Virus record (IMG/VR): IMGVR_UViG_3300037247_000308
Coordinates: 1-41,052 of that record
Direction: 5' to 3' (one strand)
Length of the DNA stretch: 41,052 nt
Source: a virus
Made by a program: the position numbers and the translations under genes
Notes under the pieces: generated by a model
What the model saw: the letters and a program-made list of their open reading frames with translations, nothing else
Database searches by the model: none
What the model was told of the DNA's origin: nothing
Shown here: positions 1-41,052 of the stretch, one piece after another
Numbering within the stretch: the stretch's first letter is position 1
Layout: each line of letters begins with the position of its first letter

Positions 1-3000
1 GTTTACGATACACTGGAAGGAAGTAGTCCTTATCTTGTTTCTAGCTGGGTAGACGGTTCTACTACCTCAGAAGGAAATGGATATAGAAGTAATCCTTATC
101 CAGCCGGAGAGGAAAGAGAACAGTTCAATAGAATATTTAAGCATTTCACTGACGGTATAGAATGGACGGAAGATGGTATTCCGTCTATGAAAAAAGACTA
201 TGTACATGTAACAGAGGTAGAAGAACAAGCGGCTCAAAAAGCACTTAACACCATCAAAGACAAGCTAGATGAAATGTTTGCGGCGATGCATCAAGGCAAG
301 GCAAGTAAAGACGGCCTTTGGTGGTATGAATACACAGCTACAAAACGTGGTAACTTAATGCAACCAAAAGACATTAACGCCCACGATGACAAGTTCGGAA
401 AGAGTGGAGCGGTGGGTTACACAGAAGCTTTGCTTCCAGATGATATTTTATATTATAAATTAAAAAGCGTAACAAACGATGTTGACGCAAATAAAACATA
501 TTTAAAGGAGAAAGAAGATGTCGGAGAAATTGAACCGGGAGACCTCCTTGACACGGCTGGGCTTGAAGGCGAAGCAACATTGGGAGAAGTGGAGGCCGAA
601 GATGGTGAAGGAGTTGAAACAGGGGCAGGTGTACCACGCCGCCCTGTTAAACGCACAGGAGAAGAGTCTAACAGTCCTAGTGAATTTGGCGAGAGCGGGT
701 CTTCAAGTGCCTTTGGCGATGGAGTTAGTGCTTCCGATGTGGATACTGCTACCGCCGGAGTCGGAGGTAATGAACTTATCGCCGGACAGGATGCCGTTCT
801 TGGAGGGGGAAACTACCGAATTACAGAATCCGATAGAGTCGGTCAGGGTACCATCAACGAAAAGTTTTCCCAAAACATTTCCGCAGTCAGAACGTTAAAG
901 CAGATAGAGGAAGAGGGTAGACATGCAACAAGAGAAGAACAGGCTATCCTTGTTAAATACGTTGGTTGGGGTGGAATGTCAAATGCTTTTGATGAATTTG
1001 CAGATGAAGGCTGGTTGGATAAATTTGAAATACTCAAGCAAACACTTAATGATGAAGAATTTTCAGCCGCTAGAAAATCAACGCTGAGTGCATTTTATAC
1101 AAGCCCTGAGATAGTGGGTAAGATGTATGATGCCTTACAGAAGTTTGGTTTTACAGGCGGGCGTATATTAGAGCCAGCCATTGGAACCGGAAACTTCTTT
1201 GGTATGCTTCCAGAAACATTACAACACTCTCAATTATCCGGTGTTGAAATGGATAGTCTTTCCGCAAGGATAAGCAAGCAGTTATATCAAAAGTCTTCTG
1301 TATTTCATTCACCTTATGAAAAGTCTATACTCCCAAGGAACTTTTACGATATAGCAATATCGAATGTGCCTTTTGAAGATGTAATACCATTCGATAGGGA
1401 TTTCAATAAAAAGAGGTTCAAGCTCCATGATTATTATTTCAATAAGTCATTAGAGGTTGTTAGACCCGGTGGTATTATTGCATTTATTACAAGTGCTGGT
1501 ACCATGGATAAGATAAACACGGAAGCAAGGAAAGAGCTTGCAAAGAAAGCCGATTTCATTGGAGCTATAAGACTCCCTGACACAGCGTTTAAAGATGCAG
1601 GTACTAAGGTAACGGCGGATGTTATTTTCCTCAGACGTAAAGGCGGTACTGGCAAAGAACTTCCATCACAGAAATGGCTTAACACAGTAAGCTATGAACA
1701 AAAGCAACCGGAAAAGACTGAGACATTTGAGATAAACGAATACTTTGCAGAAAATCCCGACATGATGTTAGGACAACTAGCACCAACTGGCAGATGGGAG
1801 GGCGGTCAGAATCTTATGTCAGATGGCAGAAACATAGATGAAGCATTAACAACGGCCATTGATAAACTTCCTTCTGATATATATAAAGAATTAGAAAACG
1901 TAGTAGAGGTAGATATTGCAGACCTCATACCCGACGAAGGTATATTTTCAGACGGCGATTACTTTGAGAAAGGCGGAGAGCTATTTACATATATTGCAGG
2001 CGAAGCGGCTGTTAAATATGAAGAAAAAACTCCACACCAAAAACGAAAAGGCAGGGTGATAAGGGAATATATTAAAGTAAGAGCAGCAAGACGGGCAATG
2101 CTTAAGGCTCAGGCGAAAGAAGAATCAGAGGAAATACAAAAGCCATTAACGGCTAAGTTAAATATAACATACGATGCGTTTGTTAAGAAGTTTGGATTTC
2201 TTAATCAACCAGAAAACTTAAGGGCATTTATTACCGACCCGGAAGCACCTAGAATTCTTGCACTGGAAAACTGGAACGATGAAACCGGAGACGCTACAAA
2301 GTCTGATATATTCTCTAAGAAGTTTATAGAAAACCTTAAACCTATAACGTCAGTAGCAAGGCCGCAAGATGCCATACCACACAGCCTGAACGCATTAGGA
2401 AGGATAGACATACCTTTCATTGCAAATCTATCCGGCAAGACAGAGGTAGAGGTTATTAAAGAGCTTGAAGGCGAGATATGGAATGACCCGGAAACAGGCT
2501 GGGTAACTTCTGACGAATATCTCAGTGGTAATATAAAACAAAAAATTACGTTGGCTGAACAGGCTGGAAAGACAGACCCTATATATACAAAAAATATCAA
2601 GGCTCTTACACCGCTTATCCCAAAAGACCTTCCGCCTTCACAGATCAGGGCTAATCTTGGTGCGCCTTGGATTGAACCACAAGACGTACAATCGTTTATA
2701 AGATTCTTAGTGCCTAATGCTAGAAGTATTCATGTTGACTATGTTCCAGAACTCGGCTTATGGAGGCTTACTTCCAGAAACCGGAGTAGTGAGGCAGAGG
2801 CTAAGAGACAGTATAAAGATGCTAAGGAATCAGTTGCGGCAACTGCTACATGGGGTACCAGTAGAAAAAACTTCTTTGACTTACTTGAAAAATACATTTT
2901 AAACGGTAGCTCACAAGGGTTGACGGTATTTGATAAAGTACCCGGAACTGATAATAAGATACTTAACACAAAGGAAACCGAAGCGGCTCAGGCAAAGTTA

Positions 3001-6000
3001 GAGGCTATTAAGGAAAGATTTTCAAAGTGGTTATGGGAGGATGACGCAAGACTTGAAAAATATGTTCGTAAATACAATGACGTATACAATGCGACAGTAG
3101 AGCGCAAATTTGATGGTAGTCATCTTACTTTTCCCGGCAAGGTACCAAATGATATTATAACTCTAACACCACATCAAAAAAATGCTGTATGGAGAGCTAT
3201 AAGCACGGGCTTTAATACTTACTTTGCACATGAAGTCGGTACAGGTAAAACATTTGCAATGGCCGCAACTATCATGGAAGCTAAAAGACTTGGACTGAAA
3301 AAGAAACCGCTACTTCTTGGTGTTAAAGCTAATGTTGACGCATTAGCGGAAGACTTCGCAAGGCTGTATCCGACCGCAAGAATTCTAAGAATGGATATAA
3401 GCGGTAACGCTTTAAAAAGAAAAATCCAACTTAATAGAATAGCTAATAATGAATGGGATGCGGTTATCATAACCCATGACAGCTTCAAGAATATACAACT
3501 AAGTGCAGAAGGTCAGGCCGAAGCAATGGAAGAAGAAATCGGCAACTTAAGGCTTTCTCTCAGTCTTGCTCAAGAGGCCGGAGCAGCAAGATTTACTGTT
3601 AAAGCAATTGAAAAAAGAATTTCAGCATTAAACGCCGAACTTGAAAAAAGAATCGCCGAACTCGCTGAATCAAAAATTGACCTTGACTTTGAAGAACTCG
3701 GAGTGGATTTAATTGTTGTTGATGAAGCCCATATATTTAAGAACATACCTTATGCCACAAAACTTGATGGTATAGTTGGTGTAAGCGGCGATGGTTCCGG
3801 TAAGGCATTTGACTTACATATGAAAACACGCTGGATAAATGAGAAATACGGCGGCGGTATTATACTTGCAAGCGGTACACCTATTACCAATAGTGTTTCT
3901 GAAATATATAACATAGGAAGGTATCTCAACCCTCAGACATTAAGAGATAAAGGCATACATACCTTTGACGCATGGGCGGCGGCCTTTGGAAATATCACAC
4001 AAACGGCAGAGTTCGCACCGGAAGGCGGCGGATACAGAATGGTCAGGAAGTTTAAGGAGTTCTTTAATATTCCAGAACTCAGGGCTATTGTCCGGGAAGT
4101 CGTTGACGTAATATCTGCTAAAGACCTTAATCTTAAGATACCTGAAATACTTACTGGAAAACCTATACCAGTGGTGATCCCACAAAATCCAATGGTAGAG
4201 GCACTTAGTCAGGAAATGATAATCCGTGCGAAGGCTATTCGTGGTGGAGGAATACAGGAACAGCCAAGACATCCAGATAAAACCGATATAATGTTTTCTA
4301 TTATAAGTGATGGCCGTAACGGTGCTATTGATATGAGATTAGTAGACCCATCTCTACCGGATCATGCAGATACAAAAGCTAATTATGCAGTAAGGAATAT
4401 ATTCCAGTCATGGAAAGCCTCAGAGAATATGAAAGCTACCCAGCTTGTATTTGCTGATAGAGGCGTGCCGGGTAAAGGTAAACATAAAAAGCCATTCGAT
4501 GTCTATAATGACATAAAAAGAAAACTTATTCAAATGGGTATTCCTGAAAAACAAATTGCCTTTCCGAGAGATTATAAAGGTAATAAGTTAAAGAAGAAAA
4601 AATTGTTTAATCAAGTGAACGCCGGAGATGTAAGAATAATTATCGGCTCTACGGCTGACATGGGTATGGGTGTTAATATTCAAGAGCGTGGTATATCTAT
4701 CCATAATCTCGATACTGAATGGACATTTGAAAAACTTGAACAACGCCGAGGCCGCTTTGTAAGACAAGGCAATATATTATATGATAAAGGCTTACCAGTA
4801 TCTATATTCAACTACATGACTGAGGGCACAGTCGATGCCTTTATGTGGGATAAAGTAGCTAATAAGAAGATTACTACCGAAGTAGTATTAACTGGTAATA
4901 CTGAACAACGTGAGGTTGAAGATGTTAGTCAGGAAAGCGTTTCAGCACAAGAGATGATGGCGTTTGCCAGTGGAGACCCAAGGTTCCTGCATAAAATAGA
5001 ACTAGAAGCCGATGTACGTAAACTCAATGCTGTAAGAGGTAACTGGGTAGATGAACAGTACAGGCTTAAGAGAGAACTAGGGGGTATACCGGGAACTATA
5101 CTGGCAATGCAAACAAGTATTAAATCCAAAGGTCTAGCTACTAAGTTCTTCGAAACCATTAACGCTGTTAAGATCGGCGATGTACTTTATGACCTTAAAC
5201 GTCATTCTAAAGAACTTGGCGAAAGAATGGCAGAGGTATTAAGTCCTAAGAATGTTAAAAAGGTTCATAAGAGTGAGAATAAAATCCCTATTGCTACATT
5301 CGGGCAAGCTATTACCGAGGAAGTAGTTACAGAGGAAGAAGTAACTACGGTTAAAACCGTTAAGGGTGAAGAGGTAAAGGCAAAGGAAAAGAAGAAAAAA
5401 GTTAATAAGGTATTACGTTGGCAGGGTAATGATGTGTCTGTTTATGTAAGAAGCCCGTTTATACTTGGAGAAGAACGCCCTACCGGAATCGAAGCTTTAA
5501 AGATCGGCACTAAAACTAAATACGGAGAGTGGGAACTAACTGCTTCCGGTGGACTAGCAAGATTACTGGCTAATACTAAAATTGCTATTGAAAATGAAAT
5601 AAAAAATCAACAAGAAATTATAGACAAAAAGGAAAAAGAACGTGACGACATCAATAAGGAAATCGCCAAGCCATTCGAGCAAGAGGAAGAACACACAGCG
5701 AAGACTGCGGAACTAACGGCACTTACTCAGGAATTAGGTGTAATTCTTCAACAACAACAAGAAGAACAAGGCAAGATAGACCCGGACTTAGAACGGTTTA
5801 AGACTGGTAATGCAGTTGATATAACAGGAGTAAAAGATACACAGCTTGATAAGGCAGATGAACAGCGAGAGGAAGATTTAAAATTGTCGGTTGATGATAA
5901 GAATACTATTGTCAGCAATGAAAAACAATGGTGGAATAAGAACGAGGAATTAGGCAAGGCGATAGTAGACAATGACATGGTTAAGAAGGCCAGCCTTGAA

Positions 6001-9000
6001 GCTGATTTAGAAAAGATCAATAAAAGGCTTTCTATATCCAAGAAAGTCAAGAGAGGCGAAGTAATCGGAGAGCACTCAGTCAGTGGAATAGTCGGAGAGG
6101 TATATAATGATTTATTCACCGAAGCCGAAAATATATTAGGCATGGGGAAGGTATCAATAGAATTAGTACCAAGGGCTGAGATAGCCGCCCTACCGGGGAT
6201 AGAAAAGATTGCAAAGGAAAAAGGGGTAGATATAGCTCTGTACAGAGAAAAGGCAAATATTAAAGGTGCCTATCAAGGGATTACGGTTAATGGTGTTGCT
6301 ACCAGAGGTATTATTAAGTTGGCAAGTGATGGCGTAACAAGCCTTGAAGGCATGGAAGGAACAGTAAGACATGAAATCTTCCATGGTGTTTTTAGAAGAC
6401 TACTCAATACTAAAGATAAAAATATAATTCTTAGGAAATATGGCAATGAAGAAAAAGCGGCAGATGCGTTTGCTGATTATATAGAATCAAAAGGCAAATT
6501 ATTACCTGTATCTATCAAAGGGATATTCGGAAGATTACAAGAGTTCTTCCAAAGACTTAATAATCTATTACAAGGTTATGGTTTTAAATCTGGCGGGGAT
6601 ATATTCGCAAAAGCCGCCGGAGGTAAACTCATAGATCAGGCCAGACACACCAAAGATAATATTGCTTTTTCAATAGAGGAAGGCGTTGCAGAGGAAGACC
6701 TTATCAGTGAAAATGACAGAGCACGTCAAAGGCTTAACTCTTTAATAAAGAAGTCTTCTATTGTAAACAGACAGGCAGAACAAGGCTTAACACACGTAGT
6801 AACTCAAAACCCTGCCAATGTTATGTTGAATAAAGATCGCAATGCCTTGGTAAAAGAAATATATTCCGGTGTTAGAAACACAGATATTAAATGGCATGAA
6901 CGCATGTTCGGCCTTCCTTGGTTCCTTGCTAAGAAATTCAAGGAATGGGATACCGCCCTTGGTATTGAACTTAAAAGAGAGGAAGACCGTAGTCTTTTAA
7001 TAAATGAATTCAATAAGAAGCAAGGTAAGATAGAGAAAGGAGAAAAAGATCACCATGAAATTATGGCTCTTAAAGCCAATGACGAAGATGGAGTGTTGTT
7101 GGCTGTTTACGAAGGTGATGCAAGAGGCGAGCAATTCAGCGATGAAACATTACGTAAAGGACTCCGGCTTGAAATGTTGGGGCAATTGGATAAAAAACAT
7201 AGTAATAAAGTGGTCAGGCTTAATGATAAACAGATAGCGGCTTATAAAGCCTTCCAGACCTCTACGGGCAAGATGAAAGAACGTGTATTAGAAGCAATAG
7301 ATAAGCTTACATATCTTCCATATTCACATGAACCTTGGGTTGAAAAACTTAAAGCTACTGTTAAACGCCATGAAATGCACCGTGCTAGACAAAAAAAAGT
7401 TGAAACCGAACAAGGCAAGAGGACAGATTATTCAGAATTAAGCGAGAAGGAAATCCCTGAACGTATGAAGGCAGAAGATAAACAAAAATTTGTTGATGCC
7501 TTCAATAAAATACTTCCTAAACAAATAAAGATATCTACTCTCCGCCGTACAATGGGAGAGGTAGTCGGATATGCTCCAAGAGTAAGACAAGGTAAGTATG
7601 TAGTAACTACTTATGATAGAGATGGAAATACTTTATGGAGTGAGAGAAGCGAAAAAGAGAAAGATACAAAGGGGTTTATAGATTCTCAGATTAACCGTCA
7701 ACAAGCTCTTGGGTTTAAATACGGTGAAGAATTTACAGTACGTAAAGAGATCAGGGATAAATCTTCTGAATTTATATTCGATCAAATTCAAGCAGCATCC
7801 GTGGAACGGTTTATAAATAAAGCACTTAATCAGGCTAAGACAAAAGAAAAAATCAGTGAGGCCGATATAAACGCTGTTACAGAGGAAATGATTATCGCAC
7901 TTACAAATGAATTTAAAGGGCGTGGGTTTGCTTCGAGAATGATGAAGCGGGCTAAAGGGTTCCCTATCGGTGGATATGATATAAGTAATATAAAAAGAAG
8001 GTTTGCTGAGTATATAAGTGGAGCCAGTGGATATATTACAAAACAGGTTGCGGCTTTTGAATATGCGAGTTTATTGTCCAGTATTGATATCAACGCCAAG
8101 CCAGACCTGTATGAAGATATTGCTAAATATAGCGGTGATTTACTACGTAACACCACAAGACTTGACAGGATAAGCGGTAGAGTGCGAACTGCCGCATTTG
8201 TCTGGTATCTTGCAGGGCAGTTAAAAAGCCCGGTTGTAAACTTTACTCAAAACTGGATACTCGGCATACCTCTCTTAGAAAAGGCCATGGGTAGACCAGC
8301 AAAAGGTCTTTACCACAAGGCTATGTTCGATGTAGCTAGAAGGAAATACACAGATAAAGAGAGAAAGTTTATAAATGAGATGGCTGATAGAGGAATTACC
8401 GGAGATCAGCTTACAAAGGAAATTACCGGACAAACACAGGCGGAGGCTGGTAAGCATCTTTCAAGTGTTATTACTATACTTGCAACACCATTCAGTTTAT
8501 CTGAAATATATAATAGAAAAGTAAGTGGTCTGGCAAGATTTAGAGCCGCAATAGCCGCCGGAGACAATTACCAAGATGCTTTTGATAAATCAAGGAAATT
8601 TATCTTTGACGTTCATTTCCTCTACGGGAAACTTAACGCTCCAAGTGGGGCAAGAGGCGGTACTCCCGGAGCGGCTATACTCAGAACATCATTGACGTTT
8701 AGAAATTATACATTTAATTTCTTACACGCTATGAAAAATATGTTAAGTGAGAGGGATTTCGCAACTGTCGCAAAATCTATGACGTATATGGCGTTACTTG
8801 GTGGTGTGAGTGCCCTGCCGTTCCTTGATGGGTTCCTTGACATGCTGGAACGTATCACTGGGATTTCATGGAGGAAAAATGTCAAAGAAGAACTTGAAAA
8901 TGTTGGTGGCGAAGTACTAGCCAATGTAGGAATACAGGGCTTACCTGCTCTTGTGGGAGTTGATATCGGCGGAAGTCTTAGAATACACTTCCCGGATATT

Positions 9001-9537
9001 ACAAACCCCGGCAAGCTAATAGAAGAATCTGTCTTCGGTGTGTATGAAGGACTAGCAATGAAAGCTGTTAATTCAATTAAGGCCGCAAGTACTGGACAAA
9101 TTACCAGAGCCTTTGAAATAGCATCTCCGACATTCATTGAGAGACCGCTTAAAGCTCTCAGACAAATGGATGATGGCTTGACCACTGTAAGGGGTAAGGT
9201 TATTAAAGACCCTACTGGGAAGCCTATAATGCCAACTACGGCAGAGAATATAGCCACTGGATTAGGCTTCCGTCCCTCAAGGCTTGCGAGGATGTCAGAT
9301 CATTACAGACAGTTTGGAAATATAAGGAAATTCTACTCTGATTGGAGATCAAATATCTATACAGAATTTAGACTTGCAAAGACTTTTGATGAAAGACAGA
9401 AAGTTATACAGGAAGTCATGGAATATAACAGAAAAGCCGGAGAGCAAAGCGGAGCGGTTATTTTAATACAATCAAAACAACTCAGACAGGCTTTAAAACA
9501 AAGGCAAGATAAAAGATTTGCCGCTTTTAGTCAATAA
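1..9537 (+). CDS. Giant polyvalent protein: methylase-like + SNF2 helicase + metallopeptidase-like (5' partial)
   Basis: The frame is open from base 1 and the first in-window ATG (187) has no Shine-Dalgarno site, so the true start lies left of the window; at least 3178 codons are present. Counting residues from that ATG: an N6-methylase-like Rossmann fold around 325-395 with SAM loop EPAIGTGNFFG and SNVPF where active enzymes have NPPY/F; an SF2/SNF2 helicase around 1015-1530 (HEVGTGKT, VVDEAH, SGTPITNS, QRRGRFVRQGN); charged coiled coil around 1795-1860; a zinc-metallopeptidase-like HEIFH near 2062; and a C-terminal third with hydrophobic stretches near 2673 and 2865. This order is known from polyvalent proteins of phages and conjugative elements such as P1 DarB, which are packaged and enter the cell with the DNA. 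Virion location and a DNA-protection role are inferred. The altered methylase motif suggests weak or no methylation, although NVPF-type motifs occur in relatives. Confidence 0.9.
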   Translation, partial: VYDTLEGSSPYLVSSWVDGSTTSEGNGYRSNPYPAGEEREQFNRIFKHFTDGIEWTEDGIPSMKKDYVHVTEVEEQAAQKALNTIKDKLDEMFAAMHQGKASKDGLWWYEYTATKRGNLMQPKDINAHDDKFGKSGAVGYTEALLPDDILYYKLKSVTNDVDANKTYLKEKEDVGEIEPGDLLDTAGLEGEATLGEVEAEDGEGVETGAGVPRRPVKRTGEESNSPSEFGESGSSSAFGDGVSASDVDTATAGVGGNELIAGQDAVLGGGNYRITESDRVGQGTINEKFSQNISAVRTLKQIEEEGRHATREEQAILVKYVGWGGMSNAFDEFADEGWLDKFEILKQTLNDEEFSAARKSTLSAFYTSPEIVGKMYDALQKFGFTGGRILEPAIGTGNFFGMLPETLQHSQLSGVEMDSLSARISKQLYQKSSVFHSPYEKSILPRNFYDIAISNVPFEDVIPFDRDFNKKRFKLHDYYFNKSLEVVRPGGIIAFITSAGTMDKINTEARKELAKKADFIGAIRLPDTAFKDAGTKVTADVIFLRRKGGTGKELPSQKWLNTVSYEQKQPEKTETFEINEYFAENPDMMLGQLAPTGRWEGGQNLMSDGRNIDEALTTAIDKLPSDIYKELENVVEVDIADLIPDEGIFSDGDYFEKGGELFTYIAGEAAVKYEEKTPHQKRKGRVIREYIKVRAARRAMLKAQAKEESEEIQKPLTAKLNITYDAFVKKFGFLNQPENLRAFITDPEAPRILALENWNDETGDATKSDIFSKKFIENLKPITSVARPQDAIPHSLNALGRIDIPFIANLSGKTEVEVIKELEGEIWNDPETGWVTSDEYLSGNIKQKITLAEQAGKTDPIYTKNIKALTPLIPKDLPPSQIRANLGAPWIEPQDVQSFIRFLVPNARSIHVDYVPELGLWRLTSRNRSSEAEAKRQYKDAKESVAATATWGTSRKNFFDLLEKYILNGSSQGLTVFDKVPGTDNKILNTKETEAAQAKLEAIKERFSKWLWEDDARLEKYVRKYNDVYNATVERKFDGSHLTFPGKVPNDIITLTPHQKNAVWRAISTGFNTYFAHEVGTGKTFAMAATIMEAKRLGLKKKPLLLGVKANVDALAEDFARLYPTARILRMDISGNALKRKIQLNRIANNEWDAVIITHDSFKNIQLSAEGQAEAMEEEIGNLRLSLSLAQEAGAARFTVKAIEKRISALNAELEKRIAELAESKIDLDFEELGVDLIVVDEAHIFKNIPYATKLDGIVGVSGDGSGKAFDLHMKTRWINEKYGGGIILASGTPITNSVSEIYNIGRYLNPQTLRDKGIHTFDAWAAAFGNITQTAEFAPEGGGYRMVRKFKEFFNIPELRAIVREVVDVISAKDLNLKIPEILTGKPIPVVIPQNPMVEALSQEMIIRAKAIRGGGIQEQPRHPDKTDIMFSIISDGRNGAIDMRLVDPSLPDHADTKANYAVRNIFQSWKASENMKATQLVFADRGVPGKGKHKKPFDVYNDIKRKLIQMGIPEKQIAFPRDYKGNKLKKKKLFNQVNAGDVRIIIGSTADMGMGVNIQERGISIHNLDTEWTFEKLEQRRGRFVRQGNILYDKGLPVSIFNYMTEGTVDAFMWDKVANKKITTEVVLTGNTEQREVEDVSQESVSAQEMMAFASGDPRFLHKIELEADVRKLNAVRGNWVDEQYRLKRELGGIPGTILAMQTSIKSKGLATKFFETINAVKIGDVLYDLKRHSKELGERMAEVLSPKNVKKVHKSENKIPIATFGQAITEEVVTEEEVTTVKTVKGEEVKAKEKKKKVNKVLRWQGNDVSVYVRSPFILGEERPTGIEALKIGTKTKYGEWELTASGGLARLLANTKIAIENEIKNQQEIIDKKEKERDDINKEIAKPFEQEEEHTAKTAELTALTQELGVILQQQQEEQGKIDPDLERFKTGNAVDITGVKDTQLDKADEQREEDLKLSVDDKNTIVSNEKQWWNKNEELGKAIVDNDMVKKASLEADLEKINKRLSISKKVKRGEVIGEHSVSGIVGEVYNDLFTEAENILGMGKVSIELVPRAEIAALPGIEKIAKEKGVDIALYREKANIKGAYQGITVNGVATRGIIKLASDGVTSLEGMEGTVRHEIFHGVFRRLLNTKDKNIILRKYGNEEKAADAFADYIESKGKLLPVSIKGIFGRLQEFFQRLNNLLQGYGFKSGGDIFAKAAGGKLIDQARHTKDNIAFSIEEGVAEEDLISENDRARQRLNSLIKKSSIVNRQAEQGLTHVVTQNPANVMLNKDRNALVKEIYSGVRNTDIKWHERMFGLPWFLAKKFKEWDTALGIELKREEDRSLLINEFNKKQGKIEKGEKDHHEIMALKANDEDGVLLAVYEGDARGEQFSDETLRKGLRLEMLGQLDKKHSNKVVRLNDKQIAAYKAFQTSTGKMKERVLEAIDKLTYLPYSHEPWVEKLKATVKRHEMHRARQKKVETEQGKRTDYSELSEKEIPERMKAEDKQKFVDAFNKILPKQIKISTLRRTMGEVVGYAPRVRQGKYVVTTYDRDGNTLWSERSEKEKDTKGFIDSQINRQQALGFKYGEEFTVRKEIRDKSSEFIFDQIQAASVERFINKALNQAKTKEKISEADINAVTEEMIIALTNEFKGRGFASRMMKRAKGFPIGGYDISNIKRRFAEYISGASGYITKQVAAFEYASLLSSIDINAKPDLYEDIAKYSGDLLRNTTRLDRISGRVRTAAFVWYLAGQLKSPVVNFTQNWILGIPLLEKAMGRPAKGLYHKAMFDVARRKYTDKERKFINEMADRGITGDQLTKEITGQTQAEAGKHLSSVITILATPFSLSEIYNRKVSGLARFRAAIAAGDNYQDAFDKSRKFIFDVHFLYGKLNAPSGARGGTPGAAILRTSLTFRNYTFNFLHAMKNMLSERDFATVAKSMTYMALLGGVSALPFLDGFLDMLERITGISWRKNVKEELENVGGEVLANVGIQGLPALVGVDIGGSLRIHFPDITNPGKLIEESVFGVYEGLAMKAVNSIKAASTGQITRAFEIASPTFIERPLKALRQMDDGLTTVRGKVIKDPTGKPIMPTTAENIATGLGFRPSRLARMSDHYRQFGNIRKFYSDWRSNIYTEFRLAKTFDERQKVIQEVMEYNRKAGEQSGAVILIQSKQLRQALKQRQDKRFAAFSQ

Positions 9538-9545
9538 GGAGATAT

Positions 9546-9743
9546 ATGTCAACTTTAGATTTAAAGAATTTACGCAATCACCATCTCGATAAAGCAGAGA
9601 AGGCTATGAACCAAGCAAGAGGTTTGGGTTTAGGAAGTCAGTATTTTGCGACAATATGTGACTTGTCCGCAGCGAAACATATGAAAGAAGCTAAAAAAAT
9701 AGATAATTTATTACAAAAGGAGATATATAATGCCAACTTATGA
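9546..9743 (+). CDS. Small hypothetical protein, 65 aa
   Basis: Starts 8 nt after the giant gene with a strong AAGGAG site, so it is co-transcribed and probably translated with it. The protein is basic and helical (about 10 Lys/Arg, no Cys, no membrane segment), rich in Ala and Leu, and reads like a short helix-loop-helix. No family is recognised. Its end overlaps the next gene by 14 nt, which argues that both are real and coupled. Confidence 0.75.
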   Translation: MSTLDLKNLRNHHLDKAEKAMNQARGLGLGSQYFATICDLSAAKHMKEAKKIDNLLQKEIYNANL

Positions 9744-10014
9744 TTATGAATGTAAGGAGTGTGGTCATACATTTGAAGAATTCCAGTCTATAGTGAAAGC
9801 TAAGCTAAAGAAGTGCCCTGTATGTGGTAAGAATAAACTTGAAAGACTTATAGGAAGCGGTGGAGGTATTATTTTTAAAGGCGGAGGGTTTTATATAACA
9901 GAACATAGAAGCAGGCAGTACATAGCAGATAAGCAATACGATAACAGACAGGCAAAGAAGGCTGAGACCCTTAGTAAGAGGAAACCAAAACCGGAAAATG
10001 TAACTAATAGCTAA
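9730..10014 (+). CDS. FmdB-type zinc-ribbon protein, 94 aa
   Basis: The N-terminus MPTYDYECKECGHTFE with a second pair CPVCG around residue 34 is the signature of the FmdB/CxxC_CxxC_SSSS zinc-ribbon family. Aromatic-rich start, two CxxC knuckles about 20 residues apart, then Gly-rich GSGGG and a basic tail. Members bind one zinc ion and are loosely described as regulators; the molecular role is not established. In phages such proteins often sit near structural genes, and here it follows the giant gene with an AAGGAG site. It is the last gene of the rightward unit: the next gene converges on it only 4 nt away, with no clear terminator between. Confidence 0.85.
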   Translation: MPTYDYECKECGHTFEEFQSIVKAKLKKCPVCGKNKLERLIGSGGGIIFKGGGFYITEHRSRQYIADKQYDNRQAKKAETLSKRKPKPENVTNS

Positions 10015-10018
10015 ATAA

Positions 10019-10222
10019 TTAATTCGTATAGTCTATTGCTTCTTGTCTTAAACCTTCTCTTAACCACTTTTTACAGGTTTCACATATATGTGTACCGTCA
10101 GTTGCCATGGCTTCATCAAATTTAAATTCAGTATTATTAGGTTCAAAGCGTAGACCAGTTAATTCACAAGGCAGTTTTACTCTCCGACAAATATTACAGG
10201 TGTAAATTTTTTCCATTCCCAT
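10019..10222 (-). CDS. Small zinc-binding protein, 67 aa
   Basis: Leftward gene. The ATG at 10222 overlaps the TAA of the upstream gene by one base (TAATG), the best start because a longer frame reaching 10279 has no Shine-Dalgarno site. Two CxxC pairs (CNIC near residue 9 and CETC near 49) frame an acidic middle, a zinc-ribbon or treble-clef pattern. No family is recognised. Translationally coupled to the 96-aa zinc protein upstream; the two form a dedicated leftward operon of Cys-rich proteins. Confidence 0.75.
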   Translation of the reverse strand: MGMEKIYTCNICRRVKLPCELTGLRFEPNNTEFKFDEAMATDGTHICETCKKWLREGLRQEAIDYTN

Positions 10223-10512
10223 TAATGATGTTCTCCCATTTTTAAATAATTTTCGCATTGAATACAGAATAACCCCCAAACACTACGGTGTGTTTTATCT
10301 CTCGCAAGGCAAAATCTATGGTCTATAAAGTCTTTACCCTCTAACTTCTTACCACATCTACAACATTTCTTTTCCTCTATTCTCTTAGTTTCCCTATTAA
10401 CTATCCAGCATCTCCGGCAAATGAAGTCTTGTTTTATTGGATCAAGGATATATCTGGTATCGTATTTCTCAAGTTCTCTACCACACTGGCATTTTTTAAA
10501 AATGTCTGTCAT
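10222..10512 (-). CDS. Triple zinc-knuckle protein, 96 aa
   Basis: Begins MTDIFKKCQCGREL; Cys clusters CQC, CRRC, CCRCG and CIQC are spaced for two zinc ribbons. Basic, no membrane segment. First gene of a two-gene leftward operon, read from the promoter at 10692-10665 through a structured leader of about 145 nt. Role unknown; zinc ribbons of this size in phages commonly bind nucleic acid or host RNA polymerase, but nothing here proves that. Confidence 0.75.
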   Translation of the reverse strand: MTDIFKKCQCGRELEKYDTRYILDPIKQDFICRRCWIVNRETKRIEEKKCCRCGKKLEGKDFIDHRFCLARDKTHRSVWGLFCIQCENYLKMGEHH

Positions 10513-10550
10513 TTTGATATGTTATTAGTTATTGTTACATGATATTGTCA

Positions 10551-10656
10551 GGGAGAGGTTTAGGGATCACTCCTTAACTGAAAGTAACTGTCCTTTTACC
10601 GACTGGCTATTAAACCTATGGTTCCGGGATACATTACATCACAGAAAACCTCTCCC
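10551..10656 (-). promoter_or_regulatory. Structured 5' leader (candidate riboswitch or structured RNA)
   Basis: On the minus strand the RNA begins almost exactly at a perfect 11-bp closing stem (10646-10656 with 10551-10561) that encloses 84 nt. Inside, a short AACC-ATA-GGTT hairpin could also compete with the closing stem through its GGTTT. The element lies between the predicted transcription start near 10658 and the ATG at 10512. I do not recognise a known riboswitch class. A long closing helix right at the 5' end suggests regulation of, or protection for, the zinc-protein mRNA. Confidence 0.55.
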
Positions 10657-10664
10657 CATTTAAG

Positions 10665-10692
10665 AGTATAACATATTTATTTATATAGTCAA
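10665..10692 (-). promoter_or_regulatory. sigma70-type promoter, leftward
   Basis: Minus-strand -35 TTGACT (10692-10687), 16-nt spacer, -10 TATACT (10670-10665). Predicted start near 10658, directly at the 5' side of the structured leader. The same -10 hexamer is used by the other leftward promoter at 29711. Confidence 0.65.
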
Positions 10693-10734
10693 ATCATTTA
10701 TTCAAAAAAACTTAAAATAAAATTAATTATTTAT

Positions 10735-10763
10735 TTGACAAGCTCATTGTAATGTTGTATAAT
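10735..10763 (+). promoter_or_regulatory. Consensus sigma70 promoter, rightward
   Basis: Perfect -35 TTGACA (10735-10740), 17-nt spacer, perfect -10 TATAAT (10758-10763). Expected transcription start is about 10770, next to the ATG at 10771. It faces away from the leftward promoter at 10692, making a back-to-back pair across 43 bp of A+T-rich DNA. Probably the main early promoter for the operon that reaches 23727. Confidence 0.9.
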
Positions 10764-10770
10764 CCTCAAT

Positions 10771-10995
10771 ATGAACATTGAAAAAGATATTCCGATACCA
10801 AAAAATATTCGAGGACGTAAGACTAAGTATCAGTTTCAGGCCATGGAAATAGGTCATTCGTTTTTTACGGCAGGTGATAGCCGGATACAAAGAAGTATCT
10901 TGACTTCCGCCAAAAAACATCTGCCTAAAAGGTTTATTACTCAAATGGCAGTAGTTAAACGGAAAAAAGGTTATAGGTGTTGGAGGGTTGAATGA
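10771..10995 (+). CDS. Small basic phage protein, 74 aa, probably from a leaderless mRNA
   Basis: Very basic (KKHLPKRF, VKRKKGYRCWRVE) with a pattern, EIGHSFF then basic helix then G-x-R-x-W-R at the end, that I recall from short phage proteins thought to bind DNA; the family is not named with certainty. The ATG is 7 nt after a perfect TATAAT and has no Shine-Dalgarno site, so either translation starts on a leaderless mRNA or the true start is downstream (no better in-frame ATG is evident). First gene of the early operon; overlaps the next gene by 4 nt. Confidence 0.75.
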   Translation: MNIEKDIPIPKNIRGRKTKYQFQAMEIGHSFFTAGDSRIQRSILTSAKKHLPKRFITQMAVVKRKKGYRCWRVE

Positions 10996-11234
10996 CTGAG
11001 CCTACTATTGAAATAATGGTAGAGATTGCAGAAGAACTCAATGGTACTTGTAATGACCTTATAAAGGTATTAGAAGAACGAGGTATTGAGTTTAACGACC
11101 TTTCAATAGAGCTTCTTAGTAGATTAGATGAAGAAGTTATGGACTGCCAGTTGTGTGGATGGTGGCATGAAAGCCATGAATTAAACGATGACCAAATTTG
11201 TAATGAATGTTCGGAGGATGAAGATGAAAAATAA
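10992..11234 (+). CDS. Acidic protein with C-terminal zinc pair, 80 aa
   Basis: ATGA overlap with the upstream gene and a GGAGG site. The N-terminal ~45 residues are acidic and helical (EIMVEIAEELNG, IKVLEERGIEF), followed by CQLCGWW and CNEC about 20 residues apart, a zinc-ribbon pattern, and a very acidic tail SEDEDEK. Function unknown. The strong charge contrast with the basic upstream protein may mean they interact; this is only an inference. Confidence 0.75.
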   Translation: MTEPTIEIMVEIAEELNGTCNDLIKVLEERGIEFNDLSIELLSRLDEEVMDCQLCGWWHESHELNDDQICNECSEDEDEK

Positions 11235-11508
11235 AACTTTTGAATATGGCGGAATGAACTTCTACGCAAAAAAGAATTGTAAGGCTTGTCGTTATACTCC
11301 GGGATTTGTCACAAGGTCTTTCCCAAGGAATGATGGCAAGAAAGGCATGTACGTACAAAAAGCACTATGTCACTGCGTCACAGAGGTCAAAGTACCCGAT
11401 GCAAACGAGAGTGTTGTACCGAAGGTTTCTAAAGACTACGTGCCAGCAATTGCACCGGAAGGTTCGGAGGTTAAGCGTTACGCCAGTCAAGCAGTACCAA
11501 ATTTATAA
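11224..11508 (+). CDS. Hypothetical protein with CxxC, 94 aa
   Basis: Start chosen at 11224 because CGGAGG lies 8 nt upstream; it overlaps the end of the preceding gene by 11 nt. Basic N-terminal half with CKAC and a later CHC that may form a metal site; the C-terminal part is low-complexity (Val, Pro, Ser). No membrane segment. No family recognised. Confidence 0.7.
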   Translation: MKNKTFEYGGMNFYAKKNCKACRYTPGFVTRSFPRNDGKKGMYVQKALCHCVTEVKVPDANESVVPKVSKDYVPAIAPEGSEVKRYASQAVPNL

Positions 11509-11538
11509 TTTTATTTTTATAGTAAAAGGAGGAATGTT

Positions 11539-12300
11539 ATGAAAACAGGGTTATTACATGAATTACTTGCAGTAGAGCCTGATTTAAGAAACACCAAAGA
11601 GAGAACACGGGATGAAGTAATAAGAGATTTTACAAGTAATCCGACAGCTTTCTTAGGTGCTGTTAAAAATCTTAAGATGTTTGATGAAGATAGAGCGGGG
11701 GAGGAACAAGAAGTAAGAGTTGAAGTAGCTAATACGGTTACAGAAAAACTTTTCAAAGTCTCAGAAACATTTACTAGGTACTGGGATTTAAGGCTTCAAA
11801 AGGAAACAGCCAACCAAGCCGCCCGTGCGGATGTAATAATAAACGGCAAAAACATCTACACTGACGTCCCTGTTACATTCTTGCTTAATATGGAGGAAGA
11901 ACTAAGACAGGTAAGAAAGGTTTATTCGGTTATACCCACACTAAAACCCGATGTTACATGGGAGGCGGATGCTAATAAAGGCCGGGGAATATACAAATCA
12001 GCATATTTCACGGAAACCTCAAAGACTGAAAAGACTAAACAGCACAAAGTTATTGTTCAGGCAACGGATAAATTCCCCGCACAAGTTGAAACATGGAATG
12101 ATGATAGGGCAATAGGTAAGTATATTACAAAAAACTGGTCAGGCATGATTAGTGAAGCAGATAAAGCGCAACTAATTTCTAGGATAGATATATTGCTTGC
12201 CGCTTTCAAGAAGGCCAGACAACGTGCTAATTGTACAGAATCTAAGCCAATACATATAGGGATGGAAGTTTTTACTTATATCCATTCTAAATTGGCCTAA
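11539..12300 (+). CDS. Conserved phage protein, DUF7873-like, 253 aa
   Basis: Strong AAAGGAGG site. The pattern LLAVEPDLRN at the start, DVPVTFLLNMEEELRQVRKV in the middle, TDKFPAQVETWNDD and the ending IHIGMEVFTYIHSKL match what I recall of a conserved protein family of many tailed phages (DUF7873), whose function is unknown. Soluble, no signal. It stands alone between two gaps: 30 nt upstream and the 500-nt tRNA block downstream. Family call is from memory of conserved motifs. Confidence 0.75.
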   Translation: MKTGLLHELLAVEPDLRNTKERTRDEVIRDFTSNPTAFLGAVKNLKMFDEDRAGEEQEVRVEVANTVTEKLFKVSETFTRYWDLRLQKETANQAARADVIINGKNIYTDVPVTFLLNMEEELRQVRKVYSVIPTLKPDVTWEADANKGRGIYKSAYFTETSKTEKTKQHKVIVQATDKFPAQVETWNDDRAIGKYITKNWSGMISEADKAQLISRIDILLAAFKKARQRANCTESKPIHIGMEVFTYIHSKLA

Positions 12301-12455
12301 AAAAAAGAGCTTATAACTAAAACTAATACTTATTGTAATATCCGGGAGTATCGGTGGATACTTAACCGGAAACTAAAACTTAATTTTTTGAAGCTCCAAA
12401 CTTATCCGATAAGTTCCAAATTTTAGTAGCAGAGTATAGTACGTCAATGCAGGAT

Positions 12456-12530
12456 AGAGGTTCGAATCCTCTCCCCGAAACTATTATCATTACGGTGGTA
12501 ACAGTTTCGGGGTAGCTTAATGGCAAAGCG
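12456..12530 (+). tRNA. Permuted tRNA-like gene: 3' half precedes 5' half
   Basis: Left part: T-arm AGAGG-TTCGAAT-CCTCT (12456-12472) followed directly by acceptor strand CCCCGAA and discriminator A (12473-12480). Right part, after a 23-nt linker (12483-12505): acceptor strand TTCGGGG (12506-12512), TA, and D-arm GCTT-AATGGCA-AAGC (12515-12529). The acceptor strands match over 10 bp (12473-12482 with 12503-12512). No matching 5' half lies upstream and no matching T-arm downstream. Outside both halves 12410-12417 and 12572-12579 are perfectly complementary (8 bp) and 12436-12441 pairs with 12549-12554, which could hold the ends together. An anticodon arm could not be assigned. Alternative: remnants of a degraded tandem tRNA pair. 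Confidence 0.6.
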
Positions 12531-12586
12531 GGTAAAACTTAAACAAGATACTATCTACATTGTGAAAAATAGGAACTTAAAACATT

Positions 12587-12658
12587 GGATATATAGCTCA
12601 ATGGTAGAGCATCCGAATATTAATCGGAAGGTTACGGGTTCGAGTCCCGTTAAATCTC
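12587..12658 (+). tRNA. tRNA-Asn (anticodon AUU)
   Basis: Acceptor GGATATA/TAAATCT (one G-U, one A-A mismatch), D-arm GCTC-AATGGTA-GAGC, anticodon stem TCCGA/TCGGA with loop ATATTAA, T-arm ACGGG-TTCGAGT-CCCGT. The loop gives anticodon AUU at 12619-12621, formally Asn for AAU; GUU is the normal form. CCA is not encoded. The weak acceptor stem and A34 are odd, so charging identity is uncertain. Confidence 0.8.
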
Positions 12659-12666
12659 ACTAATAA

Positions 12667-12704
12667 GGAGGCGGTGGAAGGTTATCCGCCGCCTCCACTT
12701 TTTT
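12667..12704 (+). terminator. Rho-independent terminator between tRNA genes
   Basis: 11-bp G+C-rich stem (12667-12677 with 12686-12696, one G-U) with an 8-nt loop, followed by ACTTTTTT. It lies 8 nt after tRNA-Asn and 8 nt before tRNA-His, so it would separate the two, or act as an attenuator or processing end; no promoter is visible before tRNA-His. Confidence 0.9.
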
Positions 12705-12711
12705 AATCTTC

Positions 12712-12782
12712 GTGTCCGTAGCTTAATGGTAAAGCATTGGTTTGTGGCACCAAGGAACCGGGTTCGACTCCCGGCAGACACT
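12712..12782 (+). tRNA. tRNA-His (anticodon GUG)
   Basis: Acceptor GTGTCCG/CAGACAC with one C-A mismatch, D-arm GCTT-AATGGTA-AAGC, anticodon stem TTGGT/ACCAA with loop TTGTGGC (GTG at 12744-12746), T-arm CCGGG-TTCGACT-CCCGG. CCA is not encoded. The base before G1 is C and the discriminator is T, so the G-1:C73 pair used by normal bacterial histidyl-tRNA is not encoded. Confidence 0.9.
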
Positions 12783-12807
12783 TTATATAACCCATGGGGA
12801 AAATGAA

Positions 12808-13101
12808 ATGAAAACTGGATGGATTATCGTAAGAGAAGAAAGCCATGTAGATGATAAGTATTGGATATGTGAGGAAAAAGAAGATGCTTTGAAGATAGCT
12901 AGGGATGTATCGGCGTATTGGTTAAAAGAGTACGAACCAGAGAAAGAAGACATAGATATTGAATTATATGGTAATTTGATATTTAACACGTCAACCGAGG
13001 ACGGTTTTTCCGTACATGTTTCTCCCCAAACCATAAGGAGCACCGGGGAAGTTAATAAAGAAGAATTTGTAGTAGATAAAAATGGATTACACAGAATATG
13101 A
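12808..13101 (+). CDS. Hypothetical acidic protein, 97 aa
   Basis: Start at 12808 with GGGGA 8 nt upstream; the frame is open further left but there it overlaps tRNA-His. Begins MKTGWIIVREESHVDDKYWI and continues acidic with aromatic residues, a compact alpha/beta-looking small protein. The opening (GWIIVREES...ICEEKEDALKIA) resembles small phage proteins with a beta-alpha start, but no family is named. No Cys pair or membrane segment. Confidence 0.7.
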   Translation: MKTGWIIVREESHVDDKYWICEEKEDALKIARDVSAYWLKEYEPEKEDIDIELYGNLIFNTSTEDGFSVHVSPQTIRSTGEVNKEEFVVDKNGLHRI

Positions 13102-13135
13102 TTTTTTATAACAACCTTTTTTATAGGAGAAAGTA

Positions 13136-13420
13136 ATGTCTGACAAAAAAGTAAGAAGCAAGCATATTGGATACAACGCACAGCGAGAGCAGTGCCGATT
13201 AAACAGTTACACGTATATCGAAAAGATAAACGGTGTCCCTGTTTTATTTTGTAATTACCCGTTTTCACAGATAGATCACAAGAAAGGTCTTTGTAAGGCT
13301 AGTACTTGTACTGATATGAGAGAAATACCAGCCGATGTAGTTGCGGCGGATAAAGCAACTGAAACAGATAAGACTATCGAAGATTATACACCAAATACGG
13401 ATGATGTAGAAGGTACATAG
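13136..13420 (+). CDS. Hypothetical protein, 94 aa, with Cys-containing core
   Basis: Good AGGAGA site 6 nt upstream. The N-terminal half is basic with Cys near residues 20, 39, 53 and 58 (REQCRLN, FCNYPFSQ, LCKASTC), possibly a small metal site; the C-terminal 30 residues are acidic and disordered. It ends 7 nt before the Gp3-like gene, so the two are probably co-translated. Confidence 0.7.
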   Translation: MSDKKVRSKHIGYNAQREQCRLNSYTYIEKINGVPVLFCNYPFSQIDHKKGLCKASTCTDMREIPADVVAADKATETDKTIEDYTPNTDDVEGT

Positions 13421-13427
13421 ACTGCTA

Positions 13428-14792
13428 ATGAGTAAAGGCTATACTACTACACAAGATTTTTATGACAGTCCGGTAATGCTTGGAGCTACCCGGATAAAAA
13501 CAGAAAGGAAGCCTCCAATGCCAATAAAAGGGCTTACAGATATAAACAGACCACCAAGGCAGGGTATGTTACGGCTCGGTATTAAGAAGAAAACTACGGG
13601 CGGTAAAGAATATCCGTCAGAAGTAGATCATTTTATTCTTGACCCGGAAACTCCTGACGAAGTGGAAAAGAAAAGACTTATTGATAAATTCCATGAAGTT
13701 TTTGGAGACAAACCTAAGACTATTGCGGTATACTTGCCAACCTCAGACATTGACGAAGTATTTCCTCAGAACTACAAACGATATGGAAGAAATACTTCCT
13801 TGAAATGTATAGGAGACGGAGAAACAGCTACTTGTACCGAACAACAATTCACGACAGGGCTTGAGAGTATAGGTTTTGATAACCGTGGATTAACTACGGT
13901 TAAATGTAAAGGCCGTGATTGTGTATTTGCCAGCACTAATGAATCTAATAAGACTAGGGAATGTAAGGCAACCGCAACCCTAAGCGTTGATATATGGCCT
14001 TTGGGTGGAATAGGTGTCTGGCAGGTTACTACTGGTAGCTTCAATTCAATAGTTAATATCAATAGTTGTATCCGGTCTATTGTTAATAAGTACGGGCGTG
14101 CCCATGCTTTACCATTGATACTGGAACGAAGGCCACAGGAAACCACATATAACGGAAAGAAAACAACCCACTACACCTTACATATCAACACCGATAAAAG
14201 CATTACTGAGATGGTTCGGCAGTCTCAAATTGCCCCGGAAAGAGTGCTTATAGAAGCTTACGGGAATGAAGTAAAGACTTTACCTGCCCCGGAGGAAATC
14301 ATGGACGCTGAGACCACTCAGGAGACATACAAGCCAACGTCAAGCCAGCCAGAAGATGTAATTCCTGATATTGATAAAATCAAAACGGAAGTTCAGGACG
14401 CTCCGGCGGATAGCCCTGACAAATTAGCGGAGTACGATAAAACCTCACAGAAAATATTAGACACATTTAGCGGCGAGAAAGTAGATGCAACCCCGGAAAA
14501 AACAACTGAATCAAAAGAATTCCTAGACGGCCTTAAAAAAGATGCAAAGACCGAACTTGGTTCAGACGGCAATCAAGACCCTAAAATAGTATTCCCTAAA
14601 TTATTCCCAAAGTTTATGGCTTTTTGTAAGCAACAACTTGAAAAAGTTGGTAAAGGCGATATGTATAAGGATGCCTTTCATCTTTACAGCGTTAAGACTG
14701 CGGCTGACCTTGAAAAAGACATAAAGAAACAAGCGGATATGCGTAAGTACTTAGAGGGTTTAGTAGAGGATGAAGTCAAATCATGCGAATAG
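13428..14792 (+). CDS. Gp3-like phage protein (recombination directionality factor-like family), 454 aa
   Basis: The N-terminal ~290 residues follow the phage family typed by Bxb1 gp47 / phiC31 gp3 (PF18897, Gp3-like): start IKGLTDINRPPRQGMLRLG, then VDHFILDPE, a KPKTIAVYLP segment, a Cys-containing middle with GDGETATC, and a core with GVWQVTTGSFNSI. Family members control integrase direction in actinophages, but most copies in lytic phages have another, probably replicative, job. The C-terminal ~160 residues are acidic and charged, likely disordered then helical. No integrase is in the window, so a replication or recombination role is more likely here. Overlaps the next gene by 10 nt. Confidence 0.7.
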   Translation: MSKGYTTTQDFYDSPVMLGATRIKTERKPPMPIKGLTDINRPPRQGMLRLGIKKKTTGGKEYPSEVDHFILDPETPDEVEKKRLIDKFHEVFGDKPKTIAVYLPTSDIDEVFPQNYKRYGRNTSLKCIGDGETATCTEQQFTTGLESIGFDNRGLTTVKCKGRDCVFASTNESNKTRECKATATLSVDIWPLGGIGVWQVTTGSFNSIVNINSCIRSIVNKYGRAHALPLILERRPQETTYNGKKTTHYTLHINTDKSITEMVRQSQIAPERVLIEAYGNEVKTLPAPEEIMDAETTQETYKPTSSQPEDVIPDIDKIKTEVQDAPADSPDKLAEYDKTSQKILDTFSGEKVDATPEKTTESKEFLDGLKKDAKTELGSDGNQDPKIVFPKLFPKFMAFCKQQLEKVGKGDMYKDAFHLYSVKTAADLEKDIKKQADMRKYLEGLVEDEVKSCE

Positions 14793-15004
14793 ACGGAGAT
14801 ACAGTTAAGTTTAGGAATGGTAAGGAAGAATACGCTGGCAATGGTATCATCGGCATCTGCCCGGACGGCCATGTTTCGGGTGGTTATGATGATGCGTTTG
14901 GTGGAGTAGATAGCGAGGAACTAACTAAAGAAGAACGTCAGGAATTAGCCGGGTACATGATAAATCAATGGACACTTTTTGCAGAAAAGGAGATAAGAGT
15001 ATGA
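14783..15004 (+). CDS. Hypothetical protein, 73 aa
   Basis: Overlaps the preceding gene by 10 nt and the SSB gene by 4 nt, a tightly packed cassette. Gly-rich beta-like N-terminus (GDTVKFRNGKEEYAGNGIIG, then PDGHVSGGYDDAF) and a helical acidic C-terminus with LTKEERQELAGYM. No family recognised. Its place directly before ssb suggests a replication accessory, by context only. Confidence 0.75.
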   Translation: MRIDGDTVKFRNGKEEYAGNGIIGICPDGHVSGGYDDAFGGVDSEELTKEERQELAGYMINQWTLFAEKEIRV

Positions 15005-15411
15005 ATATGAACGTGGTAGTATTAGGCGGGAATTTAACCAAAGACCCGGAGTTGAGATATACACCAAACGGTACAGCTATTTGTGAGTTTACTATTGCAA
15101 ATAGCAAGAAGTACAAGCAAAATGAGGAATGGATTGAGAAGGTTGGATTCTATAACTGTATTTGCTGGGGTAAACGTGGAGAAATTGTTGCTGAACACTT
15201 TAAAAAAGGCAAGCCTATACTGGTTAAAGGCGAACTTGAATTCCAGTCATGGGAAAACAAAGAAGGCGAGAAAAGGAGTACGGTAAAAGTCAACGTGCAA
15301 GACTTTGACTTTGTTGGTTATAAAGCAGATAGTGGACAGGCACAGGCTCCCGCAAGTCCGCAAGGTGCACAAAGTTCACTTGATATCAATGACGAAGAAA
15401 TTCCATTTTAA
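15001..15411 (+). CDS. ssb: Single-stranded DNA-binding protein
   Basis: Bacterial-type SSB: OB fold with VVVLGGNLTKDPELRYTPNG at the N-terminus, FTIANSKKYK, FYNCICWGKRGEIVAEHFKK and LVKGELEFQSW, then a short Gln/Ala/Pro linker and the acidic C-terminal tip INDEEIPF that recruits replication and repair partners. 136 aa, normal to slightly short. Start at 15001 because AAGGAGAT lies just upstream; a longer frame from 14968 lacks a site. Coats single-stranded DNA at the phage fork; neighbours the Gp3-like protein and, further on, the primase-helicase. Confidence 0.97.
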   Translation: MNMNVVVLGGNLTKDPELRYTPNGTAICEFTIANSKKYKQNEEWIEKVGFYNCICWGKRGEIVAEHFKKGKPILVKGELEFQSWENKEGEKRSTVKVNVQDFDFVGYKADSGQAQAPASPQGAQSSLDINDEEIPF

Positions 15412-15434
15412 GATTAAATTGGTAAAGGAAAAGC

Positions 15435-16187
15435 ATGGAAAAGAAAAAACTTAGTAAGGAAGAAAGAAAGAGAGTGCTCAAAAAGATAATGGGCAAGACC
15501 CTGAAACACCCCTTCGCTGATAGATGTAAGGATAACGGCTATAAAATTTATCGGAGATATATAAGGGAGGAAGCAAGAGGCGTGGGGTGCGGTAAGTTAA
15601 TGTTGGAATGGGAAAACGAGACCTTTTGGGGATATGTAGTTAAAAAACATATACCTGTATTTAATAAGGTCTATAAAATTCTTAAAGAACACGGGAATAT
15701 CGGACAAAAGAACGCTTATACATATGGTGATATTGATGTGTCTGTGTGGATTGAAGAATGTAAAGATAAAAAAGTAATAGCTTCAATTCGCCATTGTTCT
15801 TGTGCGGACGACAACACGCATCTTTTTATTATAAATGATGCAAGGTATAGTGGATACGGTGATTTTAAGTGTAGGACTGTCTGGCCTAAGCAAAATAAAC
15901 GGGGAGGGTATAGGGTACAGAAATCAAAAAAATACCCAACTGGTTGGTTGTCTTGGGGAGATGACAGAGATATTAAGGTGCCTTCAATTACTACTTACCG
16001 GGAGCGGAACTTTTATTTTAGTTATGGCGATTGCCGGGATAAGGGCTATGTGTTTACGTACACCAACTTTCCAGAAGGAGACCCTAAAGTAGTGAAAGTT
16101 GAGATGTATAAAATAGAACATGCTTTATGGACGTTAAGATGTCACTTGGAAATGTTACAGGATTATGAGGCTAATGAATGCCGATAA
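15435..16187 (+). CDS. Hypothetical protein, 250 aa
   Basis: GGAAAAGC site upstream. Very basic N-terminus (MEKKKLSKEERKRVLKK), then a mixed, aromatic-rich body with scattered Cys (HCSCADDN) and a YRERNFYFSYGDCRDKGY stretch. No known motif, signal or membrane segment seen. The composition suggests a soluble nucleic-acid-associated protein, but this is a guess. Overlaps the following zinc-ribbon gene by 10 nt. Confidence 0.75.
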   Translation: MEKKKLSKEERKRVLKKIMGKTLKHPFADRCKDNGYKIYRRYIREEARGVGCGKLMLEWENETFWGYVVKKHIPVFNKVYKILKEHGNIGQKNAYTYGDIDVSVWIEECKDKKVIASIRHCSCADDNTHLFIINDARYSGYGDFKCRTVWPKQNKRGGYRVQKSKKYPTGWLSWGDDRDIKVPSITTYRERNFYFSYGDCRDKGYVFTYTNFPEGDPKVVKVEMYKIEHALWTLRCHLEMLQDYEANECR

Positions 16188-16513
16188 AAACAAAATGTAT
16201 TCAGTGCGGCAGAACATATATTAATTATAATGACTTATGCACTGTTTGTAGAAAGGTTGAATCTAATCCTTTTGATATTTTCAACGACATAGATGCTATT
16301 GACATCGGGAAAGAACAGGATATAATACACTCTGAACATGCAGAACAAGATGATCGGGATTTTCCTCGGCAGGTACATATGGTTGCATCGAGAGTAAAAT
16401 CAGGGCTATCAAAATACGCTTTGAGAAAAATGCAGAAACGTACAGATAGGGAAACAATTAAACGATTTAAAAAACAGGAAGGGAGTGCTATAGATGTCAC
16501 AGGACTTGGATGA
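16178..16513 (+). CDS. Zinc-ribbon protein, 111 aa
   Basis: N-terminal zinc ribbon: CIQCGRTY (residue 7) and CTVCRK (about 21). The middle is acidic (DIFNDIDAIDIGKEQD) and the C-terminus strongly basic (RKMQKRTDRETIKRFKKQ), consistent with nucleic-acid binding. Overlaps both neighbours (10 nt and 20 nt), placing it in a coupled set with the 250-aa and PD-(D/E)XK-like proteins. No family name. Confidence 0.75.
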   Translation: MPIKTKCIQCGRTYINYNDLCTVCRKVESNPFDIFNDIDAIDIGKEQDIIHSEHAEQDDRDFPRQVHMVASRVKSGLSKYALRKMQKRTDRETIKRFKKQEGSAIDVTGLG

Positions 16514-17042
16514 ACTAGACCCAACATTTACAGATGATTTATATATCAGCCGGATTGCCGTATACACTGCGGTACATTGGTTAAATAACAGACAGCATAC
16601 CGTGGTATGCCCACCAAACAAAGAGCGGCCAGAGGCAAAAGACCGAGCAGGCTTCACGGATTTTGGAGACCTGCAAGTTGCGCTTGGGAGAGACGGGCTT
16701 AGGCATTTGGCTGACTTCAACGCATTAGAAACCGTGGAAGTAAAGCAAAGGTTTACCAGTGAAAAGTATCCAGATAAAAGTATGGACTTTCATTCAGTGG
16801 AAGAATTTCCTTGGCCTACTGTGTTGGTAGGCATTAAAAAACATTATGACAAACTAGACCCGGAGCCTATATTTACTATTTGCTTCAACGAAACCTTAAC
16901 CGGGTGCTTGATTATAAAAAAGGACACAAGGCTATCCGCCCCTTGGACTGTATGGAAAGGCCATGTAAAAAAGAATGGCCGGATACAAACCTGTTATGAA
17001 GTTCCTAAACACCTAACTACTTATTATGAGGTAAAATTATGA
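16494..17042 (+). CDS. Phage protein with possible PD-(D/E)XK nuclease core, 182 aa
   Basis: Acidic start, then an alpha/beta core. D74 followed by ETVEVKQRF (E82-x-K84) resembles the D...(D/E)xK catalytic pattern of the restriction-endonuclease fold, followed by WPTVLVGIKKHYDK and a C-terminal beta region typical of the phage group. The nuclease call rests on this short motif only; it could equally be a non-catalytic relative. Sits in the replication operon two small genes before the primase-helicase. Confidence 0.65.
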   Translation: MSQDLDELDPTFTDDLYISRIAVYTAVHWLNNRQHTVVCPPNKERPEAKDRAGFTDFGDLQVALGRDGLRHLADFNALETVEVKQRFTSEKYPDKSMDFHSVEEFPWPTVLVGIKKHYDKLDPEPIFTICFNETLTGCLIIKKDTRLSAPWTVWKGHVKKNGRIQTCYEVPKHLTTYYEVKL

Positions 17043-17206
17043 GGTATGTAATTAGTTTCAGGAAATTCAAAAAGCATTGTAAATATAAAGCAGGGGGGGT
17101 ATGTTTAAATTTAAACCATGAATTCGATTTCATGGTTAATCCTGTTTCTAAAGCAAAATGCACAGAAAGGTTATGCCCGGTGCTTAAAACTTGTGTAATG
17201 CTATGA
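17039..17206 (+). CDS. Small Cys-rich protein, 55 aa
   Basis: ATGA overlap with the previous gene. Five Cys (residues 14, 22, 41, 46, 52; CKYKAGGVC and CTERLCPVLKTC) could hold a zinc ion or a small iron-sulfur site. Basic N-terminus MRYVISFRKFKKH. Ends with an ATG-TGA-type overlap into the following 52-aa gene. Short, but the double overlap and codon pattern support it as real. Confidence 0.7.
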   Translation: MRYVISFRKFKKHCKYKAGGVCLNLNHEFDFMVNPVSKAKCTERLCPVLKTCVML

Positions 17207-17361
17207 AAAAACCACCACTCGGAGTAATGCCCCGAAAAATATGGGAGCAAGACAGACAGCTTGATTTATTAGCGGCTATGCAAAGGTATGTAGAAGAAGA
17301 CGTTAAAATTCCGGCGGACTGGATAGACGAATTAAACGATTTGAACGAAAGGGATAAATGA
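17203..17361 (+). CDS. Widespread small phage protein (MKKPPLG type), 52 aa
   Basis: Begins MKKPPLGVMPRKIWEQDR and ends with an acidic helix containing PADWIDELNDL. This short sequence type (PPLG-x-MPR-x-I, helix, I-P-x-x-W-x-x-E-x-N) recurs in many phages of Gram-positive and Gram-negative hosts; its function is unknown. It overlaps both neighbours by 4 nt. Confidence 0.8.
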   Translation: MKKPPLGVMPRKIWEQDRQLDLLAAMQRYVEEDVKIPADWIDELNDLNERDK

Positions 17362-19079
17362 CACAAAGGAAGACCTGTCCTAAATGCAGTCATCAAAGGC
17401 GTGGGAGAAACCGCAACGATAAATGCCTTAAGGTCTTTGAGAACGGCAATGAATTTTGTCATCATTGTGGATATGATAGCACTAAAGATGAATCAGAATG
17501 GGTTCCATCTTCTGAGTATAAGTCTTATAAAAAACCGGATCAAAACCTGCCGCTAGTAACATCTGGCGAATTCAGGAGTTTCTTTAGTGAACGTGAGATA
17601 GGCAATGAAGTCCTGAAAAGAAACAGGGTTAGCTGGAACGGAAAGGAGATTATGTTTCCTTACTTCTATAACGGAGAAATATTTAATATAAAATACCGTT
17701 CGCTGGATAAAAAGTTTAGACAGGAAACCGGGGCACTAAAAGGATTTTTTGGATTAGACGATATTATCGGGCAAAAGAATATATATATAGTAGAGGGAGA
17801 ACTTGATAAACTAGCGTGTGAAGAGGCTGGATTTCTTAATGTAAGCAGTGTGCCAGATGGTGCGCCTTCTATAAATGCTAAGGATTTTCATACTAAGTTT
17901 GAGTTTATAGATAATTGGATAGAGATATTCGATGACGCTGAGAAGATTATTATAGCCGTTGATAATGATGAACCCGGACATAAACTAGAAACAGAATTAA
18001 TACGAAGATTTGACCCTGAGAAATGCTGGGTTGTTAGGTGGCCAGAAGGATGTAAAGACGCAAACGCTGTTCTTATAGAACATGGCATATTAACATTAAT
18101 GGGTTGTCTTGATGATATAAAGCGAGTACCTATAAAAGGTATATTCCAAGTCAGTGATTTTGATGCTGAATACGATGATTTATATGAAAACGGTCTGCAA
18201 GGCGGAGTACTTACAGGGTGGGGCGAACTCGACAGGCTTTACACAGTAAAACCCGGAGACTTATGTATTGTTACAGGAAGGCCGGGACACGGTAAGAGTT
18301 CTTTTCTCAGCGCATTACTGGTAAATCTTGCCAATATACATGGATGGAGGGTTGGGGTCTTCTCGCCGGAAAATAACCCACCGCAAAGATATATTGCAAT
18401 GCTTGCTCAATTAAAAATAGGCAAACCTTTCAGGGATGGGTTCCTTCAAAAAATGACAAAGGCTGAATCTATTGAAGCTAGAAAATGGGCTAATGAACAT
18501 TTTTATATTCTAAATCCAGATCATAAAAATAGAACGGTTCCTGAATTACTATCCATGTCGGCATCTTTGGTTAAAATGTACGGTATTAGCGGAATGGTAT
18601 TTGACCCGTGGAACCATATATCACAAATAAGAAGGCCGGGACAAACAGAAACAGAATACGTGGCTGAATGTCTTGAGCAGTTTTTGGGATTTGCAAAAAA
18701 ATATATAGTTAAAGTGTGGATTGTAGCACATCCCAACAAACCATTAAAAGAACCCGGTGGTAAATGGCCTGTCCCAAGTGCTTATGATATAAGCGGGAGT
18801 GCTCATTGGTTTAATATGGCCGATGATATTGTTACGGTATGGCGAGACCCTCTGGAAAAAACTGCTCCTACACAAGTACATATACAAAAGATCAGGTTTG
18901 CAGAGGTAGGGACAGTAGGACAATGCGATTTCCGCCATGAAGTTGCGACGGGTAGATTTATCCCCACACTAAATACGTTAGATGTAACAGCAATACAAGA
19001 AAAACCAACAAAAACAGGCAAGGATGACATAAATCATTTTGCTAATAATTACTCAGGTCAGAAGGGATTTGAAATATGA
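17358..19079 (+). CDS. Primase-helicase, T7 gp4 / Twinkle-like, 573 aa
   Basis: N-terminal zinc-binding domain (CPKC at residue 8, CHHCG near 34), TOPRIM primase domain (IYIVEGELDK near 143 and AVDNDEPGH near 203) and a RecA/DnaB-family helicase with Walker A GRPGHGKSS near 307, Walker B-like MVFDPWN near 414 and a sensor region VAHPNKP near 455. Full primase plus helicase in one chain, length typical of gp4/Twinkle. It would unwind the fork as a hexamer and make RNA primers; the SSB upstream and the D/O-like loader at 29957 are likely partners. Overlaps both neighbours by 4 nt. Confidence 0.95.
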   Translation: MTQRKTCPKCSHQRRGRNRNDKCLKVFENGNEFCHHCGYDSTKDESEWVPSSEYKSYKKPDQNLPLVTSGEFRSFFSEREIGNEVLKRNRVSWNGKEIMFPYFYNGEIFNIKYRSLDKKFRQETGALKGFFGLDDIIGQKNIYIVEGELDKLACEEAGFLNVSSVPDGAPSINAKDFHTKFEFIDNWIEIFDDAEKIIIAVDNDEPGHKLETELIRRFDPEKCWVVRWPEGCKDANAVLIEHGILTLMGCLDDIKRVPIKGIFQVSDFDAEYDDLYENGLQGGVLTGWGELDRLYTVKPGDLCIVTGRPGHGKSSFLSALLVNLANIHGWRVGVFSPENNPPQRYIAMLAQLKIGKPFRDGFLQKMTKAESIEARKWANEHFYILNPDHKNRTVPELLSMSASLVKMYGISGMVFDPWNHISQIRRPGQTETEYVAECLEQFLGFAKKYIVKVWIVAHPNKPLKEPGGKWPVPSAYDISGSAHWFNMADDIVTVWRDPLEKTAPTQVHIQKIRFAEVGTVGQCDFRHEVATGRFIPTLNTLDVTAIQEKPTKTGKDDINHFANNYSGQKGFEI

Positions 19080-19399
19080 AGCATCATTTAGCGATAAAGA
19101 ATAAAAACAAATTTAATGCCGTAGCTACAATAGTAGACGGTTGGCGTTTTGACAGTAAAAAAGAAGCCGCTCATTACTGCCAAAACAAACTTTTAATACA
19201 GAAAGGAGAAATGCTTTGTCAGCTAAGACAGACACCTTTTCATCTTCCGGGGCATGTAATATATAGACTAGATTTTATGGAGTTTATGGCGGATGGAACA
19301 GTATTATTCGTAGATGTCAAAGGGCGGGATACTGCAATGAGTAAGCTGAAAAGAAAACAGGTAGAAGAATTGTATCCTATTACAATAACCTTAGCATAG
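19076..19399 (+). CDS. DUF1064 phage endonuclease-like protein, 107 aa
   Basis: Pattern KFNAVATIVDGWRFDSKKEA, then LRQTPFHLP, YRLDFMEF and VLFVDVKGRD matches DUF1064, a small PD-(D/E)XK nuclease family of phages: E30, D66 and the D80-V-K82 motif supply the active site. Family members are considered junction-resolving or structure-specific nucleases. ATGA overlap with the primase-helicase supports a role in replication or recombination intermediates. Confidence 0.85.
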   Translation: MKHHLAIKNKNKFNAVATIVDGWRFDSKKEAAHYCQNKLLIQKGEMLCQLRQTPFHLPGHVIYRLDFMEFMADGTVLFVDVKGRDTAMSKLKRKQVEELYPITITLA

Positions 19400-19409
19400 G
19401 AGAGATAAA

Positions 19410-19802
19410 ATGAAATTTGAACAATGGTTAAAGATAAATTGTTTTCAGGAACCAACACCGGAGGCGATAGAGTTGGCTAGGAGTGCATGGATCACCGCTA
19501 AGCGAGATGATTACGTAACAGAAATGGAAGAATACGTCAAATTGACCGAGGCCAGCTATCAGAGTAAGCGTGCGAAATTAAAGAAACAGATAACTCACTT
19601 TATAGGCAAGTTTATGATTGTGAAGACCGAGAATAACAGGTTACGGACGTTGGTGAAAAACGCAAAAAAAAGTATAGATACACTACAACGTGAAAATATG
19701 AGATTGCAAGCATTAGTTAACGATAAAGACTATATAGTTGAGAAGCAACTCAGACAGGAATATAAAGACTCTTCCTTAGCAAAGGAACCTATTAAGTGCT
19801 GA
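19410..19802 (+). CDS. Coiled-coil hypothetical protein, 130 aa
   Basis: AGGAGAG site 6 nt upstream. Short N-terminal globular part (KFEQWLKINCFQEP) followed by a long charged heptad-like helix from about residue 55 to 110 (KKSIDTLQRENMRLQALVND). Resembles phage proteins that act as scaffolds or tethers, with no family name. Overlaps the next gene by 7 nt. Confidence 0.75.
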   Translation: MKFEQWLKINCFQEPTPEAIELARSAWITAKRDDYVTEMEEYVKLTEASYQSKRAKLKKQITHFIGKFMIVKTENNRLRTLVKNAKKSIDTLQRENMRLQALVNDKDYIVEKQLRQEYKDSSLAKEPIKC

Positions 19803-20311
19803 GCAAGATAAAAGAACCAAGGCCGAAGACGCTGGATATGGAAATAGCCATTGCAAGTTATTTCGGAATCAGACAAAATACAATAGTGCCAAATCTATTT
19901 TGGGGTATGTTCGACTACGAATTAGACCTGTGTATATTAACTAAGGCCGGGTATGCGACTGAGGTTGAGATCAAAGCCACAAGGACTGACCTAATAAAAG
20001 ACAAGGAAAAACTACACGGTCACCACAATGAAATGATTAAATATCTGTATTTTGCCATACCGTACCACCTACTGAAAGACATCGAGCATATACCTGAGAG
20101 GGCTGGGATACTGGTTGTGCAATACCAAGAAGCATGGGAGACATATACCTATAAAAGAGAAGCGTTTTACTCTTGCACACGATTCAGGGAACCGAAGATG
20201 AATAACAACCGTCAATGGACAGATGACGAGAGATTGAAATTATTACGACTGGCGGCTATGAGAACTTGGACTTTGAAAAAGCAATTACAGAAAGAGAGGA
20301 GGAAAAAATGA
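19796..20311 (+). CDS. PD-(D/E)XK (MmcB-like) nuclease-family protein, 171 aa
   Basis: Starts on GTG at 19796, overlapping the previous gene's stop. Core pattern: VPNLFWGMFDYELDLCILTK, then GYATEVEIKATRTDLIKDK, HGHHNEMIKYLYFAIP and AGILVVQ. D44 and E58-x-K60 form the PD-(D/E)XK site; the EVEIK-x-(S/T)-x-x-D segment is characteristic of an MmcB-like nuclease family found in phages. The C-terminal 40 residues are basic and helical (WTDDERLKLLRLAAMRTW). Probably acts on replication or repair intermediates. Confidence 0.8.
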   Translation: MLSKIKEPRPKTLDMEIAIASYFGIRQNTIVPNLFWGMFDYELDLCILTKAGYATEVEIKATRTDLIKDKEKLHGHHNEMIKYLYFAIPYHLLKDIEHIPERAGILVVQYQEAWETYTYKREAFYSCTRFREPKMNNNRQWTDDERLKLLRLAAMRTWTLKKQLQKERRKK

Positions 20312-20634
20312 AGAAGCAGGATTTTATAGAAGCCTTAAAGGAAAATTTCAGCGAAGGGTTGGCTTTGATGATAAAAAAGAATAGCGACTATGCAAACCCA
20401 AAGGATTCTTTCGCAAATTTCAAAAGGAGTGAATTAGTAGGCGTGCCAGTGGAAAGAGGGATTTTGGTCAGGATTATGGATAAGATTTCTAGGATACATA
20501 ATGTCTTAGATGCTACCCCGGAAGTGAAAGACGAGTCCTTAGAGCAGACAGTTATAGACACTATGAATTACTTTAATATTCTCTTAACTTATATACAACA
20601 AAAGGAGGCAAGTAATGAGTTGGCAGGAAAATAA
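20308..20634 (+). CDS. Nmad1 / DUF1599-like protein (MazG-related), 108 aa
   Basis: Start at 20308 (site AGAGGAGG) rather than further upstream. Pattern KKNSDYANPKDSFANFKRSE, GILVRIMDKISRIHNVLD and VKDESLEQTVIDTMNYFNIL matches PF07659 (nucleotide modification associated domain 1), an all-alpha family related to nucleotide pyrophosphohydrolases; the E-x-x-x-x-D motifs likely bind Mg2+ and a nucleotide. Would hydrolyse or sanitise a (d)NTP, possibly for a modified-base pathway, though no other base-modification gene is visible here. Confidence 0.85.
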   Translation: MKKQDFIEALKENFSEGLALMIKKNSDYANPKDSFANFKRSELVGVPVERGILVRIMDKISRIHNVLDATPEVKDESLEQTVIDTMNYFNILLTYIQQKEASNELAGK

Positions 20635-20776
20635 AATACCAGACAAAATACATCGAGTACACCGCTTTTTTGAACATCTTACGGTTTGCGGAGCCGGAGT
20701 TAAGAATTCAACTATTGGTAATACGTATAAGGCAAAACATCCCTGCCGTATGTGTGAGACAGGAGCTAAAATATAA
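20615..20776 (+). CDS. Small hypothetical protein with CxxC, 53 aa
   Basis: AAGGAGG site, overlaps the end of the Nmad1-like gene by 20 nt and the next start by one base (TAATG). Basic, with a C-terminal CRMCETG and a lone Cys at residue 25, a minimal metal-binding pattern. No family recognised. Confidence 0.65.
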   Translation: MSWQENKIPDKIHRVHRFFEHLTVCGAGVKNSTIGNTYKAKHPCRMCETGAKI

Positions 20777-21186
20777 TGAATGAAGACGAACAGAAATTAC
20801 AATCACAGAAGATTGTTGAATTACTCAATGAAATAACATTGAGTAAGCAAGGTTTGATAGAAAAAAAGGATTTCAAAACTGCAAATCAATTAGGGCGATG
20901 CTATGAGATAATTAGTTCACTACACGTAGCGAACACCGAAGCAATTAGAGATAATAGATTGCTTACCGATCATAAACGTTTAAATTTTGCCGGACAGGCA
21001 ATGCAAGCTATGATTATCCGGGAAAGCGGCGATAAAAACAAATTGCCTTTCCATTTGTATTATGAGGATATTGTAAGAAGTGCTTTTAATATAGCAGATA
21101 GTATGGTGAATTATGGCAAAGCGAATAGTGAAACCAACGGTGCAGGCGATGGCATTGGTAGCCAATCAACCAAAGATAGCGATTGA
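20776..21186 (+). CDS. Hypothetical helical protein, 136 aa
   Basis: TAATG coupling to the previous gene. Mostly alpha-helical, no Cys pairs or membrane segment. Its C-terminal half (LPFHLYYEDIVRSAFNIAD) resembles the segment HFAGHIITG...AFRLADEMVD of the next gene, suggesting the two are distant paralogues. Function unknown. Confidence 0.7.
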   Translation: MNEDEQKLQSQKIVELLNEITLSKQGLIEKKDFKTANQLGRCYEIISSLHVANTEAIRDNRLLTDHKRLNFAGQAMQAMIIRESGDKNKLPFHLYYEDIVRSAFNIADSMVNYGKANSETNGAGDGIGSQSTKDSD

Positions 21187-21358
21187 AAACCGGACAGAGC
21201 CTATGACACCCAAAGAACTCAGGATACATTTTGCCGGACACATCATTACTGGTTTAGTTTCTATACATGGAGACATTGGAGGTAGACAAGATAGGAGGTT
21301 GGCAGTAGAAGCGTTCCGGCTTGCAGATGAAATGGTGGATATTTACTTTAATACGTGA
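21113..21358 (+). CDS. Hypothetical protein, 81 aa (start uncertain)
   Basis: Overlaps the preceding gene by 74 nt if ATG 21113 is used; ATG 21203 (51 codons), just after the upstream stop, is an alternative; neither has a good site. The conserved-looking part (MTPKELRIHFAGHIITG onward) begins at 21203, so the short form is likely. The last codons lie inside the 35-nt repeat at 21343-21377. Confidence 0.55.
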   Translation: MAKRIVKPTVQAMALVANQPKIAIENRTEPMTPKELRIHFAGHIITGLVSIHGDIGGRQDRRLAVEAFRLADEMVDIYFNT

Positions 21359-21377
21359 TTTCCAGTACAAGGAGAGC
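21343..21377 (+). repeat. 35-nt direct repeat, copy 1, over a ribosome binding site
   Basis: Identical to 22777-22811. Contains AAGGAGAG and ends 2 nt before the ATG of the kinase gene at 21380. Its left part also encodes the last codons and TGA of the upstream gene. Confidence 0.95.
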
Positions 21378-21379
21378 AA

Positions 21380-21823
21380 ATGAAAAATATTTTATTATGT
21401 CTAGTAGGTCTACCACGTAGTGGTAAAAGCACATGGGCGGGGGATATGGCCTATCGTAATGAGTTTTATCCAATAGTAAACAAGGATTCTATTCGTCTAG
21501 CTTTACATGGCAGAGCTTATGATGAAAGCAGAGAAGACGAAGTCCGCCAGATGGCAAGAGTAATGGTAACTGCTTTATTTATAGCCGGACACACACTTGT
21601 ATGTTTAGATGAAACAAATATTACTTACATACATAGAGCACGCTGGTTATCCCGTAGCTGGGATGTCAGACTTAAGGTATTTGATACACCTATGGAAGAA
21701 TGTATTAGAAGGGCAAAGAAGAAAGCGGAGACGGATATAATACCTGTAATAGAAAAGATGGCTGTTTTGTATGAGCCTTTAACCGAGGAAGAACAAACCC
21801 GTATATGGAAAGGTAGAATATAG
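21380..21823 (+). CDS. Polynucleotide-kinase-like P-loop kinase, 147 aa
   Basis: Walker A GLPRSGKST (residues 9-17), then NKDSIRLALHG, a typical D-x-x-R substrate segment, CLDETNITYIHRARWL and a lid helix with RRAKKKAE: this matches the 5'-kinase domain of the T4 polynucleotide kinase / AAA_33 group. Only the kinase is present, with no phosphatase or ligase domain. Could phosphorylate RNA or DNA 5' ends, for example in tRNA repair, or a small substrate; the substrate is not shown. Ribosome binding site lies in the 35-nt repeat. Confidence 0.8.
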   Translation: MKNILLCLVGLPRSGKSTWAGDMAYRNEFYPIVNKDSIRLALHGRAYDESREDEVRQMARVMVTALFIAGHTLVCLDETNITYIHRARWLSRSWDVRLKVFDTPMEECIRRAKKKAETDIIPVIEKMAVLYEPLTEEEQTRIWKGRI

Positions 21824-21888
21824 TAACGTTGGCAGATCAAATTTTATCTTGTTTATTAGACATATTATATGGAAAGGTGGTAAGTAAA

Positions 21889-22524
21889 ATGAGTAAAGTA
21901 GTTAATATAGGAGTGATTATTAGAAATGAGCAAGGTGATACTTTTCCAGTAGCATTATCACCACAGATGGTAAGTGTAATCCAGAACTTGCTTATGCAAA
22001 TACCTATGATGGATTCAAAGCTAGTTGACGCCGACGGGAAAAAGCTGGCAAGTAAAACATCTATACCTATAATACCAAGGGTAATAGAGTTCGATTGGGA
22101 TGAAGCTTATTCACCGATGCAGAGAGAGGATGAATTAGACCGCATGAAGAAGCTAACCGAGAAGTATGCCGCTATGACGGAAAACGAATTAACAGACGGT
22201 AAAATCGGCGAGGGAAGCAGTGATCCAGACGATAAAATAACAACGCTGCATCCAGAACGTAAAGAGGGAGCTTTTAATGATCCCGATAATCCGTTTAATC
22301 TTGAACTAGAAGCGACAGGTACGGCTAATAAAGACATGACAGAAGATGAAGTAAAACAGTCTATGGCTGAACACGATCAAAAGCTAATTGACAAAGCCAA
22401 ATATCCCGATCCTATAGCACAGCAAGAAGGCGAAGAACAAGATATAATGCAACAAGACGTAATTGTTACGCCGGATGTTCTACCGTTGACAGGTACGACT
22501 AAAACTCCGAAAAACCCTGAATAA
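21889..22524 (+). CDS. Hypothetical acidic protein, 211 aa
   Basis: Start at 21889 after GGAAAGGTGG; an in-frame TTG at 21829 lacks a site. The N-terminal 80 residues look folded (VNIGVIIRNEQGDTFPVALS, then SPQMVSVIQNLLMQI), the rest is acidic, Asp/Glu/Gln/Pro-rich and probably disordered. No family recognised. Its stop lies at the left foot of the hairpin at 22523-22600. Confidence 0.7.
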   Translation: MSKVVNIGVIIRNEQGDTFPVALSPQMVSVIQNLLMQIPMMDSKLVDADGKKLASKTSIPIIPRVIEFDWDEAYSPMQREDELDRMKKLTEKYAAMTENELTDGKIGEGSSDPDDKITTLHPERKEGAFNDPDNPFNLELEATGTANKDMTEDEVKQSMAEHDQKLIDKAKYPDPIAQQEGEEQDIMQQDVIVTPDVLPLTGTTKTPKNPE

Positions 22525-22600
22525 TATTCCGGTACGGGGAGGCAATGAACAACTACCAGATTCTGGACAGTATGTGAAAGCTAACCCGTACCACAATATT
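22523..22600 (+). promoter_or_regulatory. Long hairpin enclosing a 10-codon ORF
   Basis: Stem: AATATT (22523-22528) with AATATT (22595-22600), a 2x2 internal loop, then GGTACGGG (22531-22538) with CCCGTACC (22585-22592). Inside is CCAG-ATT-CTGG and the mini-ORF at 22545. The ribosome binding site of the mini-ORF (GGGGAGG) partly lies in the stem, so its translation and folding should compete. Confidence 0.65.
22545..22577 (+). CDS. Mini-ORF MNNYQILDSM, 10 aa
   Basis: ATG at 22545 preceded by GGGGAGGC 3 nt away; ends TGA at 22577, inside the loop of the 22523-22600 hairpin. Too short for family assignment; could be a leader peptide controlling the CxxC protein at 22629, or a chance reading frame. 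Confidence 0.35.
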   Translation: MNNYQILDSM

Positions 22601-22628
22601 TGGCAAAAACCAAGGAAGGACGACAAAG

Positions 22629-22775
22629 ATGGCAAAGTTTAAATGCACGGCATGTGATACTATTGTAACTTTAGATTTACGGAAAACGAATGAAAGAAGA
22701 CGGCGGGGACAGAAGAAATATAAGACTTATTGTGGCACCTTTCAGAAAGATGTATTTATGATGCGACAAAAATAG
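22629..22775 (+). CDS. Small zinc-type protein, 48 aa
   Basis: GGAAGGAC site upstream. MAKFKCTACDTIVTLDL gives one CxxC; a Cys at 35 follows a basic stretch (KTNERRRRGQKKYKTYC), so half a zinc ribbon plus a basic patch. Likely nucleic-acid binding, unproven. Lies between the hairpin and the second copy of the 35-nt repeat. Confidence 0.65.
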   Translation: MAKFKCTACDTIVTLDLRKTNERRRRGQKKYKTYCGTFQKDVFMMRQK

Positions 22776-22776
22776 C

Positions 22777-22811
22777 TTACTTTAATACGTGATTTCCAGT
22801 ACAAGGAGAGC
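22777..22811 (+). repeat. 35-nt direct repeat, copy 2, over a ribosome binding site
   Basis: Identical to 21343-21377. Here it lies entirely between genes, ending 4 nt before the ATG at 22816. Confidence 0.95.
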
Positions 22812-22815
22812 GGAA

Positions 22816-23106
22816 ATGAAAAAACGAGTAAATCATGTGGTAATACATGAATTAAAAGCTGATCCCGACCCATTTCTGGATATTTATAACGATAACAAAC
22901 AGGTTGAGATAAGACTTAATGACAGAGAGTATGATGTTGCAGACTATATATTGCTAAGGCAAACACTATATAGTGCTGAGGATATGGCAAGAGATTGCGA
23001 GCTTATTTATACCGGAAGAATATTACTGCTTAAAATTATTCATGTTCAATCCGGCTACGGCCTTAAAGAAGGATATGTTGCGTTGTCTATTAGGAAATTA
23101 GATTGA
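22816..23106 (+). CDS. DUF3850 (ASCH/PUA-like) protein, 96 aa
   Basis: Start at 22816 behind AAGGAGAG of the repeat. Pattern HVVIHELKADPDPFLDIYND, KQVEIRLNDREYDVADYILL, then IIHVQSGYGLKEGYVALSI matches DUF3850, a small beta-barrel family in the ASCH/PUA group that binds RNA or modified nucleotides. Common in phages; function not established. Overlaps the next gene by 4 nt. Confidence 0.85.
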   Translation: MKKRVNHVVIHELKADPDPFLDIYNDNKQVEIRLNDREYDVADYILLRQTLYSAEDMARDCELIYTGRILLLKIIHVQSGYGLKEGYVALSIRKLD

Positions 23107-23645
23107 AGAAAGCAAGAGCTGTATACAACGGCAAACCTAAACGTGCGCTTAAAGGCTGCAATTGTCAGTGGTGTGGGAAATGGTTAGAAAAAGGCGTGAG
23201 AAAACCAAAACAGCTATTATGCTGTAATAATGATAGCAGGGATTTAACCGCTTGCCAGAGAGAATATTACAAACAAAAACGGGCAGATATAGCAAAGACC
23301 ATGCCAATACCTGACTATGGGGTGTTGATTTGCGATGTATGCCTGAGAGAGATTAAGAAGACCGCCGTCTTCCAGAAACGCTGTACTTCTGATATAACCG
23401 GGGAGTTAAGTAAATGTCAAAAAGAAGGTAATCAGCGCACAAAAAATAAAAACAGAAAGGAGTTAGCTATCGTTCCTACTAAGAAAAGATTATGTCTGAA
23501 ATGTCGGGAAGATTTTGAAAGCCGGGATATTCATAACCGGATTTGCGAGGAATGCACTATTGAAAATGACAACATTGGGATGGTTTCAACATATAAAGTG
23601 AGTTTAAATATAGACGATAATTCAGAGCAAGATTGCTGCTATTGA
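23103..23645 (+). CDS. Multi-zinc-ribbon protein, 180 aa
   Basis: Starts on TTG at 23103 overlapping the DUF3850 stop (AGGA 7 nt upstream). Three Cys clusters: CNCQWC/CC near 19-42, CDVC with a later Cys near 78-105, and CLKC with CEEC near 131-152, each with the spacing of a zinc ribbon, joined by basic linkers; ends with a short beta stretch and DCCY. Looks like a nucleic-acid-binding protein. Last gene of the rightward operon. Confidence 0.8.
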   Translation: MKKARAVYNGKPKRALKGCNCQWCGKWLEKGVRKPKQLLCCNNDSRDLTACQREYYKQKRADIAKTMPIPDYGVLICDVCLREIKKTAVFQKRCTSDITGELSKCQKEGNQRTKNKNRKELAIVPTKKRLCLKCREDFESRDIHNRICEECTIENDNIGMVSTYKVSLNIDDNSEQDCCY

Positions 23646-23676
23646 TAAGACCGTGGAGGGGAGGGGATAAGAACAT

Positions 23677-23727
23677 GCCTCGCATCAATCCAACGCCGTG
23701 ACGGGGATTGTGCGAGGCCGTTTTTTT
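23677..23727 (+). terminator. Strong rho-independent terminator of the early operon
   Basis: Two stacked stems (23677-23684 with 23711-23718; 23686-23691 with 23705-23710) followed by CGTTTTTTT. Closes the rightward operon; the facing leftward gene ends at 23726, inside the T-run, so transcription converges here. Confidence 0.95.
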
Positions 23728-23845
23728 AATGTTTGCAGATATAATAAGTAACCGCCGTTATAATTGCAAATGTAGTAGCCATTGCACACACTACAAAAAT
23801 CTCTATTTGGAAATCATAAATACAATCAAGTATCTTGTTAATCAT
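23726..23845 (-). CDS. Single-pass membrane microprotein, 39 aa
   Basis: GGAGGAATTGATT precedes the ATG at 23845. After MINKILDCIYDFQIE comes one hydrophobic helix (IFVVCAMATTFAIITAV) and a short basic end. Last gene of the leftward island; its stop touches the facing terminator. Inner-membrane location inferred from the helix. Confidence 0.65.
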   Translation of the reverse strand: MINKILDCIYDFQIEIFVVCAMATTFAIITAVTYYICKH

Positions 23846-23847
23846 AA

Positions 23848-24273
23848 TCAATTCCTCCATGTTTCATTTGGATAAGCCTTATTGAGATGCCAGCAATCTT
23901 TTTCTATTTTCCCGGTTTTCTTTTCTATCTCAGCGTAGTGTTCACCTTTTAATGGATAAATAATCTTACCTTTGTCTTTAACCTCTAACACCTGCACGTC
24001 TCTGTAATATTTATTCAAGTCAACAACGCTAAAAGATATTATATACTTGCCAAGCCGGAAGGTTAATGCTGTCCTAGCAAATCCTTTCCTCATTGGATAA
24101 ATATTTGCGGATTGATACTGCTTGAAATTATAATACCATTTACGGCTGCCTTTCCAGTAGAATGTCCACGACCAATGCGTTACACCTTTGAAATGCCTTG
24201 AAAACTGTAACCACCGGAAGAAGAAATAATCCGTCATAACCTGCCCTCTCCATTGCCATTTAATTCTTTTCAT
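23848..24273 (-). CDS. Aromatic-rich basic protein, 141 aa
   Basis: Start at 24273 after GGAGGG at good distance (an in-frame ATG 15 nt further out has a poorer site). Unusually rich in Trp, Tyr and Phe in the first 60 residues (RIKWQWRGQ, HWSWTFYWKGSRKWYYNF), then a beta-looking lysine-rich C-terminal half. No family recognised, no membrane segment. In the leftward island; probably host-directed, unproven. Confidence 0.7.
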   Translation of the reverse strand: MKRIKWQWRGQVMTDYFFFRWLQFSRHFKGVTHWSWTFYWKGSRKWYYNFKQYQSANIYPMRKGFARTALTFRLGKYIISFSVVDLNKYYRDVQVLEVKDKGKIIYPLKGEHYAEIEKKTGKIEKDCWHLNKAYPNETWRN

Positions 24274-24479
24274 GCTAAAGCCCTCCATATAATAGTTTGT
24301 TCTTCTAGTCCTGATAACTTATGTAAATCGGGGTCTTCTTCTCCTTCCCATTTAACAATAGCCCATTTTTGGTCAAACATTATATAACCAAAACAGTCGC
24401 CTTGTTTACCATGGGCTTCATATCCCTTTTTAATCCTGAATTTTTTTGGGGTTTCATAAGTATGTATATATGCAGCCAT
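24270..24479 (-). CDS. Hypothetical protein, 69 aa
   Basis: TAATG overlap at 24479 with the upstream zinc gene makes this the best start; an 18-nt longer form exists without advantage. Small beta-type sequence (AAYIHTYETPKKFRIKKG, FGYIMFDQKWAIVKWEG), soluble. No family recognised. Confidence 0.7.
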   Translation of the reverse strand: MAAYIHTYETPKKFRIKKGYEAHGKQGDCFGYIMFDQKWAIVKWEGEEDPDLHKLSGLEEQTIIWRALA

Positions 24480-24640
24480 TATTTCCCATCCCTCCATTTA
24501 AAAAATTGTTCGGCACACTCTGGACACATTGCTTGTTTTAACTTTGTCTGCCATAAAATAGAATCACCTATAATAATCGAACAGGAACACCGACAACAAC
24601 TACCTTTAAAACTACTCCTTATCCATTTTGTCAACTTCAT
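24479..24640 (-). CDS. Zinc-ribbon microprotein, 53 aa
   Basis: Overlaps the 175-aa gene by 29 nt. CCRCSC near residue 15 and CPEC near 39 form a zinc-ribbon pattern, with basic ends (MKLTKWIRSSFKG, KWRDGK). Nucleic-acid or host-protein binding is possible; nothing further is visible. Confidence 0.65.
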   Translation of the reverse strand: MKLTKWIRSSFKGSCCRCSCSIIIGDSILWQTKLKQAMCPECAEQFFKWRDGK

Positions 24641-25139
24641 TACTCCTTTCATAGTCTTCTAAATACATTGGATAATAGTTTGTAGCAAAGCTTAATTTTG
24701 CGTCGAGAAGCATAACGCCTCTATCATAGGCTTGACCGTATTTACAAATCGGTGTCTGTAATGTAATATACAAACCTCCTGTTTCTTTTATATTCTTTGC
24801 CTTGGAGAACTCCTTGAACTCTGTGAGAGTATACTTTGCTCCTTCTTCAAGTTGTTGAAGTCTCAAACGTTTTTCGGCCACTACTTCGGGTTCGTATTCC
24901 ATGCCATCTACTTCGTCTTCTTCTTCTGCAACTGTTTCTATAAACTGTTTTCCTCCGTTCTCTGCATATAACATAAAGTAACCTCCGGCTTTGTTTTGTT
25001 CGTCTTCGGTAATACCCAGCGCATCAAAGACGGCATCGGCAATTTCGTATTTTAATACATCCGCTTTACGTTCTGGAATATTACTTGCATCTAACACATT
25101 AAAAATTACATCTTTCACTTTATCTCTATAGCTGTTCAT
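24612..25139 (-). CDS. Hypothetical acidic protein, 175 aa
   Basis: AGGAG-type site before 25139. Helical N-terminus (MNSYRDKVKDVIFNVLD), acidic middle (VAEEEDEVDGMEYEPEVV), then a TEFKEFSKAKNIKETGGLYI stretch and a beta C-terminus. One of the two largest proteins of the leftward island. No known motif. Confidence 0.7.
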   Translation of the reverse strand: MNSYRDKVKDVIFNVLDASNIPERKADVLKYEIADAVFDALGITEDEQNKAGGYFMLYAENGGKQFIETVAEEEDEVDGMEYEPEVVAEKRLRLQQLEEGAKYTLTEFKEFSKAKNIKETGGLYITLQTPICKYGQAYDRGVMLLDAKLSFATNYYPMYLEDYERSNEVDKMDKE

Positions 25140-25160
25140 CTTATAGTCTCCTATTAATTG

Positions 25161-25355
25161 TTATTGTTCGTCTGAAAAATCAGTGATATGGAAACATGAT
25201 TCTATCCAACGCTCCTGTTTTGTCGTGATAAATACCCCGCCATTAAAAACCAACGCTGTATATCCGGCGGCCACGGCCTGTCTTGAAATCTTGGTAAACG
25301 TGGCACCAACAAGCCTTGTATTAAATATCTTTCTAATTCCTTTTGTATACATCAT
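25161..25355 (-). CDS. Hypothetical protein, 64 aa
   Basis: Overlaps the upstream gene by 4 nt. N-terminal basic part (YTKGIRKIFNTRLVGATF), a short Ala/Val-rich middle that is too polar for a membrane helix (VAAGYTALVFNGGVF), acidic end. No family recognised. Confidence 0.65.
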   Translation of the reverse strand: MMYTKGIRKIFNTRLVGATFTKISRQAVAAGYTALVFNGGVFITTKQERWIESCFHITDFSDEQ

Positions 25356-25531
25356 AATTTGATTTCAACCTCCTTTGCCTTGGATAACATCCTGAGAAAA
25401 CTGGTAAGGCCATCACAGCCTTTTGATTTAATAAGAGTGTATAGCGCACACCTTTCATTTGATAACAGCTTCGCACTGACTTGGCAAATAGGGTTAGTCC
25501 TCTCCTTTGCCTTATCTATTATTTCCTCCAT
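25352..25531 (-). CDS. Hypothetical helical protein, 59 aa
   Basis: TAATG overlap at 25531 with the upstream gene selects this start. Alpha-helical and basic (EEIIDKAKERTNPICQVSAK, LRMLSKAKEVEIKL). No family recognised. Confidence 0.65.
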   Translation of the reverse strand: MEEIIDKAKERTNPICQVSAKLLSNERCALYTLIKSKGCDGLTSFLRMLSKAKEVEIKL

Positions 25532-25809
25532 TAATATTCGCCCTCCCTGCCCTCTGGTAGCCTGCTCCATATCTTAGACATTATACTTTTTAAACACTCC
25601 ATTACTTCGTAACGTATAAGCTCGATACCTGTTATTTTAGAGATTTGTTCGGTAAATCTTCTTGATATGATCTGTGGAACACTTACATCATCTGCCGATG
25701 CATATTCTCCCATTAAAGTCCTAAAACATTCGTACTCTACTATATTATCAAATCTCAACCTTACATTAATCGGCTTAAAGGCTTTATTTCTTCTTACTCT
25801 ACATTTCAT
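25531..25809 (-). CDS. Hypothetical basic protein, 92 aa
   Basis: AAAGGAGT precedes 25809. Basic N-terminus (MKCRVRRNKAFKPINVRLRF) with a beta-like start, then helices (VPQIISRRFTEQISKITG). Soluble and compact, no known family. Coupled to the following gene by TAATG. Confidence 0.7.
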   Translation of the reverse strand: MKCRVRRNKAFKPINVRLRFDNIVEYECFRTLMGEYASADDVSVPQIISRRFTEQISKITGIELIRYEVMECLKSIMSKIWSRLPEGREGEY

Positions 25810-25810
25810 T

Positions 25811-26023
25811 TCAGACTCCTTTCTCTAATTTTTCAATGTATAATATCTGACTCAATGGTATCCAGTACTTGGCATCTGTCCCCTTGGTGAATTTTAAATC
25901 GTCGTTTATCCAAAACCCACAAACAAAGGCGTGTATACCATCCTGATCGTAGCTCACTGAATGGTGCTGACCGTCCCTACGAGTAATTTTACAAAAATTA
26001 AACACACATTTATAACTATACAT
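25811..26023 (-). CDS. Hypothetical beta-rich protein, 70 aa
   Basis: Overlaps the HTH-like gene by 8 nt; GGAGGG site. Pattern KCVFNFCKITRRDGQHHSVS, HAFVCGFWIND and ISQIL-type end suggests a small beta-barrel. Three Cys but no CxxC pair. No family recognised. Confidence 0.65.
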   Translation of the reverse strand: MYSYKCVFNFCKITRRDGQHHSVSYDQDGIHAFVCGFWINDDLKFTKGTDAKYWIPLSQILYIEKLEKGV

Positions 26024-26246
26024 AAATCCCTCCTTTCATTGCTTCACGGTTTCTTAAGGCGTGGACGGCCTGAACACTCCTGCCTAACTGTTTTGCTAAC
26101 ACACTGTCCGGTATGGAATGTTCCATTACTAAATACGTATCAGGCTGAGTCCAACGGCTATTGAAATTATAAGCATGTTTCCGGGCACGTTTGTTGTATC
26201 TTAATTTCTGTGCCATGTGTGTCGGAGAGTCAATGTGCTTTGGCAT
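26016..26246 (-). CDS. Small helix-turn-helix protein, 76 aa
   Basis: The C-terminal DSVLAKQLGRSVQAVHALRN has the spacing of an HTH (helix, G turn, recognition helix); the N-terminal 40 residues are basic. Likely DNA-binding regulator, possibly of the island itself. Its start codon lies in a 21-nt repeat shared with the gene at 26600 (26244-26264 and 26598-26618). Confidence 0.7.
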   Translation of the reverse strand: MPKHIDSPTHMAQKLRYNKRARKHAYNFNSRWTQPDTYLVMEHSIPDSVLAKQLGRSVQAVHALRNREAMKGGIYV

Positions 26247-26434
26247 TACACTACTCCTTTCTTGATAGACCTGCTCTTTGGATTAATATTGCCAGCCCAA
26301 TCTAACATGTATTTATCCAGCACGGTTGTAGACTCTCTGGCATCCATGCCTTCTTGTATGATCTTACTTGCGCTGTATAAAATTGCCTGAGCTTCTTTGA
26401 TATCACATTCAATCGTTAGTGTTGTTTTCATCAT
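26246..26434 (-). CDS. Hypothetical protein, 62 aa
   Basis: Starts MMKTTLTIECDIKEAQAILY; either of the two first ATGs fits. Short alpha/beta-looking sequence with acidic beginning and basic end (KSRSIKKGVV). Overlaps neighbours by 26 nt and 1 nt. No family recognised. Confidence 0.65.
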   Translation of the reverse strand: MMKTTLTIECDIKEAQAILYSASKIIQEGMDARESTTVLDKYMLDWAGNINPKSRSIKKGVV

Positions 26435-26600
26435 CCTCTCCCATCCCTAAGATTTTAAAATCAATTCCTTCGGTTAATAACTTCATACTACCACCTTCAA
26501 CTATAGATTGTTCTGCTACCTGCCTACGTTTAGTAAGCGGAGTCATACTCTTAAAACCATCGCCTATATTAAACCATTGTATTTGTGTTACTACTATCAT
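26409..26600 (-). CDS. Hypothetical protein, 63 aa
   Basis: Start codon at 26600 lies inside the second copy of the 21-nt repeat that contains AAGGAG. Sequence MIVVTQIQWFNIGDGFKSMT, then basic KRRQVAEQ and a strongly acidic tail (GEDDENNTND). No family recognised. Confidence 0.65.
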   Translation of the reverse strand: MIVVTQIQWFNIGDGFKSMTPLTKRRQVAEQSIVEGGSMKLLTEGIDFKILGMGEDDENNTND

Positions 26601-26884
26601 TACACTACTCCTTTCTTGTGTAAAATGCTACTACAAACCATGCAATAACTTCGTTCTTCCCTCCCCCAAGTCAACGACCTGCCTTCTTCAAAATTTCTAT
26701 ATACTTCTCTTTCGTAATACCCGCCATAGTTAAATATAATATAAGTCTTAAGGATAAGCGGCTCACATGCTTCCAAGGCAGAATTTACTTCCTTATAAAC
26801 TTTGGCTTTAGTAATATCCGCAACAAATTCCTTACCTGTCCAACCCTGTCTTTGTAAATTAATTATTAGATATTCTCCGGTCAT
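26600..26884 (-). CDS. Hypothetical protein with C-terminal CxxC, 94 aa
   Basis: GGGAGAG site. Contains YLIINLQRQGWTGKEFVAD at the start and YCMVCSSILHKKG at the end, a possible half zinc site. Aromatic middle with NYGGYYEREVYRNF. No membrane segment. Function unknown. Confidence 0.7.
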   Translation of the reverse strand: MTGEYLIINLQRQGWTGKEFVADITKAKVYKEVNSALEACEPLILKTYIIFNYGGYYEREVYRNFEEGRSLTWGREERSYCMVCSSILHKKGVV

Positions 26885-26887
26885 CGC

Positions 26888-27055
26888 CTACTCTCCCTTC
26901 CATGTATCTCTAATGGTTTGCTTTGTTTCTTTACCTATATCTACTAATAGCCAAAATATTTCTATAAGTGCTATTAGTAAAAACACTGGTATTATTGTAA
27001 TACATAAATACGTCCTACGTTTCCACGGATTTTTAATTCTTATTATAGACTTCAT
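26888..27055 (-). CDS. Single-pass membrane microprotein, 55 aa
   Basis: Basic N-terminus (SIIRIKNPWKRRTYLC), one hydrophobic helix (ITIIPVFLLIALIEIFWLL) and an acidic-basic tail. Inside-positive charge predicts N-in topology. Third of three consecutive small membrane genes. Start at 27055 just after the stop of the previous one. Confidence 0.7.
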   Translation of the reverse strand: MKSIIRIKNPWKRRTYLCITIIPVFLLIALIEIFWLLVDIGKETKQTIRDTWKGE

Positions 27056-27056
27056 T

Positions 27057-27194
27057 CTACCATCCTTTCTTTTTTAATTGTTTAAGTATATCATTGATTA
27101 TAGCTGTTATTACAAACGTATAGAATATTATCGCCAACATCATAAAGACGATGATTCCTATAAGAACCACATCTATTAATTCAATTACTACCAT
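27057..27194 (-). CDS. Single-pass membrane microprotein, 45 aa
   Basis: ATG at 27194 overlaps the end of the upstream microprotein gene. Helix VVLIGIIVFMMLAIIFYTFV then a basic end (KQLKKKGW). The final KGW-stop and its DNA (GAAAGGATGGTAG) are the same as in the upstream 35-aa gene, a short shared junction. A longer frame to 27290 is rejected because it overlaps that gene in another frame. Confidence 0.65.
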   Translation of the reverse strand: MVVIELIDVVLIGIIVFMMLAIIFYTFVITAIINDILKQLKKKGW

Positions 27195-27295
27195 CCTTTC
27201 CAGTAAACTATAGCGGAGGCCGTCCCCCACAAAATTGTTGACGTGGCTATAACCCAATAAATCATCGGCATATCTACATCGGGTGCCCACTTCAT
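27188..27295 (-). CDS. Single-pass membrane microprotein, 35 aa
   Basis: ATGA overlap with the stop of the upstream gene (27295). MKWAPDVDMPMIYWVIATST continues as a hydrophobic helix and ends YWKGW. Too short for a family, but the overlaps on both sides and its place among similar genes support it. Confidence 0.6.
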   Translation of the reverse strand: MKWAPDVDMPMIYWVIATSTILWGTASAIVYWKGW

Positions 27296-27474
27296 ATTAA
27301 TCCCAGCTTTCTACCGACATCATGGCAGATATAGCAAGGATCAGGCGCCGTAGGGTCATCACGCCTCATTTTTTGCTGTGTCTTTGTATTGGCTTTGATT
27401 TTCTGCAACGTATTACCTACCCATTGCCTGACATGTTTCATTTCTGCTTTGGTTAGTTTGGCCTGCCATCTCAT
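27292..27474 (-). CDS. Hypothetical basic protein, 60 aa
   Basis: ATG 27474 chosen: GGAGG lies 7 nt upstream. Longer frames from TTG 27549 or ATG 27531 lack a site. Basic helices (RWQAKLTKAEMKHVRQWV, KIKANTKTQQKMRR) and a C-terminal CYICHD that could bind metal. No family recognised. Confidence 0.65.
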   Translation of the reverse strand: MRWQAKLTKAEMKHVRQWVGNTLQKIKANTKTQQKMRRDDPTAPDPCYICHDVGRKLGLI

Positions 27475-27527
27475 TACATTACCTCCGGGTTTTGGTCGTA
27501 AATAAATAGGACTTGCTTCGCTGCTTT

Positions 27528-27926
27528 TCATTTCTCTGTAAAAACCCAATCAATAGACTGGGCATCAACCCATACTCCTGCATATAACACCTGAAAATCT
27601 TCATCCCCATCATAGAAAGCATCAACCCAGCGATACGGCAAGGGTTTCTTATCTCCATAGTAATCCTCCCCTACTGGTACTGCTAGATTCTTTTCTATTA
27701 AGTCCGTTCTCACCCATGCTAGAGGATACTCGGTATCATACATCGACACCCAGTTAATACAATTTAAATAAGCATTGATTAAAACTGTCTCGTACGTTTT
27801 AATAGTTGTGTGCTTATGCCAGTTATCGTTCCCGATCTGGTTCTTCATACGACGACTGATATCTTTCTTCATATTATCTAAATACTCGGTCATTACATCA
27901 TTTAATTTCTCTTTGTTGGTTCGCAT
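27528..27926 (-). CDS. Hypothetical protein, 132 aa
   Basis: AAAGGAGA site before 27926, overlapping the upstream gene by 25 nt. Basic helical N-terminus (MRTNKEKLNDVMTEYLDNM) followed by an aromatic, acidic half (YEYPLAW-type, VPVGEDYYGDKKPLPYRWVD). No known motif. Confidence 0.7.
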   Translation of the reverse strand: MRTNKEKLNDVMTEYLDNMKKDISRRMKNQIGNDNWHKHTTIKTYETVLINAYLNCINWVSMYDTEYPLAWVRTDLIEKNLAVPVGEDYYGDKKPLPYRWVDAFYDGDEDFQVLYAGVWVDAQSIDWVFTEK

Positions 27927-28177
27927 TTTATTTCTCCTTTCCGTGTTGTTCGATCATCTGAATTAACACAACAATACTCGACAAAATCACCATTTATCAA
28001 CGTGAAAAATATAGTAATACTATCATCTGCAATTTCTGCTTTAGCAACTAGAAGTAGCCAGTTCTTGTTTAAGTTATATAAATACTTTTCATTACTTGCA
28101 CTGACTACTTCTCCCTCACTGTTTTTAACTAACTGTCTTGCTTCTTCATTTGTAATAGGCGTCGTAATAAATCCCAT
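27902..28177 (-). CDS. Hypothetical beta-rich protein, 91 aa
   Basis: TAATG overlap with the upstream gene fixes the start at 28177. Sequence MGFITTPITNEEARQLVKN, then NKNWLLLVAKAEIADDSIT and VEYCCVN; looks like a small alpha/beta fold. No family recognised. Confidence 0.7.
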   Translation of the reverse strand: MGFITTPITNEEARQLVKNSEGEVVSASNEKYLYNLNKNWLLLVAKAEIADDSITIFFTLINGDFVEYCCVNSDDRTTRKGEIKCEPTKRN

Positions 28178-28485
28178 TATGAATACACCACCTTTCCATC
28201 TGAACAATTATTAAAAAGTTCTATGGTTTTCTGACGTTCGTCTTCTCTCACTCTCTCCTTTACTGCCTTGTTCAACCACTCTACGGTAAACTGCAATTCT
28301 CCGATAAGTTCTTCTTGCTCTTTGATAATCCTATAATTCCTGTCTATAATTTGTTCTTGTTTTCCTAACGCCGGAACTACTATCTCACTGATCTTGGCAG
28401 TTATACTGCTTTCTTTAATAACTGTCTCCTTCAATGAATCTCTGACAGCGTCATCTACATCATCCATTACTTTGATTATATCCAT
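28177..28485 (-). CDS. Coiled-coil protein, 102 aa
   Basis: AAAGGA site. Heptad-like charged helix through most of the protein (QIIDRNYRIIKEQEELIGEL, VEWLNKAVKERVREDE). Likely oligomeric; no catalytic motif. Confidence 0.7.
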   Translation of the reverse strand: MDIIKVMDDVDDAVRDSLKETVIKESSITAKISEIVVPALGKQEQIIDRNYRIIKEQEELIGELQFTVEWLNKAVKERVREDERQKTIELFNNCSDGKVVYS

Positions 28486-28496
28486 GATTTTCCTTT

Positions 28497-28688
28497 CTAT
28501 TTTTTCGTCGGAATTCTAATTTCACAAGCCAGCTCTCTACATTTCAGACCTTTCTTACTGTCTTTCGATCCCATGTTATCTTTCATGCTTGCGAAGACAC
28601 ACATAAGACCGGAAGAAGAAAACGACGGACACTTGAACATGATTAACATATCCATATCCATTTCAACTATATTATCACTATTTACCAT
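28497..28688 (-). CDS. Cys-containing microprotein, 63 aa
   Basis: Start 28688 has AAGGAAGGAGA upstream and overlaps the previous gene by 11 nt. MDMDMLIMFKCP and later LKCRELACEIRI give four Cys (20, 30, 50, 55) that could bind zinc; Met-rich N-terminus. No family recognised. Confidence 0.65.
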   Translation of the reverse strand: MVNSDNIVEMDMDMLIMFKCPSFSSSGLMCVFASMKDNMGSKDSKKGLKCRELACEIRIPTKK

Positions 28689-28854
28689 TACTATCTCCTT
28701 CCTTAACAATATCATTGTCTTCTGCTAATTCTACTGACTCTAAATGAATCGGCGGCCAAAGAATGCCATTAATTATTTCCTGTGCTATATCCTCGGCATG
28801 ATCCAAGCTATTGGCTTCTATTCTACATGATTGTAGGTTTACGATATACTGCAT
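28678..28854 (-). CDS. Small acidic protein, 58 aa
   Basis: AGGAGA site before 28854. MQYIVNLQSCRIEANSLDHA then an acidic C-terminus. Pattern of a short beta strand plus helix. No family recognised. Confidence 0.65.
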   Translation of the reverse strand: MQYIVNLQSCRIEANSLDHAEDIAQEIINGILWPPIHLESVELAEDNDIVKEGDSNGK

Positions 28855-28877
28855 TATTATTTTCTCCTATAAAAGAT

Positions 28878-29345
28878 TTACTTCCCAATTAAACGCTTAA
28901 GCAATGACAGCCGATTTTTTAATGCACTGACTTGTGTTTCTATTTCTCTGGCTTCCTGACTGGCATCAACCATTTCTTTATGTGTGTATAACGACAACGG
29001 CATAAAGTTACATGCTCTATCATTGCTTGGATTTCCTTTATTCTTCCAGAGATAAACTGTTTTTCTATAATACTCACAGGGTTGGCTTTGTGCTGGATAA
29101 CTGTCTGTTACTTCCAATATTATATCATACTGATCCGACCAGACATACGCCCTTCTACGAATCTGACCGAGGTCTTTCCTGCTATCTATAATAGCCTGTA
29201 AGCGTTCTTTGTCTTTTACGTACAACTGATACGAATTAGTGAGCTTGAAGCCCTCAGCGAGGCTGTTAAGTAGCTCCGGCACTATGTTATTTATAAACTC
29301 ATGAACTCTATTAATACAATCACAGCGATTATGTAATACATTCAT
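28878..29345 (-). CDS. Hypothetical protein, 155 aa
   Basis: Ribosome binding site (AGGAGC) and start codon lie in a 28-nt repeat shared with the gene at 29525. N-terminal Cys/His-containing helix (VLHNRCDCINRVHEFIN), a beta middle (YDIILEVTDSYPAQS) and a C-terminal coiled coil (EIETQVSALKNRLSLLKRL). Function unknown. Confidence 0.7.
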   Translation of the reverse strand: MNVLHNRCDCINRVHEFINNIVPELLNSLAEGFKLTNSYQLYVKDKERLQAIIDSRKDLGQIRRRAYVWSDQYDIILEVTDSYPAQSQPCEYYRKTVYLWKNKGNPSNDRACNFMPLSLYTHKEMVDASQEAREIETQVSALKNRLSLLKRLIGK

Positions 29346-29363
29346 CTTCTGCTCCTGTTAAGA

Positions 29364-29525
29364 TTAAAAAGATATTATAAAGCAGTATTCATAACATTGC
29401 TTGAAATACTCTGCTTCATCTCGGTCATTTGTCTTAATACTAGCCACTACTTCCGTAGGATTACCATCGGCGTCATTGACAATCGCTTCGTATTTATATC
29501 TATACCTGACCGTCTTCATCAACAT
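29364..29525 (-). CDS. Small hypothetical protein, 53 aa, first gene of the leftward island
   Basis: ATG 29525 (or ATG two codons later) after AGGAGC of the repeat. MLMKTVRYRYKYEAIVND then an acidic, Tyr/Cys-rich end (EYFKQCYEYCFIISF). First clear gene after the leftward promoter at 29711. No family recognised. Confidence 0.65.
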   Translation of the reverse strand: MLMKTVRYRYKYEAIVNDADGNPTEVVASIKTNDRDEAEYFKQCYEYCFIISF

Positions 29526-29560
29526 CTTCTGCTCCTATTAAGATTAAAAATTTAAAATAA

Positions 29561-29600
29561 CCATGTTATCACTCACCCAACACAGGCAAGTGATAACTGG
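29561..29600 (-). promoter_or_regulatory. 12-bp hairpin in the leftward leader (attenuator-like)
   Basis: CCA-GTTATCACT with AGTGATAAC-TGG (29561-29573 with 29589-29600, one bulged T) around a 15-nt loop; on the transcribed strand it is followed by a T-rich stretch of TTATTTTAAATTTTT. Two minimal reading frames precede it: ATG-TGA (29668-29663) with AAGGAAGG, and MSKE-stop (29620-29606) with AAGGAGGA whose stop is 5 nt before the hairpin. Could be a leader-peptide attenuator or only a stabilising structure. Confidence 0.5.
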
Positions 29601-29710
29601 ATATTCTATTCTTTTGACATTTCACTTCCTCCTTAAAAAGGTTGAAGGCAATGGTTGTAATGTCACATTTTAATCACCTTCCTTTCTTTGCTTGTAATTT
29701 AATCACTTCA

Positions 29711-29739
29711 AGTATACTTCAATTATCGGCAACTGTCAA
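29711..29739 (-). promoter_or_regulatory. sigma70 promoter of the leftward island
   Basis: Minus-strand -35 TTGACA (29739-29734), 17-nt spacer, -10 TATACT (29716-29711). Predicted start near 29704; no other promoter is visible for the 24 genes down to 23726. Confidence 0.85.
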
Positions 29740-29801
29740 TAAAACTTTAATTAATAATAAATCTGATAATAAGACTGTAAGCTATTACTACGGCTACTGT
29801 T

Positions 29802-29836
29802 ATGTATTTGGCACGGGACTTGCGTCTGAAATACAT
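29802..29836. repeat. Inverted repeat ATGTATTT-N19-AAATACAT between divergent promoters
   Basis: 8-bp arms at 29802-29809 and 29829-29836 in the 138-bp gap between the two divergent -35 boxes (29739 and 29878). No gene fits this gap. A candidate operator or RNA hairpin; the gap also holds CGGC-AAC-GCCG at about 29859. Confidence 0.45.
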
Positions 29837-29877
29837 GACCGCTGTTTTTGACGGATACGGCAACGCCGAGAAAAGGC

Positions 29878-29905
29878 TTGACATTAATATTAATAAATGT
29901 ATAAT
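29878..29905 (+). promoter_or_regulatory. sigma70 promoter, rightward, before the replication initiator
   Basis: TTGACA (29878-29883), 16-nt spacer, TATAAT (29900-29905). Predicted start near 29912, 45 nt before the TTG start at 29957. Confidence 0.85.
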
Positions 29906-29956
29906 AACAGACAGGTTGATTTTTAAATAAAAAGAATACAGAGAAGGAGATAGGAT

Positions 29957-30985
29957 TTGGCAGACGAAAAAAAACACGGCTGGTTTACGCTGTCACGTAG
30001 CTTACTACATAATAAATTATGGCTGTCTGATAGATTCACAAAAGGTCAGGCTTGGATAGATTTGATCGGGCTGGCTATGTTTAGAAAAGGTGAAATCAAC
30101 GTCCGAGGAAGTCAGGTTGCTATTGAAAGAGGACAGGTTGGATACAGCCAAGAAGAACTTGGAAGACGTTGGAAGTGGTCTAGGAATAAAGTCAAAAGAT
30201 TTCTAAACTACCTCGAAAACGAACATCAAATCGAACAGCATAACGAACATGTCAATAAATACCTAAAGACTGTGATAACAATAACTAACTACGACCACTA
30301 TCAAGAAGGCGAACATCTCGAAACACAACTAAACACACGGCAGACAGACGGCAGACAGACGGCAGACGATACAGTATATAACAAAGAAGACAATGAAGAC
30401 AAAGAAAACAAGGTTATTAATGCCCCTAAATCCTCTTCGAGGAAAAGGCAAAAGCCAAAGCCAGTCCAAGACAATCCTCCGAGCTTCAAAGAAACATTGG
30501 CATATTGTGATGAACAAGACTTCTTTCCTGAATTTATCAACCCAAAGGAATTATGGGATTTCTACTTTCTGGATAAAGAAGAATCACAGCGATGGACGTA
30601 CAAAGACGGCAAGCCTGTGATGAACTGGAAAAGCTTGTACCGCAACATTCATAACAGCAATAAAAAGCTAAACAAAGTAGTAGGGCTGACCAATACCTCT
30701 AATATAAGAGACGGCAGTAATTCACTTACCGCATTACAAGACGGCACTAGAGCAGTTCCCATACATTTACAGCCAAAGCGAGTAGGCCATCCAGACGACC
30801 CGATCCAGAGGAATGAGGATTTCGCTCCGGTTGAGCAAGTAGTTTTCGCCGATGACGACAGTGTTTATGTTCGCCGAGGCCAGAAATGGTTTGACGCAGT
30901 TGACAATCTAGTCCATCCGACCCTATACGGCAATGAAGGACATTCGCAGTATAACTGCATAAAGCGTGTAGGAGCCAATACTTAA
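29957..30985 (+). CDS. DnaD/O-like replication initiator or helicase loader, 342 aa
   Basis: Starts on TTG after GAAGGAGAT. The N-terminal ~115 residues follow the phage replisome-organiser pattern: HGWFTLSRSLLHNKLWLSD, KGQAWIDLIGLAMFRKG, GQVGYSQEELGRRWKWSRNK, VKRFLNYLENEHQI and a TITNYDHYQ end, a winged helix. A disordered acidic-basic linker follows (about 120-170), then SFKETLAYCDEQDFFPEFIN and WNFYF-type PPxxW sequence typical of phage initiators. Presumably binds the origin and loads the primase-helicase. Origin-like repeats lie inside the gene (30338). Confidence 0.85.
   Translation: MADEKKHGWFTLSRSLLHNKLWLSDRFTKGQAWIDLIGLAMFRKGEINVRGSQVAIERGQVGYSQEELGRRWKWSRNKVKRFLNYLENEHQIEQHNEHVNKYLKTVITITNYDHYQEGEHLETQLNTRQTDGRQTADDTVYNKEDNEDKENKVINAPKSSSRKRQKPKPVQDNPPSFKETLAYCDEQDFFPEFINPKELWDFYFLDKEESQRWTYKDGKPVMNWKSLYRNIHNSNKKLNKVVGLTNTSNIRDGSNSLTALQDGTRAVPIHLQPKRVGHPDDPIQRNEDFAPVEQVVFADDDSVYVRRGQKWFDAVDNLVHPTLYGNEGHSQYNCIKRVGANT
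30338..30368 (+). repeat. Iteron-like direct repeats within the initiator gene
   Basis: CGGCAGACAGA occurs twice in tandem (30338-30348, 30349-30359) and then CGGCAGAC again (30360-30367). They lie in the linker-coding part and are followed by A-rich DNA, the arrangement of lambda-type origins inside the O gene. Candidate replication origin. Confidence 0.5.
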
Positions 30986-31117
30986 ATATAATATTGATTG
31001 TAAGGCATCGTGTTTCACAACGTATATTTGCATATAACCACCGATCCAATAAGCTGAGGATTGATTGAGTGAGGCCGATTTATAATAAAGCGTGGAAAAA
31101 CCTTAAGGAAAGCATAA

Positions 31118-31558
31118 ATGGTATTTGAAAAAGGGAATACATTAGGTAAGACTGGAAGACCCAAAGGAGCGAAGAACCGCATCACAAACGACGTAAGACA
31201 AGTGTTTCATAGGGTTTACGACGAAATGGGAGCGCATGTTGTAGACGAAAAGACCAAGAAACCGCTATCTGGCCATCAAGCTATGTTAGAATGGGCAAGG
31301 GACAATCCGACCGAGTTTTACAGGCTTTACGGCAAGATGATTCCGGCAACTGCCGAGCTTCCGGCTGATTTACATGAGGATTTCATTGATGAACTGGTCT
31401 TTGAGGATGAACTGCCAAAACTGGTAGATGCCAAGGATGTGACCGATATGGGGAAAGAAGGCCAGAAACAGCTAACAGATGGGGAGACATCACCGAAACA
31501 AGAGGCTAAGAACCCTGATAACGCCCCATCTAAGACCGAACCAGACTACATGCCCTAA
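31118..31558 (+). CDS. GRPKGAKN-type phage protein, 146 aa (possible packaging or DNA-binding)
   Basis: AAGGAAAGC site. N-terminus GNTLGKTGRPKGAKNRITND is a short AT-hook-like motif (GRPKG), then a helix-rich segment ending in FYRLYGKMIPATAELPAD, and an acidic disordered tail. This N-terminal pattern is typical of DUF5681-like phage proteins and some terminase small subunits. The true small terminase subunit is not otherwise identified in the window, so this is a candidate, not a firm call. Confidence 0.6.
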   Translation: MVFEKGNTLGKTGRPKGAKNRITNDVRQVFHRVYDEMGAHVVDEKTKKPLSGHQAMLEWARDNPTEFYRLYGKMIPATAELPADLHEDFIDELVFEDELPKLVDAKDVTDMGKEGQKQLTDGETSPKQEAKNPDNAPSKTEPDYMP

Positions 31559-31679
31559 GTGCTTAGTGTGTAATAGATTACGCAAACCGTCCGATAAGAA
31601 TTGTTATGTTATTTTGATAGTCAATGACTACCTTGTGCTGATCTGGCCTCTTTGACTGGATTCATCGGAGGATGACTGG
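31559..31679. other. Non-coding stretch, no feature seen
   Basis: 121 bp with no convincing gene, hairpin with T-run or promoter. The next likely translated frame begins at 31680. Confidence 0.5.
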
Positions 31680-31787
31680 ATGAAACAAGGAGTCCCATTT
31701 GTTTACGACCATCGGAAGCCGTACACCCCTCATTACGGAAAACCATGGGTCTCGGCCGCTTCAACTACTTTTAGGAAGACATCGTAA
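31680..31787 (+). CDS. Possible microprotein, 35 aa
   Basis: GGAGG lies 8 nt before the ATG at 31680. Sequence MKQGVPFVYDHRKPYTPHYG is proline- and aromatic-rich, with a basic end (FRKTS). Only the ribosome binding site supports it. Confidence 0.4.
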   Translation: MKQGVPFVYDHRKPYTPHYGKPWVSAASTTFRKTS

Positions 31788-31796
31788 AAGGATACA

Positions 31797-31830
31797 TTTT
31801 TTCAGATTTTTTTAAATTTTTCAGTTTTTT
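31797..31830. other. Phased T-tracts (probable curved DNA)
   Basis: Tracts of 6, 7, 5 and 6 T with centres about 9-10 bp apart, which is near helical phase and should bend the DNA. Lies just before the GGAGAG site of the gene at 31842. Confidence 0.5.
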
Positions 31831-31841
31831 GGAGAGCGATC

Positions 31842-32000
31842 ATGGATGTACCACCTACCAGTAAATGTTGGTTTTGCCAGAAGCCAGTCGCCCATAATCC
31901 TGTCAGCGACAGACAGTATAAAGTGTTTTGTAGTCAGGATTGTATGGAGAAAGAACAGGTTTTCATTAGCAAAATGAGCAAATGTCAGAAAAGGAAATAA
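31842..32000 (+). CDS. Small zinc-finger protein, 52 aa
   Basis: GGAGAG site. CWFC near residue 9 and CSQDC near 30 give a treble-clef/TRASH-like zinc pattern; ends basic (SKMSKCQKRK). Small phage zinc protein of unknown role. Confidence 0.65.
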   Translation: MDVPPTSKCWFCQKPVAHNPVSDRQYKVFCSQDCMEKEQVFISKMSKCQKRK

Positions 32001-32004
32001 AGCA

Positions 32005-32379
32005 ATGATAAAAATGAAACATAAATTAATATTTGAACCTGTATTCAGAACCGAGACCTTGTTTTATTCGTGTAAAGACGGCAAGTATGCGTTAGCTCAC
32101 GCCAAGAAAAAATATAACTGCAACATTAAAGATGGCGTGTTCGATGGCTATAATGGAATATGCGTTGGGCTTATATGTAAGGAAACAAAAGCAGACGCTT
32201 GGATGATATGGGTATCCAGTCATCCGGATTGGAAGACAATGTCGCATGAAGCCTCCCATCTTGTGTTTAGAATATTAGATAGCCGGGGTGTGAAGTATAG
32301 CAGTGGCAACGATGAAACATGGTGTTATCTGCATGAGTATTTTGAGAAGGTATTCTGGAATGTAATGTGTAGAAAATAG
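32005..32379 (+). CDS. Putative zinc metallopeptidase-like protein, 124 aa
   Basis: Contains TMSHEASHLVFRILDSRG (HEASH at residues 81-85) and, about 20 residues later, NDETWCYLHEYFE. HExxH followed by a distal acidic residue is the gluzincin-type zinc site; small phage proteins of this shape are commonly labelled metallopeptidases without proof of activity. Soluble. Its stop overlaps the first bases of tRNA-Gln by 2 nt. Confidence 0.7.
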   Translation: MIKMKHKLIFEPVFRTETLFYSCKDGKYALAHAKKKYNCNIKDGVFDGYNGICVGLICKETKADAWMIWVSSHPDWKTMSHEASHLVFRILDSRGVKYSSGNDETWCYLHEYFEKVFWNVMCRK

Positions 32380-32449
32380 GGGTATAGTGTAGCGGCCAGC
32401 ACAATAGGTTTTGAGCCTATTAGCCTTGGTTCGAGTCCAAGTATCCCTT
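32378..32449 (+). tRNA. tRNA-Gln (anticodon UUG)
   Basis: Acceptor AGGGGTA/TATCCCT (one G-U), D-arm GTGT-AGCGGCCA-GCAC, anticodon stem ATAGG/CCTAT with loop TTTTGAG (TTG at 32411-32413), T-arm CTTGG-TTCGAGT-CCAAG. CCA is not encoded. Confidence 0.93.
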
Positions 32450-32460
32450 TATTAAATTAT

Positions 32461-32536
32461 ACCACGGTAGCATAATTGGTAATGCACCGCACTGTTAATG
32501 CGGCAAATGCAGGTTCGAGTCCTGCCTGTGGTGCCA
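32461..32536 (+). tRNA. tRNA-Asn (anticodon GUU)
   Basis: Acceptor ACCACGG/CTGTGGT, D-arm GCAT-AATTGGTA-ATGC, anticodon stem CCGCA/TGCGG with loop CTGTTAA (GTT), T-arm GCAGG-TTCGAGT-CCTGC. Discriminator G and encoded CCA (32534-32536). A fully regular Asn tRNA, unlike the AUU one at 12587. Confidence 0.95.
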
Positions 32537-32544
32537 TATAACAT

Positions 32545-32629
32545 GGAAGGTACGGCAATGGTGTCAAGCGGCTTTGAATACCGTGGCGTGTGATAAGCGT
32601 ACAGGGTTCGATTCCTTGGCCTTCCGCCA
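32545..32629 (+). tRNA. tRNA-Ser (anticodon UGA)
   Basis: Class II tRNA: acceptor GGAAGGT/GCCTTCC, long variable arm of about 19 nt, T-arm CAGGG-TTCGATT-CCTTG, discriminator G and encoded CCA (32627-32629). Anticodon TGA at 32575-32577 in loop TTTGAAT; closing C31-A39 is a mismatch, and the D-arm is short. Confidence 0.85.
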
Positions 32630-32648
32630 TCGAACCCCGGAGGATGCA

Positions 32649-32858
32649 ATGATAGATATAATAGCAGGTCTGATTGAAGTAATAGCAATCGTTGTTGTTG
32701 GAAATAAAAACAGGTGGGGTTGGATGATTGGCTTTGTATGCTGTGTGCTATGGACTATATACGTATTAATCAATCAGACAGCGTATGGAATATTAATTCC
32801 TACCATACCTTGTATGATTATGAATATTTATTATTTTATAAAATGGAGTAAGACATGA
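32649..32858 (+). CDS. Small membrane protein, 69 aa
   Basis: Start at 32649 (GGAGG 6 nt upstream); the longer frame overlaps tRNA-Ser. Two to three hydrophobic segments (IDIIAGLIEVIAIVVV, GWMIGFVCCVLWTIYVL, GILIPTIPCMIMNIYYF) with GNKNRWGW between. Resembles short phage membrane proteins of the PnuC-like shape; transport activity is unproven. ATGA overlap with the next gene. Confidence 0.7.
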   Translation: MIDIIAGLIEVIAIVVVGNKNRWGWMIGFVCCVLWTIYVLINQTAYGILIPTIPCMIMNIYYFIKWSKT

Positions 32859-33037
32859 TTATTCAAACAGGTAGTGCAATATTAAAGAAGACCGAAGACG
32901 GAAAATCGTATTGGCACACATATGATGAATTTGAAAAAGAAGGATGTGATCTTGAAGTTGGTCAAGAAGTGGAGTTTAATCCGTTCGCTTTTACAGAGGG
33001 CACAGAAATTAAAATCTTTGAAAATATTGAGGGATAG
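32855..33037 (+). CDS. Small beta-type protein, 60 aa
   Basis: MIIQTGSAILKKTEDGKSYW, then GQEVEFNPFAF and IKIFENIEG, likely a small beta-barrel (cold-shock-like shape, but without its RNP motifs). Overlaps the membrane-protein gene by 4 nt. No family recognised. Confidence 0.65.
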   Translation: MIIQTGSAILKKTEDGKSYWHTYDEFEKEGCDLEVGQEVEFNPFAFTEGTEIKIFENIEG

Positions 33038-33039
33038 CA

Positions 33040-33264
33040 ATGAAATTACAATGTACGTTTTGTAAGTCAACTGACCCGGATATGATACCATTTAGAATGG
33101 ACGATAAAGTGTTTTGCAGTGCCACTTGTCTTAACCGCCATCGAAGTATGGTAGTAATGCATAAGCATAAAGGATTTTTAGCTTGCATATTCCACGGAAT
33201 TATGGTAATTAACAAGTGTATACACAAACTAATTAAATATTTTCAATCTTTTTCTAGGAGGTAG
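33040..33264 (+). CDS. Zinc-finger microprotein with hydrophobic tail, 74 aa
   Basis: CTFC near residue 5 and CSATC near 26 form a treble-clef pattern, followed by a His-rich basic stretch (NRHRSMVVMHKHKG) and a hydrophobic C-terminal part (FLACIFHGIMVINKCIH). Could be membrane-associated. GAGGG site. No family recognised. Confidence 0.65.
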   Translation: MKLQCTFCKSTDPDMIPFRMDDKVFCSATCLNRHRSMVVMHKHKGFLACIFHGIMVINKCIHKLIKYFQSFSRR

Positions 33265-33427
33265 TAAGGTGTATAAATACCGCAAGCCCCGCCAGTCTTT
33301 TTGTGTGGATTTTCTATTTGTAGTCGTCTTCGGAGCTATTACCGTATTTAGTCTAATAGTCTTAATCCTCGGTCTCACTGGGATTAAGACAACGTGGTAA
33401 TTCTAACTTTTTTCTAGGAGGTAGTAA
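33249..33427. repeat. 19-nt repeat pair over two ribosome binding sites
   Basis: TTTTTCTAGGAGGTAGTAA at 33249-33267 and 33409-33427. The second copy runs into the ATG of the next gene. Confidence 0.9.
33269..33400 (+). CDS. Single-pass membrane microprotein, 43 aa
   Basis: Starts on GTG behind CTAGGAGG, which belongs to the 19-nt repeat shared with 33409-33427. Basic start (YKYRKPRQSF) and one helix (FLFVVVFGAITVFSLIVLIL). A CTTAATCC/GGATTAAG hairpin lies in its 3' end (33361-33388). Confidence 0.6.
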   Translation: MYKYRKPRQSFCVDFLFVVVFGAITVFSLIVLILGLTGIKTTW

Positions 33428-34311
33428 TGTTTAAATTTTTACAGAAAATTGAGCATACAGCGATTATGGCCTTAGCAATAATCACTATAGTAGCTGGCAG
33501 TATTTACGCAGGCGGTGGTCAGCGTGCATGGCAGGGTAGCTCAGGCCAGCCAGAATCATTTCTTGTTGAAGTGGCAAAAGGCAATATTCCCGGTCATAGT
33601 ATTATACATAAGTTCGGGCATGGAAACGTAGGTACAACATTTGTTCCTATATGTAATGCTCTTGTTTATCAAACCCCGACCACTGCAATAGCCTTAGAAG
33701 TCGTTAGTTCTGACGCAGATGATACCAGTGCCGGAGCAGGAGCTAGAACCGTGTTTATAGAAGGTCTTGCCCTAGACGGTTCTATAGTAACTCAGACAGT
33801 GGCGTTGAACGGTCTTACGGCAGTGCCTATACCAACTAATCTCTGGCGGTTATATCGCTGGGGAGTACTGACATCCGGTGTATACGCAACTACTGGCACA
33901 GGTAGCCATCAAGGAGTATTAACTATTAGGGTGGCAAGCGCAGGTGCAACATGGAGCACTATAAGTATAACTGGATATCCTCATGGTCAGTCAGAAATAG
34001 GATGGTATACAGTGCCGGGTGGATATACCGCTTATATATTAACTCAAATAGTAAAGGTCGATAGTACTAAATCAGTAGATATAATGTTTGTTAAAAGAAA
34101 TAATGCAGACACCGTAGCCGCACCGTTTTCTGCAATGACGATGGTAGAAGAATTTATAGGTGTAGCTGGCAGTGGTTCCGGTCTTAGTCCAGATGCTCCT
34201 GTAAGCGGTTTCGGAGCTTTTACAGATATCGGCTGGCTTGGTAAGGTTACGTCCAGTACAGGTGATGTAAGTGTTGATTTTGAAATACTTTTAATTAAAA
34301 ACGGTTATTAA
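33427..34311 (+). CDS. Signal-peptide-bearing virion-like protein, 294 aa
   Basis: N-terminus MFKFLQKIEHTAIMALAIIT continues hydrophobic to SIYAGGG, a signal peptide with possible cleavage after IYA. The rest (VAKGNIPGHSIIHKFGHG, AGARTVFIEGLALDGSIVTQ, RVASAGATWSTI) resembles beta-rich structural or decoration proteins of marine phages, not enzymes. The signal on a structural-looking protein away from the virion genes is odd; it may be an envelope-exposed or secreted form. Strong AGGAGG site. Confidence 0.65.
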   Translation: MFKFLQKIEHTAIMALAIITIVAGSIYAGGGQRAWQGSSGQPESFLVEVAKGNIPGHSIIHKFGHGNVGTTFVPICNALVYQTPTTAIALEVVSSDADDTSAGAGARTVFIEGLALDGSIVTQTVALNGLTAVPIPTNLWRLYRWGVLTSGVYATTGTGSHQGVLTIRVASAGATWSTISITGYPHGQSEIGWYTVPGGYTAYILTQIVKVDSTKSVDIMFVKRNNADTVAAPFSAMTMVEEFIGVAGSGSGLSPDAPVSGFGAFTDIGWLGKVTSSTGDVSVDFEILLIKNGY

Positions 34312-34329
34312 TCTAAAGGAGACGGGCGA

Positions 34330-34674
34330 ATGAATTTAGAAAATATTTTTATAACAGAATTTGATAGCAGTAAAGCTATTACATACCCGGAATCAGAGAC
34401 AAAAGGCAGTTTAGACCGCCAACCCTGTGATTTAATGTCCGATGATTACAACTTCAATCATGGCATAGGCAAGCACGCAAACTTCCGTATTCACCACGTA
34501 GAGACGCTTCAACCTGTAATATACTACCTTAGAGGTCTTATAGACCATGAAACCAACAAAGGCACGCTGATAAAGCGGTATGTGTTTTCTGCAAGAATAA
34601 ATCTTAACAATTTCGGCCATGATGATTTCTTGGAATTATTAGATAAAGTTATTGACAAAATCAAAGCTATGTGA
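34330..34674 (+). CDS. Hypothetical protein, 114 aa
   Basis: AAAGGAGAC site. Acidic start (MNLENIFITEFDSSKAIT), a His-rich middle (NFNHGIGKHANFRIHHVE) and a helical C-terminus (FLELLDKVIDKIKAM). The His cluster could bind metal, but no conserved motif is present. Overlaps no gene. Confidence 0.65.
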   Translation: MNLENIFITEFDSSKAITYPESETKGSLDRQPCDLMSDDYNFNHGIGKHANFRIHHVETLQPVIYYLRGLIDHETNKGTLIKRYVFSARINLNNFGHDDFLELLDKVIDKIKAM

Positions 34675-34714
34675 TATCCTTAGCTTTTCATCCGGCTTTA
34701 GAAAGGAGACAGTT

Positions 34715-34906
34715 ATGATTGCAAGCAATGAACTAGATTATAAAAGGTTCAACCCCACAAAGGGTAAGGTAATACATGCGAGAAGGATAAAGCTGGTTCA
34801 GTCTGGTATTGACCCGGAAGAAAGCTTCAACATGTTTCGAGGCGGATTACTGGTAACGGCGTGTATGTTGGTCGTCATCGGTGTTATTTGCTGGGTGCTG
34901 TTATGA
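34715..34906 (+). CDS. Tail-anchored small protein, 63 aa
   Basis: Start at 34715 after AAAGGAGAC. Basic soluble part (KRFNPTKGKVIHARRIKLV) followed by a single C-terminal membrane helix (GGLLVTACMLVVIGVICWVL) that ends the protein, a C-tail anchor. ATGA overlap with the next gene. Confidence 0.65.
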   Translation: MIASNELDYKRFNPTKGKVIHARRIKLVQSGIDPEESFNMFRGGLLVTACMLVVIGVICWVLL

Positions 34907-35283
34907 TAGAATCTAACGCCCACAAATACGGCAAGATGCAACGGGAGATGCTTCGGCAAAAACTGCCATTGATGCCACTACCGCCCATTCGTGGATATGG
35001 TCTTGTGGTTGAATCAAATCCATCTCCACAAAACTATATACATTCTCTAATAGAAGGACTTGCTGATAAAATGGTTCATGCTCCCGGCGGTGGAATATTA
35101 AAAACATGGATGAATGGTGATGAAATTAAAACTAGGCAAATACCACTAGGTAAGTTTTATATTACATCCGACAGCCATCCAAAGTCTGACGTGGATAATG
35201 ATGATTGGAAGATTTCTAAAGAAAATGGTGAGGTAAACCAAGAAGATACCCGGCTAAAATTTGTTAATGGAGTATATGAATGA
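34903..35283 (+). CDS. Hypothetical protein, 126 aa
   Basis: ATGATA overlaps the previous stop. N-terminal basic helix (SNAHKYGKMQREMLRQKL), Pro-rich turn (PLPPIRGYG), a mixed C-terminal half with GGGILKTWMNGDEIKTRQI. Soluble, no known motif. Overlaps the next gene by 4 nt. Confidence 0.65.
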   Translation: MIESNAHKYGKMQREMLRQKLPLMPLPPIRGYGLVVESNPSPQNYIHSLIEGLADKMVHAPGGGILKTWMNGDEIKTRQIPLGKFYITSDSHPKSDVDNDDWKISKENGEVNQEDTRLKFVNGVYE

Positions 35284-35426
35284 GATTTACTTATCTGGCT
35301 TGTGAAGAACATAAAAAAAAACATCCCACGACGTGTGCCTTCACAATAAACAAAAACACGGTTTCTTGTACAGCCATGAGTAAATGCGGTATAAGAATTT
35401 TAAGGAAGAACAAAGGGAGAAGATAG
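35280..35426 (+). CDS. Cys-rich basic microprotein, 48 aa
   Basis: Starts at 35280 in an ATGA overlap. Four Cys (8, 19, 30, 36: ACEEH, TCAF, SCTA, KCG) and a very basic end (RILRKNKGRR), a zinc-type pattern. Directly before the glutaredoxin-like gene. Confidence 0.65.
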   Translation: MRFTYLACEEHKKKHPTTCAFTINKNTVSCTAMSKCGIRILRKNKGRR

Positions 35427-35626
35427 TGAAATATATTTATACAGTAGAAGACTGTCCATATTGCAAAGCCCTTAAAAATAAATATAAAGCAGATAATATT
35501 GTCTATGTCGAGCGCAAAATTGAGAGGCTGGCTAATGACCCACGAATTTTCGATGGAATAGACAAAGCCGCCTTTGCTGTGTTTGGCAAAAGCCAGACGT
35601 TTCCCGTGGAGGTAGAAGATGAATAG
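35426..35626 (+). CDS. Glutaredoxin-like protein, 66 aa
   Basis: GTG start at 35426 (TAGTG overlap; GGGAGAAG upstream). KYIYTVEDCPYCKALKNKYK has the CPYC redox site of glutaredoxins directly after the first strand; the later TFPVEV fits the cis-proline strand (TFP). Short for the family (normally about 80). A dithiol oxidoreductase of the phage, possibly for ribonucleotide reductase or for the adjacent exported Cys protein; neither is proven. Confidence 0.8.
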   Translation: MKYIYTVEDCPYCKALKNKYKADNIVYVERKIERLANDPRIFDGIDKAAFAVFGKSQTFPVEVEDE

Positions 35627-35987
35627 ACGTGGTTTTATAAAAATGTCTATAGCAGTACTAGCGACAGGTATAATTGCGGTTTTACCTGTAAAAGCCATTG
35701 CAGAGAAGCTTTCCGGTGTACAGCCTTCTCCCGGAAGACGCCCTTTATTCAGCCGCCAAATAATTTGTAGGGATTACCTGAATATGCCAGTTATTGAGGA
35801 TTACGTTCCCGGTAAACCTATAAGGTCTCTAGATTTAATTTCTGAACAGGATTGCAGTAAATGCAATTTTGAACAGTCATGTACTTGTAGTGGTACAAGA
35901 TTCAACAAGCGTCCTGATCCAAATAAACCACGTACGTATTTCCCGGAATTATTTAGTAGTGAATACCAAAATGAATTTGTCAGATAA
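35619..35987 (+). CDS. Tat-signal exported Cys-containing protein, 122 aa
   Basis: N-terminus MNRRGFIKMSIAVLATGIIA followed by VLPVKAIAEK is a textbook twin-arginine signal: N-R-R-G-F-I-K motif, hydrophobic h-region, and A-x-A-like cleavage near KAIA. The mature part is small with a dense Cys cluster (CSKCNFEQSCTC), likely a metal or cofactor site, and Pro-rich ends. Folded export through Tat would suit a cofactor-bearing protein. Function unknown; overlaps the glutaredoxin-like gene by 8 nt. Confidence 0.75.
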   Translation: MNRRGFIKMSIAVLATGIIAVLPVKAIAEKLSGVQPSPGRRPLFSRQIICRDYLNMPVIEDYVPGKPIRSLDLISEQDCSKCNFEQSCTCSGTRFNKRPDPNKPRTYFPELFSSEYQNEFVR

Positions 35988-36001
35988 AAGGAGAAAAAGT
36001 T

Positions 36002-36208
36002 ATGCCAGAAGTAGTTAAAAATACAGTAATAGGAATAAAGCGTATGGGAGTTATTCTTTGGTGTGTTGCCGCAATAGTCGGAGTTACATATCTATCTAAG
36101 CCCGGAACTGGCGAAATACCAATGCCTGTAATTATAACCGCAATGACATTGATAGCCGCTATGGGTGGTGTCGATGTATGGAAGCAAGGGAAGGCAGGTA
36201 GCCAATGA
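36002..36208 (+). CDS. Two-helix membrane protein, holin-like, 68 aa
   Basis: Two hydrophobic segments (GVILWCVAAIVGVTYL and VIITAMTLIAAMGGV) joined by a short polar turn with Pro and Gly, basic C-terminus. Size and topology fit class II holins. AAAGGAGAAA site. The alpha/beta hydrolase follows with a 4-nt overlap, supporting a lysis role, but no sequence family proves it. Confidence 0.6.
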   Translation: MPEVVKNTVIGIKRMGVILWCVAAIVGVTYLSKPGTGEIPMPVIITAMTLIAAMGGVDVWKQGKAGSQ

Positions 36209-36807
36209 AAACAATAATCGTAACTATACACGGACAAGAAAGCTATGGCCTGAAATTAAAAAAACTCTCGGAGAGATTATCAGAAGACATACATGGCGAT
36301 GTAGAGTTTATCAATCTTAGATATACAAGACTACATACACTAGTCAATACATTGCCATGGGTAAGAACTATGACTGCTAAGTATATTGCCGCCCGTTTAG
36401 ATACCATCGACAGCGATAACCCCGGAGCAACGATCATAGTTATAGCTCACAGTAATGGTACCAGAGCTATCAGGAAAGCAATGGACATGAGATATAACAA
36501 TCTCAAGAATTGGCCGAAGTTTAGAGTCGATGGTCTTATTTTGCTGGGGTGTGTGATCAAGCGTAATTATGATTGGAGTAACAATCCCCATACAAAGGTG
36601 ATTAACTTTGTAAGCAATAATGATAAAGTTGTCTGGCTGGCAAGATTTTACGGTATGGGTAGTGCTGGTAGATTTGGATTTAAACCACAACCAGCTAATC
36701 TAAAAGAAATCTTTGTTCGTTGGGGGCATAGTGGTTTCATGCGGAGATATCACACAATAAGGGTTTCAGTGAAGTATTTAATGTCGGATGAAATTTCAAA
36801 ATTCTGA
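36205..36807 (+). CDS. Alpha/beta-hydrolase-fold protein, 200 aa
   Basis: Hallmarks: IIVTIHGQ (oxyanion HG), nucleophile elbow IAHSNGTR around residue 80, acid-carrying strand FVSNNDKVVW and catalytic-His region RWGHSGFM. Small single-domain serine hydrolase, no signal. Placed with a holin-like and a lipoprotein gene, it may attack a lipid or ester in the envelope at lysis; LysB of mycobacteriophages is the best-known phage example of such an enzyme. Substrate unknown. Confidence 0.75.
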   Translation: MKTIIVTIHGQESYGLKLKKLSERLSEDIHGDVEFINLRYTRLHTLVNTLPWVRTMTAKYIAARLDTIDSDNPGATIIVIAHSNGTRAIRKAMDMRYNNLKNWPKFRVDGLILLGCVIKRNYDWSNNPHTKVINFVSNNDKVVWLARFYGMGSAGRFGFKPQPANLKEIFVRWGHSGFMRRYHTIRVSVKYLMSDEISKF

Positions 36808-36820
36808 TATAACAAACATC

Positions 36821-36847
36821 TTGCATAATCTGCTTTTAATGTATAAA
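36821..36847 (+). promoter_or_regulatory. Possible promoter before the lipoprotein gene
   Basis: TTGCAT (36821-36826), 15-nt spacer, TATAAA (36842-36847), about 40 bp before the ATG at 36886. Spacer is short, so moderate support only. Confidence 0.4.
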
Positions 36848-36885
36848 ATAATTTTAATGTCTTTATAGATCAAGGAGCACGAAAT

Positions 36886-37260
36886 ATGAATAAAATTAAA
36901 CCTCACACCGGAATAATGAGTTTGTTTTTAATTGCATTACTAATTTCCGTAATGATAGTTCCCGGCGGTTGTAGTTCAATCCCAAAGCAAACACAAATAG
37001 TAATTACTTATCAATCCATGGGTATAGCCTTAGAAGAAGCTAAACCAGCTATTCTGGCTTTATGTGCAAGCGGTGTACTTAATGAAACTGATTGTGCCGA
37101 AGCAAAGGCCGCCTACAACCAAGCAGTAACGATATATAAAACTTTAGGAACTATGTCAAATATAGCCATAGACACCGATGATGACACAGGTTTTCGCAGT
37201 CTTGCTTTAAAACTGCAATCAATGCTTGTAGTTATTAATAAGTTTTTAGTTACTCAATAG
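36886..37260 (+). CDS. Lipoprotein, 124 aa
   Basis: Signal segment LFLIALLISVMIVPGGCSS with lipobox VPGGC: SPase II would cleave before Cys. The mature part is helical (EEAKPAILALCASG, DCAEAKAAYNQAVTIYKTL), like short phage lipoproteins or outer spanins. AAGGAGC site. Could be an outer-membrane spanin-like partner or a superinfection-exclusion lipoprotein; not decided by sequence. Confidence 0.75.
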   Translation: MNKIKPHTGIMSLFLIALLISVMIVPGGCSSIPKQTQIVITYQSMGIALEEAKPAILALCASGVLNETDCAEAKAAYNQAVTIYKTLGTMSNIAIDTDDDTGFRSLALKLQSMLVVINKFLVTQ

Positions 37261-37270
37261 AAAGCATATA

Positions 37271-37453
37271 ATGTCAATTGCAATAATAATTCCACTAATA
37301 GGACAATTACTCTCACTGTCTCTCCGCCTTGCCGAGGTAATAGAAAAAAGCAAGGGAATAGACCCAAAAGACAAAGAAGCTTTAAAAGCATTAATCAGTA
37401 AAGCAAGGGATGGTGTAACTTATATAGATGAACCAGACAAGGAAGGTCTTTGA
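37271..37453 (+). CDS. Small protein with N-terminal hydrophobic helix, 60 aa
   Basis: MSIAIIIPLIGQLLSLSLRL then a charged helical part (VIEKSKGIDPKDKEALKAL). No strong site. Fits a small membrane-associated helper in the envelope cluster; no family recognised. Confidence 0.6.
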   Translation: MSIAIIIPLIGQLLSLSLRLAEVIEKSKGIDPKDKEALKALISKARDGVTYIDEPDKEGL

Positions 37454-37454
37454 A

Positions 37455-37961
37455 ATGTTATGGCGTAAAACAAGAGACGTAGTAGTAGAGACCTATACGC
37501 TTGTTAAAAAAGTAGACACCGATTTTGGTAAACATGAGAAAAAGCAAGATAAGCAAGTAGGAGAACTACATAAACTTATAAAGGACTGTAAGGTAAGTTG
37601 CCCGGAGAAAGATAATTTCCTCCGGTATACTTCTACCCAAAACGGCACTCTGCTTAGAATGGAAAAGAAGTACGATAACTTTTTCCGAGAGCATAACGCC
37701 CTAATTACCAAGACTGAAAGTAAATTATCCCGGAAGGTTTTAGACACAAACCTAGAAGTTGCTATGGTTAAAGAATCCGTTAATGATATAAAAAAAAGTA
37801 AGAAATGCCGTAAGGAAATTATAGCGGAATGGCTTAAATATATTGCAATAACATGTGTTTTAATAGGCACGCTAGTTGGAGTTTTGAGATATCAAGAGTC
37901 TGTTAAAAAGGTACAGACAGTAAATATTGAGAAAATGTTAGAACAAATATTAAGAAAATAG
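37455..37961 (+). CDS. Coiled-coil protein with C-terminal membrane helix, 168 aa
   Basis: Start at 37455 (GGAAGG). Long charged coiled-coil body (DFGKHEKKQDKQVGELHKL, TESKLSRKVLDTNLEVAM), then a membrane helix (YIAITCVLIGTLVGVL) about 25 residues before the end and a basic tail. Shape fits a phage envelope-tethered or lysis-control protein. Follows the lipoprotein and small hydrophobic gene. Confidence 0.65.
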   Translation: MLWRKTRDVVVETYTLVKKVDTDFGKHEKKQDKQVGELHKLIKDCKVSCPEKDNFLRYTSTQNGTLLRMEKKYDNFFREHNALITKTESKLSRKVLDTNLEVAMVKESVNDIKKSKKCRKEIIAEWLKYIAITCVLIGTLVGVLRYQESVKKVQTVNIEKMLEQILRK

Positions 37962-37999
37962 TTGACAAGTCTATACAGAGATGATACATAGTATATAAT
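37962..37999 (+). promoter_or_regulatory. Possible promoter elements, mismatched spacing
   Basis: TTGACA (37962-37967) and TATAAT (37994-37999) are both perfect but 26 bp apart; at 17 bp only TACATA stands. Either box could be used with a weak partner. Low support. Confidence 0.35.
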
Positions 38000-38119
38000 A
38001 TGTTTCTTACAACAATGTATTTATTGGCGTTTTTCATATTCAAGTGGAGCTTTATGTCTTTACTAATTACCCATAACGAAGAAAAACGTATTAAAAGTTT
38101 ATATGGTATAACTAAATAA
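38000..38119 (+). CDS. Possible microprotein, 39 aa (or 21 aa from 38054)
   Basis: Hydrophobic N-terminal half (MFLTTMYLLAFFIFKWSF) and basic end. The internal ATG at 38054 has GTGGAG upstream and may be the real start (MSLLITHNEEKRIKSLYGIT). Weak support. Confidence 0.35.
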   Translation: MFLTTMYLLAFFIFKWSFMSLLITHNEEKRIKSLYGITK

Positions 38120-38169
38120 GGAAGCGTCTTAATAAAGTTTTCGGGCATTTATTTAATTAAAGGGGTAAT

Positions 38170-38433
38170 ATGAAGATTAAATGGGGTAATAAAAACGATT
38201 CATTAACCATTACGGCAGATAATAGCTATGATAAACTGTTTTTAAGTATAATAGAAAAACAAGTTTGTGACCGGGGAGTATATGTAATTTCAATTCAAAG
38301 CAGACTTTCAGACGCACAAAAGAAAATGCACGAAAAATGTAATAAAGTAGTAGAGCTTGAAACATTATTAAAAGAACGTTCCTTAAGAGGCAGAATATAT
38401 AAGCTTCTTGGCTTAGGCGATTGGAACTGGTAA
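38170..38433 (+). CDS. Small helical protein, 87 aa
   Basis: AAAGGGG site. Beta-like start (KIKWGNKNDSLTITADNSYD), a coiled-coil helix in the middle and the end LKERSLRGRIYKLLGLGDWN. Soluble; no family recognised. Confidence 0.65.
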   Translation: MKIKWGNKNDSLTITADNSYDKLFLSIIEKQVCDRGVYVISIQSRLSDAQKKMHEKCNKVVELETLLKERSLRGRIYKLLGLGDWNW

Positions 38434-38468
38434 TATAACAATTTTAATTTAAAGAAAGGTGGATTGGT

Positions 38469-38618
38469 ATGGAGCAAGTAAAAGAAGCGATTAAATTTTT
38501 GGCAGAAAAACTCAATGAAAATCTCACGGCAGACGAGGCACTTAAGTATTCACAGGCAGCGTTAAACCTAGCAAATTGCGAGGCTGTTACGAAAAATTCA
38601 AAACTAGGCAATCAGTAA
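38469..38618 (+). CDS. Helical microprotein, 49 aa
   Basis: GAAAGGTGG site. MEQVKEAIKFLAEKLNENLT then ADEALKYSQAALNLANCEA, a two-helix bundle. Similar short helical proteins occur before terminase genes in phages; no family recognised. Confidence 0.6.
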   Translation: MEQVKEAIKFLAEKLNENLTADEALKYSQAALNLANCEAVTKNSKLGNQ

Positions 38619-38646
38619 AATGAAGTTTTAACAATTCAATAGGCAT

Positions 38647-38662
38647 CTCTGCGGCGGCAGAG
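38647..38662 (+). repeat. Perfect CTCTGC-GGCG-GCAGAG hairpin
   Basis: 6-bp stem with a GGCG loop (38647-38662) in the 150-bp gap before the terminase genes and 16 bp before the terminator. A candidate processing or packaging signal. Confidence 0.5.
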
Positions 38663-38678
38663 GATTCCACAATATAAA

Positions 38679-38722
38679 GGCAAGCCGGACAGGGCTGTTT
38701 CCCCTGTGGCTTGCCTTTTTTA
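38679..38722 (+). terminator. Rho-independent terminator before the packaging genes
   Basis: GGCAAGCC (38679-38686) with GGCTTGCC (38708-38715), inner ACAGGG/CCCTGT, then TTTTTT. Ends the envelope operon; the packaging genes need a separate promoter or read-through, neither seen clearly. Confidence 0.95.
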
Positions 38723-38736
38723 TTGCCTTGTTCAAC

Positions 38737-38766
38737 TTTTATGAACAATGAGTTTTTATGAACAAT
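38737..38766 (+). repeat. 13-bp direct repeat TTTTATGAACAAT, 17-bp period
   Basis: Copies at 38737-38749 and 38754-38766, immediately before the ATG at 38768. No Shine-Dalgarno site is present here. Possible terminase-binding (pac/cos) or regulatory site. Confidence 0.6.
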
Positions 38767-38767
38767 A

Positions 38768-39010
38768 ATGGATGCTTTCGGATTTATCAAGATGATAGGA
38801 ATGTGGCCACGCACAGAACCGCCTTCGTTGTGGTGGAGCACAGAAAGGCCGGGGCAGATAGCCACTAACTCAGAACTACATAGGTGGTTCAAGAAAGGCT
38901 CTATAATAATAAACTACCGCCGGGCATGGTCAAAAATGAAAATTACAGGAGATGTTTATAGTATAGTGATTCATCCAAAAAGTAAGAAGAATAAAATTAC
39001 AGTGAGATAA
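38768..39010 (+). CDS. Conserved phage protein upstream of terminase, 80 aa
   Basis: Pattern WPRTEPPSLWWSTERPGQIA, then RWFKKGSIIINYRRAW and SIVIHPKSKKNKIT resembles short proteins often found just before terminase genes (RP-x-EP-x-x-x-x-W, W-(x)2-KG-(x)3-I-N). Function unknown. No Shine-Dalgarno site before the ATG at 38768. Confidence 0.65.
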   Translation: MDAFGFIKMIGMWPRTEPPSLWWSTERPGQIATNSELHRWFKKGSIIINYRRAWSKMKITGDVYSIVIHPKSKKNKITVR

Positions 39011-39012
39011 TT

Positions 39013-40836
39013 ATGGTAGAAATATTAGAAATAACAGACGAAGAACTTGGAGTAGTTGAAGAAGTTATGGATATGAAGCGTAAGGCCGTTAGAACCCGCC
39101 TTGCACATGATTATCTTTATTACGCTCCCCGGTGCCATAAAATAGTAAATAAGGCCGGGCAACTTATACCATTCAAGTTAAATGAATCCCAACTATACGT
39201 CCACGGCCTCCTACAAAAGGAGTTAGACCGCAAAGGGTACATAAGGGCTATTATGCTTAAGTGTAGACAGTGGGGCGGTTCTACCCTTGTAGAATCATGG
39301 CTTGATCATAAAATCAGTTATCGTAAAGGAAAACGAGCGGTTATTATGACAGAGGCAGATTTAAGCCGGGATAATTTATTTAATATGGTGAAGACGTTCC
39401 ATGAGAATAAACCCAAACAAGTAAAGCCACAAACAAGGGCTAGTAACGAAAAAGCGTTGATATTCGACACCCCAAAGGGTAGTCCTGTAAAAGGATTAGG
39501 AAGCAGATATGATGTTAAAACTTGTGAGTCTAAAGGTGGCTTAGGTATTACTACTCATTACATACATTTATCCGAATATGCTTTCTTTAAAGATTCCGCC
39601 CTGAATACCGTAGCTGGCCTTTTAGAAAGTGTGCCCTCAGAACACCCGGCTATTCTTGGAACGCAAATTATAATAGAAAGCACAGCAAATGGAGTTGGCG
39701 GTATTTTTTACAACACATGGAAGGAATCAGAAAAGCAAGAGGCAATGAATAAACACCCCGAATATCTCAGGATATTTATTCCTTGGTTCTATCACACCGC
39801 ATATTGTAAGGCTATTACAAATGAACAACGACAGGAAATTAAGGATACATTAGACGATGACGAGAAATTTCTACTTAAACAGGAGCTTCCAAGCGGCGCA
39901 ATGGTCTCATACGAACAATTGGCTTGGAGACGATGGAAGATCAGCACGATGTCGGCACCAATGGGATACACGAAAGAAGAATACTTTCGGCAGTGGTATC
40001 CTGCAACGGCAGAAGAAGCCTTTATATATTCCGGGAAAACCGTATTTTCTGTATCAGACCTTCGAAATGCTCAAGAGGATGTATTTGAGCCTCAGTACGT
40101 GGGGGATTTCGATATGCATAAAGGCAGATTTGAAGCTAACGCAAAAGGTATGGTTAAGATATGGGAAAAGCCAATCCCCGGTGTTAAGTATGTAATCGGA
40201 GCCGATGTAGCAGAGGGATTAATACAGGGTGACTTTACATGCTGTGATGTTCTTAAGTTGCCTTACGGTGAACAGGTAGCGCAAATACACGGTAAGATAG
40301 ACCCGGATACCTTTGGTGAAATATTGAATTTTATTGGGAGATATTACAATAAAGCATTAATGGGAGTAGAGGCTAATAATCACGGCCTAACAACTTTAAC
40401 TACTCTTAAAAGATTGAATTATTCCAATCTATATCAGAGAGAGAAACTTGACAGTATTGGTGATGGTAAAAAAGCAAAACAAGCCGGATGGCTCACCACA
40501 AAAAAATCTAAATATAAGATTATAGACGGTTTAAGAAGTGCGCTCCGGGATGGAGAGAGTGGTGTAAATTGTTCTGAAAGCCTGAAAGAAATGGGTGAAT
40601 TTACTATTCACGAAGGCGATAACGGTAGCTGTACTTACGGAGCAAAGTTAGGATGTTTTGATGATCGTGTTATTAGTTTAGCAATTGCCCTTGAAATGTT
40701 ATACACAGTTCCTAAAATGAGAGATAAAAGGGATGCAGCTATAGCTAAGAAGAAAAAGGCTTCTGGTTGGAAGCCTAATTATGAATCCGAAGAAACGGTG
40801 ACAGCAAGGAGAAAGAACGAATATGCCGCAAATTAA
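39013..40836 (+). CDS. terL: Terminase large subunit, 607 aa
   Basis: N-terminal packaging ATPase: Walker A-like KCRQWGGSTLVESW around residue 84-95, an acidic region with LSEYAFFKD near 190 and coupling motif IIIESTANGVGG near 222. C-terminal RNase H-like nuclease: VIGADVAEGLIQGDF near 395, then VEANNHGLTTLTTLKRL, and DDRVISLAIALEM near 549 for the metal site. Full length for phage TerL. Drives DNA into proheads and cuts the concatemer. The portal gene begins 14 nt before its end, as expected for a packaging operon. Confidence 0.97.
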   Translation: MVEILEITDEELGVVEEVMDMKRKAVRTRLAHDYLYYAPRCHKIVNKAGQLIPFKLNESQLYVHGLLQKELDRKGYIRAIMLKCRQWGGSTLVESWLDHKISYRKGKRAVIMTEADLSRDNLFNMVKTFHENKPKQVKPQTRASNEKALIFDTPKGSPVKGLGSRYDVKTCESKGGLGITTHYIHLSEYAFFKDSALNTVAGLLESVPSEHPAILGTQIIIESTANGVGGIFYNTWKESEKQEAMNKHPEYLRIFIPWFYHTAYCKAITNEQRQEIKDTLDDDEKFLLKQELPSGAMVSYEQLAWRRWKISTMSAPMGYTKEEYFRQWYPATAEEAFIYSGKTVFSVSDLRNAQEDVFEPQYVGDFDMHKGRFEANAKGMVKIWEKPIPGVKYVIGADVAEGLIQGDFTCCDVLKLPYGEQVAQIHGKIDPDTFGEILNFIGRYYNKALMGVEANNHGLTTLTTLKRLNYSNLYQREKLDSIGDGKKAKQAGWLTTKKSKYKIIDGLRSALRDGESGVNCSESLKEMGEFTIHEGDNGSCTYGAKLGCFDDRVISLAIALEMLYTVPKMRDKRDAAIAKKKKASGWKPNYESEETVTARRKNEYAAN

Positions 40837-41052
40837 GGAAAAAGAAAAGGGTACACCTACAATAGAGATTAAAGATGAATCTGAAATATATGCTTTAGGA
40901 GCTAGATTATATAAAAGATTTATTTGTTGGAAAGATAAAAAGCGCAAGATAGAAGAACAATGGCTGAAAAATTTAAGAGCGTATAATAGCGTATATGATG
41001 CAGAGACTAGAGCAGGGTTCGACCCGAATGGAAGTTCGCAATACATAGGTAT
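40823..41052 (+). CDS. Portal protein, 5' part (runs off the right edge)
   Basis: AAGGAGAAAGAACGAAT precedes the ATG at 40823. 76 residues are visible: acidic start, then LYKRFICWKDKKRKIEEQWL, NLRAYNSVYDAETRA and GFDPNGSSQYIG, the typical N-terminal stretch of podovirus-type portal proteins. No stop in the window. Would form the dodecameric portal at the prohead vertex. Confidence 0.8.
   Translation, partial: MPQIKEKEKGTPTIEIKDESEIYALGARLYKRFICWKDKKRKIEEQWLKNLRAYNSVYDAETRAGFDPNGSSQYIG

What the first reader, a model, noticed from the sequence alone, without database searches (positions are those of the whole stretch)
12410..12579. Permuted tRNA-like gene in a phage: 3' half before 5' half
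Seen: complete T-arm and 3' acceptor strand (12456-12480) followed, after a 23-nt linker, by the 5' acceptor strand and a complete D-arm (12506-12529). The acceptor strands are complementary over 10 bp (12473-12482 with 12503-12512), beyond the normal 7. No partner half exists on the outer sides. Flanks are complementary too: 12410-12417 with 12572-12579 (8 bp perfect) and 12436-12441 with 12549-12554. Permuted tRNA genes are known from some red and green algae and a few archaea; a bacterial virus copy would be unusual. To work it needs the halves rejoined, for example by a permuted (PIE-order) self-splicing intron or by cleavage and ligation; I could not assign an anticodon arm or a group I core. 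Alternative: leftovers of a tandem tRNA duplication.
Basis: partly seen in the sequence, partly recalled or inferred. Interest (0 to 1): 0.88.

Follow-up and report, generated by a model that had tools for sequence, protein, structure and literature searches.

The report
DUF7873-linked permuted tRNA-mimic RNA
The stretch encodes a small RNA that folds like a tRNA with its two halves swapped and no anticodon, and the same RNA follows a gene of unknown function (DUF7873) in nearly every phage and bacterium that carries that gene, which points to an undescribed RNA-protein system related in shape to bacterial Y RNA.

Summary
In detail: T-arm, 3' acceptor strand, linker, 5' acceptor strand, D-arm, with every stated complementarity exact. 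It is not a decayed tRNA, a chance match or (by the evidence here) a decoding tRNA. The gene directly upstream (11539-12300) is DUF7873. In 84 of 93 DUF7873 loci from phages, and 79 of 80 from bacterial chromosomes, one or two such permuted modules lie just downstream. Controls: 1/465 randomised, 1/90 upstream, 1/93 reverse strand. Acceptor and T stems covary at every pair. U33 is not conserved, and the 'anticodon stem' runs on into a basal stem, so nothing there could decode. Rfam's YrlA (bacterial Y RNA) is the nearest known family, but scores 29.5 bits against a cut-off of 69. The Y-RNA partner Ro60 is absent from the window and from 39 of 40 DUF7873 phage records. Phage versions often keep NCCA after the acceptor (51/88). 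Best reading: a Y-RNA-like tRNA mimic forming an RNP with DUF7873. The gene is common in actinomycetes (47 of 99 genomes of a Streptomyces order); I found no description of the system. Expression, binding and function are untested.

The parts
11539..12300 (+). DUF7873 (PF25283) protein gene, 253 aa, inferred partner of the RNA
   Evidence: Pfam E 5.2e-67; AF2 model pLDDT 91.6; a permuted tRNA-like module follows it in 84/93 phage and 79/80 bacterial loci
12301..12586 (+). noncoding interval holding the tRNA-mimic RNA (ends of the mature RNA unknown)
   Evidence: z-score -3.5 fold; 340-1160 nt noncoding interval after DUF7873 in annotated phages
12341..12370 (+). 5' hairpin of the interval (TCCGG..GTATC/GATAC..CCGGA)
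   Evidence: MFE and centroid fold; not tested for conservation
12410..12417 (+). outer basal helix, 5' strand (pairs 12572-12579)
   Evidence: exact complement; in MFE and centroid
12436..12441 (+). upper basal helix, 5' strand (pairs 12549-12554)
   Evidence: exact complement; window flanks pair better with each other than with most other loci's flanks, rank fraction 0.035
12456..12472 (+). T-arm of the permuted tRNA-like head (5-bp stem, TTCGAAT loop)
   Evidence: T stem covaries across the family
12473..12479 (+). acceptor stem, 3' strand CCCCGAA
   Evidence: 7/7 pairs with 12506-12512; all 7 pairs covary in the family
12480..12505 (+). linker closing the acceptor; begins ACTA where most phage relatives have NCCA
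   Evidence: NCCA in 51/88 phage modules, NC in 83/88
12506..12512 (+). acceptor stem, 5' strand TTCGGGG
12515..12529 (+). D-arm GCTTAATGGCAAAGC
12537..12546 (+). ACTTAAACAA, matching the CUUAAAC strand conserved after the second module in bacterial relatives
   Evidence: CTTAAAC in 30/79 bacterial and 13/84 phage loci against 0.9 and 2.5 expected
12549..12554 (+). upper basal helix, 3' strand
12572..12579 (+). outer basal helix, 3' strand
12587..12658 (+). ordinary tRNA (ARAGORN: Asn, anticodon ATT), just downstream; not part of the mimic
12667..12706 (+). intrinsic terminator that may end the DUF7873-RNA-tRNA transcript
   Evidence: 12-pair stem with T-run

Best explanation
It is the noncoding RNA of a two-part system, DUF7873 protein plus a tRNA-mimic RNA with one or two heads, present in phages and bacterial chromosomes. 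Each head is a tRNA acceptor/T-arm/D-arm domain in circularly permuted order, standing on a long imperfect basal stem in place of an anticodon arm; bacterial Y RNA (YrlA) has the same topology. Inferred mechanism: DUF7873 binds the RNA (perhaps the basal stem and its conserved unpaired strand) to make an RNP. The heads present a generic tRNA elbow and acceptor end to a tRNA-binding partner such as a nuclease, a tRNA-processing enzyme or the translation machinery, and so act as tether or decoy. In phages, the retained NCCA after the acceptor suggests that some heads are cut at the acceptor by RNase P and 3'-processing enzymes, giving a two-piece RNA with a real tRNA-like end, as in permuted tmRNA. 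Shown here by computation: the permuted fold, its covariation, the linkage to DUF7873, the absence of a conserved anticodon loop, and the rarity of Ro60 in DUF7873 phages. Inferred: transcription, binding, processing and function.
For: Module directly downstream of DUF7873 in 84/93 phage and 79/80 bacterial loci, against 1/465 randomised, 1/90 upstream and 1/93 reverse strand. The covariance model recovers three more: L122, L173, and L154 on the opposite strand. Acceptor and T stems: 99.5% of cells paired, all 12 pairs with changes on both sides, covariation score 0.92 against 0.21 shuffled, 0/500 shuffles (loci were chosen for pairing, so the diversity of pair types is the informative part). 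Anticodon-stem equivalent, not used for selection: >=4/5 pairs in 80/88 phage modules against 29 expected (max 42 in 500 shuffles), bacterial 66/74 against 39. Basal stems: own flanks pair better than swapped flanks, KS p 1.8e-27 and 1.1e-16. In 46 bacterial two-head RNAs the helices of both arms are 70-100% paired; the second arm has many both-side changes, the first few because it hardly varies. U33 not conserved. NCCA 51/88 in DUF7873 phage modules against 2 of about 17 hand-picked Y-type modules, Fisher p 5e-4. Ro60 in 1/40 DUF7873 phage records; DUF7873 in 1/14 pattern-found contigs, of which 6 have Ro60. No conserved third gene at the bacterial loci. YrlA and two-piece tmRNA precedents: PMC8394870, PMC11472068, PMC3985003.
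Against: No expression or binding data. DUF7873 has no recognised RNA-binding fold; fold searches gave nothing at E <= 0.001. Bacterial versions mostly lack CCA (16/74) and close the acceptor with a 6-7 nt loop, so cleavage is unlikely to be general. In the window the NCCA has become ACTA and the anticodon-stem equivalent is not clear (3/5 pairs), so this copy may be diverged. Half of 30 bacterial DUF7873 genomes also encode Ro60 elsewhere, so a functional link to Ro60 is not excluded.
Confidence: 0.72

Rival explanations
1. It is a true Y RNA: a phage YrlA-type RNA that binds a Ro60 (Rsr) protein supplied by the host or by the missing part of the phage genome and tethers it to PNPase.
For: Same topology; RF02553 is the best non-tRNA Rfam match (29.5 bits, E 2.3e-4). 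Six of 14 pattern-found contigs with permuted modules encode Ro60. Half of 30 bacterial DUF7873 genomes have Ro60 somewhere.
Against: Score far below the 69-bit cut-off. No TROVE gene in the 41-kb window and only 1 of 40 DUF7873 phage records has one; half of the bacterial DUF7873 genomes lack Ro60. The linked gene is DUF7873, not Ro60. NCCA retention and twin heads differ.
Confidence: 0.15
2. It is a permuted tRNA gene whose halves are joined through the anticodon loop by a permuted self-splicing intron or by cleavage and ligation, giving a decoding tRNA.
For: Permuted order, intact acceptor/T/D arms, encoded CCA in many relatives, and complementary anticodon-stem halves in most relatives.
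Against: No U33 or fixed anticodon loop. The stem continues into a conserved basal stem. No group I/II intron model matched. RtcB in 5/23 records. The published permuted tRNAs are from algae and an archaeon and rely on BHB motifs and the splicing endonuclease (PMC3978253).
Confidence: 0.06
3. It is a toxin-antitoxin-like or anti-defence pair: DUF7873 is an effector and the RNA its inhibitor, or the RNA is a decoy for host nucleases that attack tRNA.
For: Protein gene plus adjacent structured RNA; patchy distribution (47/99 genomes of one order); frequent position inside phage tRNA arrays; one of 11 members shows a weak PADLOC KwaB match, E 4.6e-4.
Against: No toxin or nuclease fold recognised; the RNA lies downstream and is not a repeat array as in type III systems; the KwaB match is single and weak. 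Not mutually exclusive with the best explanation.
Confidence: 0.15
4. It is a remnant of a tandem tRNA duplication or other decayed tRNA.
For: Two normal tRNAs follow at 12587 and 12712.
Against: Acceptor, T and D stems intact here and kept by compensatory change in far relatives; linked to DUF7873 across phyla.
Confidence: 0.01

Closest known systems
YrlA / bacterial Y RNA (Rfam RF02553), partner of Rsr/Ro60
   Same: Circularly permuted T-arm, acceptor and D-arm on a basal stem with internal loops; no anticodon loop (PMC8394870, PMC11472068; alignment).
   Different: Linked to DUF7873 instead of Ro60; below the Rfam cut-off; often two heads in one RNA; NCCA kept in the phage forms.
Two-piece (permuted) tmRNA (RF04321, RF01850, RF01851)
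   Same: Same gene order T-arm, 3' acceptor, linker, 5' acceptor; helix in place of the anticodon arm; precursor thought to be cut by RNase P and tRNase Z (PMC3985003).
   Different: True 4-bp D-arm here, no tag reading frame recognised, weak model scores (12.3 and 17.1 bits); Gordonia phage Phendrix carries an ordinary tmRNA as well.
Permuted tRNA genes of algae and Thermofilum
   Same: 3' half precedes 5' half with a linker between acceptor strands; archaeal ones encode CCA (PMC3978253).
   Different: No BHB motif recognised at the junction by inspection, no anticodon loop, bacterial and phage setting without the tRNA-splicing endonuclease.
DUF7873 (Pfam PF25283)
   Same: Window protein is a member, 226.5 bits against a cut-off of 27.
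   Different: The Pfam entry is of unknown function; the linked RNA appears undescribed (no paper in the held library mentions the family).

Membership tests
DUF7873-linked permuted tRNA-mimic RNA (family defined here) | permuted T-arm/acceptor/D-arm directly downstream of a DUF7873 gene | tested here: met
DUF7873-linked permuted tRNA-mimic RNA (family defined here) | NCCA after the acceptor 3' strand (majority of phage members) | tested here: not met
   window has ACTA at 12480-12483; 51/88 phage members have NCCA, so it is frequent but not defining
DUF7873-linked permuted tRNA-mimic RNA (family defined here) | anticodon-stem equivalent continuing into a basal stem | tested here: inconclusive
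   basal helices clear in the window; anticodon-stem equivalent only 3/5 pairs
YrlA / bacterial Y RNA | Rfam RF02553 gathering score (69 bits) | tested here: not met
   29.5 bits
YrlA / bacterial Y RNA | permuted tRNA-like domain on a basal stem | tested here: met
YrlA / bacterial Y RNA | encoded with a Ro60/Rsr (TROVE) protein | tested here: not met
   none in the 41-kb window (the record is probably a fragment); 1/40 DUF7873 phage records
YrlA / bacterial Y RNA | binding to Ro60 and PNPase | not testable with these tools
   needs biochemistry
Permuted tRNA gene | halves in reversed order with paired acceptor strands | tested here: met
Permuted tRNA gene | anticodon stem and loop with U33 restored on joining | tested here: not met
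   no anticodon stem in the window; U33 not conserved in relatives
Permuted tRNA gene | BHB motif at the junction, circular intermediate | not testable with these tools
   no BHB-like helix recognised by inspection of the flanks; the intermediate needs RNA sequencing
Group I / group II permuted intron-exon (PIE) | intron core around the exon | tested here: not met
   no intron model in the window at gathering or E <= 10, nor in 9 phage loci at E <= 5 or 10 bacterial loci at gathering
Two-piece permuted tmRNA | Rfam permuted-tmRNA or clade tmRNA score and tag reading frame | tested here: not met
   12.3 bits (RF04321, cut-off 47) and 17.1 bits (RF01851, cut-off 70); tag frame looked for by eye only
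DUF7873 protein family (PF25283) | score over the Pfam cut-off | tested here: met
   226.5 bits, cut-off 27

The most novel reading that the evidence does not exclude
DUF7873 and its one- or two-headed permuted tRNA-like RNA form a previously undescribed ribonucleoprotein, separate from Ro60/Y RNA. It is present in hundreds of bacterial genomes and carried by phages, and the phage RNAs are matured at the acceptor into two-piece RNAs with a real CCA end that mimic tRNA in translation or tRNA metabolism.
Probability: 0.4. Interest if true: 0.92.

Novelty: new variant of a known kind. Interest (0 to 1): 0.8.

Why it matters
It ties a widespread protein family of unknown function to a structured RNA that standard annotation leaves out: no Rfam family reaches its cut-off there. 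It suggests that permuted tRNA mimicry, so far known from Ro60 Y RNAs and two-piece tmRNA, has a third and common setting. Because 47 of 99 sampled genomes of a Streptomyces order carry the gene, the system can be tested in ordinary laboratory strains. The phage copies raise the question of why viruses carry tRNA look-alikes that cannot decode.

Tried and rejected
Decoding permuted tRNA: no U33 or anticodon loop. Group I intron PIE: S/R-like motifs that I thought I saw by eye gave no Rfam support. Plain YrlA: below cut-off, no Ro60. RtcB-assisted joining: 5/23 records. tmRNA: weak scores, no tag frame seen. Close relatives of the window by its own helicase or DUF7873 sequence alone in IMG/VR: none; the alignment query worked. 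Structural matches of DUF7873: nothing at E <= 0.001 in PDB or BFVD. PADLOC and NCBIfam: only weak single-member matches. Conserved neighbour genes at bacterial loci: none general.

Full report
What is there. Between the stop codon of an open reading frame (12298-12300) and a tRNA gene (12587) lie a T-arm (12456-12472), the 3' acceptor strand (12473-12479), a 26-nt linker, the 5' acceptor strand (12506-12512) and a D-arm (12515-12529). The 10-bp acceptor complementarity and both flanking complementarities are perfect. The stretch folds better than all of 200 shuffles, z = -3.5. ARAGORN reports only the two normal tRNAs beside it.

First lead. A low-threshold Rfam scan matched 12426-12557 to YrlA, the bacterial Y RNA, at 29.5 bits, E 2.3e-4, well under its cut-off of 69. 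YrlA is known to contain a tRNA-like domain that is circularly permuted relative to tRNA (PMC8394870, PMC11472068). A blind pattern scan of IMG/VR found other contigs with permuted modules. Six of 14 such records encode the Y-RNA partner Ro60. The window does not.

The decisive lead was the gene next door. The ORF 11539-12300 is DUF7873 (PF25283, E 5.2e-67). In every annotated phage homologue that I opened, a noncoding interval of about 340-1160 nt follows it, and nearly all of those intervals hold one or two permuted modules. An alignment query brought 80 more IMG/VR loci, and a scan of bacterial genomes returned at least 537 DUF7873 loci, 80 of them kept, mostly Actinomycetota but also Armatimonadota, Myxococcota and cyanobacteria. 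With a strict rule (7/7 acceptor pairs, T-arm, D-arm) a module follows DUF7873 in 84 of 93 phage loci and 79 of 80 bacterial loci. Controls gave 1/465 (order-1 randomised), 1/90 (upstream) and 1/93 (reverse strand). A covariance model recovered three of the missing loci, one of them with the module on the opposite strand; one other locus is truncated. The same model, built without the window, finds the window element at 56.7 bits, E 3.8e-13; the next hits are chance pairings of neighbouring tRNAs at 33 bits or less. The model also finds Y RNAs, so it recognises the fold; the gene linkage is what separates the two groups.

Is the pairing under selection? Acceptor and T-stem pairs are standard in 99.5% of cells, and all 12 pairs show changes on both sides. 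Loci were chosen for that pairing, so the meaningful part is the diversity of pair types and the locus-level controls. The anticodon-stem equivalent was not used for selection: at least 4/5 pairs in 80/88 phage and 66/74 bacterial modules, against 29 and 39 on average when flanks are swapped between loci. Longer flanks also prefer their own partner. In 46 bacterial RNAs with two heads, a common fold emerges: a hairpin, arm 1 with basal stem CUGA/UCAG and a conserved UCGCUC strand, arm 2 with conserved CUUAAAC, and a GC-rich terminal hairpin. Arm 2's basal helices carry many both-side changes. Arm 1's are 78-99% paired but hardly vary, so they say less. The window has CTTAAAC at 12538-12544.

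What it is not. A decoding tRNA would need U33 and an anticodon loop after joining; neither appears across relatives. There is no group I or II intron match in the window or in relatives scanned, RtcB is present in only 5 of 23 records, and the known permuted tRNAs use BHB motifs and a splicing endonuclease (PMC3978253). Permuted tmRNA shares the gene order and probable RNase P/tRNase Z maturation (PMC3985003), but model scores are low and no tag frame was seen. Ro60 occurs in 1 of 40 DUF7873 phage records. In bacteria, half of 30 DUF7873 genomes have Ro60 and half do not, so DUF7873 does not depend on Ro60.

A feature that separates it from Y RNAs. After the acceptor 3' strand, NCCA is kept in 51/88 phage modules (NC in 83/88), against 2 of about 17 hand-picked Y-type modules (Fisher p 5e-4). 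Bacterial heads keep NC (66/74) but rarely CCA (16/74) and close the acceptor with a 6-7 nt loop. This suggests, but does not show, that phage heads are processed to a tRNA-like end. The window copy has ACTA and a weak anticodon-stem equivalent, so it may be diverged.

The protein. AlphaFold2 gives a confident model (pLDDT 91.6) of long helices and long beta hairpins with no structural match at E <= 0.001 in PDB or BFVD. No paper in the held library mentions DUF7873. No third gene is generally conserved beside it at bacterial loci. In one order containing Streptomyces 47 of 99 sampled genomes carry it.

Conclusion. The element is the RNA half of a DUF7873-tRNA-mimic system. Its shape is Y-RNA-like, its gene partner is different, and its function is open. 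I commit to a DUF7873 RNP that uses the heads as generic tRNA mimics (tether or decoy). Every step beyond fold, conservation and linkage is inference.

Noticed in passing
window 12587-12658: tRNA called Asn with anticodon ATT (A34), an unusual anticodon; a second tRNA-Asn with the normal GTT lies at 32461-32536.
   Followed up: no
window 187-9537: 3116-aa protein similar to DarB-like antirestriction / DNA methyltransferase phage proteins.
   Followed up: no
window 1-41052: The record looks like a fragment: replication genes, terminase near the right end (39013-40836), no structural genes recognised among the ORFs scanned; so absence of Ro60 from the window does not prove absence from the phage.
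   Followed up: partly
L095 3854-4063: A HEARO (IscB-associated) RNA lies just downstream of DUF7873 in Microcoleus phage My-WqHQDG (129 bits), where no clear permuted module was found; possibly an insertion into the RNA locus.
   Followed up: no
L097 4004-4087: Klebsiella phage Centimanus annotation lists a 'tRNA-Stop(tta)' inside the DUF7873 RNA interval; probably a mis-call of this RNA, so similar 'undetermined' phage tRNAs may hide the family.
   Followed up: no
L056, L038, L017, L073: Permuted modules in contigs with neither Ro60 nor DUF7873 detected; fragments, or further partners.
   Followed up: no
L159 record (G051): The only DUF7873 phage record of 40 that also encodes a TROVE/Ro60 protein, at 61451-61660.
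   Followed up: no
L087, L088, L092, L093: Phage DUF7873-RNA loci often sit inside or next to tRNA gene arrays.
   Followed up: partly
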